From contig NZ_JPVO01000048.1 in NCBI RefSeq assembly GCF_000772955.1, positions 62,001 through 126,000 of the forward strand: 64,000 nt of DNA, given 5' to 3'. The stretch comes from Ureibacillus sinduriensis BLB-1 = JCM 15800 (GTDB taxonomy: Bacteria; Bacillota; Bacilli; Bacillales_A; Planococcaceae). Position numbers and translations under genes: made by a program. Of the stretch, positions 1 to 64,000 are shown one piece after another (within the stretch, counting starts at the first letter, position 1; the number at the start of each line of letters is the position of its first letter). The notes below the pieces were generated by a model. It saw only the letters and a list, made by a program, of their open reading frames with translations. It made no database searches and was not told where the DNA came from.

Positions 1-1
1 G

Positions 2-310
2 CATATTTCGCCATTCGAGGTGCTGGAGCCACTTAAAAAAGTGTTGCCGACATTAGCTGGCCGCAATGTATACGTTACGATCGACATCGACGTTTTAGAC
101 CCGGCACATGCTCCAGGAACAGGTACAGTGGATTGCGGTGGCATCACTTCCAAAGAATTACTGGCCTCCATCCATGAAATTGCCCGCAGCGGGGTGAATG
201 TAGTTGGTTTTGACCTAGTGGAAGTAGCACCTATTTACGACCATTCCGAAATGACGGTCAATACAGCTGCCAAGTTACTAAGGGAAATGATTTTAGGTTG
301 GGTTAAATAA
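2..310 (+). CDS. speB: Agmatinase, C-terminal part (5' end outside window)
   Basis: Agmatinase hydrolyses agmatine to putrescine and urea in the cytoplasm, as part of polyamine synthesis. The reading frame is open to the window edge, so the gene is cut at its 5' end and about 102 C-terminal residues remain. The visible ureohydrolase motif is TIDIDVLDPAHAPGTG, whose aspartates bind the two manganese ions. Further on is the family segment GFDLVEVAPIYD. The first GTG inside the window, at 20, is an internal valine codon. The gene ends in a strong terminator at 320-360. Identification rests on motif recall and is firm at family level. Confidence 0.92.
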   Translation, partial: HISPFEVLEPLKKVLPTLAGRNVYVTIDIDVLDPAHAPGTGTVDCGGITSKELLASIHEIARSGVNVVGFDLVEVAPIYDHSEMTVNTAAKLLREMILGWVK

Positions 311-319
311 GTAAGGATT

Positions 320-360
320 AAAAAACATAGAAAATTCTTGTTAATTTTCTATGTTTTTTT
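320..360 (+). terminator. Intrinsic terminator after speB
   Basis: A perfect 17-bp stem (320-336 with 343-359) closes a 6-nt loop and ends in a run of T. It separates speB from the GTPase gene. Confidence 0.9.
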
Positions 361-417
361 CATATATAAATAAACTAAAATTTCGCAGAAGTTAATTCTT
401 GTATAGGGGTGTTCCAC

Positions 418-1437
418 ATGAGTCTAGAATTTGAAAAAGAAAATTTCGATCAATTATTCGAAGAAGCCTTTGATCAAAAATCCGAAGAAATAAATGAACA
501 GCTCTCCAGAAAAATCCTCATATCCATGGTAGGGGACGTAAACTCAGGGAAGTCGTCCACTATCAATAAACTGATGGATAAAGATTTGGCAAGTGTGGGT
601 GCCCAACCCGGAGAAACAGTCCAAATCCAGAAATATGTCTATAAAGAGAATATCGTTTTTGTGGATACACCTGGCTTGGATGATGTAGTGGAGGAAAACT
701 CGGATGTTACAATAAAATACTACCAACAGTCGGATGTCGTCATATTCTTTTTAAATGCAGCTGGGACCGTCTTATCGGAGAACGAGTTAAAGAACTTTAG
801 AAAAATTGAAAAAATTACAAACGATATTATTATTGTGTTAAACAAAATAGATGCAGCGGATGATGTGCCAAATCTAGTAAAGTATATACAAGATCATACC
901 GACTACGCCTACCCGGTCGTACCTATCTCCTCAAGAACAGGGGAAAACATCGGAATGTTGCAAACGAAATTGTTGGAAGTTCTGGAAAAAAAGTCTAAAG
1001 ATGTCCTCATGGCGCAAAATTTAAAAGACAAAAGCTCTATTGCCAATAAGTGGATATTGGCTGCTGGTGCTTCTTCTGCAGCTGTTGGGGCATCGCCTAT
1101 ACCAGGCTCGGATTTTATCCCACTAACAGGAATACAAGTAGGCTTGATGATTAAACTTTCAACCCTATATGATAAACCAGTATCAAAAGAAAATGCGAAG
1201 GAACTAATCATCGCTACGGTTGTTGGGAATATTGGAAAAACAGTCTTCCGTCAAATCGTGAAATTCGTTCCGGCTGCCGGTTCTATCGTAGGGGCAAGTG
1301 TAGCGGGTGCGATGACAGTCGCATTGGGTTATGCCGTAAAATACATGCATGAGCATGATATCGAGTTGCGAGCAGAACAATTAAAAACCATTTATGATAA
1401 GTTCCTGAAGAAGGAAAAGAAAAATCCAAGTATTTAA
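418..1437 (+). CDS. Era-like GTPase with C-terminal DUF697-type membrane domain
   Basis: The N-terminal half is a small GTPase domain: P-loop GDVNSGKSS near residue 39, switch II DTPGLDD, specificity motif NKID and a later SSRTGENI. The C-terminal half has hydrophobic, alanine/glycine-rich segments including IPGSDFIPLTGIQ, typical of DUF697 (YcjF-like) proteins. A membrane-associated GTPase is therefore likely, but its cellular role is unknown. I chose ATG 418 because the Shine-Dalgarno site AGGGGTG at 404-410 lies 7 nt upstream; the GTG at 409 would overlap that site. It is a single-gene unit bounded by terminators on both sides. I do not recall it at this place in B. subtilis. Confidence 0.75.
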   Translation: MSLEFEKENFDQLFEEAFDQKSEEINEQLSRKILISMVGDVNSGKSSTINKLMDKDLASVGAQPGETVQIQKYVYKENIVFVDTPGLDDVVEENSDVTIKYYQQSDVVIFFLNAAGTVLSENELKNFRKIEKITNDIIIVLNKIDAADDVPNLVKYIQDHTDYAYPVVPISSRTGENIGMLQTKLLEVLEKKSKDVLMAQNLKDKSSIANKWILAAGASSAAVGASPIPGSDFIPLTGIQVGLMIKLSTLYDKPVSKENAKELIIATVVGNIGKTVFRQIVKFVPAAGSIVGASVAGAMTVALGYAVKYMHEHDIELRAEQLKTIYDKFLKKEKKNPSI

Positions 1438-1443
1438 TCATTC

Positions 1444-1475
1444 AATCCAAAGGCATATGCTTTTGGATTTTTTTA
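1444..1475 (+). terminator. Intrinsic terminator after GTPase gene
   Basis: The arms AATCCAAA (1444-1451) and TTTGGATT (1462-1469) enclose a self-complementary GCATATGC, followed by seven T. Confidence 0.85.
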
Positions 1476-1569
1476 AAACTTCATCATAATTATGGTATGA
1501 TTGAACTTTAATTAGGCTTTAATATATAATATAAAGGTTATAGCAATGAGAGTCTGGAGTGACCACAGA

Positions 1570-2010
1570 ATGAATAGTGCGGAAACAAAAGTAAAAATTA
1601 AGTTGAATTCCACAATTCTTCCCGTTGATGGAGATAGAGAAAATTACGAAATGTGGTTAGATGGTTCATTAGTAGAGAAGTCCGGCAAGACCTACTTACG
1701 TTATACAGAGCGACTCGAGGAAAAAGAAATCCGTACAACAGTGAAGATGGGTAATGAGCAAGCTTTGATATTGCGTGGTGGCGGTGTGAAGATGCGTCTG
1801 CCATTCAACATCGTCCAAGAAGAAATAGGGGCGTATGATACACAGTTCGGCTCCATGCCAATCGTCACAAAAACACGGCATTTATCCTATGATTATAATG
1901 AAGATAAAAGCATGAGTGGAACATTCAACGTCCAGTATGATCTTATCATTAGTGGTCAAGCTGTTGGAAAATATACATTAGAAATACAATATTCGGAGGT
2001 ACTAGAATGA
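1570..2010 (+). CDS. ywiB: DUF1934 family protein (YwiB-like)
   Basis: This is a small beta-barrel-like cytoplasmic protein of the DUF1934 family, about 146 residues, of unknown molecular function. ATG 1570 is preferred over ATG 1546: GGAGTG at 1556-1561 sits 8 nt before it, and the protein then begins at the conserved VKIKLNSTI strand. The stop codon overlaps the argS start by 4 bp (ATGA), so the two genes are probably translationally coupled. The same ywiB-argS pair occurs in Bacillus, which supports the call. The family link to argS is positional only; no role in tRNA charging should be assumed. Confidence 0.82.
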
Positions 2011-3674
2011 ATGCGGTAGAACAATTGCAAGAAGCAATTAAAGAAGCCTTTCAAAAGGCAGTTGAAAAATCAGGTTTAGTGGAAGCAGGTACACAATTCA
2101 CAATTCATTTAGAAACACCAAAAGATAAAGCGAACGGTGATTTTGCGACTAACTTGGCAATGCAATTAACAAAATTGGCAAAAAAGCCGCCGCGTACAAT
2201 TGCGGAAAGCATTTTGGAGAACATTGAAACGGAAGGGACGGAAATCGAAAAATTAGAAATTGCCGGTCCTGGTTTTATTAACATCACAGTGCGAAAAGCC
2301 TTCCTTGCGGATGTAGTAAAAGCGGTAAAAGAACAAGGCGACAACTATGGACGTTCCACAGCAGGAAACGGCGAAAAAGTCCAAGTCGAATTCGTATCGG
2401 CCAATCCAACTGGCGACCTGCACTTAGGCCATGCCCGTGGAGCTGCATTCGGTGACTCATTATGCAATGTGCTCGACTTTGCAGGCTTCGATGTATCGCG
2501 TGAATATTATATCAATGATGCGGGCAACCAAATCAACAATCTTGCACATTCATTAGAAGCGCGCTACAAACAGGCTCTAGGGCTGGAGGCGTCCATGCCG
2601 GAAGATGGCTACCATGGTCAGGATATCATTACAATTGCCGGCAAATTAGCCGAAGAATTCGGTGGAGCAATCCTTGAAAAATCAGATGAAGAACGCTTCG
2701 AATTTTTCCGTGAACATGGCTTGAAGCTTGAATTGGATAAATTAAAAAATGATTTGGCAAACTTCCGTGTAAACTTCGATGTGTGGTACTCGGAGACATC
2801 TTTGTACAAAAACGGCAAAATCGATGTAGCCTTAAACAAATTGAAGGAAAATGGCCATGTATATGAAGAAGAGGGAGCAACTTGGTTCCGTTCAACTACA
2901 TTCGGGGACGATAAAGACCGTGTTCTGGTTAAATCGGATGGTTCATTCACTTACTTAACGCCTGATATCGCTTACCATGAAGATAAAATCCAGCGCGGCT
3001 TCGAAAAGCTAATCAATATTTGGGGTGCCGATCACCACGGCTATATTCCACGTATGAAGGCGGCGATACAAGCGCTTGGATACGACCGTGAAAAATTGGA
3101 AGTGGAAGTTATCCAGATGGTGCAGCTTTATAAAAACGGCGAAAAATACAAAATGAGTAAACGTACAGGAAACGCGGTGACGATGCGGGAACTGGTTGAA
3201 GAAGTGGGCTTGGATGCAGTTCGTTACTACTTCGTAAAAACGGCTTGTGATTCACATATGGACTTCGACCTCGATTTAGCCGTATCTCAATCGAATGAAA
3301 ACCCTGTTTACTATGCACAATATGCCCATGCGCGTATTTGCTCGATTATCCGTTCTGCAGATGAGCAAGGATTCAAAGCTTCATTAGAAAATCTTGACCT
3401 ATTAACAGCAGAAAAAGAAGAGGATGTACTGAAAAAAGTGGGTGCATTCCCACAAGTGGTAGCCGAGGCGGCAAAACACCGTACACCTCACCGAGTAGCA
3501 AACTACATTCAGGATTTGGCAGCGGCATTCCATAGTTTCTATAATGCAGAAAAAGTGCTGAACCAAGACAACAAGGAATTAACTGAAGCACGTCTTGCGC
3601 TAATCAATGCTGTGCGCGTGACATTAGCAAATTCATTGCGTCTACTAGGAGTAGCAGCTCCCGAAAAAATGTAA
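2007..3674 (+). CDS. argS: Arginyl-tRNA synthetase
   Basis: A class I aminoacyl-tRNA synthetase that charges tRNA-Arg with arginine in the cytoplasm. At 555 residues it is of normal length. In order it shows an N-terminal additional domain (about residues 1-115), the catalytic Rossmann fold with the HIGH-type motif HLGH at 139-142 inside [15 protein letters not shown], the KMSKR loop at 382-386, and a helical DALR-type anticodon-binding domain after about 430. GGAGGT at 1995-2000 is 6 nt before ATG 2007. The gene overlaps ywiB by 4 bp and is followed by a terminator. Confidence 0.97.
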
Positions 3675-3690
3675 TTTCATCTTTCAAATC

Positions 3691-3727
3691 AACCAGTCCC
3701 TTAGCAAATTGGGGGCTGGTTTTTTTA
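3691..3727 (+). terminator. Intrinsic terminator after argS
   Basis: A 10-bp stem (AACCAGTCCC with GGGGCTGGTT, one G-U pair) is followed by seven T. Confidence 0.88.
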
Positions 3728-3934
3728 TATGAAGAGAGACAAAAGAACTAGCTGAATGGGAGGTTACATTCCATAAATCAAATCTAGTGGCAACTCTTTG
3801 AAAAATCGGACGTTTTTATACTATGAAATGTGGTTATATACAATATAACTATCATCCAATTGTTACTAATAGTACTAGTTTCATAGAAAAAGTTGTGATA
3901 AGGTTTGCGTAGACTGCTAAAGGAGAGGTACCTT

Positions 3935-4945
3935 ATGAAAAAAAAATACACGGCTTATTTAGCTGCCATTACTGCTGCGGCAGTGATATCGGTTCCCGCA
4001 GCCGATGCGAAATCATTGAATTTTCCGGATTTGTCGCCAACAAACCCACATTATGAAGCAATTAAAGCACTATATGATCGAGGGGTACTCAATGGTTTTC
4101 CTGACGGAACTTTTAAACCGAATCAGTTATTGACAAGAGAACAAGCAGCAATAATTTTGACAAAGGCGTTGGATATTGATGCTTCCTCTTACACAAAACA
4201 AAACTTTGCGGATGTGGATTCAAGCTCGCCATCCTTTAAGGAAATCAACGCACTCTATGAACGGGGAGTAATACGAGGTTATGAAGATCATACTTTTAAA
4301 CCGGGAAAATCATTAACAAGGGCCGAAATGGCCATTATCCTTGTAAATGCGTTTGATATCAAGCTTCCTTCCGCTATTACATACCCTTTTAAAGATGTTC
4401 GTTCATCATCGGGTTTCCGTTATTATATTCAAGCGTTATATAATGCCCGCATTACAACAGGGACAAGCACGACAACATTCTCGCCAAATGAAACTGTAAA
4501 ACGTGGGGAAATGGCATCATTTGTTGTACGGGCAGAAAACTATGACCAAGCACCGGCTGCCGAAAATGAAACTGGTTTCGCCCAACAAGTGATCGATTAT
4601 ACGAATATTGAGCGGGCTAAATACGGATTGAAACCGTTTGAAGCTTATCAGCCACTAATGAATTCAGCGCAAATTAAATCGGATGATATGTCCAAAAATA
4701 ATTATTTTAGTCACAACAGCCCTACTTATGGCACACCATTTGAATTAATGAAATCTCTGGGCATCTCATATAGGGCAGCTGGCGAAAACATCGCGAAGGG
4801 GCAACAGACGGCACAGGAAGTTGTCGAAGCTTGGATGAATTCGGAGGGTCATCGCGCCAATATTTTAAACTCCAACTTTACTCATATCGGGGTCGGATAC
4901 GCACAAAACGGGAACTATTGGACACAACAATTTATGCGCCCATAA
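3935..4945 (+). CDS. Secreted SLH-domain protein with C-terminal CAP/SCP domain
   Basis: 336 residues from ATG 3935, with Shine-Dalgarno AGGAGAGG at 3921-3928. A signal peptide (KKK, then a hydrophobic Ala-rich stretch, cleavage near ADA/KS) precedes three S-layer homology repeats beginning at about residues 30, 95 and 155. Each repeat shows the pattern ALYxRGVxxGxxDxTFKPxxxLTR. The third is divergent (NARITTGTSTTTFSP). SLH repeats anchor proteins to pyruvylated secondary cell-wall polymer. The C-terminal 120 residues form a CAP domain of the bacterial YkwD type (VIDYTNIERAKYGL, YFSHNSP, AAGENIAKG, GHRANILN). The enzymatic role of such CAP domains is not established. It is a monocistronic gene. 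Confidence 0.9.
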   Translation: MKKKYTAYLAAITAAAVISVPAADAKSLNFPDLSPTNPHYEAIKALYDRGVLNGFPDGTFKPNQLLTREQAAIILTKALDIDASSYTKQNFADVDSSSPSFKEINALYERGVIRGYEDHTFKPGKSLTRAEMAIILVNAFDIKLPSAITYPFKDVRSSSGFRYYIQALYNARITTGTSTTTFSPNETVKRGEMASFVVRAENYDQAPAAENETGFAQQVIDYTNIERAKYGLKPFEAYQPLMNSAQIKSDDMSKNNYFSHNSPTYGTPFELMKSLGISYRAAGENIAKGQQTAQEVVEAWMNSEGHRANILNSNFTHIGVGYAQNGNYWTQQFMRP

Positions 4946-4969
4946 TCTATGACTATATATTTAAACTTG

Positions 4970-4997
4970 AAGAGAGCAAATGTTGCTCTCTTTTTTT
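4970..4997 (+). terminator. Intrinsic terminator after SLH/CAP gene
   Basis: A perfect 10-bp stem AAGAGAGCAA / TTGCTCTCTT with a 3-nt loop runs into T residues. Confidence 0.88.
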
Positions 4998-5178
4998 AAT
5001 GCTTGTTATGTTTCGCAACTTGGCAAGACATACATAGGCTAGCGCGCAAGGCTTATTGCTTTTAATACCGCATTGTAATCCTTATTAAGACACTATGAAT
5101 TGACGGAGGGAAGAAGCAAAAAGTAAAATGGCTTTAGAAGCAATAGATCGGATTTAGTTTGAGTAAGGAGATGATTGT

Positions 5179-6357
5179 TTGAAAAGTTTATTTATAAAAA
5201 CCGAAGAACAACGGAAATGGTTAGAAAAGCTGAAATCCGTGGAAGAGGAATTTAAAGGAAATGCCCAGCAAATCGATGAGCAATCAATCTTTCCTTACGC
5301 CCATATTCAAAAGCTGCGAGATTTGGGATATACAAAAATCACTTTACCGAAAGAGTTAGGGGGAGATGGTTTTAATGTATATGACGCAATTTTGATGCAA
5401 GAAACACTGGCGAGCTTTGATGGGAGTACGGCGCTATCAATCGGTTGGACGGTTTTAACGGTCGGTGAATTATTTGAAAATAAATATTGGGAACCTGCTA
5501 AGTTGGCCACTTTTGCAAAAGAGGTAGTAAATGGGGCAATCATCAATCGCGCTGTAAGCGAAGTGGCAACAGGTAGCCCGATTCGGGGCGGGCGTCCTGG
5601 AACGTCGGCAAAACGCAATGGGGACAAATGGATCATTAATGGACGTAAAAGCTATACAACCGGATCACCAGAGCTGGATTACTTTTTAACTTCAGCCTGG
5701 ATTGAGGAAGAGGGAAAAATCGGGTTCTTTTTAATACATAAAGATACACCGGGACTTGCCATTGAAGAGACTTGGGATGTCATCGCGATGAGGGGAACCG
5801 GCAGTCATGATTTAGTGTTAAATGAAGTAAAGCTGGACGAATCTGATTTAGTAGAGATTCCTGATTATGCGGCCGGTTCTAAATTGAATGGCTGGCAATT
5901 GATTATTCCGGCAACCTATTTGGGAATAGCTCAAGCTGCCCAAGATTATGCAGTTCAATTCGCGAATAACCATTCACCGAACAGTATAGAAGGAACAATT
6001 GCGTCCTTACCCAATGTGCAAGCATTGCTTGGCGAAATTGAATTAGCACTTACGCAAGCACGATTTGCATTATATGGTGCTGCACAATGCTATGTGGAAC
6101 TAAAAAATAGCGGCGATCCGCTATCGGAAGAAGAAGGCATGCTCATAGTAAATGCCGTCAATGTGGCTAAACATACAGTCACCAACGCAGCCATTACTGT
6201 AGTTGATAAAGCAATGCGTGTGGTAGGGGCAAAAAGCTTGCAAAGGTCAAACCCACTTCAACGTTATTACCGCGATGTTCGGGCTGGTCTTCATAATCCT
6301 CCAATGGATGATTTGACGATCAAAAAGTTGGCTGAAGTCGTTCTAAAGCAAAAATAG
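5179..6357 (+). CDS. ydbM: Acyl-CoA dehydrogenase-like flavoprotein (YdbM-type)
   Basis: 392 residues from TTG 5179, set by Shine-Dalgarno AAGGAG at 5165-5170. The protein has the three-part acyl-CoA dehydrogenase fold: helical N-terminal domain, central beta domain with ATGSPIRGGRPGTSA and GTGSHDLVL, and C-terminal helical domain. It resembles B. subtilis YdbM. Its C-terminus (YYRDVRAGLHNPPMDD) lacks the YEGT segment that carries the catalytic glutamate in the two dehydrogenases at 20101 and 21358. It may therefore be a divergent dehydrogenase or a DszC/SfnC-like flavin monooxygenase. No cofactor partner gene is adjacent. Confidence 0.75.
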   Translation: MKSLFIKTEEQRKWLEKLKSVEEEFKGNAQQIDEQSIFPYAHIQKLRDLGYTKITLPKELGGDGFNVYDAILMQETLASFDGSTALSIGWTVLTVGELFENKYWEPAKLATFAKEVVNGAIINRAVSEVATGSPIRGGRPGTSAKRNGDKWIINGRKSYTTGSPELDYFLTSAWIEEEGKIGFFLIHKDTPGLAIEETWDVIAMRGTGSHDLVLNEVKLDESDLVEIPDYAAGSKLNGWQLIIPATYLGIAQAAQDYAVQFANNHSPNSIEGTIASLPNVQALLGEIELALTQARFALYGAAQCYVELKNSGDPLSEEEGMLIVNAVNVAKHTVTNAAITVVDKAMRVVGAKSLQRSNPLQRYYRDVRAGLHNPPMDDLTIKKLAEVVLKQK

Positions 6358-6433
6358 ATCTATGGAAAGTAGGATATTACCCGACTACCGAAACACCCAA
6401 CCAAAAGCTATACATTCTTTTCCATAAATAAAG

Positions 6434-6439
6434 TATAAT
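6434..6439 (+). promoter_or_regulatory. Candidate -10 element of the B12 operon
   Basis: TATAAT lies about 25 nt before the riboswitch. The matching -35 region (TACATT at 6411-6416, 17-bp spacing) is weak. Confidence 0.5.
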
Positions 6440-6461
6440 AGAAAAATCAAAATTAAATAAA

Positions 6462-6632
6462 CAGTAAAGGTCTTTTTGCTATCTAAGCAAAAAGAGTAAA
6501 AGGGAAGTTGGTGAAAATCCAGCGCTGTCCCGCAACTGTAAATGGGAGTAGCCCTATAATCCACTGTTGCAACGATTTGCAATGGGAAGGAAGGGAGTAC
6601 GATGACCATAAGCCAGGAGACCTGCCTTTATG
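6462..6632 (+). promoter_or_regulatory. Cobalamin (adenosylcobalamin) riboswitch aptamer
   Basis: The conserved B12 box AGCCAGGAGACCTGCC is at 6611-6626. Upstream is the classic core run GGTGAAAATCCAGCGCTGTC continuing into CCGCAACTGTAAATGGGAG around 6510-6548. The P1 helix can form between GTAAAGGTC (6464-6472) and GACCTGCCTTTA (6619-6630). An extra hairpin CTTTTTGC/GCAAAAAG sits at 6472-6494. It precedes the btuC operon and is expected to reduce its transcription when cobalamin is plentiful. Confidence 0.95.
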
Positions 6633-6657
6633 ATGACAGATTCAAACCTTACGAGGA

Positions 6658-6735
6658 TAAGGGGAGTACAACTAGTTTGATTTCTTACTATGACTAGCCC
6701 GTCTCCCTTAATGTTTGGGGAGACTTTTTATTTTG
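6658..6735 (+). terminator. Riboswitch expression platform: terminator with competing upstream strand
   Basis: The terminator stem GTCTCCC (6701-6707) / GGGGAGAC (6717-6724) runs into a T tract. TAAGGGGAG at 6658-6666 is complementary, with one bulged G, to CTCCCTTA at 6703-6710. It could pair with the terminator's left arm as an antiterminator when the aptamer is empty. The pairing is read directly; the switching logic is inferred from known cobalamin riboswitches. Confidence 0.75.
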
Positions 6736-6920
6736 GTCTACTTGATGGCAGGCAGGTTGTTTGGCTTGAGCTCTACATTGCTTGGCAGACAATTTTTTAT
6801 CAAGTTCTTGATTGTAATGAGACAACTCAGGAAACCTGGATGAAATAAATACAGTACGAAACGATATCGTATCGCGTTAAAAAATTTAAACATGCAGAGA
6901 ATATTTTTTGAGGTAGCATT

Positions 6921-7916
6921 GTGAAAAAAAGTATGGTGTTTGCTTATAGTTCTTCAATCATTATTTTATTGGCCAGCATTTGGCTTGGGGTTTCAATCGG
7001 TTCTGCCGATATCCCACTGTCAACCTTATGGGATAATAAAACGAATCCCAGTGCTTATAGCATCTTATGGGGCATTCGAATGCCTCGCGTAATTTTAGCC
7101 GGTCTCGTCGGGGCATCGTTGGCAATTGCCGGGGCGGCTTTCCAAGGACTGCTTAAAAACCCTTTAGCCGATCCTTATACACTTGGTATTTCTTCCGGTG
7201 CATCTGTCGGAGCCGTTGCAACCATCTTCTTCAGCCTTTCAATACCGGTGATAGGCGTATATACTTTGCCGCTTATCGGTATGGTAGGGGCATTCATTAC
7301 GATGATTCTCGTATTATCCTTCGCAAGATTGATCGACCGCTCCATGAAAATGGAAACACTGATTTTAACGGGGGTGATCTTTAGTTCCTTTTTAGGATCT
7401 TGCATTTCGTTAATGATCGCGCTTACTGGCCAGCAGCTGCGGGAGATTACAGGCTGGCTTCTTGGGAGTGTATCCATGCGTGGTTGGCCCTATGTCCAAA
7501 TGATTTTGCCGTTTGTTGTGATGGGGGTTGTCTTCCTGTGGCTCAACCGCCGGGAATTGAATGCCATGATGTACGGGGATGAACGGGCACAGGCTCTGGG
7601 AGTGAATGTAAAGAAACGAAAGTATGCAATCCTGGCGGGAGGTTCAATGCTAACTGGCGCGGCAGTCGCCGTTTCAGGAACCATCGGATTTGTGGGATTG
7701 GTTGTTCCCCATATGACACGGATGCTCTTTGGAACAGATCATCGTCATTTGCTTACTTTATCATTCTTCAATGGTGCCAGTCTTTTGATTCTTTGTGACC
7801 TTGTGTCGAGGACAATCATTACACCGGCGGAATTGCCGATTGGTGTAATTACAGCCTTTATTGGGGCACCTGTCTTTTCATATATCTTCTTTAAACAACG
7901 AAGAAGTAGGGGGTGA
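6921..7916 (+). CDS. btuC: Vitamin B12 ABC transporter permease BtuC (FecCD family)
   Basis: 331 residues from GTG 6921, with GAGGT 6 nt upstream. It is a hydrophobic protein with about ten predicted membrane helices and FecCD-family signatures (RMPRVILAGLVGASLAIAGA, NPLADPYTLGISSGA, GTIGFVGLVVPH). It forms the membrane channel of a type II ABC importer. The riboswitch upstream identifies the substrate as a corrinoid. The stop is 4 bp before the btuD start. No substrate-binding protein gene (btuF) occurs between the riboswitch and btuC, unlike many Bacillales operons. Confidence 0.92.
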   Translation: MKKSMVFAYSSSIIILLASIWLGVSIGSADIPLSTLWDNKTNPSAYSILWGIRMPRVILAGLVGASLAIAGAAFQGLLKNPLADPYTLGISSGASVGAVATIFFSLSIPVIGVYTLPLIGMVGAFITMILVLSFARLIDRSMKMETLILTGVIFSSFLGSCISLMIALTGQQLREITGWLLGSVSMRGWPYVQMILPFVVMGVVFLWLNRRELNAMMYGDERAQALGVNVKKRKYAILAGGSMLTGAAVAVSGTIGFVGLVVPHMTRMLFGTDHRHLLTLSFFNGASLLILCDLVSRTIITPAELPIGVITAFIGAPVFSYIFFKQRRSRG

Positions 7917-7920
7917 AAAT

Positions 7921-9384
7921 ATGCTAAAGGTACAACATATTTCAGGCGGCTATGGGACAATCCCTCTTCTATCGGATATTTCATTTGACGTAGAAGAAGG
8001 CAAGATGGTCGGAATTTTGGGGCCGAATGGGTGTGGAAAGTCCACATTGTTGAAAGTAATCAGCGGCATTATGAGTCCCACTTTTGGGACCATCATGATA
8101 GATGGTAACGATATAAATGAATATTCAACACGCGAGTTGGCAAGGAAAATGACCATTTTACCCCAATTGCATGCAAGCGCATTTTCCAGTACAGTGCGGG
8201 ATACTGTGTCGATTGGACGTTATCCCCATCAATCAGGCTTCTTTTCAAGTTGGGGAGCGGAGGATGAAAATGCGGTAAAAAAAGCGATGCAGCAGACCGA
8301 TATTGAAAAATATGAAAATCAATACTTGGAGTATTTATCGGGTGGGGAACAACAGCGGGTTTTCATCGCCCAAGCTTTGGCGCAGGTTTCAAAGTTGCTG
8401 TTGCTTGACGAACCAACGAATCATCTGGATATTGCACATCAAAAGCAAATTTTGGATATGATACGCAAAGAAGTTATAGAAAGTAACTTAACCGTCGTTT
8501 CCGTTTTCCATGATATTAACTTGGCGTCACTCTACTGCGATGAAGTGCTGTTGATGGAGAATGGGAAAGTGAAAGCCTTTGGTCCTCCGCATGAGGTATT
8601 GCTTGAAGAACGGATCGAGGATGTCTATAAAACACAAATTTCTATCCAGGCACATCCAGAGCAGCCGAAGCCGCAGATGACCATTTTACCGGTTATACAG
8701 GAGCAAACTAAAGAAAAACGGATAACCGTGGAGAATTTGAAATTAAACGAGGAATATATTGAATTTAGATCCCATTTCCCTTTAAGGGTGCTATCATCCG
8801 CAGTTCATAACGCGGGGTTGGGATGGTATGCAAACTTCATGAACCGCACCGTGAAGCCGGATTATGATATTGAACATGTAAAAGAAGAATATCTACAATA
8901 TTTAGTTAGCAAGGGCTTTTCACCCACCAATACGGTCGGCATGATGACAGCGGTTGATACGAGCAAGGCTGTTATCAAAAGTTACGAAATGCCCTTTGGT
9001 GAGGTGATTATCGCGGTCACAGCTGGGGTCGGTAATGCGATCGATGTTTCCCAAAGCTATAAACGGAACAATTTCTTTGAAGTTGGAACCATTAATACTT
9101 GGGTGATTATCAATGGGAAATTATCTGACGAAGCCTTTGTGCAAGCGATGATGACGGCAACGGAAAGCAAAGCAAAAGCATTGCAGGAAGAAGAGGTGTA
9201 TGATTGCATTTCGAATACACTTGCAACAGGTACAACAACGGATAGTTTACTGATAGCTGCAACGCAACAAGGAGAATTAATGCAATACGGAGGTCCCATT
9301 ACGGAGGTAGGTAAAGTAATTGGGAGAGGTGTTTTTGAAGCGACTGTAGAAGCAATTCACACTTATCGAAAAGGGGATAGTTAA
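7921..9384 (+). CDS. btuD-cbiZ: B12 transport ATPase BtuD fused to adenosylcobinamide amidohydrolase CbiZ
   Basis: 487 residues from ATG 7921 (GGGGGTG at 7909-7915). Residues 1-250 are an ABC ATPase: Walker A GPNGCGKST at 34-42, signature LSGGEQ at 139-144, Walker B LLLLDEP, H-loop SVFHD. After a linker, residues from about 270 match CbiZ (FRSHFPLRVLSSAVHNAGLGW, VTAGVGNA, GTTTDSLLIAA). CbiZ hydrolyses the amide bond of adenosyl-(pseudo)cobinamide to give cobyric acid, a salvage step for remodelling foreign corrinoids. The same fusion occurs in B. subtilis YvrA. The remaining nucleotide-loop assembly genes are not in this window. Confidence 0.9.
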   Translation: MLKVQHISGGYGTIPLLSDISFDVEEGKMVGILGPNGCGKSTLLKVISGIMSPTFGTIMIDGNDINEYSTRELARKMTILPQLHASAFSSTVRDTVSIGRYPHQSGFFSSWGAEDENAVKKAMQQTDIEKYENQYLEYLSGGEQQRVFIAQALAQVSKLLLLDEPTNHLDIAHQKQILDMIRKEVIESNLTVVSVFHDINLASLYCDEVLLMENGKVKAFGPPHEVLLEERIEDVYKTQISIQAHPEQPKPQMTILPVIQEQTKEKRITVENLKLNEEYIEFRSHFPLRVLSSAVHNAGLGWYANFMNRTVKPDYDIEHVKEEYLQYLVSKGFSPTNTVGMMTAVDTSKAVIKSYEMPFGEVIIAVTAGVGNAIDVSQSYKRNNFFEVGTINTWVIINGKLSDEAFVQAMMTATESKAKALQEEEVYDCISNTLATGTTTDSLLIAATQQGELMQYGGPITEVGKVIGRGVFEATVEAIHTYRKGDS

Positions 9385-9385
9385 A

Positions 9386-9946
9386 ATGAAACTTTACACA
9401 AAAACAGGGGATAAAGGCAAAACGAGTCTTATGGGTGGACGCGTCAGCAAGGACGATTTGCGAGTAGAGGCATACGGCACAATCGATGAGCTGAATTCGT
9501 ATATTGGCAAAGCTGTAACTGAGTTGGATCAATCAGTATTCAAGGACTTACTGGAAGACCTTGAAACGATCCAGCACGAGTTGTTCGATTGCGGTGGCGA
9601 TTTAGCGAATGTGATGAAGGAACGCAAAATTACATTACAAGAATCATCGATTGAAGTGTTGGAAAAAAGAATAGATTCTCTGTCGGATGAAGCGCCGCCA
9701 TTGAAAAGATTTATCTTGCCTGGTGGTACTCCTGCTGCAGCAACGCTCCATATCGCGAGGACAGTAACGCGCAGGGCAGAACGTCGAGTTGTGACATTAA
9801 TGAACGAAGAAGAGGACGTCCCTTCAATTGTTCAAAAATATTTAAACCGTCTATCTGATTACTTCTTCGCAGCGGCACGTGTTGCAAACTTCCGGACAAA
9901 CGTGAAAGATATTGAATATATCCGCAGTGGAGATGTATTCAAATAA
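9386..9946 (+). CDS. yvqK: PduO-type ATP:cob(I)alamin adenosyltransferase
   Basis: 186 residues, beginning 1 nt after the btuD-cbiZ stop. The N-terminal ATP-binding motif KLYTKTGDKGKTSLMGG, the segment VEAYGTIDELNSYIG and the conserved TRRAERRVV define the PduO family. The enzyme transfers the adenosyl group of ATP to cob(I)alamin, making the coenzyme form needed by mutases such as IcmF at 23287. It is the last gene of the riboswitch operon, so uptake, salvage and activation of B12 are co-regulated. Confidence 0.93.
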   Translation: MKLYTKTGDKGKTSLMGGRVSKDDLRVEAYGTIDELNSYIGKAVTELDQSVFKDLLEDLETIQHELFDCGGDLANVMKERKITLQESSIEVLEKRIDSLSDEAPPLKRFILPGGTPAAATLHIARTVTRRAERRVVTLMNEEEDVPSIVQKYLNRLSDYFFAAARVANFRTNVKDIEYIRSGDVFK

Positions 9947-9957
9947 TTTAAGAAACT

Positions 9958-10000
9958 GCCCCGTTAGTTAGAAGCTATTCTAATTTTGACGGGGCCTTTT
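9958..10000 (+). terminator. Terminator between convergent adenosyltransferase and rpiR-type genes
   Basis: The stem GCCCCGT...ACGGGGC is extended by TTAGAA/TTCTAA and followed by a short T run. It lies 4 bp from the end of the minus-strand regulator and may serve both genes. Confidence 0.65.
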
Positions 10001-10004
10001 ACAT

Positions 10005-10847
10005 TTACCGGTGTCTTGGCAATTGATCTTTGTATTGACTTCGCAATTCGCTAAGTCTTTGGAGATTGCTAAGCGAGTTATTTTCAAGGTGTTGTCCGAT
10101 GCCAAGTATAAAATTTTCTACTAAAAAGGTAGGGGCGATCATTGAATGGAACTCCCATAGCTCGCCTCGATTGGTATAAAAAATATAGTCCGCCTCGTCC
10201 TGATAATCGGAAATTAGACAATCTGTCATCACGATTGTTTTATAATTTGCCGATTTAGCATAATCCAACAGTACACCGGCTTCCCGATTCATCGCCACAA
10301 ATCCGAATAAAAACACTACATCCTCTTTTCTTAAATGCATGAGTGACTCGAATAATTCATGTCCACTCTTCGGCAACATCTCAATTTCCAAACCAAACCG
10401 CGCTAGCCGATGCTTCATTAGTGCAGCAAGCCCTTCCGCTGAAGCGGGTGCATGAATATAAAGCTTTCGACAATTGGACATTACCTCGATCGCTTCCTTG
10501 AATTGTTCTTGGTCCAGCTCGCGTAAAGTGTTGGCAAGCTGATTCCGTGTCATCGTAAGTAGATGTTCATGCAAAAGAAGATCATTGCTTTGGATTTGCA
10601 ATAATGAATTTCTTAGCTTGTTCTCGGGGGAAAGTTGTTCTTTTTCCATTAAATCGGCTTTAAAGGATTTGAAATTGCCGAATCCGATATTTTTCCAGAA
10701 GCGTGAAATGGTTGCATTGCTCACTTGAAGAGCTTGTGCCAGCTCAGTTTCAGAATAATACAAAATACGTTCTCCACTTTTTTCAATAAAGTCGGCAATT
10801 CTTTTTTGACTCGGGGTTAATTTTGAAAGATCCCATTTAAGTTTCAA
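10005..10847 (-). CDS. RpiR/MurR-family transcriptional regulator (HTH + SIS)
   Basis: 280 residues, TTG start at 10847 preceded on the minus strand by AGAGGTGAG. The N-terminal 75 residues are an RpiR helix-turn-helix (LTPSQKRIADFI, SETELAQALQVSNATISRFWKNIGF). Residues of about 110-250 are a SIS sugar-phosphate-binding domain (LYIHAPASAEGLAALMKHRL, VVFLFGF, DEADYIFYT). The family usually senses phosphosugars. The gene is divergent from the ECF transporter operon, and the shared region holds a 20-bp palindrome, so it probably controls both itself and that operon. The inducer is unknown. Confidence 0.88.
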   Translation of the reverse strand: MKLKWDLSKLTPSQKRIADFIEKSGERILYYSETELAQALQVSNATISRFWKNIGFGNFKSFKADLMEKEQLSPENKLRNSLLQIQSNDLLLHEHLLTMTRNQLANTLRELDQEQFKEAIEVMSNCRKLYIHAPASAEGLAALMKHRLARFGLEIEMLPKSGHELFESLMHLRKEDVVFLFGFVAMNREAGVLLDYAKSANYKTIVMTDCLISDYQDEADYIFYTNRGELWEFHSMIAPTFLVENFILGIGQHLENNSLSNLQRLSELRSQYKDQLPRHR

Positions 10848-10880
10848 TATATCTCACCTCTTGCAATCATTTTACCACAA

Positions 10881-10931
10881 AATGAAAAATATTTTTCATT
10901 AATTATAATATGAAAAATAATTACATTTTTC
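10881..10931. promoter_or_regulatory. Palindromic operator candidates between rpiR-type gene and ECF operon
   Basis: A perfect 20-bp palindrome AATGAAAAATATTTTTCATT is at 10881-10900. A second, looser copy (TGAAAAAT, 6-nt spacer, ATTTTTC) follows at about 10911-10931. RpiR/MurR regulators commonly bind TGAAA/TTTCA inverted repeats, so these are likely sites for the divergent regulator. Confidence 0.7.
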
Positions 10932-10985
10932 TAACTATCCCTTAACATCACCTTTACAATCCACAACTAGAATAGGAGGTAATAA

Positions 10986-11876
10986 ATGTCTAGGAGGAAA
11001 TGTGCAGTGTTAAAGAAGCCGTATGAATTAACGCAATCCCAGAAAATGATGGTATTTATTTTGTCGATGTCACTATATGGATTAAGCAATATGTTTACCG
11101 AGCTTGTTCCTTCAGCGCAATTGGGTGTGATCGAATTGAAGATCGATGCTTTTGCCTTTATCCCATTAACTTTATGCATGTTATTCCACCCCCTATATGC
11201 TGCAATCGGGGCATCCGTAGGGGAGTTGATTTTTGGTGAATTGATGCTTGGACAGTTTGGTGGAATTGGGGAAGTTGAGAAGTTCATTTTGTTTTCACTC
11301 GGAATGTGTATCGGAGGGATGCTTGTCCGCAACCCGCAAATAAAATCACAAGTTGCCATTGGAGCTATTTCAGGATACGGGATCTTTTTGGTGTTGGCCA
11401 CAATTGTAGATATTTTAAAAGTGGTGGTCGGGGTCGAAGAATTTGAAGCCGTCCCTGGTCTTGCTAAAAGTATTTTCGTGGTTGAAGGCGTCGAGTTCCT
11501 TAATGATTTTGTTTTCTCCGGTACACTATTTACTTTGCTTCCGACACTATACCTTGTCCCTCGATTGTATGGGAAAATTGAGCCTTTGTTGGGAATGAAA
11601 CCAAGGGATAACAAGGTTCACTATTCATTAACAAAGGTTTTTACGCCAAAATTAATCGCTATTAGTTTAGTGCTGACTGCAATTGCTTTTGTCACACAAG
11701 CAATTTCTGAATCTGATTTTGAACTGGGTGTATGGGAACCTGAATTTGTCGAAACTTACGGCTCCCAAGTCATTTGGGTTGTGATTGGAGTATCGGCTTT
11801 CTGTTCACTTATGATTATCGGCTACCTTCTAAGAAAAGGGAAGGAAGCTAAAGGAGACACGAATCATCTTGCATAA
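10986..11876 (+). CDS. ECF transporter S component-like membrane protein
   Basis: Up to 296 residues with about six or seven hydrophobic segments (LCMLFHPLYAAIGASVGELIFGE, FSLGMCIGGMLV, AIGAISGYGIFLVLATIV, ISLVLTAIAFV, VIWVVIGVSAFCSLMIIG). Position before a double ATPase and an EcfT-like gene marks it as the substrate-specific S component. The substrate cannot be read from sequence. Two in-frame starts each have a good Shine-Dalgarno: ATG 10986 (AGGAGGT at 10974-10980) and GTG 11007 (AGGAGG at 10992-10997). The coordinates use the upstream start. It overlaps the ATPase gene by 8 bp. Confidence 0.75.
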   Translation: MSRRKCAVLKKPYELTQSQKMMVFILSMSLYGLSNMFTELVPSAQLGVIELKIDAFAFIPLTLCMLFHPLYAAIGASVGELIFGELMLGQFGGIGEVEKFILFSLGMCIGGMLVRNPQIKSQVAIGAISGYGIFLVLATIVDILKVVVGVEEFEAVPGLAKSIFVVEGVEFLNDFVFSGTLFTLLPTLYLVPRLYGKIEPLLGMKPRDNKVHYSLTKVFTPKLIAISLVLTAIAFVTQAISESDFELGVWEPEFVETYGSQVIWVVIGVSAFCSLMIIGYLLRKGKEAKGDTNHLA

Positions 11877-13569
11877 GCCACTCATTGATATACGGAATGT
11901 ATCTTTTGCATATCCCGGAAATGAAACTAGAGTACTAGATGGAGCAAACTTACAGGTTTTTGAAGGCGATTTTTTAGCGATAGTAGGTGGAAATGGGTCG
12001 GGGAAATCCACGCTTTGCAAAACGATGAATGGTTTGATTCCCCGATTTTATGTAGGGGAATTTGAAGGAGAAGTGATTACTGATGGAATGGACACGTCTG
12101 TACATGATGTTGCAGCACTTTCACAATCGATTGGATATGTCTATCAAGATTTTGAAAATCAGCTGCTCAGGCCGACTGTCAAAGAGGATGCTTCTTTTGT
12201 CCCCCTGAATTACGGGTTACCGGATTTTATGGAAAGAGGCGAATGGGCACTCCAAGTGACAGGACTTGCCCATTTAAAGAATGAATTTGTTTGGCAACTA
12301 AGCGGAGGCCAAAAGCATCTCCTTGCATTGGCCGGTGCGATTGCCATGAGACCGAAGATTTTGATTGTAGATGAACCGATTGCTCAGCTAGATCCCCAGC
12401 ATGCCATCCAAATCTACGATGTTTTGAAAATACTGAATGAACAGTACGGAACGACAATCATTGTCATTGAACATCATACAGAGTTTATAGCAAAGTATTG
12501 TAAGCAAGTTGTCTTGATGGATCATGGCAGGGTGTTTTGGAAGAAGGCTGTGCGGGAGGCTCTTTGCAGTGTTGAGGATCTGATGGAACGGCAAATCTAT
12601 CCGCCGCAAGTTACGCAAGCGGCGCATTATTTAAACCTTGACCATTATCCAATAACTTTGGAAGAAGCAGTTGCTTGCTTTGAGGGAAGGACTCTTTCCG
12701 AAATTCATTCCCCAAAAACAATATTAAAGGGAAGTACGCCTAAATTATCATTAAAAAATACTTCCGTTCAGTATAAAACACTTGGGAAGAAAGTAAAAAA
12801 AGCGTTAATCAATATTTCCGTCGATTTTCTCGAGGGCGATCAAGTGGCGCTTGTTGGGAATAACGGTGCAGGAAAATCCACCTTGCTTAAACTATTAACC
12901 GGAATAGTGAAGCCAACTGAAGGTTCTTTGGAGCTATTGGGAAAACCGCTTAGAAAAATAACTCCAGAAGAGCTATCCAGCCATATTGCGTATGTTTTTC
13001 AAAATCCGGAAGAAATGTTTATCGAAGACAGTGTCAGAAAAGAAATTGAATATTATTTAAAAGTGCGGAAGATCGAAAATTACGGTGAATTAGTAGATCG
13101 AATCATGGATGATTTTGATTTGACCGATTTTCAGCATCAAGATGCACGGTTGATGAGTGGGGGGCAGCAAAGGCGGGTATCATTGGCGATCGGGGCGGCC
13201 ATGCGTCCATCGGTCATTATCTTGGATGAACCTACAGCAAATCTGGATATCGCTACGAAGAGTAAGGTTGTCATGATGCTGGAACAGCTAAAAAAGCATG
13301 TTGATACGATTATTATTGCCACGCATGATATGCAATTGGTTGCAGAATGGGCAAATCGTATGATTGTGATGCATGCCGGCGAGGTATTGATGGATGATAC
13401 AACTGATGCGATATTCCAGCAACGCGAAACATTAACCCAAGCAGGATTAGTGCCGCCCCAAATTATTGCTTTATGCAATGAATTGAATTTTCCGCACTGT
13501 ACAACAGTCGAGGAGTTTGCAAAATGTTGGAAGGGTGCAGCAAAGCGGGGTGAGTTGGTTGGAAATTAG
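11869..13569 (+). CDS. ECF transporter ATPase with two fused ABC domains
   Basis: 566 residues from TTG 11869. Two complete ABC ATPase domains lie in tandem. Domain 1 has Walker A GGNGSGKST at 40-48, signature LSGGQK, Walker B ILIVDEP and H-loop VIEHHTE. Domain 2 has Walker A GNNGAGKST near 330, signature MSGGQQ, Walker B VIILDEP and H-loop IATHD. This is the fused EcfA1-A2 arrangement, as in YkoD of the thiamine-type transporter. AAGGAG at 11851-11856 is about 12 nt from the TTG, a long spacing. The start overlaps the S-component stop, suggesting coupled translation. Confidence 0.92.
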   Translation: MHKPLIDIRNVSFAYPGNETRVLDGANLQVFEGDFLAIVGGNGSGKSTLCKTMNGLIPRFYVGEFEGEVITDGMDTSVHDVAALSQSIGYVYQDFENQLLRPTVKEDASFVPLNYGLPDFMERGEWALQVTGLAHLKNEFVWQLSGGQKHLLALAGAIAMRPKILIVDEPIAQLDPQHAIQIYDVLKILNEQYGTTIIVIEHHTEFIAKYCKQVVLMDHGRVFWKKAVREALCSVEDLMERQIYPPQVTQAAHYLNLDHYPITLEEAVACFEGRTLSEIHSPKTILKGSTPKLSLKNTSVQYKTLGKKVKKALINISVDFLEGDQVALVGNNGAGKSTLLKLLTGIVKPTEGSLELLGKPLRKITPEELSSHIAYVFQNPEEMFIEDSVRKEIEYYLKVRKIENYGELVDRIMDDFDLTDFQHQDARLMSGGQQRRVSLAIGAAMRPSVIILDEPTANLDIATKSKVVMMLEQLKKHVDTIIIATHDMQLVAEWANRMIVMHAGEVLMDDTTDAIFQQRETLTQAGLVPPQIIALCNELNFPHCTTVEEFAKCWKGAAKRGELVGN

Positions 13570-14377
13570 TAAATTTTTAAACGAAAAGTTATCGCTAGAG
13601 TACGTGAAAAATGAGCTTGTTAAAACCGCATATGGCACGGAAGAGAATCTTTTAACAAAATTGGATCCTCGTGTTCTTTTAATATGGTATTGCTATTTCG
13701 CCATCGTTCCATGGTTTATCCATAGTCATGTTGTTTTGATAGGGTACTTGCTGTTTATGCTGTTTCTAACCTATCGGGCAAAAGTAAGTCCGCTTATTTT
13801 AGGGGTAATGGGATTAGGTTTACTTGGAGAAATGCTCATTCTTTTTATCATTTCGCTACTGTTCGGCGGTGACCTGGAGACGGTTCTTCCGATGGTTTGG
13901 TTATGCATCAAGTTGGGCGGCATTTCGTTGGCCAGTGTAGCCGTTTTTACAAGCATCAACCCGGAAAAGTTCAGTGATGCTCTACTTAGATTGGGATTTC
14001 CTGCACAGTTTTCATTTAGTGTCGCATATGCATACCGGATTTTGCCCACTTTGCTGGAGGAATTTCAGCAAATTATCTTATCATATCGATTACGCGGATT
14101 AGCTCCGGAAAAAAGCGGTTTATTTTATTGGAGAAAAATTGTCTATTTTTTAATTGTTTTTATTCGCTCTTTTTATCCGCTCATATTAAATAGTGCGAAA
14201 CGTTCCAGAACGACAGTGGAGGCACTTGAAACAAAGGGCTTTACCTATGGTGCTAATAATTTGCAAATGATCAAGCTGAAAACCGGCTATTTAAAGCTCA
14301 CTTATAATGATTATGCCTTTACTATGATTTCCATTTTTTATTTGATTATCGTACATGCCCTACATTATGTATTATAG
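13550..14377 (+). CDS. ECF transporter T component (EcfT/CbiQ family)
   Basis: About 275 residues with five or so membrane helices and the EcfT signatures LSYRLRGLAPEK and RTTVEALETKGF, the cytoplasmic coupling helices that contact the ATPases. The start is uncertain. GTG 13550 overlaps the ATPase gene by 20 bp. TTG 13559 has GGGGTGAG at 13547-13554 just upstream, and TTG 13517 is the longest possibility. With the two preceding genes it completes a group I (dedicated) ECF transporter. Confidence 0.88.
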   Translation: MSWLEISKFLNEKLSLEYVKNELVKTAYGTEENLLTKLDPRVLLIWYCYFAIVPWFIHSHVVLIGYLLFMLFLTYRAKVSPLILGVMGLGLLGEMLILFIISLLFGGDLETVLPMVWLCIKLGGISLASVAVFTSINPEKFSDALLRLGFPAQFSFSVAYAYRILPTLLEEFQQIILSYRLRGLAPEKSGLFYWRKIVYFLIVFIRSFYPLILNSAKRSRTTVEALETKGFTYGANNLQMIKLKTGYLKLTYNDYAFTMISIFYLIIVHALHYVL

Positions 14378-14389
14378 AGGAGAATTGAG

Positions 14390-15154
14390 ATGAATTTTGA
14401 TTTTCATACACATGCCAAGTTGTCGAAAAAGGTGGATTTTTCGTTGCCTTATTTTGAAACGATGGCCAAGAAAGCAATTGAATGCGGGTTGGATGGTATT
14501 GCATTGACAGAACATTTTAATACGAAAAATTTCAGGGAAGTATATGACACATTGGATGCTCATTTTCCTTATGAAAATGGTTACTACAATATTCATGGAT
14601 TAAAAGTTTTTCCTGGCATGGAAGTGGATATTTTGGAAGTTGGCCATATTTTGTGCATCGGTGATTTGCAAGACGTGAGAGCAATGCGTGAGCAGCTGAA
14701 TGATTATACAAAAAAGGGTGGGTTCGTCCCATTTGCCCAGCTCTTGGAGATGCGTTCACAGTATGAAATGCTGGTGATTGGGGCTCATCCATACCGTCCA
14801 AGTACACCGTTGAAAGATTTGGACCCTTCGCTGTTGAGACAATTGGATGCATTCGATTTAAACGGAAAAGATCTTCACACGCGCGGCATTGAAGAAAATA
14901 CTGCCGATGTAAAATCTTTGGGCTCAGCACTGGATAAACCTGTTGTAGGTGGCAGCGACACACACCACTTTATGCAGTATGGTGCTGTGTATACCATCCT
15001 TGATGAAACTTGCAACCATGTATCAGAATTAAAAGAGATTGTTGTGAATAGACGGTTCTCGATTAATGTTGCAGACGACTTACATGAGCGAGTAATGGAA
15101 GCGATCCGGTTGAAAGAGATCGAAAAACGAAAGGTTCTGGAAATAGTAGAATAA
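14390..15154 (+). CDS. PHP-domain metal-dependent hydrolase
   Basis: 254 residues, ATG 14390, 12 bp after the T component with GAGGAGAA upstream. PHP-family metal ligands are visible: HTH at residues 6-8, ALTEHFN, the Glu of FPGMEVDI, GAHPYRP, and SDTHH near residue 195. Stand-alone PHP proteins are phosphoesterases or histidinol-phosphate-phosphatase-like enzymes. Lying in the same operon as a transporter ruled by a sugar-phosphate-type regulator, it may act on the imported compound or its phosphorylated form. That is inference and the substrate is unknown. Confidence 0.85.
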   Translation: MNFDFHTHAKLSKKVDFSLPYFETMAKKAIECGLDGIALTEHFNTKNFREVYDTLDAHFPYENGYYNIHGLKVFPGMEVDILEVGHILCIGDLQDVRAMREQLNDYTKKGGFVPFAQLLEMRSQYEMLVIGAHPYRPSTPLKDLDPSLLRQLDAFDLNGKDLHTRGIEENTADVKSLGSALDKPVVGGSDTHHFMQYGAVYTILDETCNHVSELKEIVVNRRFSINVADDLHERVMEAIRLKEIEKRKVLEIVE

Positions 15155-15161
15155 TAAAGGC

Positions 15162-15246
15162 AACCACCTGATTGAGCAGATGGGAGATTCAATTGTTTGG
15201 CAATACTGACAATTGTGTTCCATCACTTGAGAGGGTGGTTTTATTT
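15162..15246 (+). terminator. Long rod-shaped terminator of the ECF/PHP operon
   Basis: Three nested arms are AACCACC (15162-15168) / GGTGGTT (15234-15240), GATGGGA (15179-15185) / TTCCATC (15218-15224), and CAATTGT (15190-15196) / ACAATTG (15209-15215). The structure is about 79 nt and ends in a T-rich stretch. The helix order is visible in the sequence; a termination role is inferred. Confidence 0.7.
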
Positions 15247-15344
15247 TTATGCTAGAAGGGGTAATGATTGGAAAGTGATTGGTAGCGAAAAATCGCATTA
15301 TTAACAAACTATTATTCGATAACTAGAAATATTATAACAATGCA

Positions 15345-15374
15345 TTGACTGAATGCTCATTCATATTCTACAAT
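15345..15374 (+). promoter_or_regulatory. Promoter with overlapping TetR-type operator before ywjF-like gene
   Basis: -35 TTGACT (15345-15350), 18-bp spacer, -10 TACAAT (15369-15374). The spacer contains the palindrome TGAATG-CT-CATTCA (15350-15363). Binding there would block RNA polymerase. The TetR-family gene at 22501 is the natural candidate regulator. Confidence 0.75.
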
Positions 15375-15487
15375 AGAGACATAAAATTGAGGGTTCTTGA
15401 ATTTACTAATATTATAGAATATTTTAAGACTACTCGAAAAAAGTTATTTTGAACAAAGGGGAATAGAGGAAAAAAGGGGGAAAAATA

Positions 15488-17632
15488 ATGAATGGATTGC
15501 TTATTGCAAATTGGGTGTTATTTGGTGCGGTTCTCTTATACGCGTTAGGTTTATTCTTTTATCTAATTAAAACACGTTATCAATTTATTCAATTGGGCAG
15601 AAAAGAAGAATTCGAACTAAAGCTAAAAGAACGATTAGGGGATTTAGCAGAAAAAGTTTTTGGACAATCCAAACTCCTAAAAGATAAAAAGATGGGCTTG
15701 GTCCATGTTGCCTTTTTCTACGGCTTCTTATTAGTGCAATTAGGGGCGATCGATTTAATTTGGAAGGGACTAGCTCCGGACTCACATTTGCCGCTTGGTG
15801 GATTATATCCTGTCTTTACTTTCTTCCAGGAAATTGTTGTATTGGTCATCTTGGTAGCGGTTGCAGTAGCGTTTTACCGCCGTTACATGGAAAAGCTTGT
15901 CCGGCTTAAACGAGGCTTTAAAAACGGATTGGTTTATTTGTTTTTAGGCGTCCTAATGTTTGCCACTTTAATAGGAAACGGTATGGCGCTTATCTGGCAC
16001 GGACATGCTTTTACGCTAGCTGAGCCTGTTGCATCCAGTATTGCGTGGCTGTTCCAATGGATGTCGCCTACGGTTGCGGCGGTAATCTTCTTTGTGATGT
16101 GGTGGGCACATCTACTAGCATTGCTTGCCTTCCTTGTTTACATTCCACAAGGGAAGCACTTCCACTTAATCACGGGTACTTTAAATGCGGTTGTCAACCG
16201 ACAAGATCGGATTGGGACACTTCGCCCGATCGATTTTGCTGCACTTGAGGAAGCGGAGGACGAAGCGGAAATGCCGGCACTTGGTGTTGGTAAAATTACA
16301 GACTTCACACAGAAGCAAATGCTTGATTTATATGCTTGTGTGGAGTGCGGACGCTGTACGAATATGTGTCCTGCAACAGGGACAGGGAAGATGCTCTCTC
16401 CAATGGACCTCATCGTTAAGTTGCGTGACCATCTAACTTTTACAGGGGCAGTAACGACAAAACAAAAACCTTGGGTGCCGGCATTTGCATTCAATAATAC
16501 TCAAGGCAATCAGCTGGCGATGGCCGCTGGTGCGGAAGGGGCAGTTATTGAAGATATTTACAGCCCTTCGTTGATAGGTGATGTTATTACGGAAGAAGAA
16601 ATTTGGGCATGTACGACGTGCCGTAACTGTGAAGATCAATGTCCGGTGATGAATGAGCATGTGGATAAAATTATCGACCTGCGCCGCTATTTAACAATGA
16701 CGGAAGGGAAAGTAAATTCTGACGCACAACGCGCCATGAATAATATTGAACGTCAAGGCAATCCATGGGGGCTTAACCGAAAAGAAAAAGAAAATTGGCG
16801 TGAGATGGACCCATCCATTTCCATTCCAACTGTAAAAGAAGCAAAAAAATCTGGTGAAGGTTTCGAATATTTATTCTGGGTCGGTTCAATGGGATCATTC
16901 GATAGCCGCTCGCAAAAAATCGCTCTAACCTTTGCCCGACTAATGAATGAAGCAGGCATTAAATTTGCGATACTAGGCAATAAAGAGAAAAACTCAGGCG
17001 ATACGCCGCGTCGTTTAGGTAATGAGTTTTTATTCCAAGAGCTTGCTGCGGCAAACATCGAAGAGTTCGTAAAAAATGATGTGACGAAAATCGTTACCCT
17101 CGACCCTCATGCTTACAATATCTTTAAAAATGAGTACAAAGATTTTGGATGGGAAGGGGAAGTGTATCATCATACAGAGCTGCTGTACGATTTAGTGAAT
17201 GAAGGGAAGCTGACATTAAATCATCGGGTGGATGAAACAATCGTATTCCATGATTCTTGCTACCTGGGTCGTTACAACGATGTATATGATGCACCGCGTG
17301 AAATTCTAAAAGCCATTCCAGGTGTTAATCTTGTCGAAATGGAACGTAACCGTGAAACGGCAATGTGCTGTGGAGCTGGTGGGGGTCTAATGTGGATGGA
17401 AGAACACGTAGGCAACAGAATCAATGTGGCACGTACAGAACAAGCACTGGCAACTAGTGCATCCGTCATTTCTTCCGGTTGTCCTTATTGCTTAACGATG
17501 CTATCTGATGGAACGAAAGCAAAAGAGGTTGAAGAATCAATTGGCACATTCGACATCGCCGAGATTTTGGAACGTTCTGTATTCGGAGAAAAAGCAGTGG
17601 AACCGGCCGAAGAGGAAACGGTGGAAGTTTAG
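15488..17632 (+). CDS. ywjF: Membrane FeS oxidoreductase, probable ETF:menaquinone oxidoreductase (YwjF-like)
   Basis: 714 residues. The N-terminal 230 residues hold membrane helices with histidines suited to heme b (WHGHAF, WWAHLLALL), as in the NarI-like domain. Two ferredoxin-type motifs follow: CVECGRCTNMCP from Cys284 and CTTCRNCEDQCP from Cys375. The C-terminal half carries two CCG (DUF224) domains, with HDSCYLGRYND near 588, MCCGAGGG near 625 and SSGCPYC near 664. Proteins of this build (B. subtilis YwjF; EMO of fatty-acid oxidisers) pass electrons from electron-transfer flavoprotein to menaquinone. It sits just before the beta-oxidation genes, which fits. Confidence 0.85.
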   Translation: MNGLLIANWVLFGAVLLYALGLFFYLIKTRYQFIQLGRKEEFELKLKERLGDLAEKVFGQSKLLKDKKMGLVHVAFFYGFLLVQLGAIDLIWKGLAPDSHLPLGGLYPVFTFFQEIVVLVILVAVAVAFYRRYMEKLVRLKRGFKNGLVYLFLGVLMFATLIGNGMALIWHGHAFTLAEPVASSIAWLFQWMSPTVAAVIFFVMWWAHLLALLAFLVYIPQGKHFHLITGTLNAVVNRQDRIGTLRPIDFAALEEAEDEAEMPALGVGKITDFTQKQMLDLYACVECGRCTNMCPATGTGKMLSPMDLIVKLRDHLTFTGAVTTKQKPWVPAFAFNNTQGNQLAMAAGAEGAVIEDIYSPSLIGDVITEEEIWACTTCRNCEDQCPVMNEHVDKIIDLRRYLTMTEGKVNSDAQRAMNNIERQGNPWGLNRKEKENWREMDPSISIPTVKEAKKSGEGFEYLFWVGSMGSFDSRSQKIALTFARLMNEAGIKFAILGNKEKNSGDTPRRLGNEFLFQELAAANIEEFVKNDVTKIVTLDPHAYNIFKNEYKDFGWEGEVYHHTELLYDLVNEGKLTLNHRVDETIVFHDSCYLGRYNDVYDAPREILKAIPGVNLVEMERNRETAMCCGAGGGLMWMEEHVGNRINVARTEQALATSASVISSGCPYCLTMLSDGTKAKEVEESIGTFDIAEILERSVFGEKAVEPAEEETVEV

Positions 17633-17760
17633 TTTACAGTGTTGTTTAGAAGAAATTTGATTTTATTAGAGAATTAACGTTTAATATTATTAAAAATTGT
17701 AATATCAGAAAAATTAAAATTGATTAACAGATTAATATTCTATAAAATATAGATAAGTGT

Positions 17761-17791
17761 AAAAAGGGAGTTCTAAGTAACTCCCCTTTTT
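17761..17791 (+). terminator. Intrinsic terminator after ywjF-like gene
   Basis: AAAAAGGGAGTT pairs with AACTCCCCTTTTT, one bulge, 6-nt loop. Confidence 0.8.
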
Positions 17792-17804
17792 ATTAAACAT
17801 AAAT

Positions 17805-17818
17805 TGAGCGAGCGTTCA
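17805..17818. promoter_or_regulatory. TetR-type operator candidate before thiolase operon
   Basis: TGAGCG-AG-CGTTCA has the same architecture as the site at 15350 (6-bp half-sites, 2-bp spacer). It stands upstream of the thiolase-hbd-acd operon. Confidence 0.6.
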
Positions 17819-17950
17819 GTCGATGGTAGCACGCTTCAATTTCAAAAGGTTTATGGAAGATTGAACATTGCACCGAAATATCAACCATAAGACCTTCGTA
17901 ACTATGTAAGAAACTGTGCGGTAAAACTTGAAAACAAAGGGGATGTAGAT

Positions 17951-19144
17951 TTGAGTAGAACAGTTATTTTAGAAGGGGCAAGAACACCGTTTGGAAAGTT
18001 TGGGGGAACTCTTTCGGCGTTAACTGCAAGTGATTTAGGAGGTAAGGCGATTAAAGCTGCATTGGAAAGAGCAGATGTCACACCGGATGAAGTGAACGAG
18101 GTCATTATGGGGACAGTGCTTCAAGCAGGGCAAGGACAAATTCCTTCTCGACAAGCTGCACAAAAAGCAGGGATTCCTTATTCGGTAAAAACAGAAACGA
18201 TTAATAAAGTATGTGCCTCTGGGTTGCGTAGTGTCACATTGGCCGACCAGCTTATTCGTTTGGGAGACGAAGAAGTCATTGTTGCAGGTGGCATGGAATC
18301 GATGTCAAACGCACCTTACTATTTGCCTAATGGACGATGGGGACTTCGAATGGGAGATGCCAAATTGGTAGATGGCATGGTGTTCGACGGGCTATCTTGT
18401 GCGTTCCATCCAGAAAATGTTCACATGGGAACTTACGGGAATGAAACGGCAGGTGCTTTTGAACTTGCAAGAGAAACGCAGGATGAATGGGCAGTAAGAA
18501 GCCATCAATTCGCTATAAAAGCGATGGAAGAAGGAAAATTCGCAGAAGAAATCACCGCAATCGAGATTAAAGGGAGAAAAGGCGAGGTAACGACAGTGCT
18601 GGAGGATGAGGCACCACGTAAAAACACATCTTTGGAAGCGTTATCAATATTAAAACCTGCGTTTGATAAAGACGGGACAATCACTGCCGGAAATGCACCA
18701 GGAATCAATGATGGGGCGTGTGCGCTGGTCTTAATGAGCGAGGAAAAGGCAACAACAGAAGGCCGCAAACCACTTGCTTATGTACTGGGGCATGCAGAGG
18801 TCGGAGTTGAGCCAAAGGATTTCCCGCAAACACCAGGACTTGTAATTAACGAGCTGTTAAAGAAGACAAACAAATCGATTGAAGAAATCGACCTTGTCGA
18901 AATTAATGAAGCATTCGCTGCCGTTGCTCTCGTCAGCAATCAAATTGCGGGGATAGATTCAGAGAAAGTGAATGTCAATGGGGGAGCGGTTGCACTGGGA
19001 CATCCAATCGGGGCATCGGGTGCGAGAATCATTTTGACTTTGGCCTACGAGCTGAGACGCCGCGGTGGCGGAATTGGAATCGCCGCAATATGTTCAGGCG
19101 GTGGCCAAGGGGACGCCATACTGATCGAAGTGCCAAAGCAATAA
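17951..19144 (+). CDS. Acetyl-CoA acetyltransferase (thiolase)
   Basis: 397 residues from TTG 17951, with AAAGGGG upstream. The catalytic residues are all visible: nucleophile Cys88 in NKVCASG, His351 in GHPIGASGARI and Cys381 in ICSGGGQGDA. The enzyme cleaves acetoacetyl-CoA with CoA to two acetyl-CoA, or condenses them in reverse. Being first in an operon with hydroxybutyryl-CoA dehydrogenase and acyl-CoA dehydrogenases, it most likely performs the last step of butyryl-CoA oxidation. It resembles MmgA of B. subtilis. Confidence 0.93.
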   Translation: MSRTVILEGARTPFGKFGGTLSALTASDLGGKAIKAALERADVTPDEVNEVIMGTVLQAGQGQIPSRQAAQKAGIPYSVKTETINKVCASGLRSVTLADQLIRLGDEEVIVAGGMESMSNAPYYLPNGRWGLRMGDAKLVDGMVFDGLSCAFHPENVHMGTYGNETAGAFELARETQDEWAVRSHQFAIKAMEEGKFAEEITAIEIKGRKGEVTTVLEDEAPRKNTSLEALSILKPAFDKDGTITAGNAPGINDGACALVLMSEEKATTEGRKPLAYVLGHAEVGVEPKDFPQTPGLVINELLKKTNKSIEEIDLVEINEAFAAVALVSNQIAGIDSEKVNVNGGAVALGHPIGASGARIILTLAYELRRRGGGIGIAAICSGGGQGDAILIEVPKQ

Positions 19145-19230
19145 TTGTTAGACAATGTAAGATGTTTTTATTTTCATAAATCTAAAAGAAGTTCAACACA
19201 CTCAAACAAAAGTCAGGGGATGAGCGAGTA

Positions 19231-20085
19231 GTGGCTATTCAAAAGGTGATGGTAGTAGGTGCTGGTCAAATGGGATCGGGGATTGCACAAGTTTGTGCAC
19301 AAGCGGGCTTTGACGTGTTACTGAATGACATGAAGCAGGAGTTTTTCGATCGTGGGCTAGGGGTTATTACAAAAAATTTAGCAAGAGACGTAGAAAAGGG
19401 AAGAAAAACAGAGGAAGAAAAAGAAGCGATACTTGGACGCATTACGATGTCGCTACATCTGAATGATGCGAATGATGCGGACCTGGTAATTGAAGCGGCG
19501 ACAGAAAATATGGATATTAAACAATCGATATTTAGAGAATTGGACAGCATCGCTCCCAAACATGCAATCTTGGCAACGAACACTTCGTCCTTGCCGATAA
19601 CAGAAATTGCTGCTGTAACAGAACGACCGGAACAAGTGATCGGCATGCATTTTATGAATCCTGTGCCGGTGATGAAGCTCGTTGAAATCATTCGTGGGCT
19701 AGCAACAAACGATGAGGTTTATCAGTCGGTTGAAGAAATGACGAGGAAATTATCCAAGACACCGGTGGAAGTAAATGATTTCCCTGGTTTTATTTCAAAC
19801 CGTATATTGCTTCCAATGATCAATGAAGCGATATATGCCCTTTATGAAGGGGTGGCGTCGAAAGAAGCGATTGATGATGTCATGAAACTTGGAATGAATC
19901 ATCCGATGGGTCCACTGACGCTGGCGGATTTTATTGGCTTGGATACATGCCTGTCAATCATGGAAATCCTGCACGATGGCCTGGGGGATAGCAAGTATCG
20001 CCCATGTCCATTGCTCCGTAAATATGTGGCGGCAGGTTGGCTTGGAAGAAAATCCGGCCGTGGGTTCTATGTGTACGAAGATTAA
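19231..20085 (+). CDS. hbd: 3-hydroxybutyryl-CoA dehydrogenase
   Basis: 284 residues from GTG 19231 (AGGGG at about 19215). The NAD(P)-binding Rossmann motif GAGQMGSG is at 10-17, followed by the family motifs [24 protein letters not shown] and [19 protein letters not shown]. It oxidises 3-hydroxybutyryl-CoA to acetoacetyl-CoA. The length equals the family norm for the stand-alone short enzyme (MmgB/Hbd). It lies 86 bp after the thiolase and 15 bp before the first acyl-CoA dehydrogenase. Confidence 0.94.
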
Positions 20086-20100
20086 GTCAGGAGGGTTTCT

Positions 20101-21255
20101 ATGCATCTAGTATTTACAGAAGAGCAAATAATGATGCGGGATATGGTGCGTCAATTTGCAGAGAGTGAAATTACTCCATTCATTGACAACATGGAACAGG
20201 GGGAATTCCCCCATGAAATCCTGAAAAAAATGGGCGGGCTTGGGCTGATGGGCATCACTGTTCCACAAGAGTATGGAGGAGCAGGAATGGACTTTACTTC
20301 CTACATTCTGGCCATCAACGAACTGTCTAAAGTAAGTGCGGTAGTGGGGGTTATCCTATCGGTCCATACTTCGGTAGGAACAAACCCGATCTTATATTTT
20401 GGAACAGAGGAACAACAGAAAAAATATGTTCCGAAGTTAGCGAGCGGCGAGTATTTAGGGGCATTTTGCTTAACGGAGCCTGAAGCTGGATCGGATGCCG
20501 GGGCATTGAAAACCAAGGCTGTTAAACAGGATGATCACTATATCCTGAATGGGTCAAAGGTGTTTATTACAAATGGCGGGGAAGCGGATGTATATATTGT
20601 GTTTGCTTCAACGAATCCTGCCAGAGGTTCCCGAGGGATTTCCGCATTTATCGTGGAGAAGGATACGCCAGGGTTCATTGTTGGAAAAGATGAGAAGAAA
20701 ATGGGGCTTCACGGATCCAGGACGGTGCAGCTAACTTTTGAAAATATGAAAGTCCCTGCAGAGAATTTATTGGGCAAGGAAGATGAAGGCTTTAAAATTG
20801 CGATGGCCAACTTAAATATAGGGAGAATCGGCATTTCCGCACAAAGCTTGGGGATTGCAGAAGCGGCATTATCAGCTTCTGTAAACTATGCGAAAGAGCG
20901 AATCCAATTTGGGAAACCGATTGCTGCCAACCAAGGGGTCGGTTTTAAATTGGCGGACATGGCAACAGCGGTAGAGGCGGCAAGGTTGTTGGTTTATAGA
21001 GCGGCGAACCTCCAATCTCTTGGATTGCCATGCGGCAAAGAAGCATCGATGGCGAAATTATTCGCATCCAAAACAGCGGTCAATGTTTCGACAGAAGCTA
21101 TCCAAGTATTTGGAGGATACGGCTATACAATGGATTATCCTGTGGAGCGATATTTCCGTGACGCCAAAGTAACCGAAATCTACGAAGGCACAAGCGAAAT
21201 CCAAAAAATCGTCATAAGTGCCAGGTATACAAACAATTCTAAAAAGTCTGAATAG
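20101..21255 (+). CDS. mmgC: Short-chain acyl-CoA dehydrogenase (MmgC-like)
   Basis: 384 residues, with Shine-Dalgarno AGGAGGG before ATG 20101. FAD/substrate signatures are CLTEPEAGSDAGALKT and GSKVFITNGG; the catalytic base is Glu362 in YEGTSEIQ. It oxidises short or branched acyl-CoA to enoyl-CoA and passes electrons to ETF. The normal family ending after EIQ..VIS is replaced here by ARYTNNSKKSE. That stretch and the stop lie at the edge of the dispersed repeat at 21226-21289, so the C-terminal tail looks repeat-derived. The core is intact. Confidence 0.92.
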   Translation: MHLVFTEEQIMMRDMVRQFAESEITPFIDNMEQGEFPHEILKKMGGLGLMGITVPQEYGGAGMDFTSYILAINELSKVSAVVGVILSVHTSVGTNPILYFGTEEQQKKYVPKLASGEYLGAFCLTEPEAGSDAGALKTKAVKQDDHYILNGSKVFITNGGEADVYIVFASTNPARGSRGISAFIVEKDTPGFIVGKDEKKMGLHGSRTVQLTFENMKVPAENLLGKEDEGFKIAMANLNIGRIGISAQSLGIAEAALSASVNYAKERIQFGKPIAANQGVGFKLADMATAVEAARLLVYRAANLQSLGLPCGKEASMAKLFASKTAVNVSTEAIQVFGGYGYTMDYPVERYFRDAKVTEIYEGTSEIQKIVISARYTNNSKKSE

Positions 21256-21314
21256 TTTTTGATTTGTGTGAGTGCCTGGCACACACACAGTACACACAGT
21301 ACACACAGTACACA
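21226..21314. repeat. Dispersed palindromic repeat copy 1 with 9-bp tandem tail
   Basis: The core palindrome (21265-21289) is TGTGTG-A-GTGCC-T-GGCAC-A-CACACA. A GTGCCAGG at 21226-region pairs with CCTGGCAC further on. The segment from CTGAAT through the palindrome is nearly identical to the copy at 47241-47287. Three exact CAGTACACA units follow at 21288-21314. Confidence 0.85.
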
Positions 21315-21357
21315 ATACAGCACGTGAACACATTTTGAATAACGGGGGAATGGGAAG

Positions 21358-22497
21358 ATGAATTTTCAGTTGTCTGAGGAGCATCAACAATTACGTGAGA
21401 TGATCCGTGATTTTGCATTGAATGAGGTAGCACCGACAGCCGGTGAACGTGATGAGGAAGAACGTTTTGACCGTGAAATTTGGGAGAAGATGGCCGAGTT
21501 GGGGCTGACAGGCATTCCCTGGCCCGAGGAGTATGGTGGTGCTGGATTTGATTATCTAGCTTATGCGATTGCAGTAGAGGAGCTGTCGCGTGTTTGTGCG
21601 TCAACCGGCGTAACGCTATCTGCACATACATCGTTGGCAGGGTGGCCGATATTCAAGTTCGGCAACGAAGAACAAAAACAAAAATACCTCCGACCTATGG
21701 CGGAAGGGAAAAAAATCGGGGCGTATTGTCTAACGGAAGCCGGATCTGGAAGTGATGCGGGAGGGATGAAAACGACAGCAAAGCTTGACGGTGATGAGTA
21801 CGTGCTGAATGGCTCGAAAATTTTCATTACCAATGGCGGCATTGCGGATACTTATGTAGTGTTTGCAGTTACAGATCCAGAGTCAAAACATAAAGGAACA
21901 AGTGCGTTTATCGTAGAGTCGAGCTTCCCGGGGTTTGGCGTCGGCAAAAAAGAAAAGAAAATGGGGATACGTTCTTCACCAACGACCGAAATTATCTTTG
22001 ACAACTGCCGCGTCCCTAAAGAAAACCTTCTTGGAAGTGAAGGGGAAGGCTTTATCATTGCCATGAAAACATTGGACGGCGGAAGAAATGGTATCGCTGC
22101 CCAAGCGGTTGGAATTGCTCAAGGTGCCTTGGATGCAGCAACAGAATATGCAAAAGAACGGGTGCAATTTGGAAAGCCGATTGTTGCAAACCAAGGAGTC
22201 TCCTTCAAACTGGCCGATATGGCAACAGCAATTGAAGCTTCCAGACTATTAACTTACAACGCTGCGTGGTTAGAATCGAATAACCTTCCTTACGGGAAAG
22301 AATCGGCAATGGCAAAACTAATGGCAGGTGACACTGCAATGTCTGTCACAACTGAGGCAGTTCAAGTATTCGGTGGCTATGGCTATACAAAAGACTATCC
22401 TGTGGAGCGCTATATGCGTGATGCAAAGATTACGCAAATCTACGAAGGAACACAAGAGATTCAGCGACTGGTAATCTCTCGTATGATTACAAAGTAA
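21358..22497 (+). CDS. acdA: Acyl-CoA dehydrogenase AcdA
   Basis: 379 residues, closely matching remembered B. subtilis AcdA. Signatures are [16 protein letters not shown] and [10 protein letters not shown], with catalytic Glu363 in YEGTQEIQ. It is an FAD enzyme introducing the alpha-beta double bond into short acyl-CoA, with electrons going to ETF and probably on to the YwjF-like membrane protein. It stands 102 bp after its paralogue, separated by the dispersed repeat, and 3 bp before the TetR gene. Confidence 0.95.
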
Positions 22498-22500
22498 TCG

Positions 22501-23139
22501 ATGTCAGAGCAAAATGGGAAAATCCTTGTTAAATCATCCATTAAAGATGAAGGCCTCATCGAGATTCGAAGAAGGCAAATCGTTGAAGGGGCGATGAAAC
22601 TTTTTAAAGAAAAGGGCTTTCATCGTGCCACAACAAGGGAAATAGCCAAAGCTGCCGGATTTAGCATCGGGACTTTATATGAATATATCCGTACAAAAGA
22701 AGATGTGCTTTATCTAGTATGTGACAATATCTATCATCAGGTAATACAGCGACTATCGCAAATTTCCACAAGTTCTGGAACCATCGAAGAGCTCAAGGAA
22801 GCAATTAAACAGTACTTTTTATTAATAGATAGTATGGTAGATGAATTTACAATCATGTATCAGGAAACAAAAACTTTGCCGAAAGATGCGCAAAGCTATG
22901 TTTTAAAGAAAGAGTTGGAGATGGTCGCCCTCTTTGAAAAAATATTAAAAGGGTGCGTACAATCGGGGAATTTACAGGTTACGGACAAGGAGGTCTTTTT
23001 GGCTGCTAACCACATCGTTGTTCAAGGGCAAGCATGGGCGTTCCGGAGATGGGCGCTGCATAAGCATTTCACAATTAACGACTACACGATTGCCCAAACA
23101 AAGATGTGCTTATCCGGAATCTTGCACTTCAAAGAGTGA
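22501..23139 (+). CDS. TetR-family regulator, probable acyl-CoA-responsive repressor
   Basis: 212 residues. The N-terminal TetR helix-turn-helix spans about residues 20-75 (RRRQIVEGAMKLFKEKGF, TTREIAKAAGFSIGTLYEYI). The C-terminal ligand domain is divergent, as usual. No good Shine-Dalgarno precedes ATG 22501, which lies 3 nt after the acdA stop, so coupled translation is likely. Location inside the beta-oxidation cluster and three similar operators (15350, 17805, 23241) suggest a FadR-like repressor relieved by acyl-CoA. The effector is inferred. Confidence 0.85.
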   Translation: MSEQNGKILVKSSIKDEGLIEIRRRQIVEGAMKLFKEKGFHRATTREIAKAAGFSIGTLYEYIRTKEDVLYLVCDNIYHQVIQRLSQISTSSGTIEELKEAIKQYFLLIDSMVDEFTIMYQETKTLPKDAQSYVLKKELEMVALFEKILKGCVQSGNLQVTDKEVFLAANHIVVQGQAWAFRRWALHKHFTINDYTIAQTKMCLSGILHFKE

Positions 23140-23147
23140 TGCAGTCC

Positions 23148-23194
23148 ACACCGCAAAAGCATACGTTAGCACGTAGCATGAAGCGGTGTTTTTG
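23148..23194 (+). terminator. Intrinsic terminator after tetR gene
   Basis: ACACCGC (23148-23154) pairs with GCGGTGT (23183-23189), followed by T-rich sequence. It closes the thiolase operon. Confidence 0.75.
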
Positions 23195-23240
23195 TTGGCT
23201 GCTGAAATAATTTGTTCAATTCAATGGGGATGGAAACTTT

Positions 23241-23252
23241 AAACGAACGTTT
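23241..23252. promoter_or_regulatory. TetR-type operator candidate before icmF
   Basis: The palindrome AAACG-AA-CGTTT shares the AAYG-N2-CRTT core of the sites at 15350 and 17805 and lies 35 bp before icmF. Confidence 0.55.
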
Positions 23253-23286
23253 CTGAAACGGTCACGTTCTTGAAAGGGGTACTAGT

Positions 23287-26200
23287 ATGGTAAATGTAAA
23301 ACAAGCTCCCGATACAGGGAAACAAGGGGTCTACCGTCCGAAACACCATGTACGATTTGTAACCGCCTCAAGTCTATTTGACGGGCATGATGTGTCAGTG
23401 AATATTATGCGCCGTATTCTGCAGGCGAGTGGCGTAGAAGTGATTCACCTGGGCCATAACCGTTCGGTGGAAGAAGTCGTCAACGCGGCCATCCAAGAAG
23501 ATGCACAGGCAGTCGCCATCTCCTCCTATCAAGGTGGACATATGGAATACTTTAAATACATGTACGACCTTTTAGCCGAAAAAGGTGCCCCGCACATTAG
23601 AATCTATGGCGGTGGCGGCGGGGTGATTCTGCCTAGGGAAATTAAGGAGCTTCATGAATATGGAATCGCCGGCATTTTCTCGCCGGAAGATGGGATGCAA
23701 CTCGGGTTGCAGGGGATGATTAACAAGCAAATCGAGGAATCCGACTTTTCAACCTTAAAAGGCAATTATATGGAACTGCTCGAAAAGCTTTCCACTGACA
23801 GCCCAGAAATATTGGCGAACTTGATTACCGCAGCAGAGCTCGGGGGAGACGGGCAAACGGTGCACCTGGTGGAAGAAGCAAAGAAAAGATCCAAAAATAC
23901 GCCTGTGTTAGGGATAACTGGTACGGGTGGTGCAGGGAAATCCTCATTAACCGATGAATTGATTCGCCGATTTTTGCGTGAGTTCCCGGACAAAAAAATT
24001 GCGATTATTTCGGTGGACCCAACGAAGCAAAAAACAGGAGGTGCTCTGCTGGGCGATCGGATTCGCATGAATGCCATTTTCGATCAACGAGTTTTCATGC
24101 GGAGTTTGGCGACACGAGGCTCAAGAACAGAGCTATCCGCATCCATCGGTGATGTGCTGGATATTGTAAAAGCAGCCGGGTTTGATCTTATCGTCGTCGA
24201 AACAAGTGGTATTGGGCAAGGCGACGCGGAAATCACAAAATATACAGACCTATCGATGTACGTGATGACAAGCGAGTTTGGAGCGCCAACGCAACTTGAG
24301 AAAATCGACATGATTGACTATGCGGATTTGATCGTCATTAACAAGTTTGAACGCAAGGGCTCCGAGGATGCACTTCGCCAAGTCCAAAAGCAATATCAAC
24401 GATCTCACGAGCTATGGTCCGAGGAATTGGATAAGATGCCTGTCTACGGGACGATTGCGAGCCAGTTCAATGATAAAGGGACCAATTCGTTGTTTGCCGC
24501 ATTGGTTTCCAAAATTAACGAGAAGTTTGACTTTGATTGGAAAACATCCTATGAGTTATTCGTGAAAACGCAGAAACAAGATGTCATCATCCCGAATAAC
24601 CGCCGCTACTATTTACGGGAAATTGCCGATACAGTTCGGAACTATCATAAAAAAGCATCCCAACAAGTGGAGTTGGCCCGGAAACTATACCAACTGGAAG
24701 GGACGATCCATCAAGTTCTGGAAAATACACCGGATGACGTCTTGGTGAAATCATTGGAATCGTTGGCTGAGAGTGTAAGAGGAGAATTATCGGCAGAATC
24801 CAAACGCATTCTTGATAATTGGGAGAAGCTCAAGGAATCCTATGCCAGTGAGGAATTTGTCACAAAAGTTAGGGACAGAGAAATTCGAACATTGTTAAAA
24901 ACGACCTCCTTGTCAGGGACGAAAATTTCCAAAGTAGCACTACCAAAATACAAAGATTATGGAGAAATACTGCGTTGGGTGTATGCAGAAAATGTTCCGG
25001 GGGAATTCCCTTATACAGCAGGAGTATTCCCATTTAAAAGAGAAGGGGAAGACCCGAAACGTCAATTTGCTGGAGAGGGAACACCGGAAAGAACTAATAA
25101 ACGATTCCATTATTTATCGAAAGATGATGATGCGAAACGACTTTCCACAGCCTTTGACTCGGTTACTTTATATGGCGAAGACCCGGATACCCGTCCGGAT
25201 ATTTATGGGAAGGTCGGAGAGTCAGGGGTCAGTGTATGTACTTTGGATGACATGAAAAAGCTGTACGCCGGCTTTGACTTATGTGCACCTTCTACATCGG
25301 TTTCAATGACCATCAACGGCCCGGCACCGATCATTCTGGCAATGTTCATGAATACAGCCATTGATCAGCAAGTTCGTAAAAAAGAGGAAGAACTAGGGCG
25401 ACAGCTGACGTTTGATGAGTTCACTGAAGTTAGGGAAAAGACATTGCAAGTAGTGCGTGGGACAGTACAGGCAGATATTTTAAAAGAAGATCAAGGGCAA
25501 AATACTTGTATTTTCTCGACGGAATTTGCCCTTCGGATGATGGGGGATATCCAGGCATACTTCATTGACCACAAAGTTCGAAATTATTACTCGGTTTCCA
25601 TATCCGGATACCATATTGCAGAAGCCGGGGCAAACCCGATATCGCAGCTGGCATTTACACTGGCAAATGGCTTTACGTATGTGGAATATTATTTAAGTCG
25701 AGGCATGAAAATTGATGATTTTGCACCTAATTTATCATTCTTCTTCTCCAACGGCCTGGACCCTGAATATACAGTAATTGGCCGGGTAGCCCGCAGAATA
25801 TGGGCCACTGTTATGCGCGACAAATATAATGCAAATGAGCGTTCACAAAAATTGAAGTATCATGTTCAAACATCCGGACGTTCATTGCACGCACAAGAAA
25901 TCGACTTCAATGATATCCGTACTACATTGCAAGCATTAATGGCCCTGCAGGATAATTGCAACTCTCTTCATACAAATGCTTATGACGAGGCGATTACGAC
26001 GCCGACGGAAGAGTCGGTAAGACGTGCAATGGCGATACAAATGATCATTACAAAAGAGCATGGCTTATCAAAAAACGAAAATCCGATGCAAGGATCGTTT
26101 ATTGTAGAGGAATTAACAGATTTGGTGGAAAATGCGGTGCTGGAAGAGTTTGAGAGGATGAATGATCGCGGAGGGGTTCTCGGGGCAATGGAAACCCAGT

Positions 26201-26562
26201 ACCAACGCGGGAAAATCCAGGAGGAATCGATGTATTACGAGCATCTGAAACATTCGGGAGAGCTGCCAATCATCGGGGTCAATACGTATTTAAATCCGAA
26301 TCCTCCTTCTGCCGATAGCATCAATAGTATGGAAATAGCCCGTGCTTCAAAACAGGAAAAAGATTTGCAAATCCAAAATCTGCAAGCTTTCCAAACGCGT
26401 CATCAATCAGAGTGTGAAGCTTCCCTAAATAAACTGAAGGAAGTTGCACTCATGGGCGGTAATATTTTTGAACAGCTTATGGAAACAGTCCAGGTAGCAA
26501 GTCTAGGCCAAATTACAAAAGCCTTGTATGAGGTCGGAGGGCAATACAGAAGAAATATGTAA
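23287..26562 (+). CDS. icmF: Fused isobutyryl-CoA mutase IcmF (B12-dependent, with GTPase chaperone domain)
   Basis: 1091 residues in the typical IcmF order. The N-terminal B12-binding domain has [20 protein letters not shown] and GGGGGV. A MeaB-like G-protein chaperone domain follows, with P-loop GTGGAGKSS near 214, [15 protein letters not shown] and NKFE. The large C-terminal acyl-CoA mutase barrel carries [12 protein letters not shown] near 575-586. Phenylalanine in that motif is where methylmalonyl-CoA mutases carry tyrosine, so isobutyryl/n-butyryl-CoA (or related branched acyl-CoA) is the likely substrate. The enzyme needs adenosylcobalamin, which the operon at 6921-9946 can supply. Confidence 0.95.
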
Positions 26563-26572
26563 GACCACTTTA

Positions 26573-26612
26573 GCACCTGCTTTTGATATGTTGATCAAGA
26601 GCAGGCTTTTTT
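26573..26612 (+). terminator. Intrinsic terminator after icmF
   Basis: CCTGCT (26576-) pairs with AGCAGG, extended inward by TTGAT/ATCAA, and is followed by six T. Confidence 0.88.
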
Positions 26613-26872
26613 AATTAAGGAAATAAATGTACGGTTCTTCCAGTTTATATCGTTTCTCCTTGTAGGATTTAGCACCAATATGAGATTTCATTGTGTTTCT
26701 GAATAAAATAGCGAAAAAAATGGTACCATTTAGGAGGTATTGGTGCCTTAAATATGAGATAATTTTATCAACCCAACATTTGGTGAAAAAATAGTTCCTT
26801 TTTGTTCAAGAAATCTAGTACTATTTTTTCAAATTTAGCTATAATAAATGGGACAGAAGGGAAGGATTTCAA
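26613..26872. other. Intergenic region with inverted repeats, no gene seen
   Basis: GCACCAATA (26672-26680) and TATTGGTGC (26738-26746) form an inverted repeat around the perfect palindrome AAATGGTACCATTT (26718-26731). TATAAT at 26840-26845 is a candidate -10 for the small gene that follows. Confidence 0.6.
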
Positions 26873-27034
26873 TTGCTGAAACAATACTTACATTACATAA
26901 TCATCCTGGCTTGCTTGATTGGCATCTTCTTTTTGTATGATAAGCAATTAGGTTCTGTTCCACTACTGTTCTTATCGGGTTTTTTATTTTATCTAGGGTT
27001 GAAAGAAATATATAAATTAAAAAAGAGTAAATGA
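26873..27034 (+). CDS. Small two-helix membrane protein, unknown function
   Basis: 53 codons from TTG 26873, preceded by AAGGGAAGG at 26858-26866. Two hydrophobic segments (YIIILACLIGIFFLY, then VPLLFLSGFLFYLGL) are joined by a short DKQLGS turn, with a lysine-rich C-terminus (KLKKSK). Charge placement suggests a hairpin in the membrane. It is shorter than common ORF cut-offs. I do not recognise a family. A Shine-Dalgarno, a -10 upstream and an uninterrupted hydrophobic pattern support a real gene. Confidence 0.6.
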   Translation: MLKQYLHYIIILACLIGIFFLYDKQLGSVPLLFLSGFLFYLGLKEIYKLKKSK

Positions 27035-27305
27035 AACTAGCATAGTGTATAGCACTTTGTATATAATGGATATTATGTTTAAGATATGTATTATCTTTGT
27101 TTGCAGGTAAGGTGGAAAACCACTCACATTTTCCGTCATGGTAAATTAGTGATTTTTTGGAGATCTTGCTTGTAACGGAATTATTCTAATGTAGCTTTTC
27201 TGCAGCAATAGAAATCGTGATAGTTAGAGTTGCATCACTTAATGCAAATGTGTTTTGAACAAAAAAATATTACTTGATTTTATTGATAGAAAGGACGTGC
27301 ACGAG

Positions 27306-27875
27306 TTGGATATTCGTGAAATGACAAAAGAACAATTAACAGAAGAATCGTTAATTGACTTAGCCTATGCAATTTTAGAAGAGAAAAAAACAGCTATTGG
27401 ATTCCAGGAATTATTAAAAGAAATTCAAAATTTAAATGGTTTTTCTGATGCCGAGATCCAAGATAGACTTGTACAATTTTATACAGATATGAATATCGAT
27501 GGACGCTTCCTTTTAAACCATGAAAATGGATGGGGACTTCGTGAATGGTATAAAGTTGAAACGATTGAAGAAGAAACGGCACCGACTGTCAAAGCGCGTA
27601 AACGTAAGTCAAAAGCTACTGCAGACGATGAAGAAGATTTGATTGTTGATGAAGACGATCTTGTATTTGAGGAAGACTTCGAAGAATTTGTTGATGAAGA
27701 AGTTGAAGACGAAGATGAAGAAGATTTGGACTTTGTTGAAGAAGAAATCGACAGCATCGACGAAGTGGACGCTGACATTGACGACGATCTAATCGAAGAA
27801 GAAGATGGATTCATCATTGATGATGATGAAACAGAAGAAGAGGAAGAAGATTTAGACGAAGAGCTGGAAAAATAA
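27306..27875 (+). CDS. rpoE: DNA-directed RNA polymerase delta subunit
   Basis: About 189 residues. The N-terminal HARE-HTH domain (MTKEQLTEESLIDLAYAIL, GFQELLKEI, RLVQFYTDMNIDGRFL, WGLREWY) is followed by a long Asp/Glu tail from about residue 115, the hallmark of RpoE of Gram-positives. It alters RNA polymerase recycling and promoter selectivity. TTG 27306 is chosen because AAAGGA (27290-27295) is 10 nt upstream and the frame then starts at the family N-terminus; the longer TTG 27255 has no Shine-Dalgarno. ATG 27321 is an alternative. Confidence 0.9.
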   Translation: MDIREMTKEQLTEESLIDLAYAILEEKKTAIGFQELLKEIQNLNGFSDAEIQDRLVQFYTDMNIDGRFLLNHENGWGLREWYKVETIEEETAPTVKARKRKSKATADDEEDLIVDEDDLVFEEDFEEFVDEEVEDEDEEDLDFVEEEIDSIDEVDADIDDDLIEEEDGFIIDDDETEEEEEDLDEELEK

Positions 27876-27892
27876 CTTTTTGTGTAAGACGT

Positions 27893-27929
27893 GTAGGTGG
27901 GGATGACATTTTCCCCATCTACTTTTTTT
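27893..27929 (+). terminator. Intrinsic terminator after rpoE
   Basis: GTAGGTGGGG pairs with CCCCATCTAC (one G-U), followed by seven T. Confidence 0.9.
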
Positions 27930-27990
27930 GTGGCGGTTCTTCAAGGGAAGGGGAACTTGTCGATTCGAATTTTCATACACCTGGGAAGAT

Positions 27991-28084
27991 GAAGCACTTT
28001 TTGTGTGGGAGCTTTCAGTGTGAAAAGTGCTTCCTGGAGGGGATGAAGCACTGTTTGGGGAAGATTTCAGCGTAAAAAGTCTTC
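27991..28084. repeat. Two tandem imperfect inverted-repeat units
   Basis: Unit 1 has perfect 11-bp arms GAAGCACTTTT (27991-28001) / AAAAGTGCTTC (28023-28033). Unit 2 (28045-28084) is a degenerate copy, GAAGCACTGTTT...AAAAAGTCTTC. Both share GAAGCACT and a TTTCAG-GT-AAAA segment. Confidence 0.7.
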
Positions 28085-28310
28085 ATGAGAGGTTGATTCC
28101 CTTGGTCTAATATAAAAAATACTACAAACGCACGATGATCCAATTTTTACCCAATGAGTACAATACTTCCTTAACTTCCTTCCAAACTGCCTATGAACCT
28201 AAAACAGAATAGGCTGAATTTTGAATCGGCTCGAAAAAAGAACAAACTCCATGGAACGAATAATCATTTCGCTAAAAATATTAAAATTATGCTATTCTCC
28301 ATGAAAGCAC

Positions 28311-28350
28311 TTGACTTCTTATAGCGTTCCATATAATCTTTTACTTGGGC
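28311..28350 (+). promoter_or_regulatory. pyrG promoter and GGGC start
   Basis: -35 TTGACT at 28311-28316. The -10 is either TATAAT (28332-28337, 15-bp spacing) or TAATCT (28334-28339, 17-bp). The likely transcript start is GGGC at 28347-28350, the start signature of CTP-sensitive pyrG leaders in Gram-positives. Confidence 0.7.
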
Positions 28351-28384
28351 TCCATTCGAGATGGAGAATGACCGTGAACCAATC

Positions 28385-28423
28385 ACGCTCCCCCTGCAAA
28401 CAATGCAGGAGGAGCGTTTTTTT
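28385..28423 (+). terminator. pyrG leader attenuator
   Basis: The stem CGCTCC-CCCTGC / GCAGG-AGGAGCG is followed by seven T. The 5' arm (28387-28398) is C/U-rich and could pair with a poly(G) 5' end made by slippage at the GGGC start. A smaller hairpin CTCCAT/ATGGAG lies at 28350-28367. Confidence 0.8.
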
Positions 28424-28642
28424 GTTTTTTCTAGGTCAATAGTAAATATGAAAAACTCTCCATATTTAGTTTGAAAACTTTACGAAGTCGCGATGCAAAA
28501 TCATCTCAATTCCGTCGAAAGTTTTAATTTTTAGACTTGAAACTTTAGAATTGGGAATGAATGATTATGTACAGATTGATTAAAAGTTCTCAAACTTTCT
28601 TAAATATAAATAGCGAACGTAGGTATGAGGAGGAATTTGCAA
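28424..28642. other. Remaining pyrG leader, nothing recognised
   Basis: About 220 AT-rich bases without an open frame or clear hairpin. They end in the pyrG Shine-Dalgarno GAGGAGGA (28627-28634). Confidence 0.5.
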
Positions 28643-30241
28643 ATGACAAAGTATATTTTTGTAACAGGTGGGGTTGTTTCTTCGCTTGGTAAAGGGATTG
28701 TCGCATCATCATTGGGACGATTATTAAAAAATAGAGGGTTGCAAGTAACGATTCAAAAATTCGACCCTTATTTAAATATTGATCCAGGCACAATGAGTCC
28801 GTATCAGCATGGTGAAGTGTTTGTAACAGATGATGGTGCAGAGGCTGATTTGGACCTGGGGCACTATGAGCGTTTTATCGATATTAATTTAGGTAAACAC
28901 TCGACAGTGACTTCCGGCCGTGTATATCAATCGGTTCTTGCGAAAGAACGTCGTGGTGACTACAATGGTAAAACTGTACAAGTCATTCCTCATGTAACGA
29001 ATGAAATAAAAGATCGTATCCAACGTGCTGGCCGCGAAACTAACGCCGATATTGTCATTACCGAAGTAGGCGGAACGGTGGGGGATATTGAATCCCTTCC
29101 ATTCCTTGAAGCCATTCGTCAAATGAAATCAGACCTTGGTCACCATAATGTTATGTATGTCCACTGTACGTTGATTCCTTATATTGCAGCTGCTGGCGAG
29201 TTGAAAACTAAGCCGACTCAGCACTCGGTAAAAGAATTGCGTTCGTTGGGTATCCAGCCGAATATTATTGTCGTTCGTACAGAGCAGGCTGTATCGGAAG
29301 AGATGAAAGATAAATTAGCTTTATTCTGCGACGTTTCACCACGTGACATTATCGAATCACGTGATGCTGAAACTTTATATGATATTCCTTTGAATTTACA
29401 CGCTCAAGATTTCGATGATATTGTCCTTGAACACTTTGGTATCGAAGCGCCGGAAGCAGATATGGCAGATTGGAAAGAGCTTGTGGCGAAGGTGAAAAAT
29501 CTTTCGCAAAAAACACGTATCGCTTTAGTTGGGAAGTATGTTGAACTGCAAGATGCGTATATTTCAGTTGTGGAAGCATTAAAGCATGCTGGTTATGTAT
29601 ATGATTCGGATATCGAAGTGGATTGGATTAATGCAGAAGATGTAAATTCCGAAAACGTTAACGAATTATTAAAAGATGCAGATGGAATTCTAGTGCCGGG
29701 TGGTTTTGGCGATCGTGGCATTGAAGGGAAAATTTCTGCGATCAATTATGCTCGAGAAAACGATATTCCGTTCTTGGGAATTTGCTTGGGCATGCAACTG
29801 GCAACAATTGAATTTGCCCGTAACGTGCTTGGCTTGAAAGGGGCACATTCAACGGAACTAAATAAAGAAACACCATACCCAATCATTGACTTCTTACCGG
29901 ACCAAAGTGATGAAGTGGATTTAGGTGGAACATTGCGTCTAGGATTATATCCATGTAAGCTAGCAGAAGGTTCCCGTGCCGCACAAGCTTATAATGATGA
30001 ATTAGTTTATGAGCGTCACCGCCATCGCTATGAATTTAATAATGAATTCCGAGAAGCAATGGAAGCTGAGGGTCTAGTATTCTCTGGTACAAGCCCTGAT
30101 AATAAATTAGTGGAAATTATCGAGCTGCCGGAGAAAAAGTTCTTCGTAGCTTGTCAGTTCCATCCGGAATTAATCTCACGTCCTCAGCGCCCACAACCGC
30201 TATTCCGTGAATTTGTTGGTGCAGCATTTAAAAATAAATAA
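28643..30241 (+). CDS. pyrG: CTP synthase
   Basis: 532 residues from ATG 28643; the in-frame ATG 28625 overlaps the ribosome-binding site and is rejected. The N-terminal amidoligase domain ([31 protein letters not shown]) converts UTP to CTP with ATP. The C-terminal class I glutamine amidotransferase has nucleophile Cys381 in GICLGMQ and the later CQFHPE. It is cytoplasmic and the final step of pyrimidine nucleotide synthesis. The leader indicates regulation by CTP through attenuation. Confidence 0.98.
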
Positions 30242-30258
30242 TAATAAAAAAGACCAGA

Positions 30259-30301
30259 GTGTAGACAAAGTCAATCTTCGACTTTGTCTACACGTTTTTT
30301 T
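30259..30301 (+). terminator. Intrinsic terminator after pyrG
   Basis: A perfect 14-bp stem GTGTAGACAAAGTC / GACTTTGTCTACAC with a 7-nt loop and T run. Confidence 0.92.
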
Positions 30302-30330
30302 AGGCTATTTCCTTAAATGAAAAATCACCC

Positions 30331-30455
30331 AGACTGTCTTGAAAACGCTTGGCAGACAAGGCGGGCAGTCGAGTGAAGGGATGAATAGAACATTACGTTC
30401 ATGAGGGGACGAACGAGACAACCAACGCAGGATGAAAGCGTTTATCAACAGTCTG
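30331..30455. repeat. Structured intergenic element with interrupted terminal inverted repeats
   Basis: The ends pair as CAGACTGT (30331-) with ACAGTCTG (-30455) and, inside, AAACGCTT with AAGCGTTT, separated by short unequal spacers. The interior contains CGTTC...GAACG. It has no open frame and looks like a small mobile or REP-like element. Confidence 0.6.
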
Positions 30456-30460
30456 ATAAT

Positions 30461-30503
30461 AAAAAAGACTTTTTCCCGATTGAGATGGGGAAAAAGTTTT
30501 TTT
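30461..30503. terminator. Terminator facing the convergent DUF2529 gene
   Basis: AAAGACTTTTTCCC pairs with GGGGAAAAAGTTTTTTT, one bulge. A/T tracts on both sides could allow bidirectional use. Confidence 0.65.
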
Positions 30504-30637
30504 AATGTAAAATGAACTAGTAAAAAAAAAAAAAAAGGAAAAAAATACAAATTACTAATTATATTTTTAATTATAGTATGATAATATTGAAAGGTAATAA
30601 AAACCTCTTTTCGAGTAGAAAAGAGGCTATGTATTAA

Positions 30638-31171
30638 CTATAATTCGTCGTCGTCTGAAATCATTTCGTCATAGTTTAGTTTTATTGCTTCATATATAAA
30701 AAGGCCGGCCATTAGATTCGGTATTAAGACACGCTCTCCCAATTTAGTCGGGTGTGGCAGGATTCCGCCCCGAACTTTCATTGAGATATAAGTGTATGCT
30801 AGTTCGCTCAATTCATTGGATTCACTTTTTGGTTCGTTTGACACAACCGAAAAAGGGATGAAATTTTCGTATAGTTTTTTTGCCAGATTTAATGCTTCCG
30901 GGTTTTCGTTTTTTGTTGTGAAAATGCAAACGCGATCTGCTTCGGTAAGGGGAGTTGTGGTTGACCAACTTTTCAGGTTAATAAATGGTTCCGCGCCGTG
31001 CAAAGCATTCGTTTCAATGGCCTGCAATTCATCAAAACAAGCAAAATAGATATTTCCTTGGCCAATACTTGCTTGAGCCAATAGACGTGAAGTTTCTTCA
31101 ATTGCTTCTTCTTCACTTTGTATAATTCTTTGGAATAGTCCACTCATTTGAGTAGAAAGTATTTTTGACAT
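30638..31171 (-). CDS. ywjG: DUF2529 protein (YwjG-like)
   Basis: 177 residues on the minus strand, Shine-Dalgarno AGAGGTG before ATG 31171. Family DUF2529 is conserved next to spo0F in Bacillales. The alternating strand/helix pattern (IYFACFDELQAIE, ADRVCIFTTKNENPEALNLAKKL, IPFSVVSNEP) resembles a SIS-like Rossmann fold, but no function is established. It is transcribed away from spo0F. The acidic C-terminus (MISDDDEL) is ordinary for the family. Confidence 0.85.
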   Translation of the reverse strand: MSKILSTQMSGLFQRIIQSEEEAIEETSRLLAQASIGQGNIYFACFDELQAIETNALHGAEPFINLKSWSTTTPLTEADRVCIFTTKNENPEALNLAKKLYENFIPFSVVSNEPKSESNELSELAYTYISMKVRGGILPHPTKLGERVLIPNLMAGLFIYEAIKLNYDEMISDDDEL

Positions 31172-31354
31172 AATTTCACCTCTTCAATGTATTATAATTT
31201 TTTCTTTAGTAAAAAGTAAATTGTGAAGTTTTTGTAAGAGTATTGAAAGGGATTTTTAAAAAAATTATCGAAAATTTATGTTTAAGGATAATAATATCGG
31301 GAATAGGGTACTTGGGGAAATATAATAAAATAACCACGTTAAGGGGAAGTTGCT

Positions 31355-31714
31355 GTGAAAAAAATATTAATTGTAGATGATCAAAAAGGAATACGCCTTT
31401 TATTAAATGAAGTCTTCTCCAAGGAAGGTTATAAAGTGTATCAAGCCGCAAATGGTATGGAAGCGCTTAATCTTATTGATCGCGAAGCTATAGATGGGGT
31501 CATGCTGGATATGAAGATACCTGGAATGGACGGTATCGAAATTCTAAAAAGAATACGTGAAAAGAATCCTCACCTGCCTGTATTTATGATGACCGCATTT
31601 GAAGGCGAGGAGATTCTTATGGAAGCGAATCAATTAGGGATCGCCAAGTATTTTAGAAAACCATTTAATATTTTGGATGTTAGAGATGAAGTGAATACAG
31701 TATTAAACGGTTAA
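31355..31714 (+). CDS. spo0F: Sporulation response regulator Spo0F
   Basis: 119 residues: a single receiver domain without an output domain, as in Spo0F. The key residues are Asp8-Asp9 (magnesium), phospho-acceptor Asp52 in MLDMKIPGMDG, Thr80 and Lys102 in RKPF. It relays phosphate from sporulation kinases to Spo0B in the phosphorelay. GTG 31355 has AAGGGGA upstream. Position between the DUF2529 gene and fbaA matches B. subtilis, which separates it from other small receivers. Confidence 0.95.
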   Translation: MKKILIVDDQKGIRLLLNEVFSKEGYKVYQAANGMEALNLIDREAIDGVMLDMKIPGMDGIEILKRIREKNPHLPVFMMTAFEGEEILMEANQLGIAKYFRKPFNILDVRDEVNTVLNG

Positions 31715-31796
31715 CTAATTGAAAGGTTCCTGAAAAAGTGTGAAAATTTCTTTAATGCGGAATTTTTTTATTGATTACCAGGCTTAATTGATTTTT

Positions 31797-32425
31797 TTGT
31801 GGCTATCGCAAGCTTTCGCTACATAAAAGCATGACGGCTCATACTTGAGAGCGTTAAAGAAAGATATTTGCGCCTGACGCAAGCTTTCGGCTCAGAAAAC
31901 AATCCCGTCTCCTAGAACTTGAGAGACGGGTATAAAAATTTTGTGGCTGTCGCAAGCTTTTGCCACAGAAAAGCATGACGGCTGATACTTGAGAGCGTAA
32001 AAGAAAGATATTTGCGCCTGACGCAAGCTTTCGGCGCAGAAAACAATCCCGTCTCCTAGAACTTGAGAGACGAGTATAAAAATTTTGTGGCTGTCGCAGG
32101 CTTTTGTCACAGAAAAGCATGACGGCTGATACTTGAGAGCGTAAAAGAAAGATATTTGCGCCTGACGCAAGCTTTCGGCGCAGAAAACAATCCCGTCTCC
32201 TAGAACTTGAGAGACGAGTATAAAAATTTTGTGGCTGTCGCAGGCTTTTGTCACAGAAAAGCATGACGGCTGATACTTGAGAGCGTAAAAGAAAGATATT
32301 TGCGCCTGACGCAAGCTTTCGGCGCAGAAAACAATCCCGTCTCCTAGAACTTGAGAGACGAGTATAAAAATTTTGTGGCTGTCGCAGGCTTTCGCCACAG
32401 AAAAGCATGACGGCTCATACTTGAG
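31797..32425. repeat. 144-bp tandem repeat array, four full units plus a partial fifth
   Basis: The motif GTGGCT recurs at 31799, 31943, 32087, 32231 and 32375, exactly 144 bp apart each time. Each unit has two related halves of about 71 and 73 bp. Half A opens with the hairpin GTGGC..CGCAAGCTTTT..GCCAC, half B with GCGCC..CGCAAGCTTTC..GGCGC. Each then has AGAAAA and a second hairpin region (GCATGACGGCT..TACTTGAGAGC in A, CCCGTCTC..GAGACGRG in B). Units 2-4 are almost identical; unit 1 is the most diverged. The fifth ends in a full terminator hairpin. There are no spacers as in CRISPR. Confidence 0.95.
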
Positions 32426-32441
32426 AGCCGTCATGCTTTTT
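32401..32441 (+). terminator. Terminator hairpin at the end of the array
   Basis: A perfect 16-bp stem, AAAAGCATGACGGCTC (32401-32416) with GAGCCGTCATGCTTTT (32425-32440). In internal repeat units the right arm is degraded. Confidence 0.8.
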
Positions 32442-32449
32442 GCTATGAT
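32421..32449 (+). promoter_or_regulatory. fbaA promoter overlapping the terminator hairpin
   Basis: -35 TTGAGA (32421-32426), 17-bp spacer, -10 TATGAT (32444-32449). The -35 lies in the loop/right arm of the hairpin above. Confidence 0.7.
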
Positions 32450-32506
32450 TAGTCTGGAATATTTATCTTATTAATTTTATTAACTGTCCGAGGGGGATTT
32501 TCGAAT

Positions 32507-33361
32507 ATGCCATTAGTATCGATGAAAGAAATGTTAATTAAAGCGAAAAATGAGGGGTATGCTGTAGGGCAATTCAATATTAATAACCTTGAATTTACTC
32601 AAGCGATTTTGCTTGCTGCCGAAGAAGAGAAATCTCCGGTTATCCTTGGCGTTTCTGAAGGTGCAGGGAAATATATGGGCGGTTTCATTGCTGTAGTACA
32701 AATGGTAAAAGGATTAATGGAAAGTTATAAAATTACAGTGCCAGTCGCGATTCATTTAGACCATGGTTCAAGTTTTGATAAATGTAAAGAAGCGGTTGAT
32801 GCAGGGTTTACATCGGTTATGATTGATGCTTCTCATCATTCATTTGAAGAAAATATTAAAATTACAAGTGAAGTTGTTGAATATGCACATGCCAAAGGTG
32901 TTTCGGTCGAAGCGGAATTAGGAACAGTTGGTGGGGAAGAAGATGGTGTGATTGGTGGGATTATGTACGCTGATCCAGCCGAGTGCAAGGCGCTTGTTGA
33001 GGCGACAAATATTGATTGCTTGGCACCTGCATTAGGTTCTGTACATGGCCCTTATAAAGGTGAACCAAAGCTTGGCTTCGATGAAATGAAACAAATTGGC
33101 GAAGAAACTGGAATGCCTCTTGTACTTCATGGAGGGACGGGTATTCCGGACGAACAGATTAAACGTGCTGTTTCTTTGGGTACTGCTAAAATTAATGTGA
33201 ATACTGAAAATCAAATTGCATCAACAAAAGTAATCCGCGACATTTTGAATTCCGATGCAAAAGTTTACGATCCTCGTAAATATTTAGGACCTGCACGGGA
33301 TGCAATTAAAGAAACGGTTATTGGTAAAATGCGCGTTTTCGGTAGCTCGCAAAAAGCATAA
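32507..33361 (+). CDS. fbaA: Fructose-bisphosphate aldolase, class II
   Basis: 284 residues. It interconverts fructose-1,6-bisphosphate with dihydroxyacetone phosphate and glyceraldehyde-3-phosphate in glycolysis and gluconeogenesis. Zinc-ligand segments are visible: [22 protein letters not shown] and LHGGTG. The phosphate-binding NVNTENQ follows. The sequence aligns by memory nearly end to end with B. subtilis FbaA. Shine-Dalgarno GAGGGGG precedes ATG 32507. Its own promoter is at 32421-32449. Confidence 0.97.
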
Positions 33362-33760
33362 AACAATCCAATACTCGATTTGTTTTCAACAAAAGTATTA
33401 ATTTATAAGGAAGCAGAATTGTTTATTTTGTTTAGAAAAATGATACCTACTATAAATAATAAAATGAACTGCTTTTCTGATTTATCTTCGTTAATGGCAG
33501 TGAACGATAGTTGGGAAGACGAAAAGACCCCTGCCGCATGAAGATAAAGTCTTGGCGAGTATAATGGAGCATGGATGTAAAGCGATAAAGAGTAACAACA
33601 ACATAAAACTGCATCTCATGCTCTTTAAACTAGATACACCATTTGCCAGGGCGTAAATGATATATTAATGATTTGCAGGAGAAGTGTTTGATTGTTTTCA
33701 ATCGGCCTTCTCTTCGTTTTTTTGATTGACAAAATAATAAATACTCTGGAGGAAAAAACA
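33362..33760. other. Intergenic region fbaA-tal
   Basis: A weak A/T hairpin (33360-33366 with 33380-33386) may end fbaA. The middle 250 bp holds no open frame. A terminator at 33679-33723 precedes the tal ribosome-binding site. Confidence 0.5.
33679..33723 (+). terminator. Hairpin terminator upstream of tal
   Basis: GAGAAG (33679-33684) / CTTCTC (33707-33712) encloses GATTG/CAATC and is followed by a T run. It ends only about 37 bp before tal, so it may act as an attenuator. Confidence 0.75.
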
Positions 33761-34411
33761 ATGAAATTTTTTATTGATACAGCCAATTTTGAGGAAATTA
33801 AAGAAGCACATTCTTGGGGGATTTTATCAGGTGTTACAACTAACCCTTCATTAGTAGCAAAAGAGGAGAATGTTTCTTTTCATGATCGTTTACGTGAAAT
33901 TTCGGAATTAGTAAATGGTTCGGTAAGTGGGGAAGTCATTTCACTGGATGCGGAAGGAATGATTAAAGAAGGTTTGGAATTGGCTGCGATTGCCCCAAAT
34001 ATTACAGTTAAACTTCCAATGACTCCCGAAGGCTTGAAAGCATGTAAATTCTTTTCTGAAAAAGGGATTAAAACAAATGTAACGCTTATTTTTAGTGCGA
34101 ACCAAGCTTTGATGGCCGCTCGTGCTGGTGCTACATACGTATCACCATTTGTAGGGCGTCTTGATGATATCGGTCAAAGCGGAGTTGAATTAATTGCCAC
34201 AATTTCGGACCTTTTCGCCATCCATGGTATTGAAAGCGAAATAATTGCCGCTTCCATCCGTCACCCTCAGCACATTACTGAAGTAGCTCTGGCTGGAGCT
34301 GATATCGCAACAACTCCATTTAAAGTACTGAAACAATTATTCCACCATCCTCTAACAGATAAAGGGATTGAAGGGTTCTTGGCTGACTGGGAAAAGCGCA
34401 AAAGTAAATAA
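33761..34411 (+). CDS. tal: Transaldolase / fructose-6-phosphate aldolase family protein
   Basis: 216 residues from ATG 33761 (CTGGAGGAAA upstream); a longer frame from 33692 runs through the terminator and is rejected. It is a short TalB/FSA-type barrel with the Schiff-base lysine at Lys84 (NITVKLPMT). Other conserved segments are [36 protein letters not shown] and SIRHPQH. It matches YwjH of B. subtilis in the same position. Role: transfer or cleavage of a dihydroxyacetone unit of sugar phosphates in the pentose phosphate pathway. Confidence 0.94.
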
Positions 34412-34841
34412 GTTTGGGGTACTACAGATTTTTTAGATTCATAACTCAACATAAAGAAAAAATGAAATACAATAGTAATAAGAAAAAATTTTGAATTGTT
34501 TATAAATTTAAGCTTTAAATTGTGAAAATGGTAAATAATAAGCATTAATACAATTAAATTTTTCATGCGGCATGAATGCTTATAGCAAATGCTGCATGAA
34601 ATTTTACACTCGGGATACGTTTACATGTTCGGAGAGTAGGCCTCCCGAGTTTCCTACCATGTTGGCAAGAAAAGTCTCTAGGCGAAAATACAATGCCCAA
34701 CAAATTTATCTTGATTAAACGATGAATTCCTTGCGTTTTTTGGTTATGCAAGTGTTGCGGTGTATTTGATAGAAAGTGAACAATTAACAATCGAGTTAGA
34801 TCATCATAAGTGAAACTTTCCAATCATAAGGGAGAACGGAT
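34412..34841. other. Intergenic region before murA2 with inverted repeats
   Basis: AAATTTTTCATGC (near 34553-34568) pairs with GCATGAAATTTT (about 34594-34605), and TTCATGC-G-GCATGAA forms a local palindrome at 34562-34576. ACTCGGG (34608-34614) pairs with CCCGAGT (34644-34650). No reading frame is convincing, and no clear terminator ends tal. Confidence 0.55.
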
Positions 34842-36122
34842 ATGGATGTTTATAAAATAAATGGCGGAAATCGTCTAAGAGGTACTGTAAAGGTCAGTGG
34901 AGCAAAAAATAGCGCGGTTGCATTAATCCCTGCATCAATCTTAGCTAATTCTTCAGTCACTATTGGAGGGATACCCGAAATTTCAGATGCTTGGACGTTA
35001 AAAGCATTATTGGAAGAACTTGGTGGTGAAGTGACTTTCAATGATGGACAGATGGTCATTGATCCAACGCAAATGCAGGCAATCCCGCTGCCTAATGGAA
35101 ATGTAAAAAAACTGCGTGCATCCTATTATTTAATGGGTGCCATGCTGGGACGTTTCAAAAAAGCGGTCATCGGATTGCCTGGTGGATGCTTTTTAGGTCC
35201 GCGCCCGATTGATCAACATATAAAAGGGTTTGAGGCACTCGGAGCAAAAGTAACAAATGAACATGGTGCCATTTATCTTCGAGCCGAGGAATTAATCGGC
35301 GCCAAAATTTATTTGGATGTGGCGAGTGTTGGGGCAACAATTAACATCATGCTGGCTGCCGTACGGGCAAAAGGGCGGACGATTATTGAAAATGCCGCAA
35401 AAGAGCCTGAAATCATTGATGTTGCGACTCTGTTAACGAATATGGGCGCCAACATCAAAGGGGCAGGTACGAGTGTGATTCGTATCGATGGCGTCGACGA
35501 ATTGCAAGGAACAAAACACACAATTATTCCAGACCGTATTGAAGCGGCAACCTTCATGATCATGGCAGCTGCGATTGGTGATGGGGTGACAGTAGATAAT
35601 GTGATTCCTTTCCATCTTGAAGCAGTGACGGCAAAATTGAGGGAAATGGGTGTGAAGATAGAAGAAGGCGAAGAAAGCATGTACATTCATCGTTCGGATA
35701 TTCTTCAATCAGTGGATGTAAAAACTTTGGTCTATCCCGGATTTCCCACGGATGTGCAGCAACCTCTTTCAGTGCTGATGACACAGGCAGTAGGTGCTTC
35801 GAAGGTTACCGATACAATTTATTCAGCCCGCTTTAAGCATATCGACGAACTTCGGCGAATGAATGCCACTGCAAGAGTAGAGGGGAATTCTGCAATTATA
35901 CAAGGACCATCAAAACTTCATGGTTCAACTGTGACAGCCACAGATTTGCGTGCAGGTGCCGCTCTTGTTCTGGCAGGGCTTATTGCTGAAGGACAGACGG
36001 AAATCCAGGATATTCATCATATTGAACGAGGATATAGTTCCCTAATAGAAAAACTTTGTGCGATAGGGGCCGATATTCGACGTGAATCCATTACAATTAG
36101 TGCAATTGAAAGAGCAAAATAA
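34842..36122 (+). CDS. murAB: UDP-N-acetylglucosamine 1-carboxyvinyltransferase (second MurA)
   Basis: 426 residues. It transfers enolpyruvate from PEP to UDP-GlcNAc, the first committed step of peptidoglycan synthesis. The catalytic loop is [13 protein letters not shown] with Cys116, the residue attacked by fosfomycin. KVSGAKNSA and the late [16 protein letters not shown] also match. Position between tal and glpX identifies it as the MurAB/MurZ paralogue; the primary paralogue is at 61065. Start ATG 34842 has AAGGGAGAA upstream. Confidence 0.94.
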
Positions 36123-36183
36123 TATAAACAGAATTCATCCGTAACGACCTAACAAAATATGTTACAATAGATGAACATATAGT

Positions 36184-36208
36184 TCGGCAAAGATTTGACT
36201 AATGCCGA
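36184..36208 (+). promoter_or_regulatory. Hairpin just before the glpX ribosome-binding site
   Basis: TCGGCA (36184-36189) / TGCCGA (36203-36208), 5 nt before GGGAGG. It could influence translation; no T run. Confidence 0.4.
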
Positions 36209-36228
36209 GATCGGGAGGCAAATGTAGA

Positions 36229-37191
36229 ATGGAACGTAGTTTAACGATGGAAGTTGTACGCGTTACTGAAGCAGCGGCAATCGCTTCTGCAAAATGGATG
36301 GGGCGCGGTTTAAAAGAGGAAGCGGATGACGCAGCAACAACTGCAATGCGCGCATTATTCGATACAATTCCAATGCATGGTACCGTTGTCATTGGTGAAG
36401 GAGAAATGGATGAGGCACCAATGCTTTATATCGGTGAGGAACTTGGCCTTCGCAACGGCGGTCCACAAGTTGACATTGCAGTCGACCCTCTTGAAGGAAC
36501 GAACATCGTTGCAAAAGGTACTAACGGAGCAATGACGGTGCTGGCAATTGCAGACCGCGGAAACCTACTAAATGCTCCAGATATGTACATGGAAAAATTG
36601 GCGGTTGGTCCTGAAGCGGCAGGAAAAGTGGATATCACGGCCTCTGTGACAGAAAACCTTCATGCAGTGGCTAAAGCAAAAAATAAGGAAATCTCGGATG
36701 TTGTGGCAGTATTGTTGGACCGCCCACGACATCAACAAATTGTTGAAGAAATCCGTGCGGCAGGTGCACGTATAAAATTCATCCAAGATGGTGATGTTAG
36801 TGCAGCCATCAATACAGCATTTGATGAAACCGGGATTGATATTATGTTTGGTACCGGTGGAGCTCCGGAGGGAGTTATTTCGGCTGTTGCTTTAAAATGC
36901 TTAGGCGGAGATTTCCAGGCAAAACTTATCCCTGAAGACGAAGACCAAGTTTTACGTTGTGAAAAAATGGGGATTAATGTAAACAAAGTGCTATACTTAG
37001 ATGATTTAGTAAAAGGTGACGATGCAATCTTTGCGGCAACGGCGGTTACAGACAGTGAACTAATGAAGGGCGTTCAATACAAAGGGGCATACTGCTTGAC
37101 AAACTCCTTGGTGATGCGTGCGAAAACTGGAACTGTCCGCTTTGTTGAAGGACGTCACAATATCGAAAAAAAACCGGATTACGTAAAATAA
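36229..37191 (+). CDS. glpX: Fructose-1,6-bisphosphatase, class II
   Basis: 320 residues from ATG 36229 ([17 protein letters not shown]), with GGGAGG at 36213-36218; the upstream ATG 36202 lacks a Shine-Dalgarno. Metal and substrate motifs are [14 protein letters not shown] and DPLEGTN, with [11 protein letters not shown] near 215. It dephosphorylates fructose-1,6-bisphosphate in gluconeogenesis. Together with fbaA and tal it makes this a carbon-metabolism neighbourhood. It corresponds to B. subtilis YwjI. Confidence 0.95.
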
Positions 37192-37464
37192 ATAATACTT
37201 CTAACAAATGATGCCTGATAACAAACCGGATGTTCTTATGGATAACCACATACTATCCACATTTAATCTCCACTTCTAAACATCAGGCATCTTCCTACTA
37301 TTCTTTCTTACTTAAACCCAATAGCCACACAACTTCAAAAACAAGCAAAAATACGATGATGGCAAATATTTGCTAAATCGATGTTTTTTGCAATGCAAAT
37401 ATTTAAAAAACTATCTTTCATCTCTTTAAGCAGATGAAAAATTAAAAAAGACTGGAGATATGCT
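37192..37464 (+). promoter_or_regulatory. C-rich rho leader, candidate rut region
   Basis: I counted 33 C and 5 G in 37241-37350, a pyrimidine-rich, G-poor stretch of the kind Rho loads on. It contains one arm of an inverted repeat GATGCCTGAT (37210-37219) / ATCAGGCATC (37282-37291) without a T tract. It may end glpX transcripts by Rho and/or mediate rho autoregulation. Confidence 0.55.
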
Positions 37465-38748
37465 ATGTCCGCTTTAACAATATCGCAATTGGAAAATATG
37501 ACGTTGAAAGAGTTGTATTCTCTTGCGCGTGATTACAAGATTTCCTACTATAGTAAATTAACAAAAAAAGAGTTAATCTTTGCAATACTAAAATCCCGTT
37601 CCGAGCAGGAAGGTTTCTTCTTCATGGAAGGTGTACTTGAAATTGTGAACCAAGAAGGCTTTGGGTTCTTGCGTCCGATCAACTATTCGCCTTCAAAAGA
37701 GGATATCTATATTTCTGCTTCACAAATTCGCCGTTTCGATCTTCGTAATGGGGACAAGGTATCTGGTAAAGTGCGTCCTCCAAAAGAAAATGAACGTTAT
37801 TTTGGATTGCTGCAAGTGGATGCGGTGAATGGGGAAGACCCTGAAGTGGCAAAAGAACGTGTTCACTTTCCTGCATTGACACCATTATATCCTGATCGAC
37901 ATGTAAAATTGGAAACAGAACCTAATAAAATGTCGACACGTATCATGGACCTTGTTGCGCCTGTTGGATTTGGACAGCGTGGATTGATAGTGGCGCCGCC
38001 GAAAGCAGGGAAAACGTCACTTTTAAAAGAAGTTGCCAATGCGATTACAACGAATTATCCGGAAGCCGAGTTGATCGTCCTGTTAATTGACGAACGTCCT
38101 GAGGAAGTAACCGATATTGAGCGTTCTGTTAACGCGGATGTGGTAAGCTCCACGTTTGATGAAGTTCCGGAAAACCACGTAAAGGTAGCGGAACTTGTTT
38201 TGGAGCGTGCGCGCCGTTTAGTAGAGCATAAGCGGGATGTAATTATTTTGATGGATTCCATCACGCGTTTAGCCCGTGCTTATAACTTGGTCATCCCTCC
38301 GAGTGGACGAACTTTATCGGGTGGTATCGATCCAGCAGCGTTCCATAGACCGAAGCGCTTCTTCGGTTCTGCACGTAACATTGAAGAGGGCGGCAGTTTA
38401 ACGATTTTAGCAACAGCTTTAGTCGATACTGGATCACGTATGGACGAAGTTATCTATGAAGAATTCAAAGGAACAGGGAATTTGGAACTTCACTTGGATC
38501 GCCACTTGGCAGAACGCCGTATCTTCCCGGCGCTCGATATTCGCCGCTCGGGTACACGTAAAGAAGAACTATTGATTCCTTCCGAGCAATTAGAGAAATT
38601 ATGGGCAATTCGTAAAACGTTTTCAGATGCGCCGGACTTTGCGGAACGTTTCTTAAGAAAACTGCGTACATCCAAGTCCAACGAGGAATTTTTCGAAAAG
38701 CTGAACAGTGACATGAAAAAGGCAACAAAAGGCAAAGGGTTACTTTAA
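37465..38748 (+). CDS. rho: Transcription termination factor Rho
   Basis: 427 residues. The N-terminal helical and cold-shock-like RNA-binding domain (about 1-130, [22 protein letters not shown]) precedes the hexameric RecA-type ATPase. Its features are P-loop APPKAGKTS at 177-185, [14 protein letters not shown] (Walker B region) and the R-loop segment [24 protein letters not shown]. It is a standard-length Gram-positive Rho without an insertion. ATG 37465 has CTGGAG upstream. Confidence 0.97.
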
Positions 38749-38804
38749 TTTTATTGTATAAGGACACGAAGTTTTTTAATAAAATTTACCATTAGTCTTT
38801 CTTA

Positions 38805-38833
38805 TTGCATTTGAATTTATTTCTTGCTATAAT
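38805..38833 (+). promoter_or_regulatory. rpmE promoter
   Basis: -35 TTGCAT (38805-38810), 17-bp spacer, perfect -10 TATAAT (38828-38833). Confidence 0.75.
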
Positions 38834-38839
38834 GTTTTA

Positions 38840-38943
38840 AGTATGAAACGTGTACATATGTAATCGACATATTCGGGTTATGTAAGGTACAGTTCGAATA
38901 ACAACTCTGTTCCAGATGGTTCAGGGCGAGAGGAGTAACGAAT
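38840..38943 (+). promoter_or_regulatory. rpmE 5' leader with hairpin, possible L31 autoregulatory leader
   Basis: About 100 nt of untranslated leader with complementary GTACATA / TATGT..GTAC segments (38852-38890). L31 leader motifs are described in Firmicutes; I cannot confirm the consensus by eye. Confidence 0.35.
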
Positions 38944-39144
38944 ATGAAACAAGGAATTCATCCAGATTACAAAACTGCAACAGTAACATGCTCTTGCGGT
39001 AACTCATTCGAAACAGGTTCAGTAAAAGAAAAAATTACTGTCGAGTTCTGTAACGAATGTCACCCATTCTATACTGGTCGCCAGAAGTTTGCTTCTGCTG
39101 ACGGACGTGTGGATCGTTTCAACAAAAAATACGGAATTAAGTAA
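38944..39144 (+). CDS. rpmE: 50S ribosomal protein L31, zinc-binding form
   Basis: 66 residues: [20 protein letters not shown], then [14 protein letters not shown]. The cysteines CxC and CxxC show this is the zinc-containing (C+) L31, not the zinc-free paralogue used under zinc starvation. Shine-Dalgarno GAGAGGAG precedes ATG 38944. It is monocistronic, between rho and tdk as in B. subtilis. Confidence 0.96.
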
Positions 39145-39151
39145 GACTTAT

Positions 39152-39190
39152 AAAATGCCTGCCCAGTATCGCACTGGCAGGCATTTTTTG
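39152..39190 (+). terminator. Intrinsic terminator after rpmE
   Basis: AAAATGCCTGCC pairs with GGCAGGCATTTT (plus CAGT/ACTG with one bulge); T run. Confidence 0.92.
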
Positions 39191-39581
39191 TGTCATTGAG
39201 ATTTTGTAAGTGCAATCTAGGATAAGCTTGCAGAAAATGACCTTCTCAACAAACCACAATCTATCATGTAGGCTGGGCGATTCATAGGGAGAGTTTAGAA
39301 TGACAAAACGATTATAACCAGGCTTTATACAATACACTTGAGGTAAGCCGTATATCTATATCAAATTTCTTTTTTAAGATGTATCCAATCGAAATAACCA
39401 AAACGAAATTGTCAGACTTTCAACGAATAATTGTAGAAACCGTATATTATGCGATATACTATGTACATAGAGGATATTTCAAATAAGTATGCCTTGAGTT
39501 CTACAATCTCAAGGCACTTTTTCATGTGTGAAAAGGTTATATTAGGTATATAGAGAACAACTTAGAAAGAGGTTAATTGGA
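39191..39581. other. Intergenic region before tdk with a short transcription unit
   Basis: No gene is seen. Candidate promoter TTGTAG (39431-39436), 18 bp, TATACT (39455-39460) is followed by the terminator-like hairpin at 39490-39520, giving a possible leader of about 55 nt before tdk. Confidence 0.45.
39490..39520 (+). terminator. Hairpin terminator/attenuator before tdk
   Basis: A perfect 9-bp stem TGCCTTGAG / CTCAAGGCA followed by CTTTTT. Confidence 0.75.
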
Positions 39582-40154
39582 ATGGCGCAATTATTTTTTA
39601 AGCATGGGGCAATGAACAGCGGTAAATCCATTGAAATTCTGAAAGTTGCACATAACTATGAAGAACAAGATAAGCCAGTATTAATATTCACTTCAGGCAT
39701 CGATACAAGAGATGAAGTTGGATTTGTATCAAGCCGTATCGGACTTAAGCGCCAGGCAATCCCAGTCTTTGATGATACCGATCTATTCGAATATGTACAA
39801 AATTACCCACAAAAGCTTTACTGTGTTTTGGTGGATGAAGTGCAATTTTTATCGAAAGAACATGTATTGCAATTAGCCAAAATCGTTGACCATTTAAACA
39901 TACCAGTGATGGGCTTTGGTCTGAAAAATGACTTTCAAAATGAACTCTTTGAAGGCAGCCGATATATGCTGACTTATGCGGATAAAATTGAAGAAATGAA
40001 AACCATCTGCTGGTTCTGCCATAAAAAAGCGACAATGAATTTACGTGTGGATGAAAACAAGAAGCCTGTTTATACAGGGGAACAAATTCAAATTGGTGGA
40101 AATGATACATATTATCCTGTGTGCCGCCAATGTCATGAAAATCCGCCAATTTAA
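39582..40154 (+). CDS. tdk: Thymidine kinase
   Basis: 190 residues of the type II (TK1-like) family. P-loop GAMNSGKS is at 9-16, Walker B/lid segment VLVDEVQFL follows, and the zinc-binding cysteines are CWFCHKK and CRQCHE. It phosphorylates thymidine to dTMP in pyrimidine salvage. Shine-Dalgarno AAAGAGG is upstream of ATG 39582. Possible control by the hairpin at 39490. Confidence 0.96.
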
Positions 40155-40175
40155 AGAACAACAACTAGCAAAAAC

Positions 40176-40204
40176 TTGGTTTTTAATCATTTGACATATA
40201 TAAT
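40176..40204 (+). promoter_or_regulatory. Candidate prfA operon promoter
   Basis: -35 TTGGTT (40176-40181), 17-bp spacer, -10 TATAAT (40199-40204). Confidence 0.5.
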
Positions 40205-40320
40205 TTATGAGAAATCATCCTTCCATAAAGGCAAAAGATTAAAGGATATAAAGTAGATTGCATGTTACCAAAAATGGAATATGCTATAAATATTGATACT
40301 AATAAATTAGAGGTGAACCC

Positions 40321-41397
40321 ATGTTTGATCGATTACAGGCGGTGGAAGACCGTTATGAAAGATTAAATGAACTCCTTAGCGATCCAGATATCGTTAGTGA
40401 TAGTAAAAAACTTCGTGAATATTCAAAAGAGCAATCGGATATTCAAGAGATGGTGGAAGTCTACCGTGAATACAAAGACGTAAAACAACAGCTCGCAGAA
40501 ACAAAAGAAATGCTGGATAACGAAAAAGATCCGGAAATGCACGAAATGGTAAAAGAAGAATTCAATGAATTAAACAGCCGCATACCAGGTTTGGAAGAGC
40601 GTTTAAGAATTCTTTTGATTCCTAAAGATCCGAACGATGACAAAAACGTTATTATGGAGATTCGTGGAGCTGCAGGTGGAGACGAAGCCAATATTTTTGC
40701 CGGAGACCTGTTCCGTATGTATACGCGCTATGCCGAAACGCAAGGCTGGAAAATCGATATTATGGAAGCCACACCGAATGCAATGGGCGGCTACAAAGAA
40801 GTCATTTTCATGATTAACGGTCAAGGCGCTTATTCAAAGTTCAAGTACGAAAATGGTGCCCACCGTGTGCAACGTGTGCCGGCAACCGAATCGCAAGGCC
40901 GTATCCACACTTCAACTGCCACAGTAGCGTGCCTACCGGAAGTGGAAGAAGTAGATGTTGAAATTCATGAAAAAGATATTCGAGTGGACACATTTGCATC
41001 GTCTGGTGCAGGTGGGCAATCCGTTAATACAACAATGTCCGCGGTTCGTATGACCCATCTACCAACAGGTGTGGTTGTATCGATGCAGGATGAACGTTCG
41101 CAAATTAAAAACCGTGAGAAAGCGATGAAAATCTTGCGTGCCCGTGTTGCAGATAAGTACATGCAAGAAGCGCAAAAAGAAATTGATGCAACTCGTAAAT
41201 CGGCAATCGGATCAGGAGATCGTTCGGAACGTATCCGCACATACAACTATCCACAAAATCGTGTCACGGACCACCGTATCGGCTTAACGCTTCAAAAGCT
41301 TGATATTATCATGGAAGGCAAAGTCGATGAAATTATCGATGCCTTAATGCTGGAAGAGCAAGCATCAAAACTTGCCCACTTAAACGATGAAGCATAA
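40321..41397 (+). CDS. prfA: Peptide chain release factor 1
   Basis: 358 residues. The N-terminal helical coiled-coil domain (1-110) is followed by the codon-recognition and catalytic domains. The GGQ motif is at 231-233 in SGAGGQSVN, and the recognition segment [14 protein letters not shown] indicates RF1 (UAA/UAG). It hydrolyses peptidyl-tRNA at stop codons. It overlaps prmC by 11 bp, so factor and its methylase are co-translated. Confidence 0.97.
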
Positions 41398-42247
41398 AAC
41401 AATCTTTGAGGCCCTGAATTGGGCTTCTTCTTTTTTGGTGGAAAAGGGCCGTGACGAAAATGCTGCCAGACTTCTGATGCAGCATCTCTATCAAACGAAT
41501 TACTCGGGTTTAATGATGCGAATGCACGACGAAATCAATTATGAACAGTGGGAAAGATTCCAAGCTTCTGTCATGGAGCATGCCTCCGGTCGACCTGTGC
41601 AATATATAACAGGTACCGAAGAATTTTACGGCAGAACTTTTCAAGTGGATGAATCTGTTTTGATTCCTCGTCCGGAAACAGAAGAGTTGATTTTAGGGAC
41701 GTTGGAGCGAATGAGAAATCTCTTCGGACATCAGGCGGAGTTGAGGTTGGCGGATATTGGTACGGGTAGTGGGGCCATAGCGATTACAATGAAAAAAGAA
41801 TGGCCGACAGCTGAAGTTGTGGCTACGGATATTTCGGGGGCAGCTCTTGAAACGGCAAAAATTAATGCTGGCAACCTTGAAGCGGATATTGAATTTCGCC
41901 TGGGAGATTTAACCGAACCACTTCGAAATGAAAAATGGGATGTAATTTTATCGAATCCCCCTTATATTGCATTTGATGAGGCAAAAGATATGTCGGAAGT
42001 GGTTTTGGAACATGAACCCCACTCCGCGCTTTTTGCGGAAGAAGATGGGTTGATCCTCTATCGGAAACTTGCAGAGCAACTGCCCAATCTAGTAAAACAG
42101 CGAGCTTTAATCGCTGTGGAGATAGGATATACACAGGGGGAAGCTGTTGCGGATTTCTTTAAAACTAGTTTTCCACAAGCGAAAATTGAAATCGTAAAAG
42201 ATATTAATCAAAAAAATCGTATTGTTTTTTGTGAAATAGGTGTATAA
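41387..42247 (+). CDS. prmC: Release factor glutamine methyltransferase
   Basis: 286 residues. It methylates the glutamine of the GGQ motif in release factors, using S-adenosylmethionine. SAM-binding motif I is [13 protein letters not shown] and the catalytic NPPY is at 190-193. The N-terminal helical domain (1-80) recognises the factor. ATG 41387 overlaps the prfA end, which matches the conserved prfA-prmC pair. Confidence 0.95.
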
Positions 42248-42292
42248 AACCTTCTCTTCCTGTCCATTATGATGTCAGGGAGGGATTTTACT

Positions 42293-42913
42293 ATGTTAAA
42301 TGATTACGAGATTACAAGAGATGAGAATAAAAACGAGATTCAGCCAATTATCAGTCTATTAAAATTAGTTGCTTTTGCCATAGCGATTGTCTGTTCAATA
42401 ATTTTGGTGCCCAATGTGATTCATGAAGTCTCTGAAACTAGAAGCACTTTGGTGGAGGATAGTTTGAAGATTCGTGTTGTTGCAAATAGTAATACGGATG
42501 CCGATCAACAATTAAAAACGGAAATGGTGGAAAACTTGACACCATTCTTCACTCAAATTCAAAAAAATGAACAAGCAAACCTCGAGAATGATGAAGTTTA
42601 TGCACAGCTTGCTGCATTTGTAGAAAAAAATTATTCAGAGGAAGAAGTGAAAATCAATATTGGGGAAAACCTAATACCACCAAAACTGGATTCAAATATG
42701 TTTTATCCACAATATCAATATAATTCGCTTGTCCTTACGATTGGCGAAGGTCGAGGGGATAACTGGTGGTGCAGTATCTTCGCAAATGTTTGTGAACGTT
42801 CGGCTGATAAGGATAAAGACGAAGAAGAAGCTAAAAAAGCGGATGACAAAGAAGAGGAAAAACCAAAAGTGACATTTATTGTTTGGGAATGGGTGAAAAA
42901 ACTTTTTGCATAG
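42293..42913 (+). CDS. spoIIR: Stage II sporulation protein R
   Basis: 206 residues from ATG 42293, set by AGGGAGGG at 42278-42285; the ATGs at 42269 and 42272 precede this site. An N-terminal membrane segment (LVAFAIAIVCSIILVP) exports the protein from the forespore. The conserved region LKIRVVANSNTDADQQLKTEM is the SpoIIR signature. It activates the pro-SigE protease SpoIIGA across the septum. The C-terminal region is rich in Asp/Glu/Lys (KDKDEEEAKKADDKEEEK), less conserved in the family. Confidence 0.93.
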   Translation: MLNDYEITRDENKNEIQPIISLLKLVAFAIAIVCSIILVPNVIHEVSETRSTLVEDSLKIRVVANSNTDADQQLKTEMVENLTPFFTQIQKNEQANLENDEVYAQLAAFVEKNYSEEEVKINIGENLIPPKLDSNMFYPQYQYNSLVLTIGEGRGDNWWCSIFANVCERSADKDKDEEEAKKADDKEEEKPKVTFIVWEWVKKLFA

Positions 42914-43068
42914 TTATCAACAATATTCAGAAAGTTATGCACCTTCAACAGGTTTATCCACATAAACTTCTTAATCCGCCTAAGTAATTCTAAAAAGGTG
43001 GGGAAAAAGATGGAAACAAAACGGATGCTTGTGGATAATAATTTGAATAGCGAGAAAAGTTATACACA
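42914..43068. promoter_or_regulatory. DnaA-box cluster at the spoIIR/tsaC junction
   Basis: Five nonamers: TTATCAACA (42914-42922), TTATGCACC (42935-42943), TTATCCACA (42954-42962, consensus), TTATCCACA on the minus strand (43030-43038, consensus) and TTATACACA (43060-43068). The last two lie inside the start of tsaC. Two perfect consensus boxes within 85 bp are unlikely by chance. Confidence 0.75.
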
Positions 43069-44044
43069 AGCTGTGGATTTGTTAAATAATGGGGAAGTTG
43101 TTGCGTTCCCGACCGAAACCGTATATGGGCTTGGGGCAATTGCAACAAATGAGAGGGGCGTAAAAAAGATCTTTGAAGCAAAAGGCCGTCCTTCGGATAA
43201 CCCATTAATTGTACATATTGGAACAATCGAAGAAGTTGCGAATTATATAGAAGAAATTCCCGAAAATGCGGTGAAGCTGATGGATGCCTTCTGGCCGGGC
43301 CCTTTGACCGTGATTATGAGAGCGAAAAAAGGATTGCTGGCGCCAAGTGTTACAGCTGGCCTTCAAACGGTAGGAATTCGGATGCCCGATCATCCGGTCG
43401 CTTTGCAACTATTAAGAAAGCTTAAGAAACCGGTTGCTGCACCAAGTGCAAACCGAAGCGGCAAGCCGAGTCCGACCAAAGCCGTTCATGTTGAAGAAGA
43501 TATGCTTGGAAGAATCCCGCTCATACTGGACGGGGGAGCAACCGGAATCGGCATCGAATCCACGGTGCTTGATGTGACCGTAAACCCGCCAGTTATATTG
43601 CGTCCGGGTGGCGTCACAAAAGAAATGCTTGAGGAAGTGATCGGGGAAGTCATCCAACCGACAAAATCGCAACAAGCATTGGAATCAACGCCAAAAGCCC
43701 CTGGTATGAAGTACACACATTATGCACCAAACGCACCTGTCCAACTGATCGACAGCAATCAAGCGGTTGTACGGGATGCTATTTCAAAGCTTAAAAATGA
43801 GGGAGAGAAGATTGCGCTTCTTGCGCCAATTTCCTTTGAAAATCTAGGTGCCGATTATTTCTTCCCTTATGGAGATGAGGGAGATAAAGAAATGATGAGC
43901 ATAAAACTCTACGATGATTTAAGAGCTTGCGATAAAACAGATGCTACTATGATATTAGCGACAGCAACCTCTACGGATGGCGTTGGAGCAGCCATCATGA
44001 ATCGCCTGGAAAAAGCCGCGGGCGGCAGGTGGTATAACGAATAA
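43010..44044 (+). CDS. tsaC: Threonylcarbamoyl-AMP synthase (Sua5/YwlC type)
   Basis: 344 residues from ATG 43010 (AAGGTGGGG at 42995-43003). The N-terminal YrdC domain carries EAKGRPSDNPLIVHI and SANRSGKPSPT, which bind ATP, threonine and bicarbonate. A linker and Sua5-type C-terminal domain follow after about 210 (APGMKYTHYAPNAP). It makes threonylcarbamoyl-AMP for t6A37 of ANN-decoding tRNAs. Position spoIIR-ywlC-mntP is as in B. subtilis. DnaA boxes overlap its 5' end. Confidence 0.94.
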   Translation: METKRMLVDNNLNSEKSYTQAVDLLNNGEVVAFPTETVYGLGAIATNERGVKKIFEAKGRPSDNPLIVHIGTIEEVANYIEEIPENAVKLMDAFWPGPLTVIMRAKKGLLAPSVTAGLQTVGIRMPDHPVALQLLRKLKKPVAAPSANRSGKPSPTKAVHVEEDMLGRIPLILDGGATGIGIESTVLDVTVNPPVILRPGGVTKEMLEEVIGEVIQPTKSQQALESTPKAPGMKYTHYAPNAPVQLIDSNQAVVRDAISKLKNEGEKIALLAPISFENLGADYFFPYGDEGDKEMMSIKLYDDLRACDKTDATMILATATSTDGVGAAIMNRLEKAAGGRWYNE

Positions 44045-44047
44045 CAT

Positions 44048-44092
44048 GAAGCTTTGCCTAGTCTTTGGACGAAGGTGGAGCTTTTTCTTTTG
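44048..44092 (+). terminator. Terminator after tsaC
   Basis: AAGCT..GCCT pairs with AGG..AGCTT, followed by TTTTTCTTTT. Confidence 0.7.
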
Positions 44093-44306
44093 ATATTGGA
44101 GTAAATAATATGATTATGTTTCTGTTTAGTAAGCTGGAATTTTTCATTTCGAAGAGTATATATGAAGGGGTGCTGAGTGAACGCTCTACATGAACACTAA
44201 GACATTGCAAAATCACTGTAGTAATTATTAAATAATTTTACCGACTCAAAAAGGGATGATTGGACGATTTGTTGGAGTTGATCACCGGGGATTGTCAAAA
44301 ACTTGG

Positions 44307-44826
44307 TTCTAATAGGACAATTTCAGGAGGGGGGAGCGCAGAAATGTCTTGGTACAAGCTCTAACAAGACAAATCATAGGAGAAGGGAGGTAGAAGTGTC
44401 GCAAAACAAGCTCTAATAGGACAAAACATAGGAGAAGGAAAGCAGAAATGTCCCAAAGCCGGCTCTAATAAGACATAAAATAGGAGAAGGAAAGTAGAAG
44501 TGTCACGAACTCAGCTCTAACAAGACAAAACATAGGAGAAGGAAAGGAGAAGTGTCCCAAAGCCGGCTCTAATAAGACAAAACATAGGAGAAGGAAGGTT
44601 GAAATGTCCAAAACCCGGCTCTAATAAGACAAAACCATGGAGAAGGGAGGTAGAAGTGTTCCAAACCCGACTCTAATAAGACAAGACATAGGAGAAGGAA
44701 AGTAGAAGTGTCCCAAACTCAGCTTTAATAAGACAAATCAGTTGAAATCAATCTCAAAAATGTCACGAACCCGGCTCTAATAAGACAAATCTAGGACGAA
44801 TGATGGCAAAGGATGTCACAGTAAAG
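44307..44826. repeat. 52-bp tandem repeat array, ten units
   Basis: The motif CTCTAA (variants TTCTAA, CTTTAA) starts at 44307, 44359, 44411, 44463, 44515, 44567, 44619, 44671, 44723 and 44775, always 52 bp apart. A typical unit reads CTCTAATAAGACAAAACATA, then GGAGAAGGAAAGTAGAAGTG, then TCCCAAACCCGG. Unit 8 and the last units diverge. Period 52 is not a multiple of 3 and no frame is open across it. There are no unique spacers. Confidence 0.95.
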
Positions 44827-44902
44827 ATGGAAGATTGCATTGATATTAGAAGGGGACGAGGCATAGGATAGTATAAAACTTATAAAGGAAAGAGGACTAT
44901 TT

Positions 44903-45409
44903 TTGCAAGAGATACTTACGGGGCTTATTGTAGCACTTGATGTAGTGGCTCTTTACTTACTGCTACCGGATGTAAAGCAGCGGTTCTTACTTTCATTGTG
45001 GACAGCTCTTCTACATATGATTTTCCCGATTATAGGATTCACTGTTGGGAGTTGGATGGTACATATATTACTGCAATGGTCTAACTTAGTTTCGAGTATT
45101 TTGCTATTTTCAATCGGGCTGCAATTGATACTTTCGACAAGAAATCGTCAAACAATCGTGATTCCTATCACAATTTTAGCAATAACAGCAAGTTTAGACA
45201 CCTTTTCAGTAAGCATATCTTTTGGTATGCTAAATTTACAAAAGCATTTATTTATACTCAGTGCAGGTTTGTGGACTTTTGCACTATCTTACATTTCGTT
45301 ATATCTTGCAAAAAGCCGCTTGAAAATAAAAGGCGACGCTTTGAAATGGATCGCAGGTATGGCGCTGATCATCATCGGTGTTTATACATTCATTTATCAT
45401 ATCGAATAA
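44903..45409 (+). CDS. mntP: MntP/YwlD-like membrane protein, putative manganese efflux
   Basis: 168 residues from TTG 44903 (AAAGAGGA upstream). Six hydrophobic helices are arranged as two repeats, with membrane aspartates in LIVALDVVALYLLL and ASLDTFSVSISFG, as in MntP exporters. Position between tsaC and ywlE equals that of ywlD/mntP in B. subtilis. The sequence is rather divergent, so substrate manganese is inferred from family and synteny. No yybP-type riboswitch was recognised upstream; the 52-bp array ends about 75 bp before the gene. Confidence 0.75.
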   Translation: MQEILTGLIVALDVVALYLLLPDVKQRFLLSLWTALLHMIFPIIGFTVGSWMVHILLQWSNLVSSILLFSIGLQLILSTRNRQTIVIPITILAITASLDTFSVSISFGMLNLQKHLFILSAGLWTFALSYISLYLAKSRLKIKGDALKWIAGMALIIIGVYTFIYHIE

Positions 45410-45432
45410 TTTAAAAGAGAGAGTGGACCCAC

Positions 45433-45882
45433 ATGAATATTTATTTCATTTGTACTGGCAATACATGTAGAAGTCCTATGGCCGAAGCTATATTACAAAA
45501 TAAAAAACTTGATGGGGTACAAGTGAAGTCAGCGGGAATCTATGCATTGGAGGGAGGGGAAATCTCGGAAAATGCAAAAGCTGTAATCGAGCAAGAACAA
45601 ATACCCTACTATCATATTACATCCCAAGTAAAGCAGGAGGATATTGAATGGGCAGACTTAATCCTAACGATGACCTTGGCCCACAAAAATATGATCCTGC
45701 ACTCTTTCCCCAATACACAAGGCAAAACCTTTACGCTTAAAGAATACGTAGTTCCCTTCAGTTCAAAAGATGTATCGGATCCGTTTGGCGGCGATCTTAC
45801 TACGTATAAACAAACTTACCTGGAATTAAACCGATTAATAGACGAATTAGTGATGAAAATTTCTGGAGGTAGCTTCGAATAA
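45433..45882 (+). CDS. ywlE: Protein-arginine phosphatase YwlE
   Basis: 149 residues of the low-molecular-weight phosphatase fold. The P-loop CTGNTCRS has nucleophile Cys7 and Arg13; Thr11 is the residue known to favour phosphoarginine over phosphotyrosine. The general acid is in SDPFGG. It removes McsB-made arginine phosphate marks that target proteins to ClpCP. The stop overlaps the next gene by 1 bp (TAATG). Confidence 0.93.
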
Positions 45883-47177
45883 TGGACAATAAAACAACAT
45901 TCAGCTTACGCAAAAAATTAGTTTTATTTGTAGGGATTTTAGCATTCGTAACGTATTCAACAAGTTTTGTATTTATACACTATCTTCACCCATTGATTTT
46001 CTCTCAATTTATTGAAAATCAAAGAGTTTTTGAACTTCTTACATATGTTTTTGGGATCACTTGGTCCTGTATCCTGGCTGCTATCTTCAGCATCATCTTA
46101 GTAAAACCGTTGCAGCAGCTTGAGAAATCGGCAAAGTTGGTTGCGGAAGGGAAAATAGGGCAGGATGTGAATGTGCCATATTCCCAGGATGAAATTGCCT
46201 CGGTTGCACAAGCATTCCAGTTGATGGTCACAAATCTTCGACACATGGTGGAAAGTATCGAGGGCAATTTTAATAAGACAAATGAAGTCATTATTGAACT
46301 TTCGGAACAAACATCCTCTGCATCACGTAAAGCGGAAGGGATTGCCTCGACAGTAGGCCAGATTTCCCAAGGGGCCGAGAGTGCGGCCGCTGCTGTCCAA
46401 GATACTGCCGAAGCGATTGAGGATGTACGATTATTGGCATCGGAAGTAAATACGCGTGCACTTAATTCGGCAAACCATTCCAAGGAAATTATACAGAACT
46501 TAGAAACAACAACGGATTCGATTCAAGGCTTGGTATCAAGCATCCAACAAATTGCACAAGGCAATGAAAAAGCCCTTGGCAATATACATCAGCTTGAAAA
46601 GAATGCGGAACAAATTGAACGTATCATTGGCTTGGTAGGCGATATTGCCGCCCAAACGAACCTGTTGGCCCTAAATGCCTCGATTGAAGCAGCCCGTGCC
46701 GGAGAACACGGCAAAGGCTTTGCGGTCGTTGCGGAAGAAGTGCGGAGCTTGGCAGATGAAAGTGCGAAGGCAGTACAAGGCATTACGGGTCTAATTCAGA
46801 CAATGCAAGAAAATGTTGCGGTCGTCGTCAACCAAATGAATGAACAAGTAAGCTTTGCGGTAAAAGAATCTTCGAAGGTTTCGCAAACAACGGAAACAGT
46901 CGAAGGGATGGCTTCAAGTGTTCGGGAAATGGCCGATGCAGTGGTGATGATCTCGCAATTGGTGGAAAAACAAATGGTCAACATCGAAACGACTGCACGT
47001 CAATCCCAGGAAGTGGCGGCAATCGCAGAACAAACGTCAGCCGGGGCAGAGGAAGTCCGAGGTTCGACGGAAGAACAAGCCTACGCGATTGAACAAGTTG
47101 AAAATCTATCGAAAGATTTAAAACGACAGTCCGAACAACTTTATAAGATGATCCAACAATTCGACCGCTCCAACTAA
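45882..47177 (+). CDS. Methyl-accepting chemotaxis protein with minimal external part
   Basis: 431 residues. Two membrane helices (about 13-35 and 52-75) are separated by only about 20 residues, so there is no extracytoplasmic sensor domain. A HAMP domain ([20 protein letters not shown], then [13 protein letters not shown]) and a full signalling domain follow. The invariant tip is near residues 248-275 ([24 protein letters not shown]), with long coiled-coil arms. Shine-Dalgarno GGAGGT lies in the ywlE end. Insertion between ywlE and rpiB is not the B. subtilis arrangement as I recall it. It may sense inside the membrane or cytoplasm. Confidence 0.93.
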
Positions 47178-47218
47178 ACCCCCCCTCATGTCATCAATAC
47201 GGCATGAGGGGTTTTTTT
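47177..47218 (+). terminator. Intrinsic terminator after the MCP gene
   Basis: CCCCTCATG (47182-47190) pairs with CATGAGGGG (47203-47211); seven T. Confidence 0.92.
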
Positions 47219-47240
47219 ATTGAATAGTACATAAAGAGTT

Positions 47241-47287
47241 TTCTGAATTGTGCCGGAATTGTGTGAGTGCCTGGCACACACACAATT
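47241..47287. repeat. Dispersed palindromic repeat copy 2
   Basis: The palindrome AATTGTGTG-A-GTGCC-T-GGCAC-A-CACACAATT (47257-47287) is preceded by TTTTCTGAATTGTGCCGGA. Both parts correspond to the copy at 21226-21289. Confidence 0.85.
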
Positions 47288-47420
47288 AAAACACGAATTA
47301 TAGAGGTTGTTGATGCGCCAATTTAGGGCTAAATGTGAACGAAATTCAATCGATGCGAAAAAATATTCGTATTTTGAGTAATAGTTTATATGAAAGTTTG
47401 CAAAATACATGTAATTCTTC

Positions 47421-47450
47421 TTGAATTAGTGGTAAACTGTTCATGATAAT
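47421..47450 (+). promoter_or_regulatory. rpiB promoter
   Basis: -35 TTGAAT (47421-47426), 18-bp spacer, -10 GATAAT (47445-47450), 20 bp before the gene. Confidence 0.6.
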
Positions 47451-47470
47451 ACACGCTAGGAGGGAACGTA

Positions 47471-47908
47471 GTGAAAATTGCAATTTCTTCAGACCACGGT
47501 GGGAATAACTTACGAAAAGAAATTATGTCACTATTAGATGAACTTAACATGAGCTATCAAGATTTTGGTCCGCAGTCGGGTGATTCAGTTGATTATCCTG
47601 ATTATGCAAAACCGGTAGCGGATGGAGTAGCAAGTGGTGAATTTGATCGTGGAATTTTAATTTGCGGAACGGGCATTGGAATGTCCATCGCTGCTAATAA
47701 AGTAAAAGGTATCCGTTGTGCACTTGTTCATGATGTGTTCAGCGCAAAAGCAACTCGTTGCCACAACGATTCAAATATTTTGGCAATGGGTGAACGCGTT
47801 ATCGGACCTGGCCTAGCTAGTGAAATTGTGAAAACGTGGTTGGGCACAGATTTTGAAGGTGGCCGCCATACACGTCGTGTTGAAAAAATCTCCGAGCTTG
47901 AGGGGTAA
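47471..47908 (+). CDS. rpiB: Ribose-5-phosphate isomerase B
   Basis: 145 residues from GTG 47471 (AGGAGGGAA upstream). The family signatures are ISSDHGGNNLRKE and LICGTGIGMSIAANK, with catalytic Cys65. It interconverts ribose-5-phosphate and ribulose-5-phosphate. It equals YwlF of B. subtilis and forms an operon with the ywlG gene, 8 bp downstream. Confidence 0.96.
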   Translation: MKIAISSDHGGNNLRKEIMSLLDELNMSYQDFGPQSGDSVDYPDYAKPVADGVASGEFDRGILICGTGIGMSIAANKVKGIRCALVHDVFSAKATRCHNDSNILAMGERVIGPGLASEIVKTWLGTDFEGGRHTRRVEKISELEG

Positions 47909-47916
47909 GTGTCTGG

Positions 47917-48462
47917 ATGCATTCATTACAACAAGTGCAATCACAACTGTCCCAACTGCTCAATGAATTAGAACAACAAGTAACATTTACGCCAAAACAG
48001 CTGTTTGTCATCGGTTGCTCGACATCGGAAATTGCAGGGTCCAAAATTGGCACTTCCGGGGCTATCGAAATTGCTGAAGTTCTGTTTGAAGAACTTACAA
48101 CATTTGCGTGGAAGCATCATCTTTATTTGGTCTTTCAAGGCTGCGAGCACATCAACCGCGCATTGACATTGGAAGCTGAAGCCGCACAGTACTACTCATT
48201 GGAACCGGTGACGGTCATTCCGGTTAAACATGCAGGTGGTTCCATGTCAGCTTATGCTTATACGAAACTTGAGAATCCGGTTGTCGTGGAACACGTTCGC
48301 GCACACGGCGGAATCGATATCGGGCAAACACTTATCGGAATGCATTTGAAAGAAGTAGCGATTCCAATCCGGACAGGGATACGTCAAATTGGGGAAGCGG
48401 TTGTGACGATTGCCACAACACGCCCGAAATTAATCGGGGGTCCGAGAGCTGTTTATAGTTGA
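47917..48462 (+). CDS. ywlG: UPF0340/TIGR01440 family protein YwlG
   Basis: 181 residues, conserved across Bacillales but with no established function. Visible features are IGCSTSEIAGSKIGTSGA, LVFQGCEHINRALTLE, and KHAGGSMSAYAY, which look like a nucleotide or sugar-phosphate-binding alpha/beta fold. The gene starts 8 bp after rpiB, with GAGGGGTAAG overlapping the rpiB end. A hairpin terminator follows at 48532-48553. Confidence 0.88.
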   Translation: MHSLQQVQSQLSQLLNELEQQVTFTPKQLFVIGCSTSEIAGSKIGTSGAIEIAEVLFEELTTFAWKHHLYLVFQGCEHINRALTLEAEAAQYYSLEPVTVIPVKHAGGSMSAYAYTKLENPVVVEHVRAHGGIDIGQTLIGMHLKEVAIPIRTGIRQIGEAVVTIATTRPKLIGGPRAVYS

Positions 48463-48531
48463 AACAGTGGAGAAATAACTCACACTTAATTAAAACAATC
48501 AGAGAAGTGATAGGAAATACAAATTTGGGAT

Positions 48532-48553
48532 AAAAATCCGTAATAGGATTTTT
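48532..48553 (+). terminator. Terminator after rpiB-ywlG
   Basis: AAAAATCC / GGATTTTT stem with a 6-nt loop, located 40 bp before glyA. Confidence 0.6.
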
Positions 48554-48594
48554 CATTAATAAAAAAATGAAGAAATTTTAGGGGGATTTGTACA

Positions 48595-49854
48595 ATGGCA
48601 TATGAAAAAGTTGCAGCACAAGACAAAGCGGTATTAGAAGGTATTTTAGCAGAGAAGAAACGCCAACAAGCCAACATCGAACTGATCGCATCCGAAAACA
48701 TCGTTTCTGAAGCAGTAATGGAAGCGCAAGGATCAGTATTAACAAACAAATATGCTGAGGGGTATCCTGGCAAACGTTACTATGGTGGCTGTGAGCATGT
48801 GGACGTTGTGGAAGATATCGCTCGTGATCGTGTTAAACAAATCTTTGGTGCCGAATATGCAAACGTGCAACCGCATTCCGGCGCACAAGCGAATATGGCT
48901 GTCTATTTCACAATTCTTGAACCGGGCGATACAGTCCTGGGGATGAACCTTTCACATGGCGGCCACTTAACACATGGCTCTCCTGTAAACTTCTCTGGTA
49001 TTCAATATAAATTTGTGGAGTACGGTGTAACAAAAGATACACATGTAATCGACTATGAAGATGTTCGTGCTAAAGCGCTTGAACACAAGCCAAAGTTGAT
49101 CGTTGCCGGTGCATCTGCTTATCCACGTGAAATCGACTTCAAAAAATTCCGTGAGATTGCTGATGAAGTGGGCGCTTATTTCATGGTAGACATGGCTCAT
49201 ATTGCAGGTCTTGTAGCTACTGGCGAACACCCATCTCCAGTGCCATATGCAGATTTCGTTACTTCTACGACACACAAAACATTACGTGGTCCTCGCGGCG
49301 GACTCATTTTAACTTCTGAAGAATGGGGCAAAAAGATTGATAAATCGGTATTCCCAGGAATTCAAGGTGGTCCTTTGATGCATGTAATCGCTGCAAAAGC
49401 GGTAGCGTTCGGGGAAGCATTGCAACCGGAATTTAAAGAGTACGCAAAGCAAATTAAAGCAAACGCAAAAGCACTTGCAGAAACGTTGAGTGCGGAAGGT
49501 TTGGAATTAGTTTCAGGCGGTACGGATAACCACCTTTTATTAGTGAACGTGAAATCAGTTGGTTTAACAGGTAAAGTGGCTGAAAAAGTGTTGGATGAAG
49601 TAGGAATCACAGCGAATAAAAACACGATCCCATATGATGAAGAAAAACCGTTCGTAACATCAGGGATCCGTCTTGGAACGGCAGCTGTAACTAGCCGTGG
49701 CTTCAAAGAAGAAGATTTGAAAGAAGTTGGTTTGATTATCGCGAAACTTCTAAAAAATCCAGAAGACGCAGCAGTAAAACAAGAAGCAACAGAACGCGTA
49801 AAAGTGTTGACGGACAAATACCCAATCTACGAAGAACTAGTAACAAATATTTAA
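48595..49854 (+). CDS. glyA: Serine hydroxymethyltransferase
   Basis: 419 residues. It is a PLP enzyme converting serine and tetrahydrofolate to glycine and methylene-tetrahydrofolate, the main cytosolic one-carbon source. The PLP lysine is Lys228 in [13 protein letters not shown]. The substrate regions [13 protein letters not shown] and [11 protein letters not shown] near the N-terminus are intact. Shine-Dalgarno AGGGGG precedes ATG 48595. It is monocistronic, with a terminator behind. Confidence 0.98.
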
Positions 49855-49861
49855 TAGCTTG

Positions 49862-49893
49862 AGCTAGTGAGTTTATTCTCACTAGCTTTTTTT
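49862..49893 (+). terminator. Intrinsic terminator after glyA
   Basis: A perfect GCTAGTGAG / CTCACTAGC stem, then seven T. Confidence 0.93.
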
Positions 49894-50394
49894 GCGATTA
49901 ATTTGCTGGGAGTTCGATGACATCATAGAAGAAACGACTTTGTAATAGGAGGAAACATATTTATTTCAGGCGAATTCTAGTCCAATCCTGTCTCCAGCAA
50001 ACTTGATTGGGCTAGATATTTGTTATATTGAGGGTTGTTTAGTGACAGAATCGTACACTGGACATCTCTTAGTTGTCCAAATGAAGTTTATATCATCTAG
50101 CTATTAATCTTCGCATTTATTCATAGAACGAAAATCTCCCAAATTCGAAACTCCAACCCGCTTAGGCTCAGCCACCCCTTCTTCAACTCCGCCCTTTAGA
50201 AGCATCCTACATAGAACAAGCAGTCGCGGCCCCTACTGTTTCCTTTAATGAAATGAAAAAGTTCCCAAAAACCCATTCGACATATTGTTTTATGTTATGA
50301 CTTTTTTTGATATACTAGGCTAGATACAGTGAAACTGCATTTTAGTTTGGGGAAATCTCACTTAATGTCAGGTTACAAAAAGGAGCGAAATCAA
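49894..50394. other. Intergenic region glyA-upp, no gene supported
   Basis: About 500 bp without a convincing gene. The last 110 bp hold a TATACT -10 candidate (50311-50316) and the upp ribosome-binding site. The middle has a C-rich plus strand (50150-50240) that could be decayed coding sequence. Confidence 0.45.
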
Positions 50395-51024
50395 TTGAGC
50401 AAAGTATATGTATTTGACCACCCATTAATCCAACATAAGTTAACTTATATTCGTGATAAAAACACGGGAACAAAAGAATTTCGTGAGCTGGTTGACGAAG
50501 TGTCCACATTAATGGCATTCGAAATTACGCGCGATATGCCGCTGGAAGAAATTGAAATTGATACACCAGTAACTACGGCGAAAACAAAAGTGCTGTCAGG
50601 CAAGAAAATTGCAATCGTTCCAATCTTGCGTGCGGGAATCGGCATGGTGGACGGAGTGCTTAAATTAATCCCTGCTGCAAAAGTTGGCCATATCGGGTTA
50701 TACCGTGATCCGGAAACGTTAAAACCGGTGGAATACTATGCAAAACTTCCGGCTGATGTGGAAGAACGCGACTTCATCATTGTGGATCCGATGCTCGCAA
50801 CTGGCGGTTCTGCAGTGGAAGCGATCAACTCACTAAAAACGCGCGGTGCGAAAAATATTAAATTCATGTGCCTGATTGCAGCTCCGGAAGGTGTACAAGC
50901 CATCCAAGAATCTCATCCGGACGTGGATATTTATATCGCGGCACTTGATGAAAAATTAAACGATCACGGTTATATCGTGCCTGGTTTAGGGGATGCGGGA
51001 GACCGTTTATTTGGAACAAAATAA
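50395..51024 (+). CDS. upp: Uracil phosphoribosyltransferase
   Basis: 209 residues from TTG 50395 ([15 protein letters not shown]), chosen because AAAAGGAG lies 10 nt upstream and B. subtilis Upp begins at the same motif; the longer ATG 50329 frame is non-homologous. The PRPP-binding motif is [13 protein letters not shown] and the uracil loop is [17 protein letters not shown] at the C-terminus. It makes UMP from uracil and PRPP (salvage). Confidence 0.96.
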
Positions 51025-51205
51025 GTCGGTATGCAGTCCAATTTATTGCGGCGGAAATAATTCGGCAGACATCTCACTGAATCTAGCTGATACACCCGTC
51101 GACGGCGGATCAACCCTTTAAATTGGTGGATAAGTTTCAAACGCACGTCAAAGAGCGCAATCCAACAAACATTTGCCGCCTAATCAACGACCAACACTAA
51201 CTAAA

Positions 51206-51243
51206 TTACGACCTTCTTTATTAAAGGAAGGTCGTAAACTATT
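51206..51243 (+). terminator. Hairpin between upp and mnaA
   Basis: A perfect 11-bp stem TTACGACCTTC / GAAGGTCGTAA. The T run is weak and interrupted (ACTATTTT), and the mnaA start is close by. Confidence 0.6.
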
Positions 51244-51264
51244 TTGAAGGACGGTGCATTTCAA

Positions 51265-52386
51265 ATGAGTAAAAAATGGAAGGTAATGACGATTTTCGGA
51301 ACTAGGCCGGAAGCGATTAAAATGGCCCCGCTTGTTCTGGAATTACAGAAACACCCTGAAAAAATCGAATCAATCGTGACAGTAACCGCTCAACATCGCC
51401 AAATGTTGGACCAAGTATTGGAGACCTTCAACATCAAGCCAGATTATGATTTAAATATTATGAAGGATCGCCAAACTTTAATTGACGTCACAACGAACGC
51501 TCTTCAAGGTTTGGATCGTGTCATGAAGGAAGCAAAGCCCGACATCGTTCTTGTGCACGGCGATACAACAACGACATTCGTTGGGAGCTTGGCTGCCTTT
51601 TACAATCAAATCGCAATCGGCCATGTAGAGGCGGGACTGCGAACAGGGAACAAATATTCACCTTACCCGGAAGAAATGAACCGCCAACTGACAGGTGTAA
51701 TGGCAGATTTGCATTTTGCCCCGACTGAAAACTCAAAAGAAAATCTATTAAAAGAAAATAAAGATGAACAAGTTATATTTGTAACGGGAAATACGGCAAT
51801 CGATGCATTAAAAACAACGGTTAGTGAAAACTATAGCCATTCGGTTTTAGAAAAATTAGGAGACGACCGCATGATTCTACTGACTGCACACCGCAGGGAA
51901 AACCTGGGGCAGCCGATGCGCAATATGTTCAAGGCGATCAAGCGGCTACTGGCAGAGCATGATGATGTGCAAGTCGTATATCCTGTTCATTTAAATCCTG
52001 CAGTTCGGGAAATAGCTGACGAAATATTGGGGAACGACCCTCGGATTCATTTGATTGAGCCATTGGAAGTGTTTGATTTCCATAACTTTGCGGCCCGTTC
52101 GTTCCTGATTTTAACGGATTCAGGTGGCGTACAGGAAGAAGCGCCATCCTTGGGGAAACCCGTTTTGGTATTACGTGATACGACGGAGCGCCCTGAAGGA
52201 ATAGCTGCCGGAACATTGAAACTGGCTGGTACCGAAGAGGAAACAATCTATAAGCTGGCCAAAGAATTATTGGAGGACAGGGCGGCATTTGAAGCGATGG
52301 CCCACGCCTCAAATCCTTATGGGGATGGCCATGCGTCGAAACGTATTGTGGAAGCGTTAATTAGTTTCTTTGAAAAAGGTGAATAA
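51265..52386 (+). CDS. mnaA: UDP-N-acetylglucosamine 2-epimerase (non-hydrolysing)
   Basis: 373 residues from ATG 51265; AAGGA at 51247-51251 is a little far (13 nt), and TTG 51244 is the longer alternative. It is a GT-B fold epimerase making UDP-ManNAc for teichoic-acid linkage units or secondary cell-wall polymer. Motifs are TIFGTRPEAIKMAPL, HGDTTTTF, HVEAGLRTG and the C-terminal LTDSGGVQEEAPSLGKPVLV. ManNAc-containing polymer is the ligand of SLH proteins, so a link with the SLH protein at 3935 is possible but inferred. Confidence 0.94.
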   Translation: MSKKWKVMTIFGTRPEAIKMAPLVLELQKHPEKIESIVTVTAQHRQMLDQVLETFNIKPDYDLNIMKDRQTLIDVTTNALQGLDRVMKEAKPDIVLVHGDTTTTFVGSLAAFYNQIAIGHVEAGLRTGNKYSPYPEEMNRQLTGVMADLHFAPTENSKENLLKENKDEQVIFVTGNTAIDALKTTVSENYSHSVLEKLGDDRMILLTAHRRENLGQPMRNMFKAIKRLLAEHDDVQVVYPVHLNPAVREIADEILGNDPRIHLIEPLEVFDFHNFAARSFLILTDSGGVQEEAPSLGKPVLVLRDTTERPEGIAAGTLKLAGTEEETIYKLAKELLEDRAAFEAMAHASNPYGDGHASKRIVEALISFFEKGE

Positions 52387-52909
52387 TAAAGGCTCATTAA
52401 AGATATGTTATGAATAAAAAGTTGGGTTTTGGCAAAAAAATGATGGAAAGTCTAATTTTATTCACTCAATAAAGAACTTTTATCCTTTTGTTTTAATTTC
52501 TAACACAAATTTGTCAAGAATTTGACAACATTTCAGTTCTTGTGAAGTTTTTAACCTGAACCAATTGACATCAATTTACCCCTATTGTATGCTTACAAAG
52601 GGTAAGAATGATAAGGGTTTTATGGGGACAATCGACCCCGAAACACTTGTTATATCAAGTTTCTACTAGATTGACAGTTGAAACTGATCAGTGTCAATCC
52701 GCAACGTTTTCAGGCGTCTGGTATTGATGGATTTACAGCTTAGAAAACTTGGAATAATAGAAATTTCTCATTCAACGAGGGATTTATTACTATTATTGTG
52801 TCTTTTCGACAACTGTTGGAAATGCTTGTAATTCAATCGCAACGCTTGATTCCATAAGTAGAGGACGATTTAAACTTTACTCGAAAAAGATTTGGGAGAT
52901 AAATTGCCA
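52387..52909. other. atp operon promoter region and long leader
   Basis: Promoter TTGACA (52565-52570), 17 bp, TATGCT (52588-52593). Upstream is an 18-bp inverted repeat TTGTCAA-GAAT-TTGACAA (52511-52528). The leader of about 310 nt contains GGGG/CCCC and an 8-bp inverted repeat GATTGACA (52669-52676) / TGTCAATC (52692-52699). Confidence 0.65.
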
Positions 52910-53281
52910 ATGCTAGATTTGCATCACATTTTCGCTATGCAGAAGAAAGCGTTATTTTTTTTGCTCGCTCTTTGTGCATTAGGATGGGGATTTACCTCGT
53001 ATCCTACAGTATTTGCTGGTATTGCTGTCGGTGCTTGCTTTGGTACATATAACTTTTGGATTCTTGTTCGAAGAATGGACAAGTTTGATCGTTCCATTAG
53101 TGAAGGGAAAAAAACAGTATCACTCGGTTCAGCTTTACGCTTTGGGTCAGGTATTGCATCAGTCGCTATCGCAATTACGTTGCCACAATATTTTCATCTA
53201 ATTAGCACAGTGATAGGGCTAATGATTCCATACGTTTTCCTATTTATAGGAGTTATCGTATCGTCGGTCAGAAACAAATAA
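52910..53281 (+). CDS. atpI: ATP synthase protein I
   Basis: About 123 residues with four hydrophobic segments (ALFFLLALCALGWGF, VFAGIAVGACFGTYNFWILV, FGSGIASVAIAITL, VIGLMIPYVFLFIGVIV). AtpI is a small membrane protein thought to help assemble the c-ring. The start is uncertain: GGAG at 52895-52898 is 4-5 nt from TTG 52904 and about 11 nt from ATG 52910. It is the first gene of the atp operon. Confidence 0.85.
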   Translation: MLDLHHIFAMQKKALFFLLALCALGWGFTSYPTVFAGIAVGACFGTYNFWILVRRMDKFDRSISEGKKTVSLGSALRFGSGIASVAIAITLPQYFHLISTVIGLMIPYVFLFIGVIVSSVRNK

Positions 53282-54025
<744 letters not shown>

Positions 54026-54052
54026 TATAAAGCTTTTAGTGTAAAACATTAG

Positions 54053-54313
<261 letters not shown>

Positions 54314-54336
54314 TTGTCGGCTCAACAAAACATATG

Positions 54337-54371
54337 TGGCGAAGATGATTCCACAAGAAGAAACTTCGCCA
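54337..54371 (+). promoter_or_regulatory. Hairpin in the 204-bp atpE-atpF gap
   Basis: TGGCGAAG (54337-54344) / CTTCGCCA (54364-54371), followed by TTCCTTTTGTTT. It could be a partial terminator or an RNA-stability element that raises subunit c over the rest. Confidence 0.55.
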
Positions 54372-54517
54372 TTCCTTTTGTTTAAAATGCAATCTTTTAT
54401 TAAATTGAATGTAAAGCAGTACTAAACATAGATTTTAAAATGTTTCGGCATTCGTAATAGACGAACTTATCCGGAACTCTCTAATTTTTGATAGCTCTTG
54501 AAGGGAGTGAAACAATC

Positions 54518-55039
54518 GTGAATTTGGATTACCTAACACTAGGTGCCGGTGCCCACGGATTTAATGGTGGGGATGTTTTGGCAACACTTATAATCTTCCT
54601 AATTTTAATGGCGCTACTTAAGAAATTCGCTTGGGGTCCATTAATGGGCATTATGCAACAACGTGAAGAGTTGGTCGCAGGAGAAATCGAAGCAGCTGAA
54701 AACGCTCGCATCGAATCTGCTAAAACTTTGGAAGAACAAAAAGTTCTTTTAAAAGAAGCTCGCACTGAAGCACAAGCAATTATCGAAAGTGCTAAAAAAC
54801 AAGGCGAAGTCCAACGTGATGAAATCATTACTGCGGCTCGTACTGAAGCGAACCGTCTAAAAGAATCAGCTGTTCGTGAAATCGAAACTGAGAAAGAAAA
54901 AGCGATCGCTGCAGTTCGTGATGAAGTCGTTTCATTATCAGTTCTTGCTGCATCCAAAGTTCTTGGGAAAGAAATTTCTGAAGAGGACAATAGCGCATTA
55001 ATTAAAGAAACGATTGCGAAGGCAGGCGAAGCGAAATGA
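54518..55039 (+). CDS. atpF: ATP synthase F0 subunit b
   Basis: 173 residues from GTG 54518 (AAGGGAGTGA at 54501-54510). A single N-terminal membrane helix ([20 protein letters not shown]) is followed by a long charged coiled coil from about residue 45 to the end, forming the peripheral stalk. It overlaps atpH by 4 bp. Confidence 0.95.
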
Positions 55040-55569
55040 GTTCGACAATAGCGAATCGTTATGCTGATGCATTGTTTCAACTTGCTTTAGAAAAACAAGT
55101 TGTTGCGGAAGTTAATGCGGATTTAGAAGAGATCGTAAAAGGGATCGAAACAACTCCTGAGTTAGTTTCATTGCTTACTTCTCCTAAATTCTCAAACGAA
55201 CGCAAAAAACAAATTATAGCTGAAGTATTTGCCAGTGCAAATCCAATCGTTGTGAATACGCTTGAACTTCTTATCGAGAAAAAGCGTGTTGACGAGATCG
55301 GCAATTTAGCGAAAAGTTTTAAACAACTAGCAGCAGAAGCACAAGGTTCTGCTGATGCAACAGTTTTCTCAACTCGCGCACTTACTGATCAAGAAAAAGA
55401 TGAAATTTCATCTTCATTCGGTAAACTTGTGGGCAAAGAAAAACTTACAATTACAAACGTAATCGAACCATCAATCCTTGGTGGCGTTCGTGTTCAAATC
55501 GGCAACTACATTTTTGATAACACAGTAGCTAGTAAGCTAGATAATCTTAAACGTACGTTAGTTGGTTAA
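55036..55569 (+). CDS. atpH: ATP synthase F1 subunit delta
   Basis: 177 residues. It links the peripheral stalk to the top of F1. The family N-terminal helix bundle begins [14 protein letters not shown], and the C-terminal signature is [25 protein letters not shown] overlap with atpF gives translational coupling. Confidence 0.95.
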
Positions 55570-55584
55570 TTAAAAGAAATGTGA

Positions 55585-57105
<1,521 letters not shown>

Positions 57106-57136
57106 GTTCTGATCGTACAATGTGTTTTGTGATTAA

Positions 57137-58024
<888 letters not shown>

Positions 58025-58120
58025 GCTGCTACTCTCCAACGAGCGTTTATAAAAGGAAGAAAAGCGGGGAACGGATATTGCCATACATCGTTAGTCAATA
58101 TGAACCGCTCGGGCACCTAA

Positions 58121-59557
<1,437 letters not shown>

Positions 59558-59581
59558 TCTGCGGACGAAAGGAGCAAAAAT

Positions 59582-59989
59582 ATGAAGACAGTTAAAGTCA
59601 ATATTGTTACTCCCGACGGCCCAGTATACGATTCAGAAGTCGCAATGGTTATCGCTAAAACAGTTTCAGGTGAAATTGGGGTTCTTCCAGGACATATTCC
59701 TACAGTTGCCCCACTTGCTATTGGTGCTGTTACACTTAAAAACGAAGACGGTTCACAAGAACGTGTAGCCGTTGGTGGTGGTTTCATTGAAATACGTCCT
59801 GAACAAATTTCAATATTGGCTCCTTCTGCAGAATTAGCAGCTAATATTGACATTAAGCGTGCAAAAGAATCTCTTGCACGTGCAGAACAACGTCTTCAAA
59901 AGAAACAAGATGACATCGATTTCAAACGCGCTGAGCTAGCTTTAAACCGTGCGATTAATCGTATCAGCGTTCATGAGGGTAATATGTAA
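59582..59989 (+). CDS. atpC: ATP synthase F1 subunit epsilon
   Basis: 135 residues: an N-terminal beta-sandwich ([35 protein letters not shown]) and a C-terminal helical hairpin ([19 protein letters not shown]) that can inhibit rotation. It is the last gene of the complete atpIBEFHAGDC operon and is followed by a terminator. Confidence 0.97.
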
Positions 59990-59999
59990 TTTCATAAAT

Positions 60000-60029
60000 T
60001 AAAGCGGACGGGTAACTGTCCGCTTTTTT
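60000..60029 (+). terminator. Terminator of the atp operon
   Basis: AAAGCGGAC / GTCCGCTTT stem, six T. Confidence 0.93.
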
Positions 60030-60128
60030 AGTGGATATTAATAATGATCGGAAGCGTGGGAACTCGTTGCAAATTTTCTTCTAAAAGTGTTCTGGATGGG
60101 TATAATTAATTCTGAAGGGGGTTTTTTA

Positions 60129-60371
60129 ATGGAAGTTTATCAGTCTTTAGGATTTCAGGCGATCATGAGTTTGATTTCCCATATCTTTTTTATTGCCATT
60201 ACTTTTTATGCGCTGCAAGCATTCCGACTGGAGCAATTGTTTAAGAAAGGCAAGGTTTTTCAAATTCAGTTAATCTACATTTTATTAAGTATTGCAATTG
60301 GATCGAGTGTGTCCAACTTTCTGATCGATTTTACATCGTGGTCACGACAATTACCATACATCTTTTCTTAG
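60129..60371 (+). CDS. ywzB: DUF1146 small membrane protein (YwzB-like)
   Basis: 80 residues from ATG 60129 (AAGGGGG at 60115-60121). Two membrane helices (IMSLISHIFFIAITFYALQAF and QIQLIYILLSIAIGSSVSNFLI) flank a lysine-rich cytoplasmic turn (KKGKVFQ). DUF1146 proteins are conserved between the atp operon and murAA in Bacillales; the function is unknown. Confidence 0.88.
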   Translation: MEVYQSLGFQAIMSLISHIFFIAITFYALQAFRLEQLFKKGKVFQIQLIYILLSIAIGSSVSNFLIDFTSWSRQLPYIFS

Positions 60372-61064
60372 AAAAATGTGTTTGTTATTATCTAAACGGG
60401 GCAAATTATATATCCTGTAAGGACAAATGACGTTTCGTTTTTCGTTACATAATATATATAAGAATTCTATTTCCAAATACATAGTTTCTTTAACCTAAAA
60501 CATTGCAACCGATTGTTTTAACAACACTAACAATATGTACACTTTTTGGCGCCATTTCAATTATTTTGACGACCTACATGATATTGGCAAATTTCCTGGG
60601 TAATATTGTTGAACTATGTTTTGGGACTTTCTTCTGGGGTATATATCAATTAAGCCCTTTTTTGCTTTTTAATTACTATTGTTACGTATAAAATTCACAA
60701 ATATGTTTAATTGAGCGTAATATAAAGTGTAGAATATTATTGGGATTTACGGTAAAATAGTGATTTGGATGCTTGTTATACACTTAATTAAACAGTACTA
60801 TATTGATAGTTTTTGTGATTTATAACTTCATTCATTTTTGCTCATAAAAACACAAACAAGATTTAAAACACAAAAAATCAAATTATCAATTTTTAAAGTT
60901 ACATGAATGAGGTTAAATAGCCTCTGGTGAATCGTGAAAATTTTTGCAAAAAATATCGAGTAAAATCGGATAAAGCCAAACCAACTGATACGCCAAGGCG
61001 ATAAAATGATAACCTATCAACAAAGTTAGACAGTTTTGGACAATTGAATTCGGAGGGACGAATT
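60372..61064. other. AT-rich intergenic region before murAA
   Basis: Nearly 700 bp of AT-rich DNA. The one 62-codon hydrophobic frame (60503-60691) lacks a ribosome-binding site and is not called. The last 20 bp contain the murAA ribosome-binding site CGGAGGGA. Confidence 0.5.
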
Positions 61065-62387
61065 GTGGAGAAAATTATTGTTACGGGAGGCCAAAAGTTA
61101 CGAGGTATCGTAAAAGTAGAAGGAGCCAAAAATGCCGTACTACCAATCCTAGCAGCTTCCTTGCTAGCTTCAAAGAACAAGAACATCATTAAGGACGTTC
61201 CTAATTTAGCGGATGTTCATACAATAAACGAAGTATTAAAAAGCCTAAATGCAGATGTAGAGTACAATGTACAAAATAATGAAATTCATATAAATGCAGA
61301 AAAGCAATTATCAAGTGAAGCACAGTTTGAATTCGTTAGTAAAATGCGTGCCTCTATATTGGTGATGGGATCATTATTAGCACGTAATGGTTATGCACGT
61401 GTTGCATTGCCTGGTGGATGTGCAATTGGATCGCGTCCTATCGAGCTGCATTTAAAAGGCTTTGAGGCAATGGGGGCAACAATTTCCTTCGGGCATGGTT
61501 TTGTAGAAGCAAAAACTGTGGACGGACTTAAAGGTGCTGAAATCTATTTGGATTTCCCAAGTGTAGGAGCTACAGAGAATATTATGACGGCCGCTGCCTT
61601 GGCAAAAGGGACGACAATCATTGAAAACGCCGCTAAAGAACCAGAGATTGTTGACTTAGCCAACTTTATCAATGGCATGGGTGGACGTGTAATCGGCGCA
61701 GGAACAGATACAATCCGTATCGAAGGGGTAAGTGAATTGGGTGGTACAACTCATCATATTATTCCCGATCGAATCGAAGCAGGTACTTTCATGGTTGCTG
61801 CAGCCATTACTCGTGGAGATGTCTTCATTGAAAATGCAGTGCCTGAGCACATGTCCGCTCTAATTGCGAAATTACGTGAAATGGGTGTCGAAGTCATTGA
61901 AGAAGGTGAAGGATTAAGAGTCCGCGCAAATCATCCTCTCAAAGCAGTTGATTTGAAAACAATGCCTCATCCTGGTTTCCCGACAGATATGCAAGCTCAA
62001 ATGATGGCGCTATTACTGACTGCTGATGGTACTAGTATCATTACGGAAACAGTATTTGAAAATCGCTTCATGCACGTTGAGGAATTCCGCCGCATGAACG
62101 CTTTGGCGAAAATCGAGGGGCGTACTGTCTTCATTGAAGGTCCCGTGAAATTACAGGGGGCTGAGGTTTCTGCAACGGATTTACGTGCAGCAGCAGCGTT
62201 AATTCTAACTGGACTTGTATCTGAAGGTATAACACGCGTCACGAAGTTAACCCACCTAGATCGTGGCTACGTTGATTTCCACAAAAAATTAGCTTCCTTA
62301 GGTGCCATCATCGAACGAGTGAACGATGAAGATGTGTTGACAGAAGAACAAAGTGTGGAATTAAAAGAAGAGGTTGTTGAAATTTAA
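61065..62387 (+). CDS. murAA: UDP-N-acetylglucosamine 1-carboxyvinyltransferase (primary MurA)
   Basis: 440 residues from GTG 61065 ([13 protein letters not shown]), with CGGAGGGA at 61051-61058; the TTG at 61044 precedes that site. Catalytic Cys119 is in [13 protein letters not shown]. Close similarity to B. subtilis MurAA and the ywzB-murAA-spoIID order mark it as the main enzyme. The C-terminus carries an acidic tail ([20 protein letters not shown]) that could serve regulation by ClpCP, as known for MurAA; that is inference. Confidence 0.95.
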
Positions 62388-62475
62388 CTTAAACTTTATA
62401 AATGAGAATACTTTTTCATTTTAATCAAGCATACGTTCATAACAATCCGAATAGAACTGAAAATGTGAAAATTTT

Positions 62476-62510
62476 ACGACAAAACTCCGCAACGGGTTTT
62501 GTCGTTTTTT
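62476..62510 (+). terminator. Terminator after murAA
   Basis: ACGACAAAAC / GTTTTGTCGT 10-bp stem, 10-nt loop, T run. The 200 bp from here to spoIID hold no further gene. Confidence 0.9.
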
Positions 62511-62713
62511 GATTCCAAAGTTCTTTCATGTATATAACTAATTACTGATTGCATAGGTTGCGTTGGGCTTGAACAATTTTCGATGTGGTGAAAGAGTTGG
62601 AAGCACGTACCTTAGGTCGGTTTTTAGGCAGCCAAAAATTTGTTTCTTAATGTCACCATAATTTTCTAATGCGATCAGATATATTTTCTTCATTTCAATC
62701 ATAAGTAATATGT

Positions 62714-63685
62714 ATGAAAAAAATTAAAGATTATAGAAACCCAATAATGGTCGTATCAGTTGTAGGCATTGTGATCGCACTTTTTTTCTTTCCATTTCTT
62801 TTCATGAAGTTTGACCAAAAATCCGAGGCTGCACCACAAAAGACGGCACCTATAGCATCCAAAACTTCCGAGAATGCCTGTGAGCTGACGATTCAGGTGA
62901 GTGGGAGTGATATTCCCATTGATCTGGAAGAGTATGTGATAGGAGTGGTAGCTGCAGAAATGCCTGTTGGTTTTCATCCGGAAGCACTTAAGGCGCAAGG
63001 CATTGCAGCGAGAACCTATGTGTTGAAGTCAACGAACTATGGGCAAACGCAAATTGAACCGACTGTGGCTAGACAGGTATTTTACGATGAAGATACGAGG
63101 AAGAAGAATTGGAATGATTCGTACGAGGATTACGAAGCGAAAGTGCGTGAGGCTGTTGAAAGTACCCGTGGTGAGGTGATTCAATATAATGGAGAGTTAA
63201 TAACGGCGATGTTCCATTCGATGAGCAACGGGATGACTGAGAGCTCTGTGAACTATAGTGGGACGGAACTGCCTTATTTGCAATCCGTTTCGAGTACCGA
63301 CTTCCAATATGCAGATAACTATGAAACGACGACTACTTTTACACTCGAAGAATGGAACAGCAAACTAAATACACAATCGACAATAGAGGAGATCAAGCAA
63401 ATCCGTTTGCAAAAAAATAATACGGGGAGGGTAGAAACGGTTAGCATGAAGGACCATGAGTGGACAGGCCGTGATTTTAGAACTCTATTAGGCTTGCGTT
63501 CTACCGATTTCCAGGTCAAGGTGCAAAATGGACAAGTGGTCGTCACTACAGAAGGCTACGGCCATGGTGTGGGGATGAGCCAATATGGGGCAGATGCGAT
63601 GGCGGATAAGGGTTCCACTGCCCATGAAATTATCGCGCACTACTATCAAAATACAAGCATCGAAAAATTAAATTGTGAAAATTAA
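62714..63685 (+). CDS. spoIID: Stage II sporulation protein D (lytic transglycosylase)
   Basis: 323 residues. The N-terminal membrane anchor (IMVVSVVGIVIALFFFPFLF) is followed by the SpoIID domain. The catalytic glutamate lies in EEYVIGVVAAEMPVGFHPEALK; IAARTYVL and YGHGVGMSQYGADAMA are conserved. It degrades septal peptidoglycan during engulfment, with SpoIIP and SpoIIM. No clear Shine-Dalgarno precedes ATG 62714, and the SigE promoter expected from B. subtilis was not confidently found. Confidence 0.95.
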   Translation: MKKIKDYRNPIMVVSVVGIVIALFFFPFLFMKFDQKSEAAPQKTAPIASKTSENACELTIQVSGSDIPIDLEEYVIGVVAAEMPVGFHPEALKAQGIAARTYVLKSTNYGQTQIEPTVARQVFYDEDTRKKNWNDSYEDYEAKVREAVESTRGEVIQYNGELITAMFHSMSNGMTESSVNYSGTELPYLQSVSSTDFQYADNYETTTTFTLEEWNSKLNTQSTIEEIKQIRLQKNNTGRVETVSMKDHEWTGRDFRTLLGLRSTDFQVKVQNGQVVVTTEGYGHGVGMSQYGADAMADKGSTAHEIIAHYYQNTSIEKLNCEN

Positions 63686-63752
63686 GGATTTTTTTCCAAA
63701 AAGTGAATAGAAATGTAAAATATTGTTCACACTTCAATCAGAGGTGATGAAC

Positions 63753-64000
63753 ATGAGAGAAGAAAAACAAATCAAGGCTTCTCCTAATAAAAACGGTTGG
63801 CAAAAAAAGCCATGGTTTTGGCCGTCAGTTTATGCAGCAATCGCTGTAGTATTAATCGGTCTAATTTTCAGTTATAATGCGCTAATTGGTGATGAGGAAG
63901 ATAAGGAAGTAGTCCAGGATGGAACAGCTTCCGAAGATTCAACAGTCATTGAAACGAATGCACGTACTGAAAACTTAAAGTATCCTTTCAACGAAGAATC
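63753..64000 (+). CDS. spoIIQ: Stage II sporulation protein Q, N-terminal part (cut by window end)
   Basis: 82 complete codons from ATG 63753 (GAGGTGAT at 63741-63748), open to the window edge. It begins MREEKQIKASPNKNGW, has one membrane helix (VYAAIAVVLIGLIFSYNALI) and an acidic external stretch. This matches the SpoIIQ N-terminus and follows spoIID as in B. subtilis. The LytM/M23 domain that binds SpoIIIAH lies beyond the window. Confidence 0.88.
   Translation, partial: MREEKQIKASPNKNGWQKKPWFWPSVYAAIAVVLIGLIFSYNALIGDEEDKEVVQDGTASEDSTVIETNARTENLKYPFNEE

Follow-up and report, generated by a model that had tools for sequence, protein, structure and literature searches.

The gap between spo0F and fbaA in Ureibacillus sinduriensis BLB-1 = JCM 15800 is occupied by a run of nearly identical hairpin-bearing units, which raises the questions of what such an array is, how it may have grown, and why only its last unit resembles a working terminator. 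The stretch of DNA analysed, referred to as the window, comprised 64,000 nt of contig NZ_JPVO01000048.1.

The array and its terminal hairpin

Upstream of the array, an orf at nt 31355–31714 (+ strand) encoded a response regulator of 119 aa. Its product matched the response-regulator receiver in NCBIfam, with no Spo0F model among the best 25 of 64 matches, and the name spo0F was taken from the first-pass annotation and from synteny, the matches behind it being those of the receiver domain only. Downstream of the array, the orf at nt 32507–33361 (+ strand) was assigned through NCBIfam to fbaA, encoding a class II fructose-bisphosphate aldolase of 284 aa, an orthologue of which was present in all 25 genomes of the genus.

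Tandem Repeats Finder located a tandem array at nt 31795–32428 with a period of 144 bp, 4.4 copies and 97% matches, in agreement with the 144-bp array described in the first-pass annotation. With the inverted-repeat and unit comparisons added, the whole array spans nt 31795–32440 (+ strand) and consists of four 144-bp units followed by a terminal hairpin S and a terminator. Units 3 and 4 were identical (144/144) and unit 2 differed from each of them at two positions (142/144), whereas unit 1 was more distant from unit 2 (136/144) and from units 3 and 4 (134/144 each); the earlier proposal that units 2 to 4 are near identical and result from a recent or homogenised expansion is supported by these identities.

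S is a 34-nt hairpin with a stem of about 6–9 bp and the conserved inner sequence TG[AT]CGC..GCTTTC. The S cores started at nt 31804, 31875, 31948, 32019, 32092, 32163, 32236, 32307 and 32380, with spacings alternating between 71 and 73 bp, and each 144-bp unit contained two related modules. The duplicated module expected from the first reading was thus found, but not at an exact length of 72 bp. All nine S were detected on the + strand by covariance model R1, which had been built partly from this same array: four of the A type (nt 31795–31828, 31939–31972, 32083–32116 and 32227–32260), four of the B type (nt 31866–31899, 32010–32043, 32154–32187 and 32298–32331), and a ninth (nt 32371–32404) adjoining the terminator.

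That terminator, a predicted intrinsic terminator at nt 32401–32440 (+ strand) identified by the inverted-repeat and stem scripts, had perfect 16-bp arms (nt 32401–32416 and 32425–32440), an 8-nt loop and a T run (TTTTT), and the partial fifth unit with an intact terminator hairpin reported earlier was therefore recovered. It was absent from the output of a consensus terminator scan, which gave four weak sites on the - strand. The left arm of the larger stem followed every S in the array, and the whole right arm with the T run was present only at the last one. In the internal units, stems of 7–11 bp were measured by a script that saw 5 of the 8 internal S, and none passed a test for a full stem plus T run. 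The loss of the right arm that had been noted for the large A stem was evident, and the B stem had lost it as well, less severely. The folding energy of the whole array was low on both strands (z of -4.6 and -5.8, 20 shuffles each), so that whole-array folding is uninformative as to strand.

The predicted fbaA promoter and the intergenic gap across the genus

When 61 genomes were searched with the array as query, 21 matched, all of them from the genus of the window. Of the 25 genomes of the genus, 24 were read across the spo0F-fbaA gap, G010 being left out as its contig ends in fbaA. By eye, S accompanied a terminator at fbaA in 18 of the 24, with two or more copies in 16; a fixed-criteria script, which misses degenerate S in G005, G006, G007 and G019, found one or more S in 17 genomes and at least two in 13. 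A single S was found in G006 and in G023, the contig of which begins there, while G012 and G014 possessed a terminator with a remnant of S at most. Neither S nor terminator was present in G009, G016, G021 and G022, which formed one clade in the fbaA tree (100/100), deeper forks being weak. The number of S copies ran from 0 to 9, and detected copies were spaced 71 to 268 bp apart with periods unrelated between genomes, which indicates that neither the 144-bp period nor a reading frame is conserved. Within one fbaA array the arms could be of different types, and a type that was terminal in one species could be internal in another, so that a replacement process beyond simple duplication is needed. 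In G018, a separate terminator-like hairpin was located directly after spo0F, ahead of the S array (L016). Two outgroup genomes without S (L268 and L269) carried other degenerate short tandem repeats upstream of fbaA, that of L268 being ATCCGAGCAAGAG-like.

These comparisons bear on two alternatives to an array of hairpins. Draft status, the identity of units 3 and 4, and a relative in which contigs end within the array (L139, L085) might suggest an assembly artefact; however, 16 of 24 genomes had similar arrays at fbaA, and some of these were assembled into one or two contigs (G002, G005 and G020). The array is thus unlikely to be an artefact, a reading to which we assign a very small probability, although its exact copy number in this draft genome of 55 contigs is unproven. 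The second alternative, a repeat protein encoded on the complementary strand, was suggested by two overlapping frames at nt 31854–32434 (- strand), 184 and 180 aa long and periodic at 48 residues, which had been pointed out from the ORF list and do exist. It was rejected because S periods in relatives are frequently not divisible by 3: spacings of 97, 101, 103, 106, 107, 112, 116, 119 and 122 bp, among others, would break the frame. The conserved feature is hairpin pairing, and the frames, judged non-coding, have a practically negligible chance of being translated.

A promoter for fbaA was predicted at nt 32421–32449 (+ strand) by promoter scan and genus comparison, with TTGAGA, a 17-nt spacer and an extended -10 element TATGAT. 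Its spacer coincided with the right arm and T run of the terminator. Neither the position of the right arm inside the -35/-10 spacer nor the overlap of the terminator with the predicted promoter was noted in the first-pass annotation. The pattern TTG[AT]G[AGT]-17 nt-TANNNT was sited 74–99 nt before the fbaA ATG in all 24 genomes, and a terminator stem entered the 17-bp spacer in 20 of them, with 16–21 bp in 18 and 10 bp in two (G012 and G014), versus stems of 5–8 bp in the four genomes lacking a terminator. Before the -10 element, the spacer ended in TGC, TGT or TGA in the 20 genomes with a terminator. The terminator loop was conserved as ACTTG(A/T)GAG, so that the loop is largely the -35 element. 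The conservation of this pattern suggests that the predicted fbaA promoter is functional.

Intrinsic terminators overlapping promoters, in which a terminator and the promoter of the next gene have sequence in common, form a recognised arrangement. Unlike such overlaps in general, the fbaA spacer varied widely by species while its 17-nt length and its complementarity to the left arm just upstream were kept, which suggests that the terminator has been rewritten several times within the promoter spacer while the sequence characteristics of terminator and promoter alike were retained. As the right arm is the promoter spacer, the last terminator would stop spo0F transcription exactly at the putative start of fbaA transcription.

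The S hairpin, its dispersal and its relation to known repeats

In an alignment of 21 hand-picked S copies, which also served to build the covariance model, 5 of the 11 stem pairs changed on both sides, and covariation was 0.257 compared with 0.113 after shuffling. Among 109 distinct S copies of the genus, 93% of stem positions were paired versus at most 83.5% in 200 shuffles, and 92 copies from named records gave 78% versus at most 69%; the four S copies of G356, a genome from another family, varied too little for this comparison. Copies for the pairing test were selected by the inner sequence alone, and the evidence for conservation of that sequence comes from the alignment and from diverged pairs. 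S thus displays the compensatory stem changes of a structured RNA or single-stranded DNA hairpin. A classical array of double-stranded operators, one form of the protein-binding array considered at first, is unlikely, as stem pairing rather than stem sequence is conserved. In 30 diverged pairs of units, identity was 0.81 in S, 0.61 in the spacer and 0.56 in random stretches; the higher conservation of S speaks against its being a mere passenger and is not what neutral duplication alone predicts. The A-rich 3′ flank of S was common to both the S and the terminator hairpins. Kissing loops formed through AAGCTT were considered and dropped, many S copies having other loops. No Rfam 15 family reached its gathering threshold in nt 31200–33800 of the window, the six weak matches including none near it.

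The covariance model detected S in all 25 genus genomes, with 1–75 copies each at E values up to 0.001, and in 64 of 151 sampled family genomes, representing 10 of 19 genera. In an order-level sample 69 of 200 genomes contained S, the matches listed all belonging to the family of the window, and in a class-wide sample 9 of 250 did, one of which (G356) was from another family. A pattern scan of named genomes yielded 104 stretches, the 80 listed coming from Lysinibacillus, Ureibacillus, Viridibacillus and Psychrobacillus, and 80 of the 104 were used in the later analyses of S. In many Lysinibacillus copies S was a 36-nt tandem module within a larger dispersed element, and in Psychrobacillus vulpis seven matching S followed one another at 37–38 nt. 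At L206 and L207, 35-nt S copies lay head to tail, with no spacer or terminator, after a gene that by translation resembled an ABC transporter ATPase. The search for single units elsewhere that had been recommended thus found S dispersed through genus and family, beyond fbaA. A blastn search of the locus against phage and plasmid collections gave no match, and no viral contig matched a slightly shortened exact S pattern. Phage and plasmid origins were set aside, the one weak plasmid match of a 37-nt query (Paroceanicella, E of 0.4) being judged due to chance.

Such dispersal might be expected if S were a REP mobilised and amplified by a RAYT transposase: S is a short hairpin, G356 and several genomes of the family contain many scattered copies of equal score, and Y1 transposases occur in the genus. 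The two distributions disagreed, however, since Y1_Tnp matches were present in 14 of 25 genomes as against S in all 25, and G013, the richest in S (75 matches), had no Y1 transposase match. Twenty transposase loci held only two S core matches, and a plausible stem was seen in just one of the two, in L239 at a distance of about 1.2 kb; the four loci whose flanks were read had another palindrome there. Mobilisation of S by a RAYT is therefore considered very doubtful. In those four loci (L235, L236, L238 and L239), repeated palindromes around GTGTRCCTGG surrounded a RAYT-like Y1 transposase; by eye they were unlike S, and they are presumably the transposase's own REPs.

In G356, a module of about 150 bp, consisting of a first hairpin (H1), S and a terminator, was dispersed over loci L273 to L283. 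Eleven loci were fetched; with L278 to L280, which had no strict S match, omitted, all eight remaining loci were co-directional with an open frame of at least 80 codons and lay 44–111 nt downstream of it. The terminator arms differed between copies and yet remained complementary. These copies indicate that S and terminator travel together, much like SPRITE of pneumococci. At L281, S and terminator were as in the other copies and the upstream part was not common to them.

Several short repeats described in other bacteria resemble S in part. According to passages of PMC3049150, SPRITE of Streptococcus pneumoniae is dispersed near gene 3′ ends and has a long terminator-like hairpin with AAAA/TTTT ends, as in the H1-S-terminator copies of G356; as described there it is a single duplex, whereas here the terminator is preceded by a second conserved hairpin that also occurs alone and in tandem. 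BOX of the same species, organised as boxA-boxB(n)-boxC in those passages, is likewise a short modular intergenic repeat with variable tandem modules, foldable if transcribed and limited to related bacteria. The window array differs in being anchored at an intrinsic terminator, with one end fixed by a promoter and no recognised boxA- or boxC-like ends; this separation rests on the description of BOX rather than on its sequence. REP and BIME, in the passages available of PMC3733652, are small extragenic palindromes, dispersed and clustered as S is, a REP being defined by a GTAG or CGTC tag at one end. No such tag was seen by eye in the 21 aligned S copies, the ends of which were T-rich and A-rich; S further differs in its head-to-tail copies and in the lack of a matching RAYT. 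S was absent from passages of PMC3049150, PMC3733652 and PMC2267715, and searches of open-access titles and abstract beginnings by sequence words or topic returned no description of it. S is apparently an undescribed repeat, more widespread than the fbaA locus, that behaves like BOX, SPRITE and REP, lacks the tag and RAYT of REP and is linked to terminators, the one at fbaA lying within a predicted promoter. As a hairpin repeat of family-wide occurrence, it had no match above threshold in Rfam 15 and none in the open-access literature searched.

Incomplete internal terminators and a proposed mode of array growth

The association of S with terminators was examined in 103 loci of the genus (20 fbaA loci and two sets of 40 and 43 fetched stretches), which were chosen from the best listed matches and not at random. 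Of 106 S clusters, 56 ended at a hairpin of at least 14 bp, versus 11 of 1050 positions taken as controls from the same set of loci, and 50 lacked a final 14-bp hairpin, L198, L200, L206 and L227 being among those showing none; the stem script misses the final S in L249, L254 and L257 and also some internal S. Genes identified beside S included rlmD, mltG, clpP, purA, the ornithine carbamoyltransferase gene, rplT and tlyA; the name plsY was given to a best match below its cut-off, and glyS and argR are names that we presumed from the translations. A factor or the polymerase might read S in the nascent RNA and thereby set the strength of the adjacent terminator by antitermination or attenuation, and the adjacency of S to terminator-like hairpins, together with the A-rich flank that both hairpins share, is what such control would lead one to expect. 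The identified neighbours have no common pathway, however, an antisense S would be outside the terminated transcript, and no factor was identified; S as a regulator of termination is therefore regarded as improbable.

Internal copies were almost never complete. In the 35 multi-copy clusters with a final hairpin, an internal stem of at least 14 bp was present in 2 of 92 units, both in L192. This was the sole multi-copy cluster with complete internal terminators, the two lying within a longer repeated unit. L202 retained internal stems of 8, 11 and 12 bp. A copy of the final left arm, with at least 70% identity, was carried by 69 of the 92 internal units, which indicates that most of them are terminators with a shortened right arm and were not armless from the start. 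What remained of the internal units at fbaA, rlmD, mltG and a number of further loci was S with the left arm and loop, the right arm being reduced to its first bases; such units would thus be expected neither to terminate transcription nor, at fbaA, to form a promoter. Of the possibilities listed at the outset for the array, an expanding terminator came closest, in the form of incomplete copies upstream of one intact terminator. A simple rule, testable in any collection of these genomes, is that in most arrays no terminator but the last is complete.

The incomplete copies might be maintained by selection. S hairpins in the 3′ UTR of spo0F would then bind a protein or RNA, as a sponge or a 3′-end stability element, and selection would keep the internal terminators broken so that the transcript holds all S. 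Such a multi-hairpin RNA agrees with the covarying stems and conserved inner sequence of S, with the likeness of S copies despite drifted spacers, and with the retention of arrays at orthologous loci (fbaA, rlmD and mltG). If selection for read-through were the cause, broken terminators would not be expected in arrays antisense to the neighbouring gene. With gene direction taken from open frames of at least 90 codons, some of them doubtful (L190 and L329), 39 of the 106 clusters were antisense to the upstream frame, or 38 once L190 was removed, as its frame was spurious and the upstream gene co-directional. Nine antisense multi-copy clusters with a final terminator, L190 included, had 19 internal units and no full stem; without L190 there were eight clusters and 13 internal units, a group set by hand for the left-arm count. 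In L201, L220, L301, L325 and L330 it was mainly S that was repeated without an arm, and in L305 S was repeated with another small hairpin; L202, also of this group, had the stems of 8–12 bp given above. A clear cut in the right arm was present in only one antisense cluster, L319, with L320 of another genome being alike and masked at its end; clear truncated-arm arrays were nearly all co-directional with the upstream gene, as a multi-hairpin RNA would predict. Independence of the truncation rule from gene direction is thus weakly supported. In the antisense clusters, however, S lies outside the transcript of that gene, and L319 shows truncation there too; in G018 the terminator-like hairpin stands between spo0F and the array, the copy number falls to 0 and rises to 9, and no partner was found. 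Taken together, a multi-hairpin RNA appears possible but rather unlikely.

Duplication whose breakpoint falls within the right arm is favoured over selection, as a preference and not as proof, because three arrays showed matches of 4–5 bases between breakpoint and upstream end (by eye, GGCG in L195, CTGAG in L196 and GGCG in L193) and the whole unit would be explained in one step. No such match was traceable in the window array itself. If the rule is due to mutation, the arrays would be a natural record of hairpin-seeded tandem duplication; if to selection, S arrays would represent an undescribed class of RNA.

We therefore propose, with slightly better than even confidence, that transcription of spo0F stops at a terminator lying within the fbaA promoter and that the units upstream of this terminator are tandem duplicates, themselves incapable of termination, of a module of S and terminator. 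At the level of sequence, the proposal draws on the anatomy of the array, the covariation and dispersal of S, synteny, the incomplete internal terminators and the position of the last terminator over a promoter-like sequence. The module, in which the terminator is intrinsic and its A-tract is the 3′ flank of S, would have expanded locally through tandem duplications with the downstream breakpoint in the loop-proximal part of the right arm, perhaps by hairpin-provoked strand slippage onto a short match upstream of S, and exchange between units may have followed. As for S, the most likely reading is a mini-hairpin of REP/BOX type that spreads, often in company with terminators, and is tolerated or co-opted. 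More speculatively, and with a low probability, S may be the recognition hairpin of an undescribed Bacilli system that builds arrays in a fixed direction. The copied stretch would begin upstream of S and end shortly after entering the right arm of the terminator next to it, leaving a working terminator only in the copy at the 3′ end; terminators and promoter spacers such as that of fbaA would be rewritten with arm complementarity kept.

Other repeats were noted in the window and near S arrays. A second tandem array at nt 44357–44796, with a period of 52 bp and 7.3 copies by Tandem Repeats Finder, was unlike S by eye, and nt 27988–28092 held a unit of some 52 bp twice, containing GATGAAGCAC. 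At rlmD of G004 and G005 (L190 and L194), similar-looking units by eye (GATGAAGCACTTT and AAGTGCATC) formed arrays of greater length immediately ahead of the S arrays.
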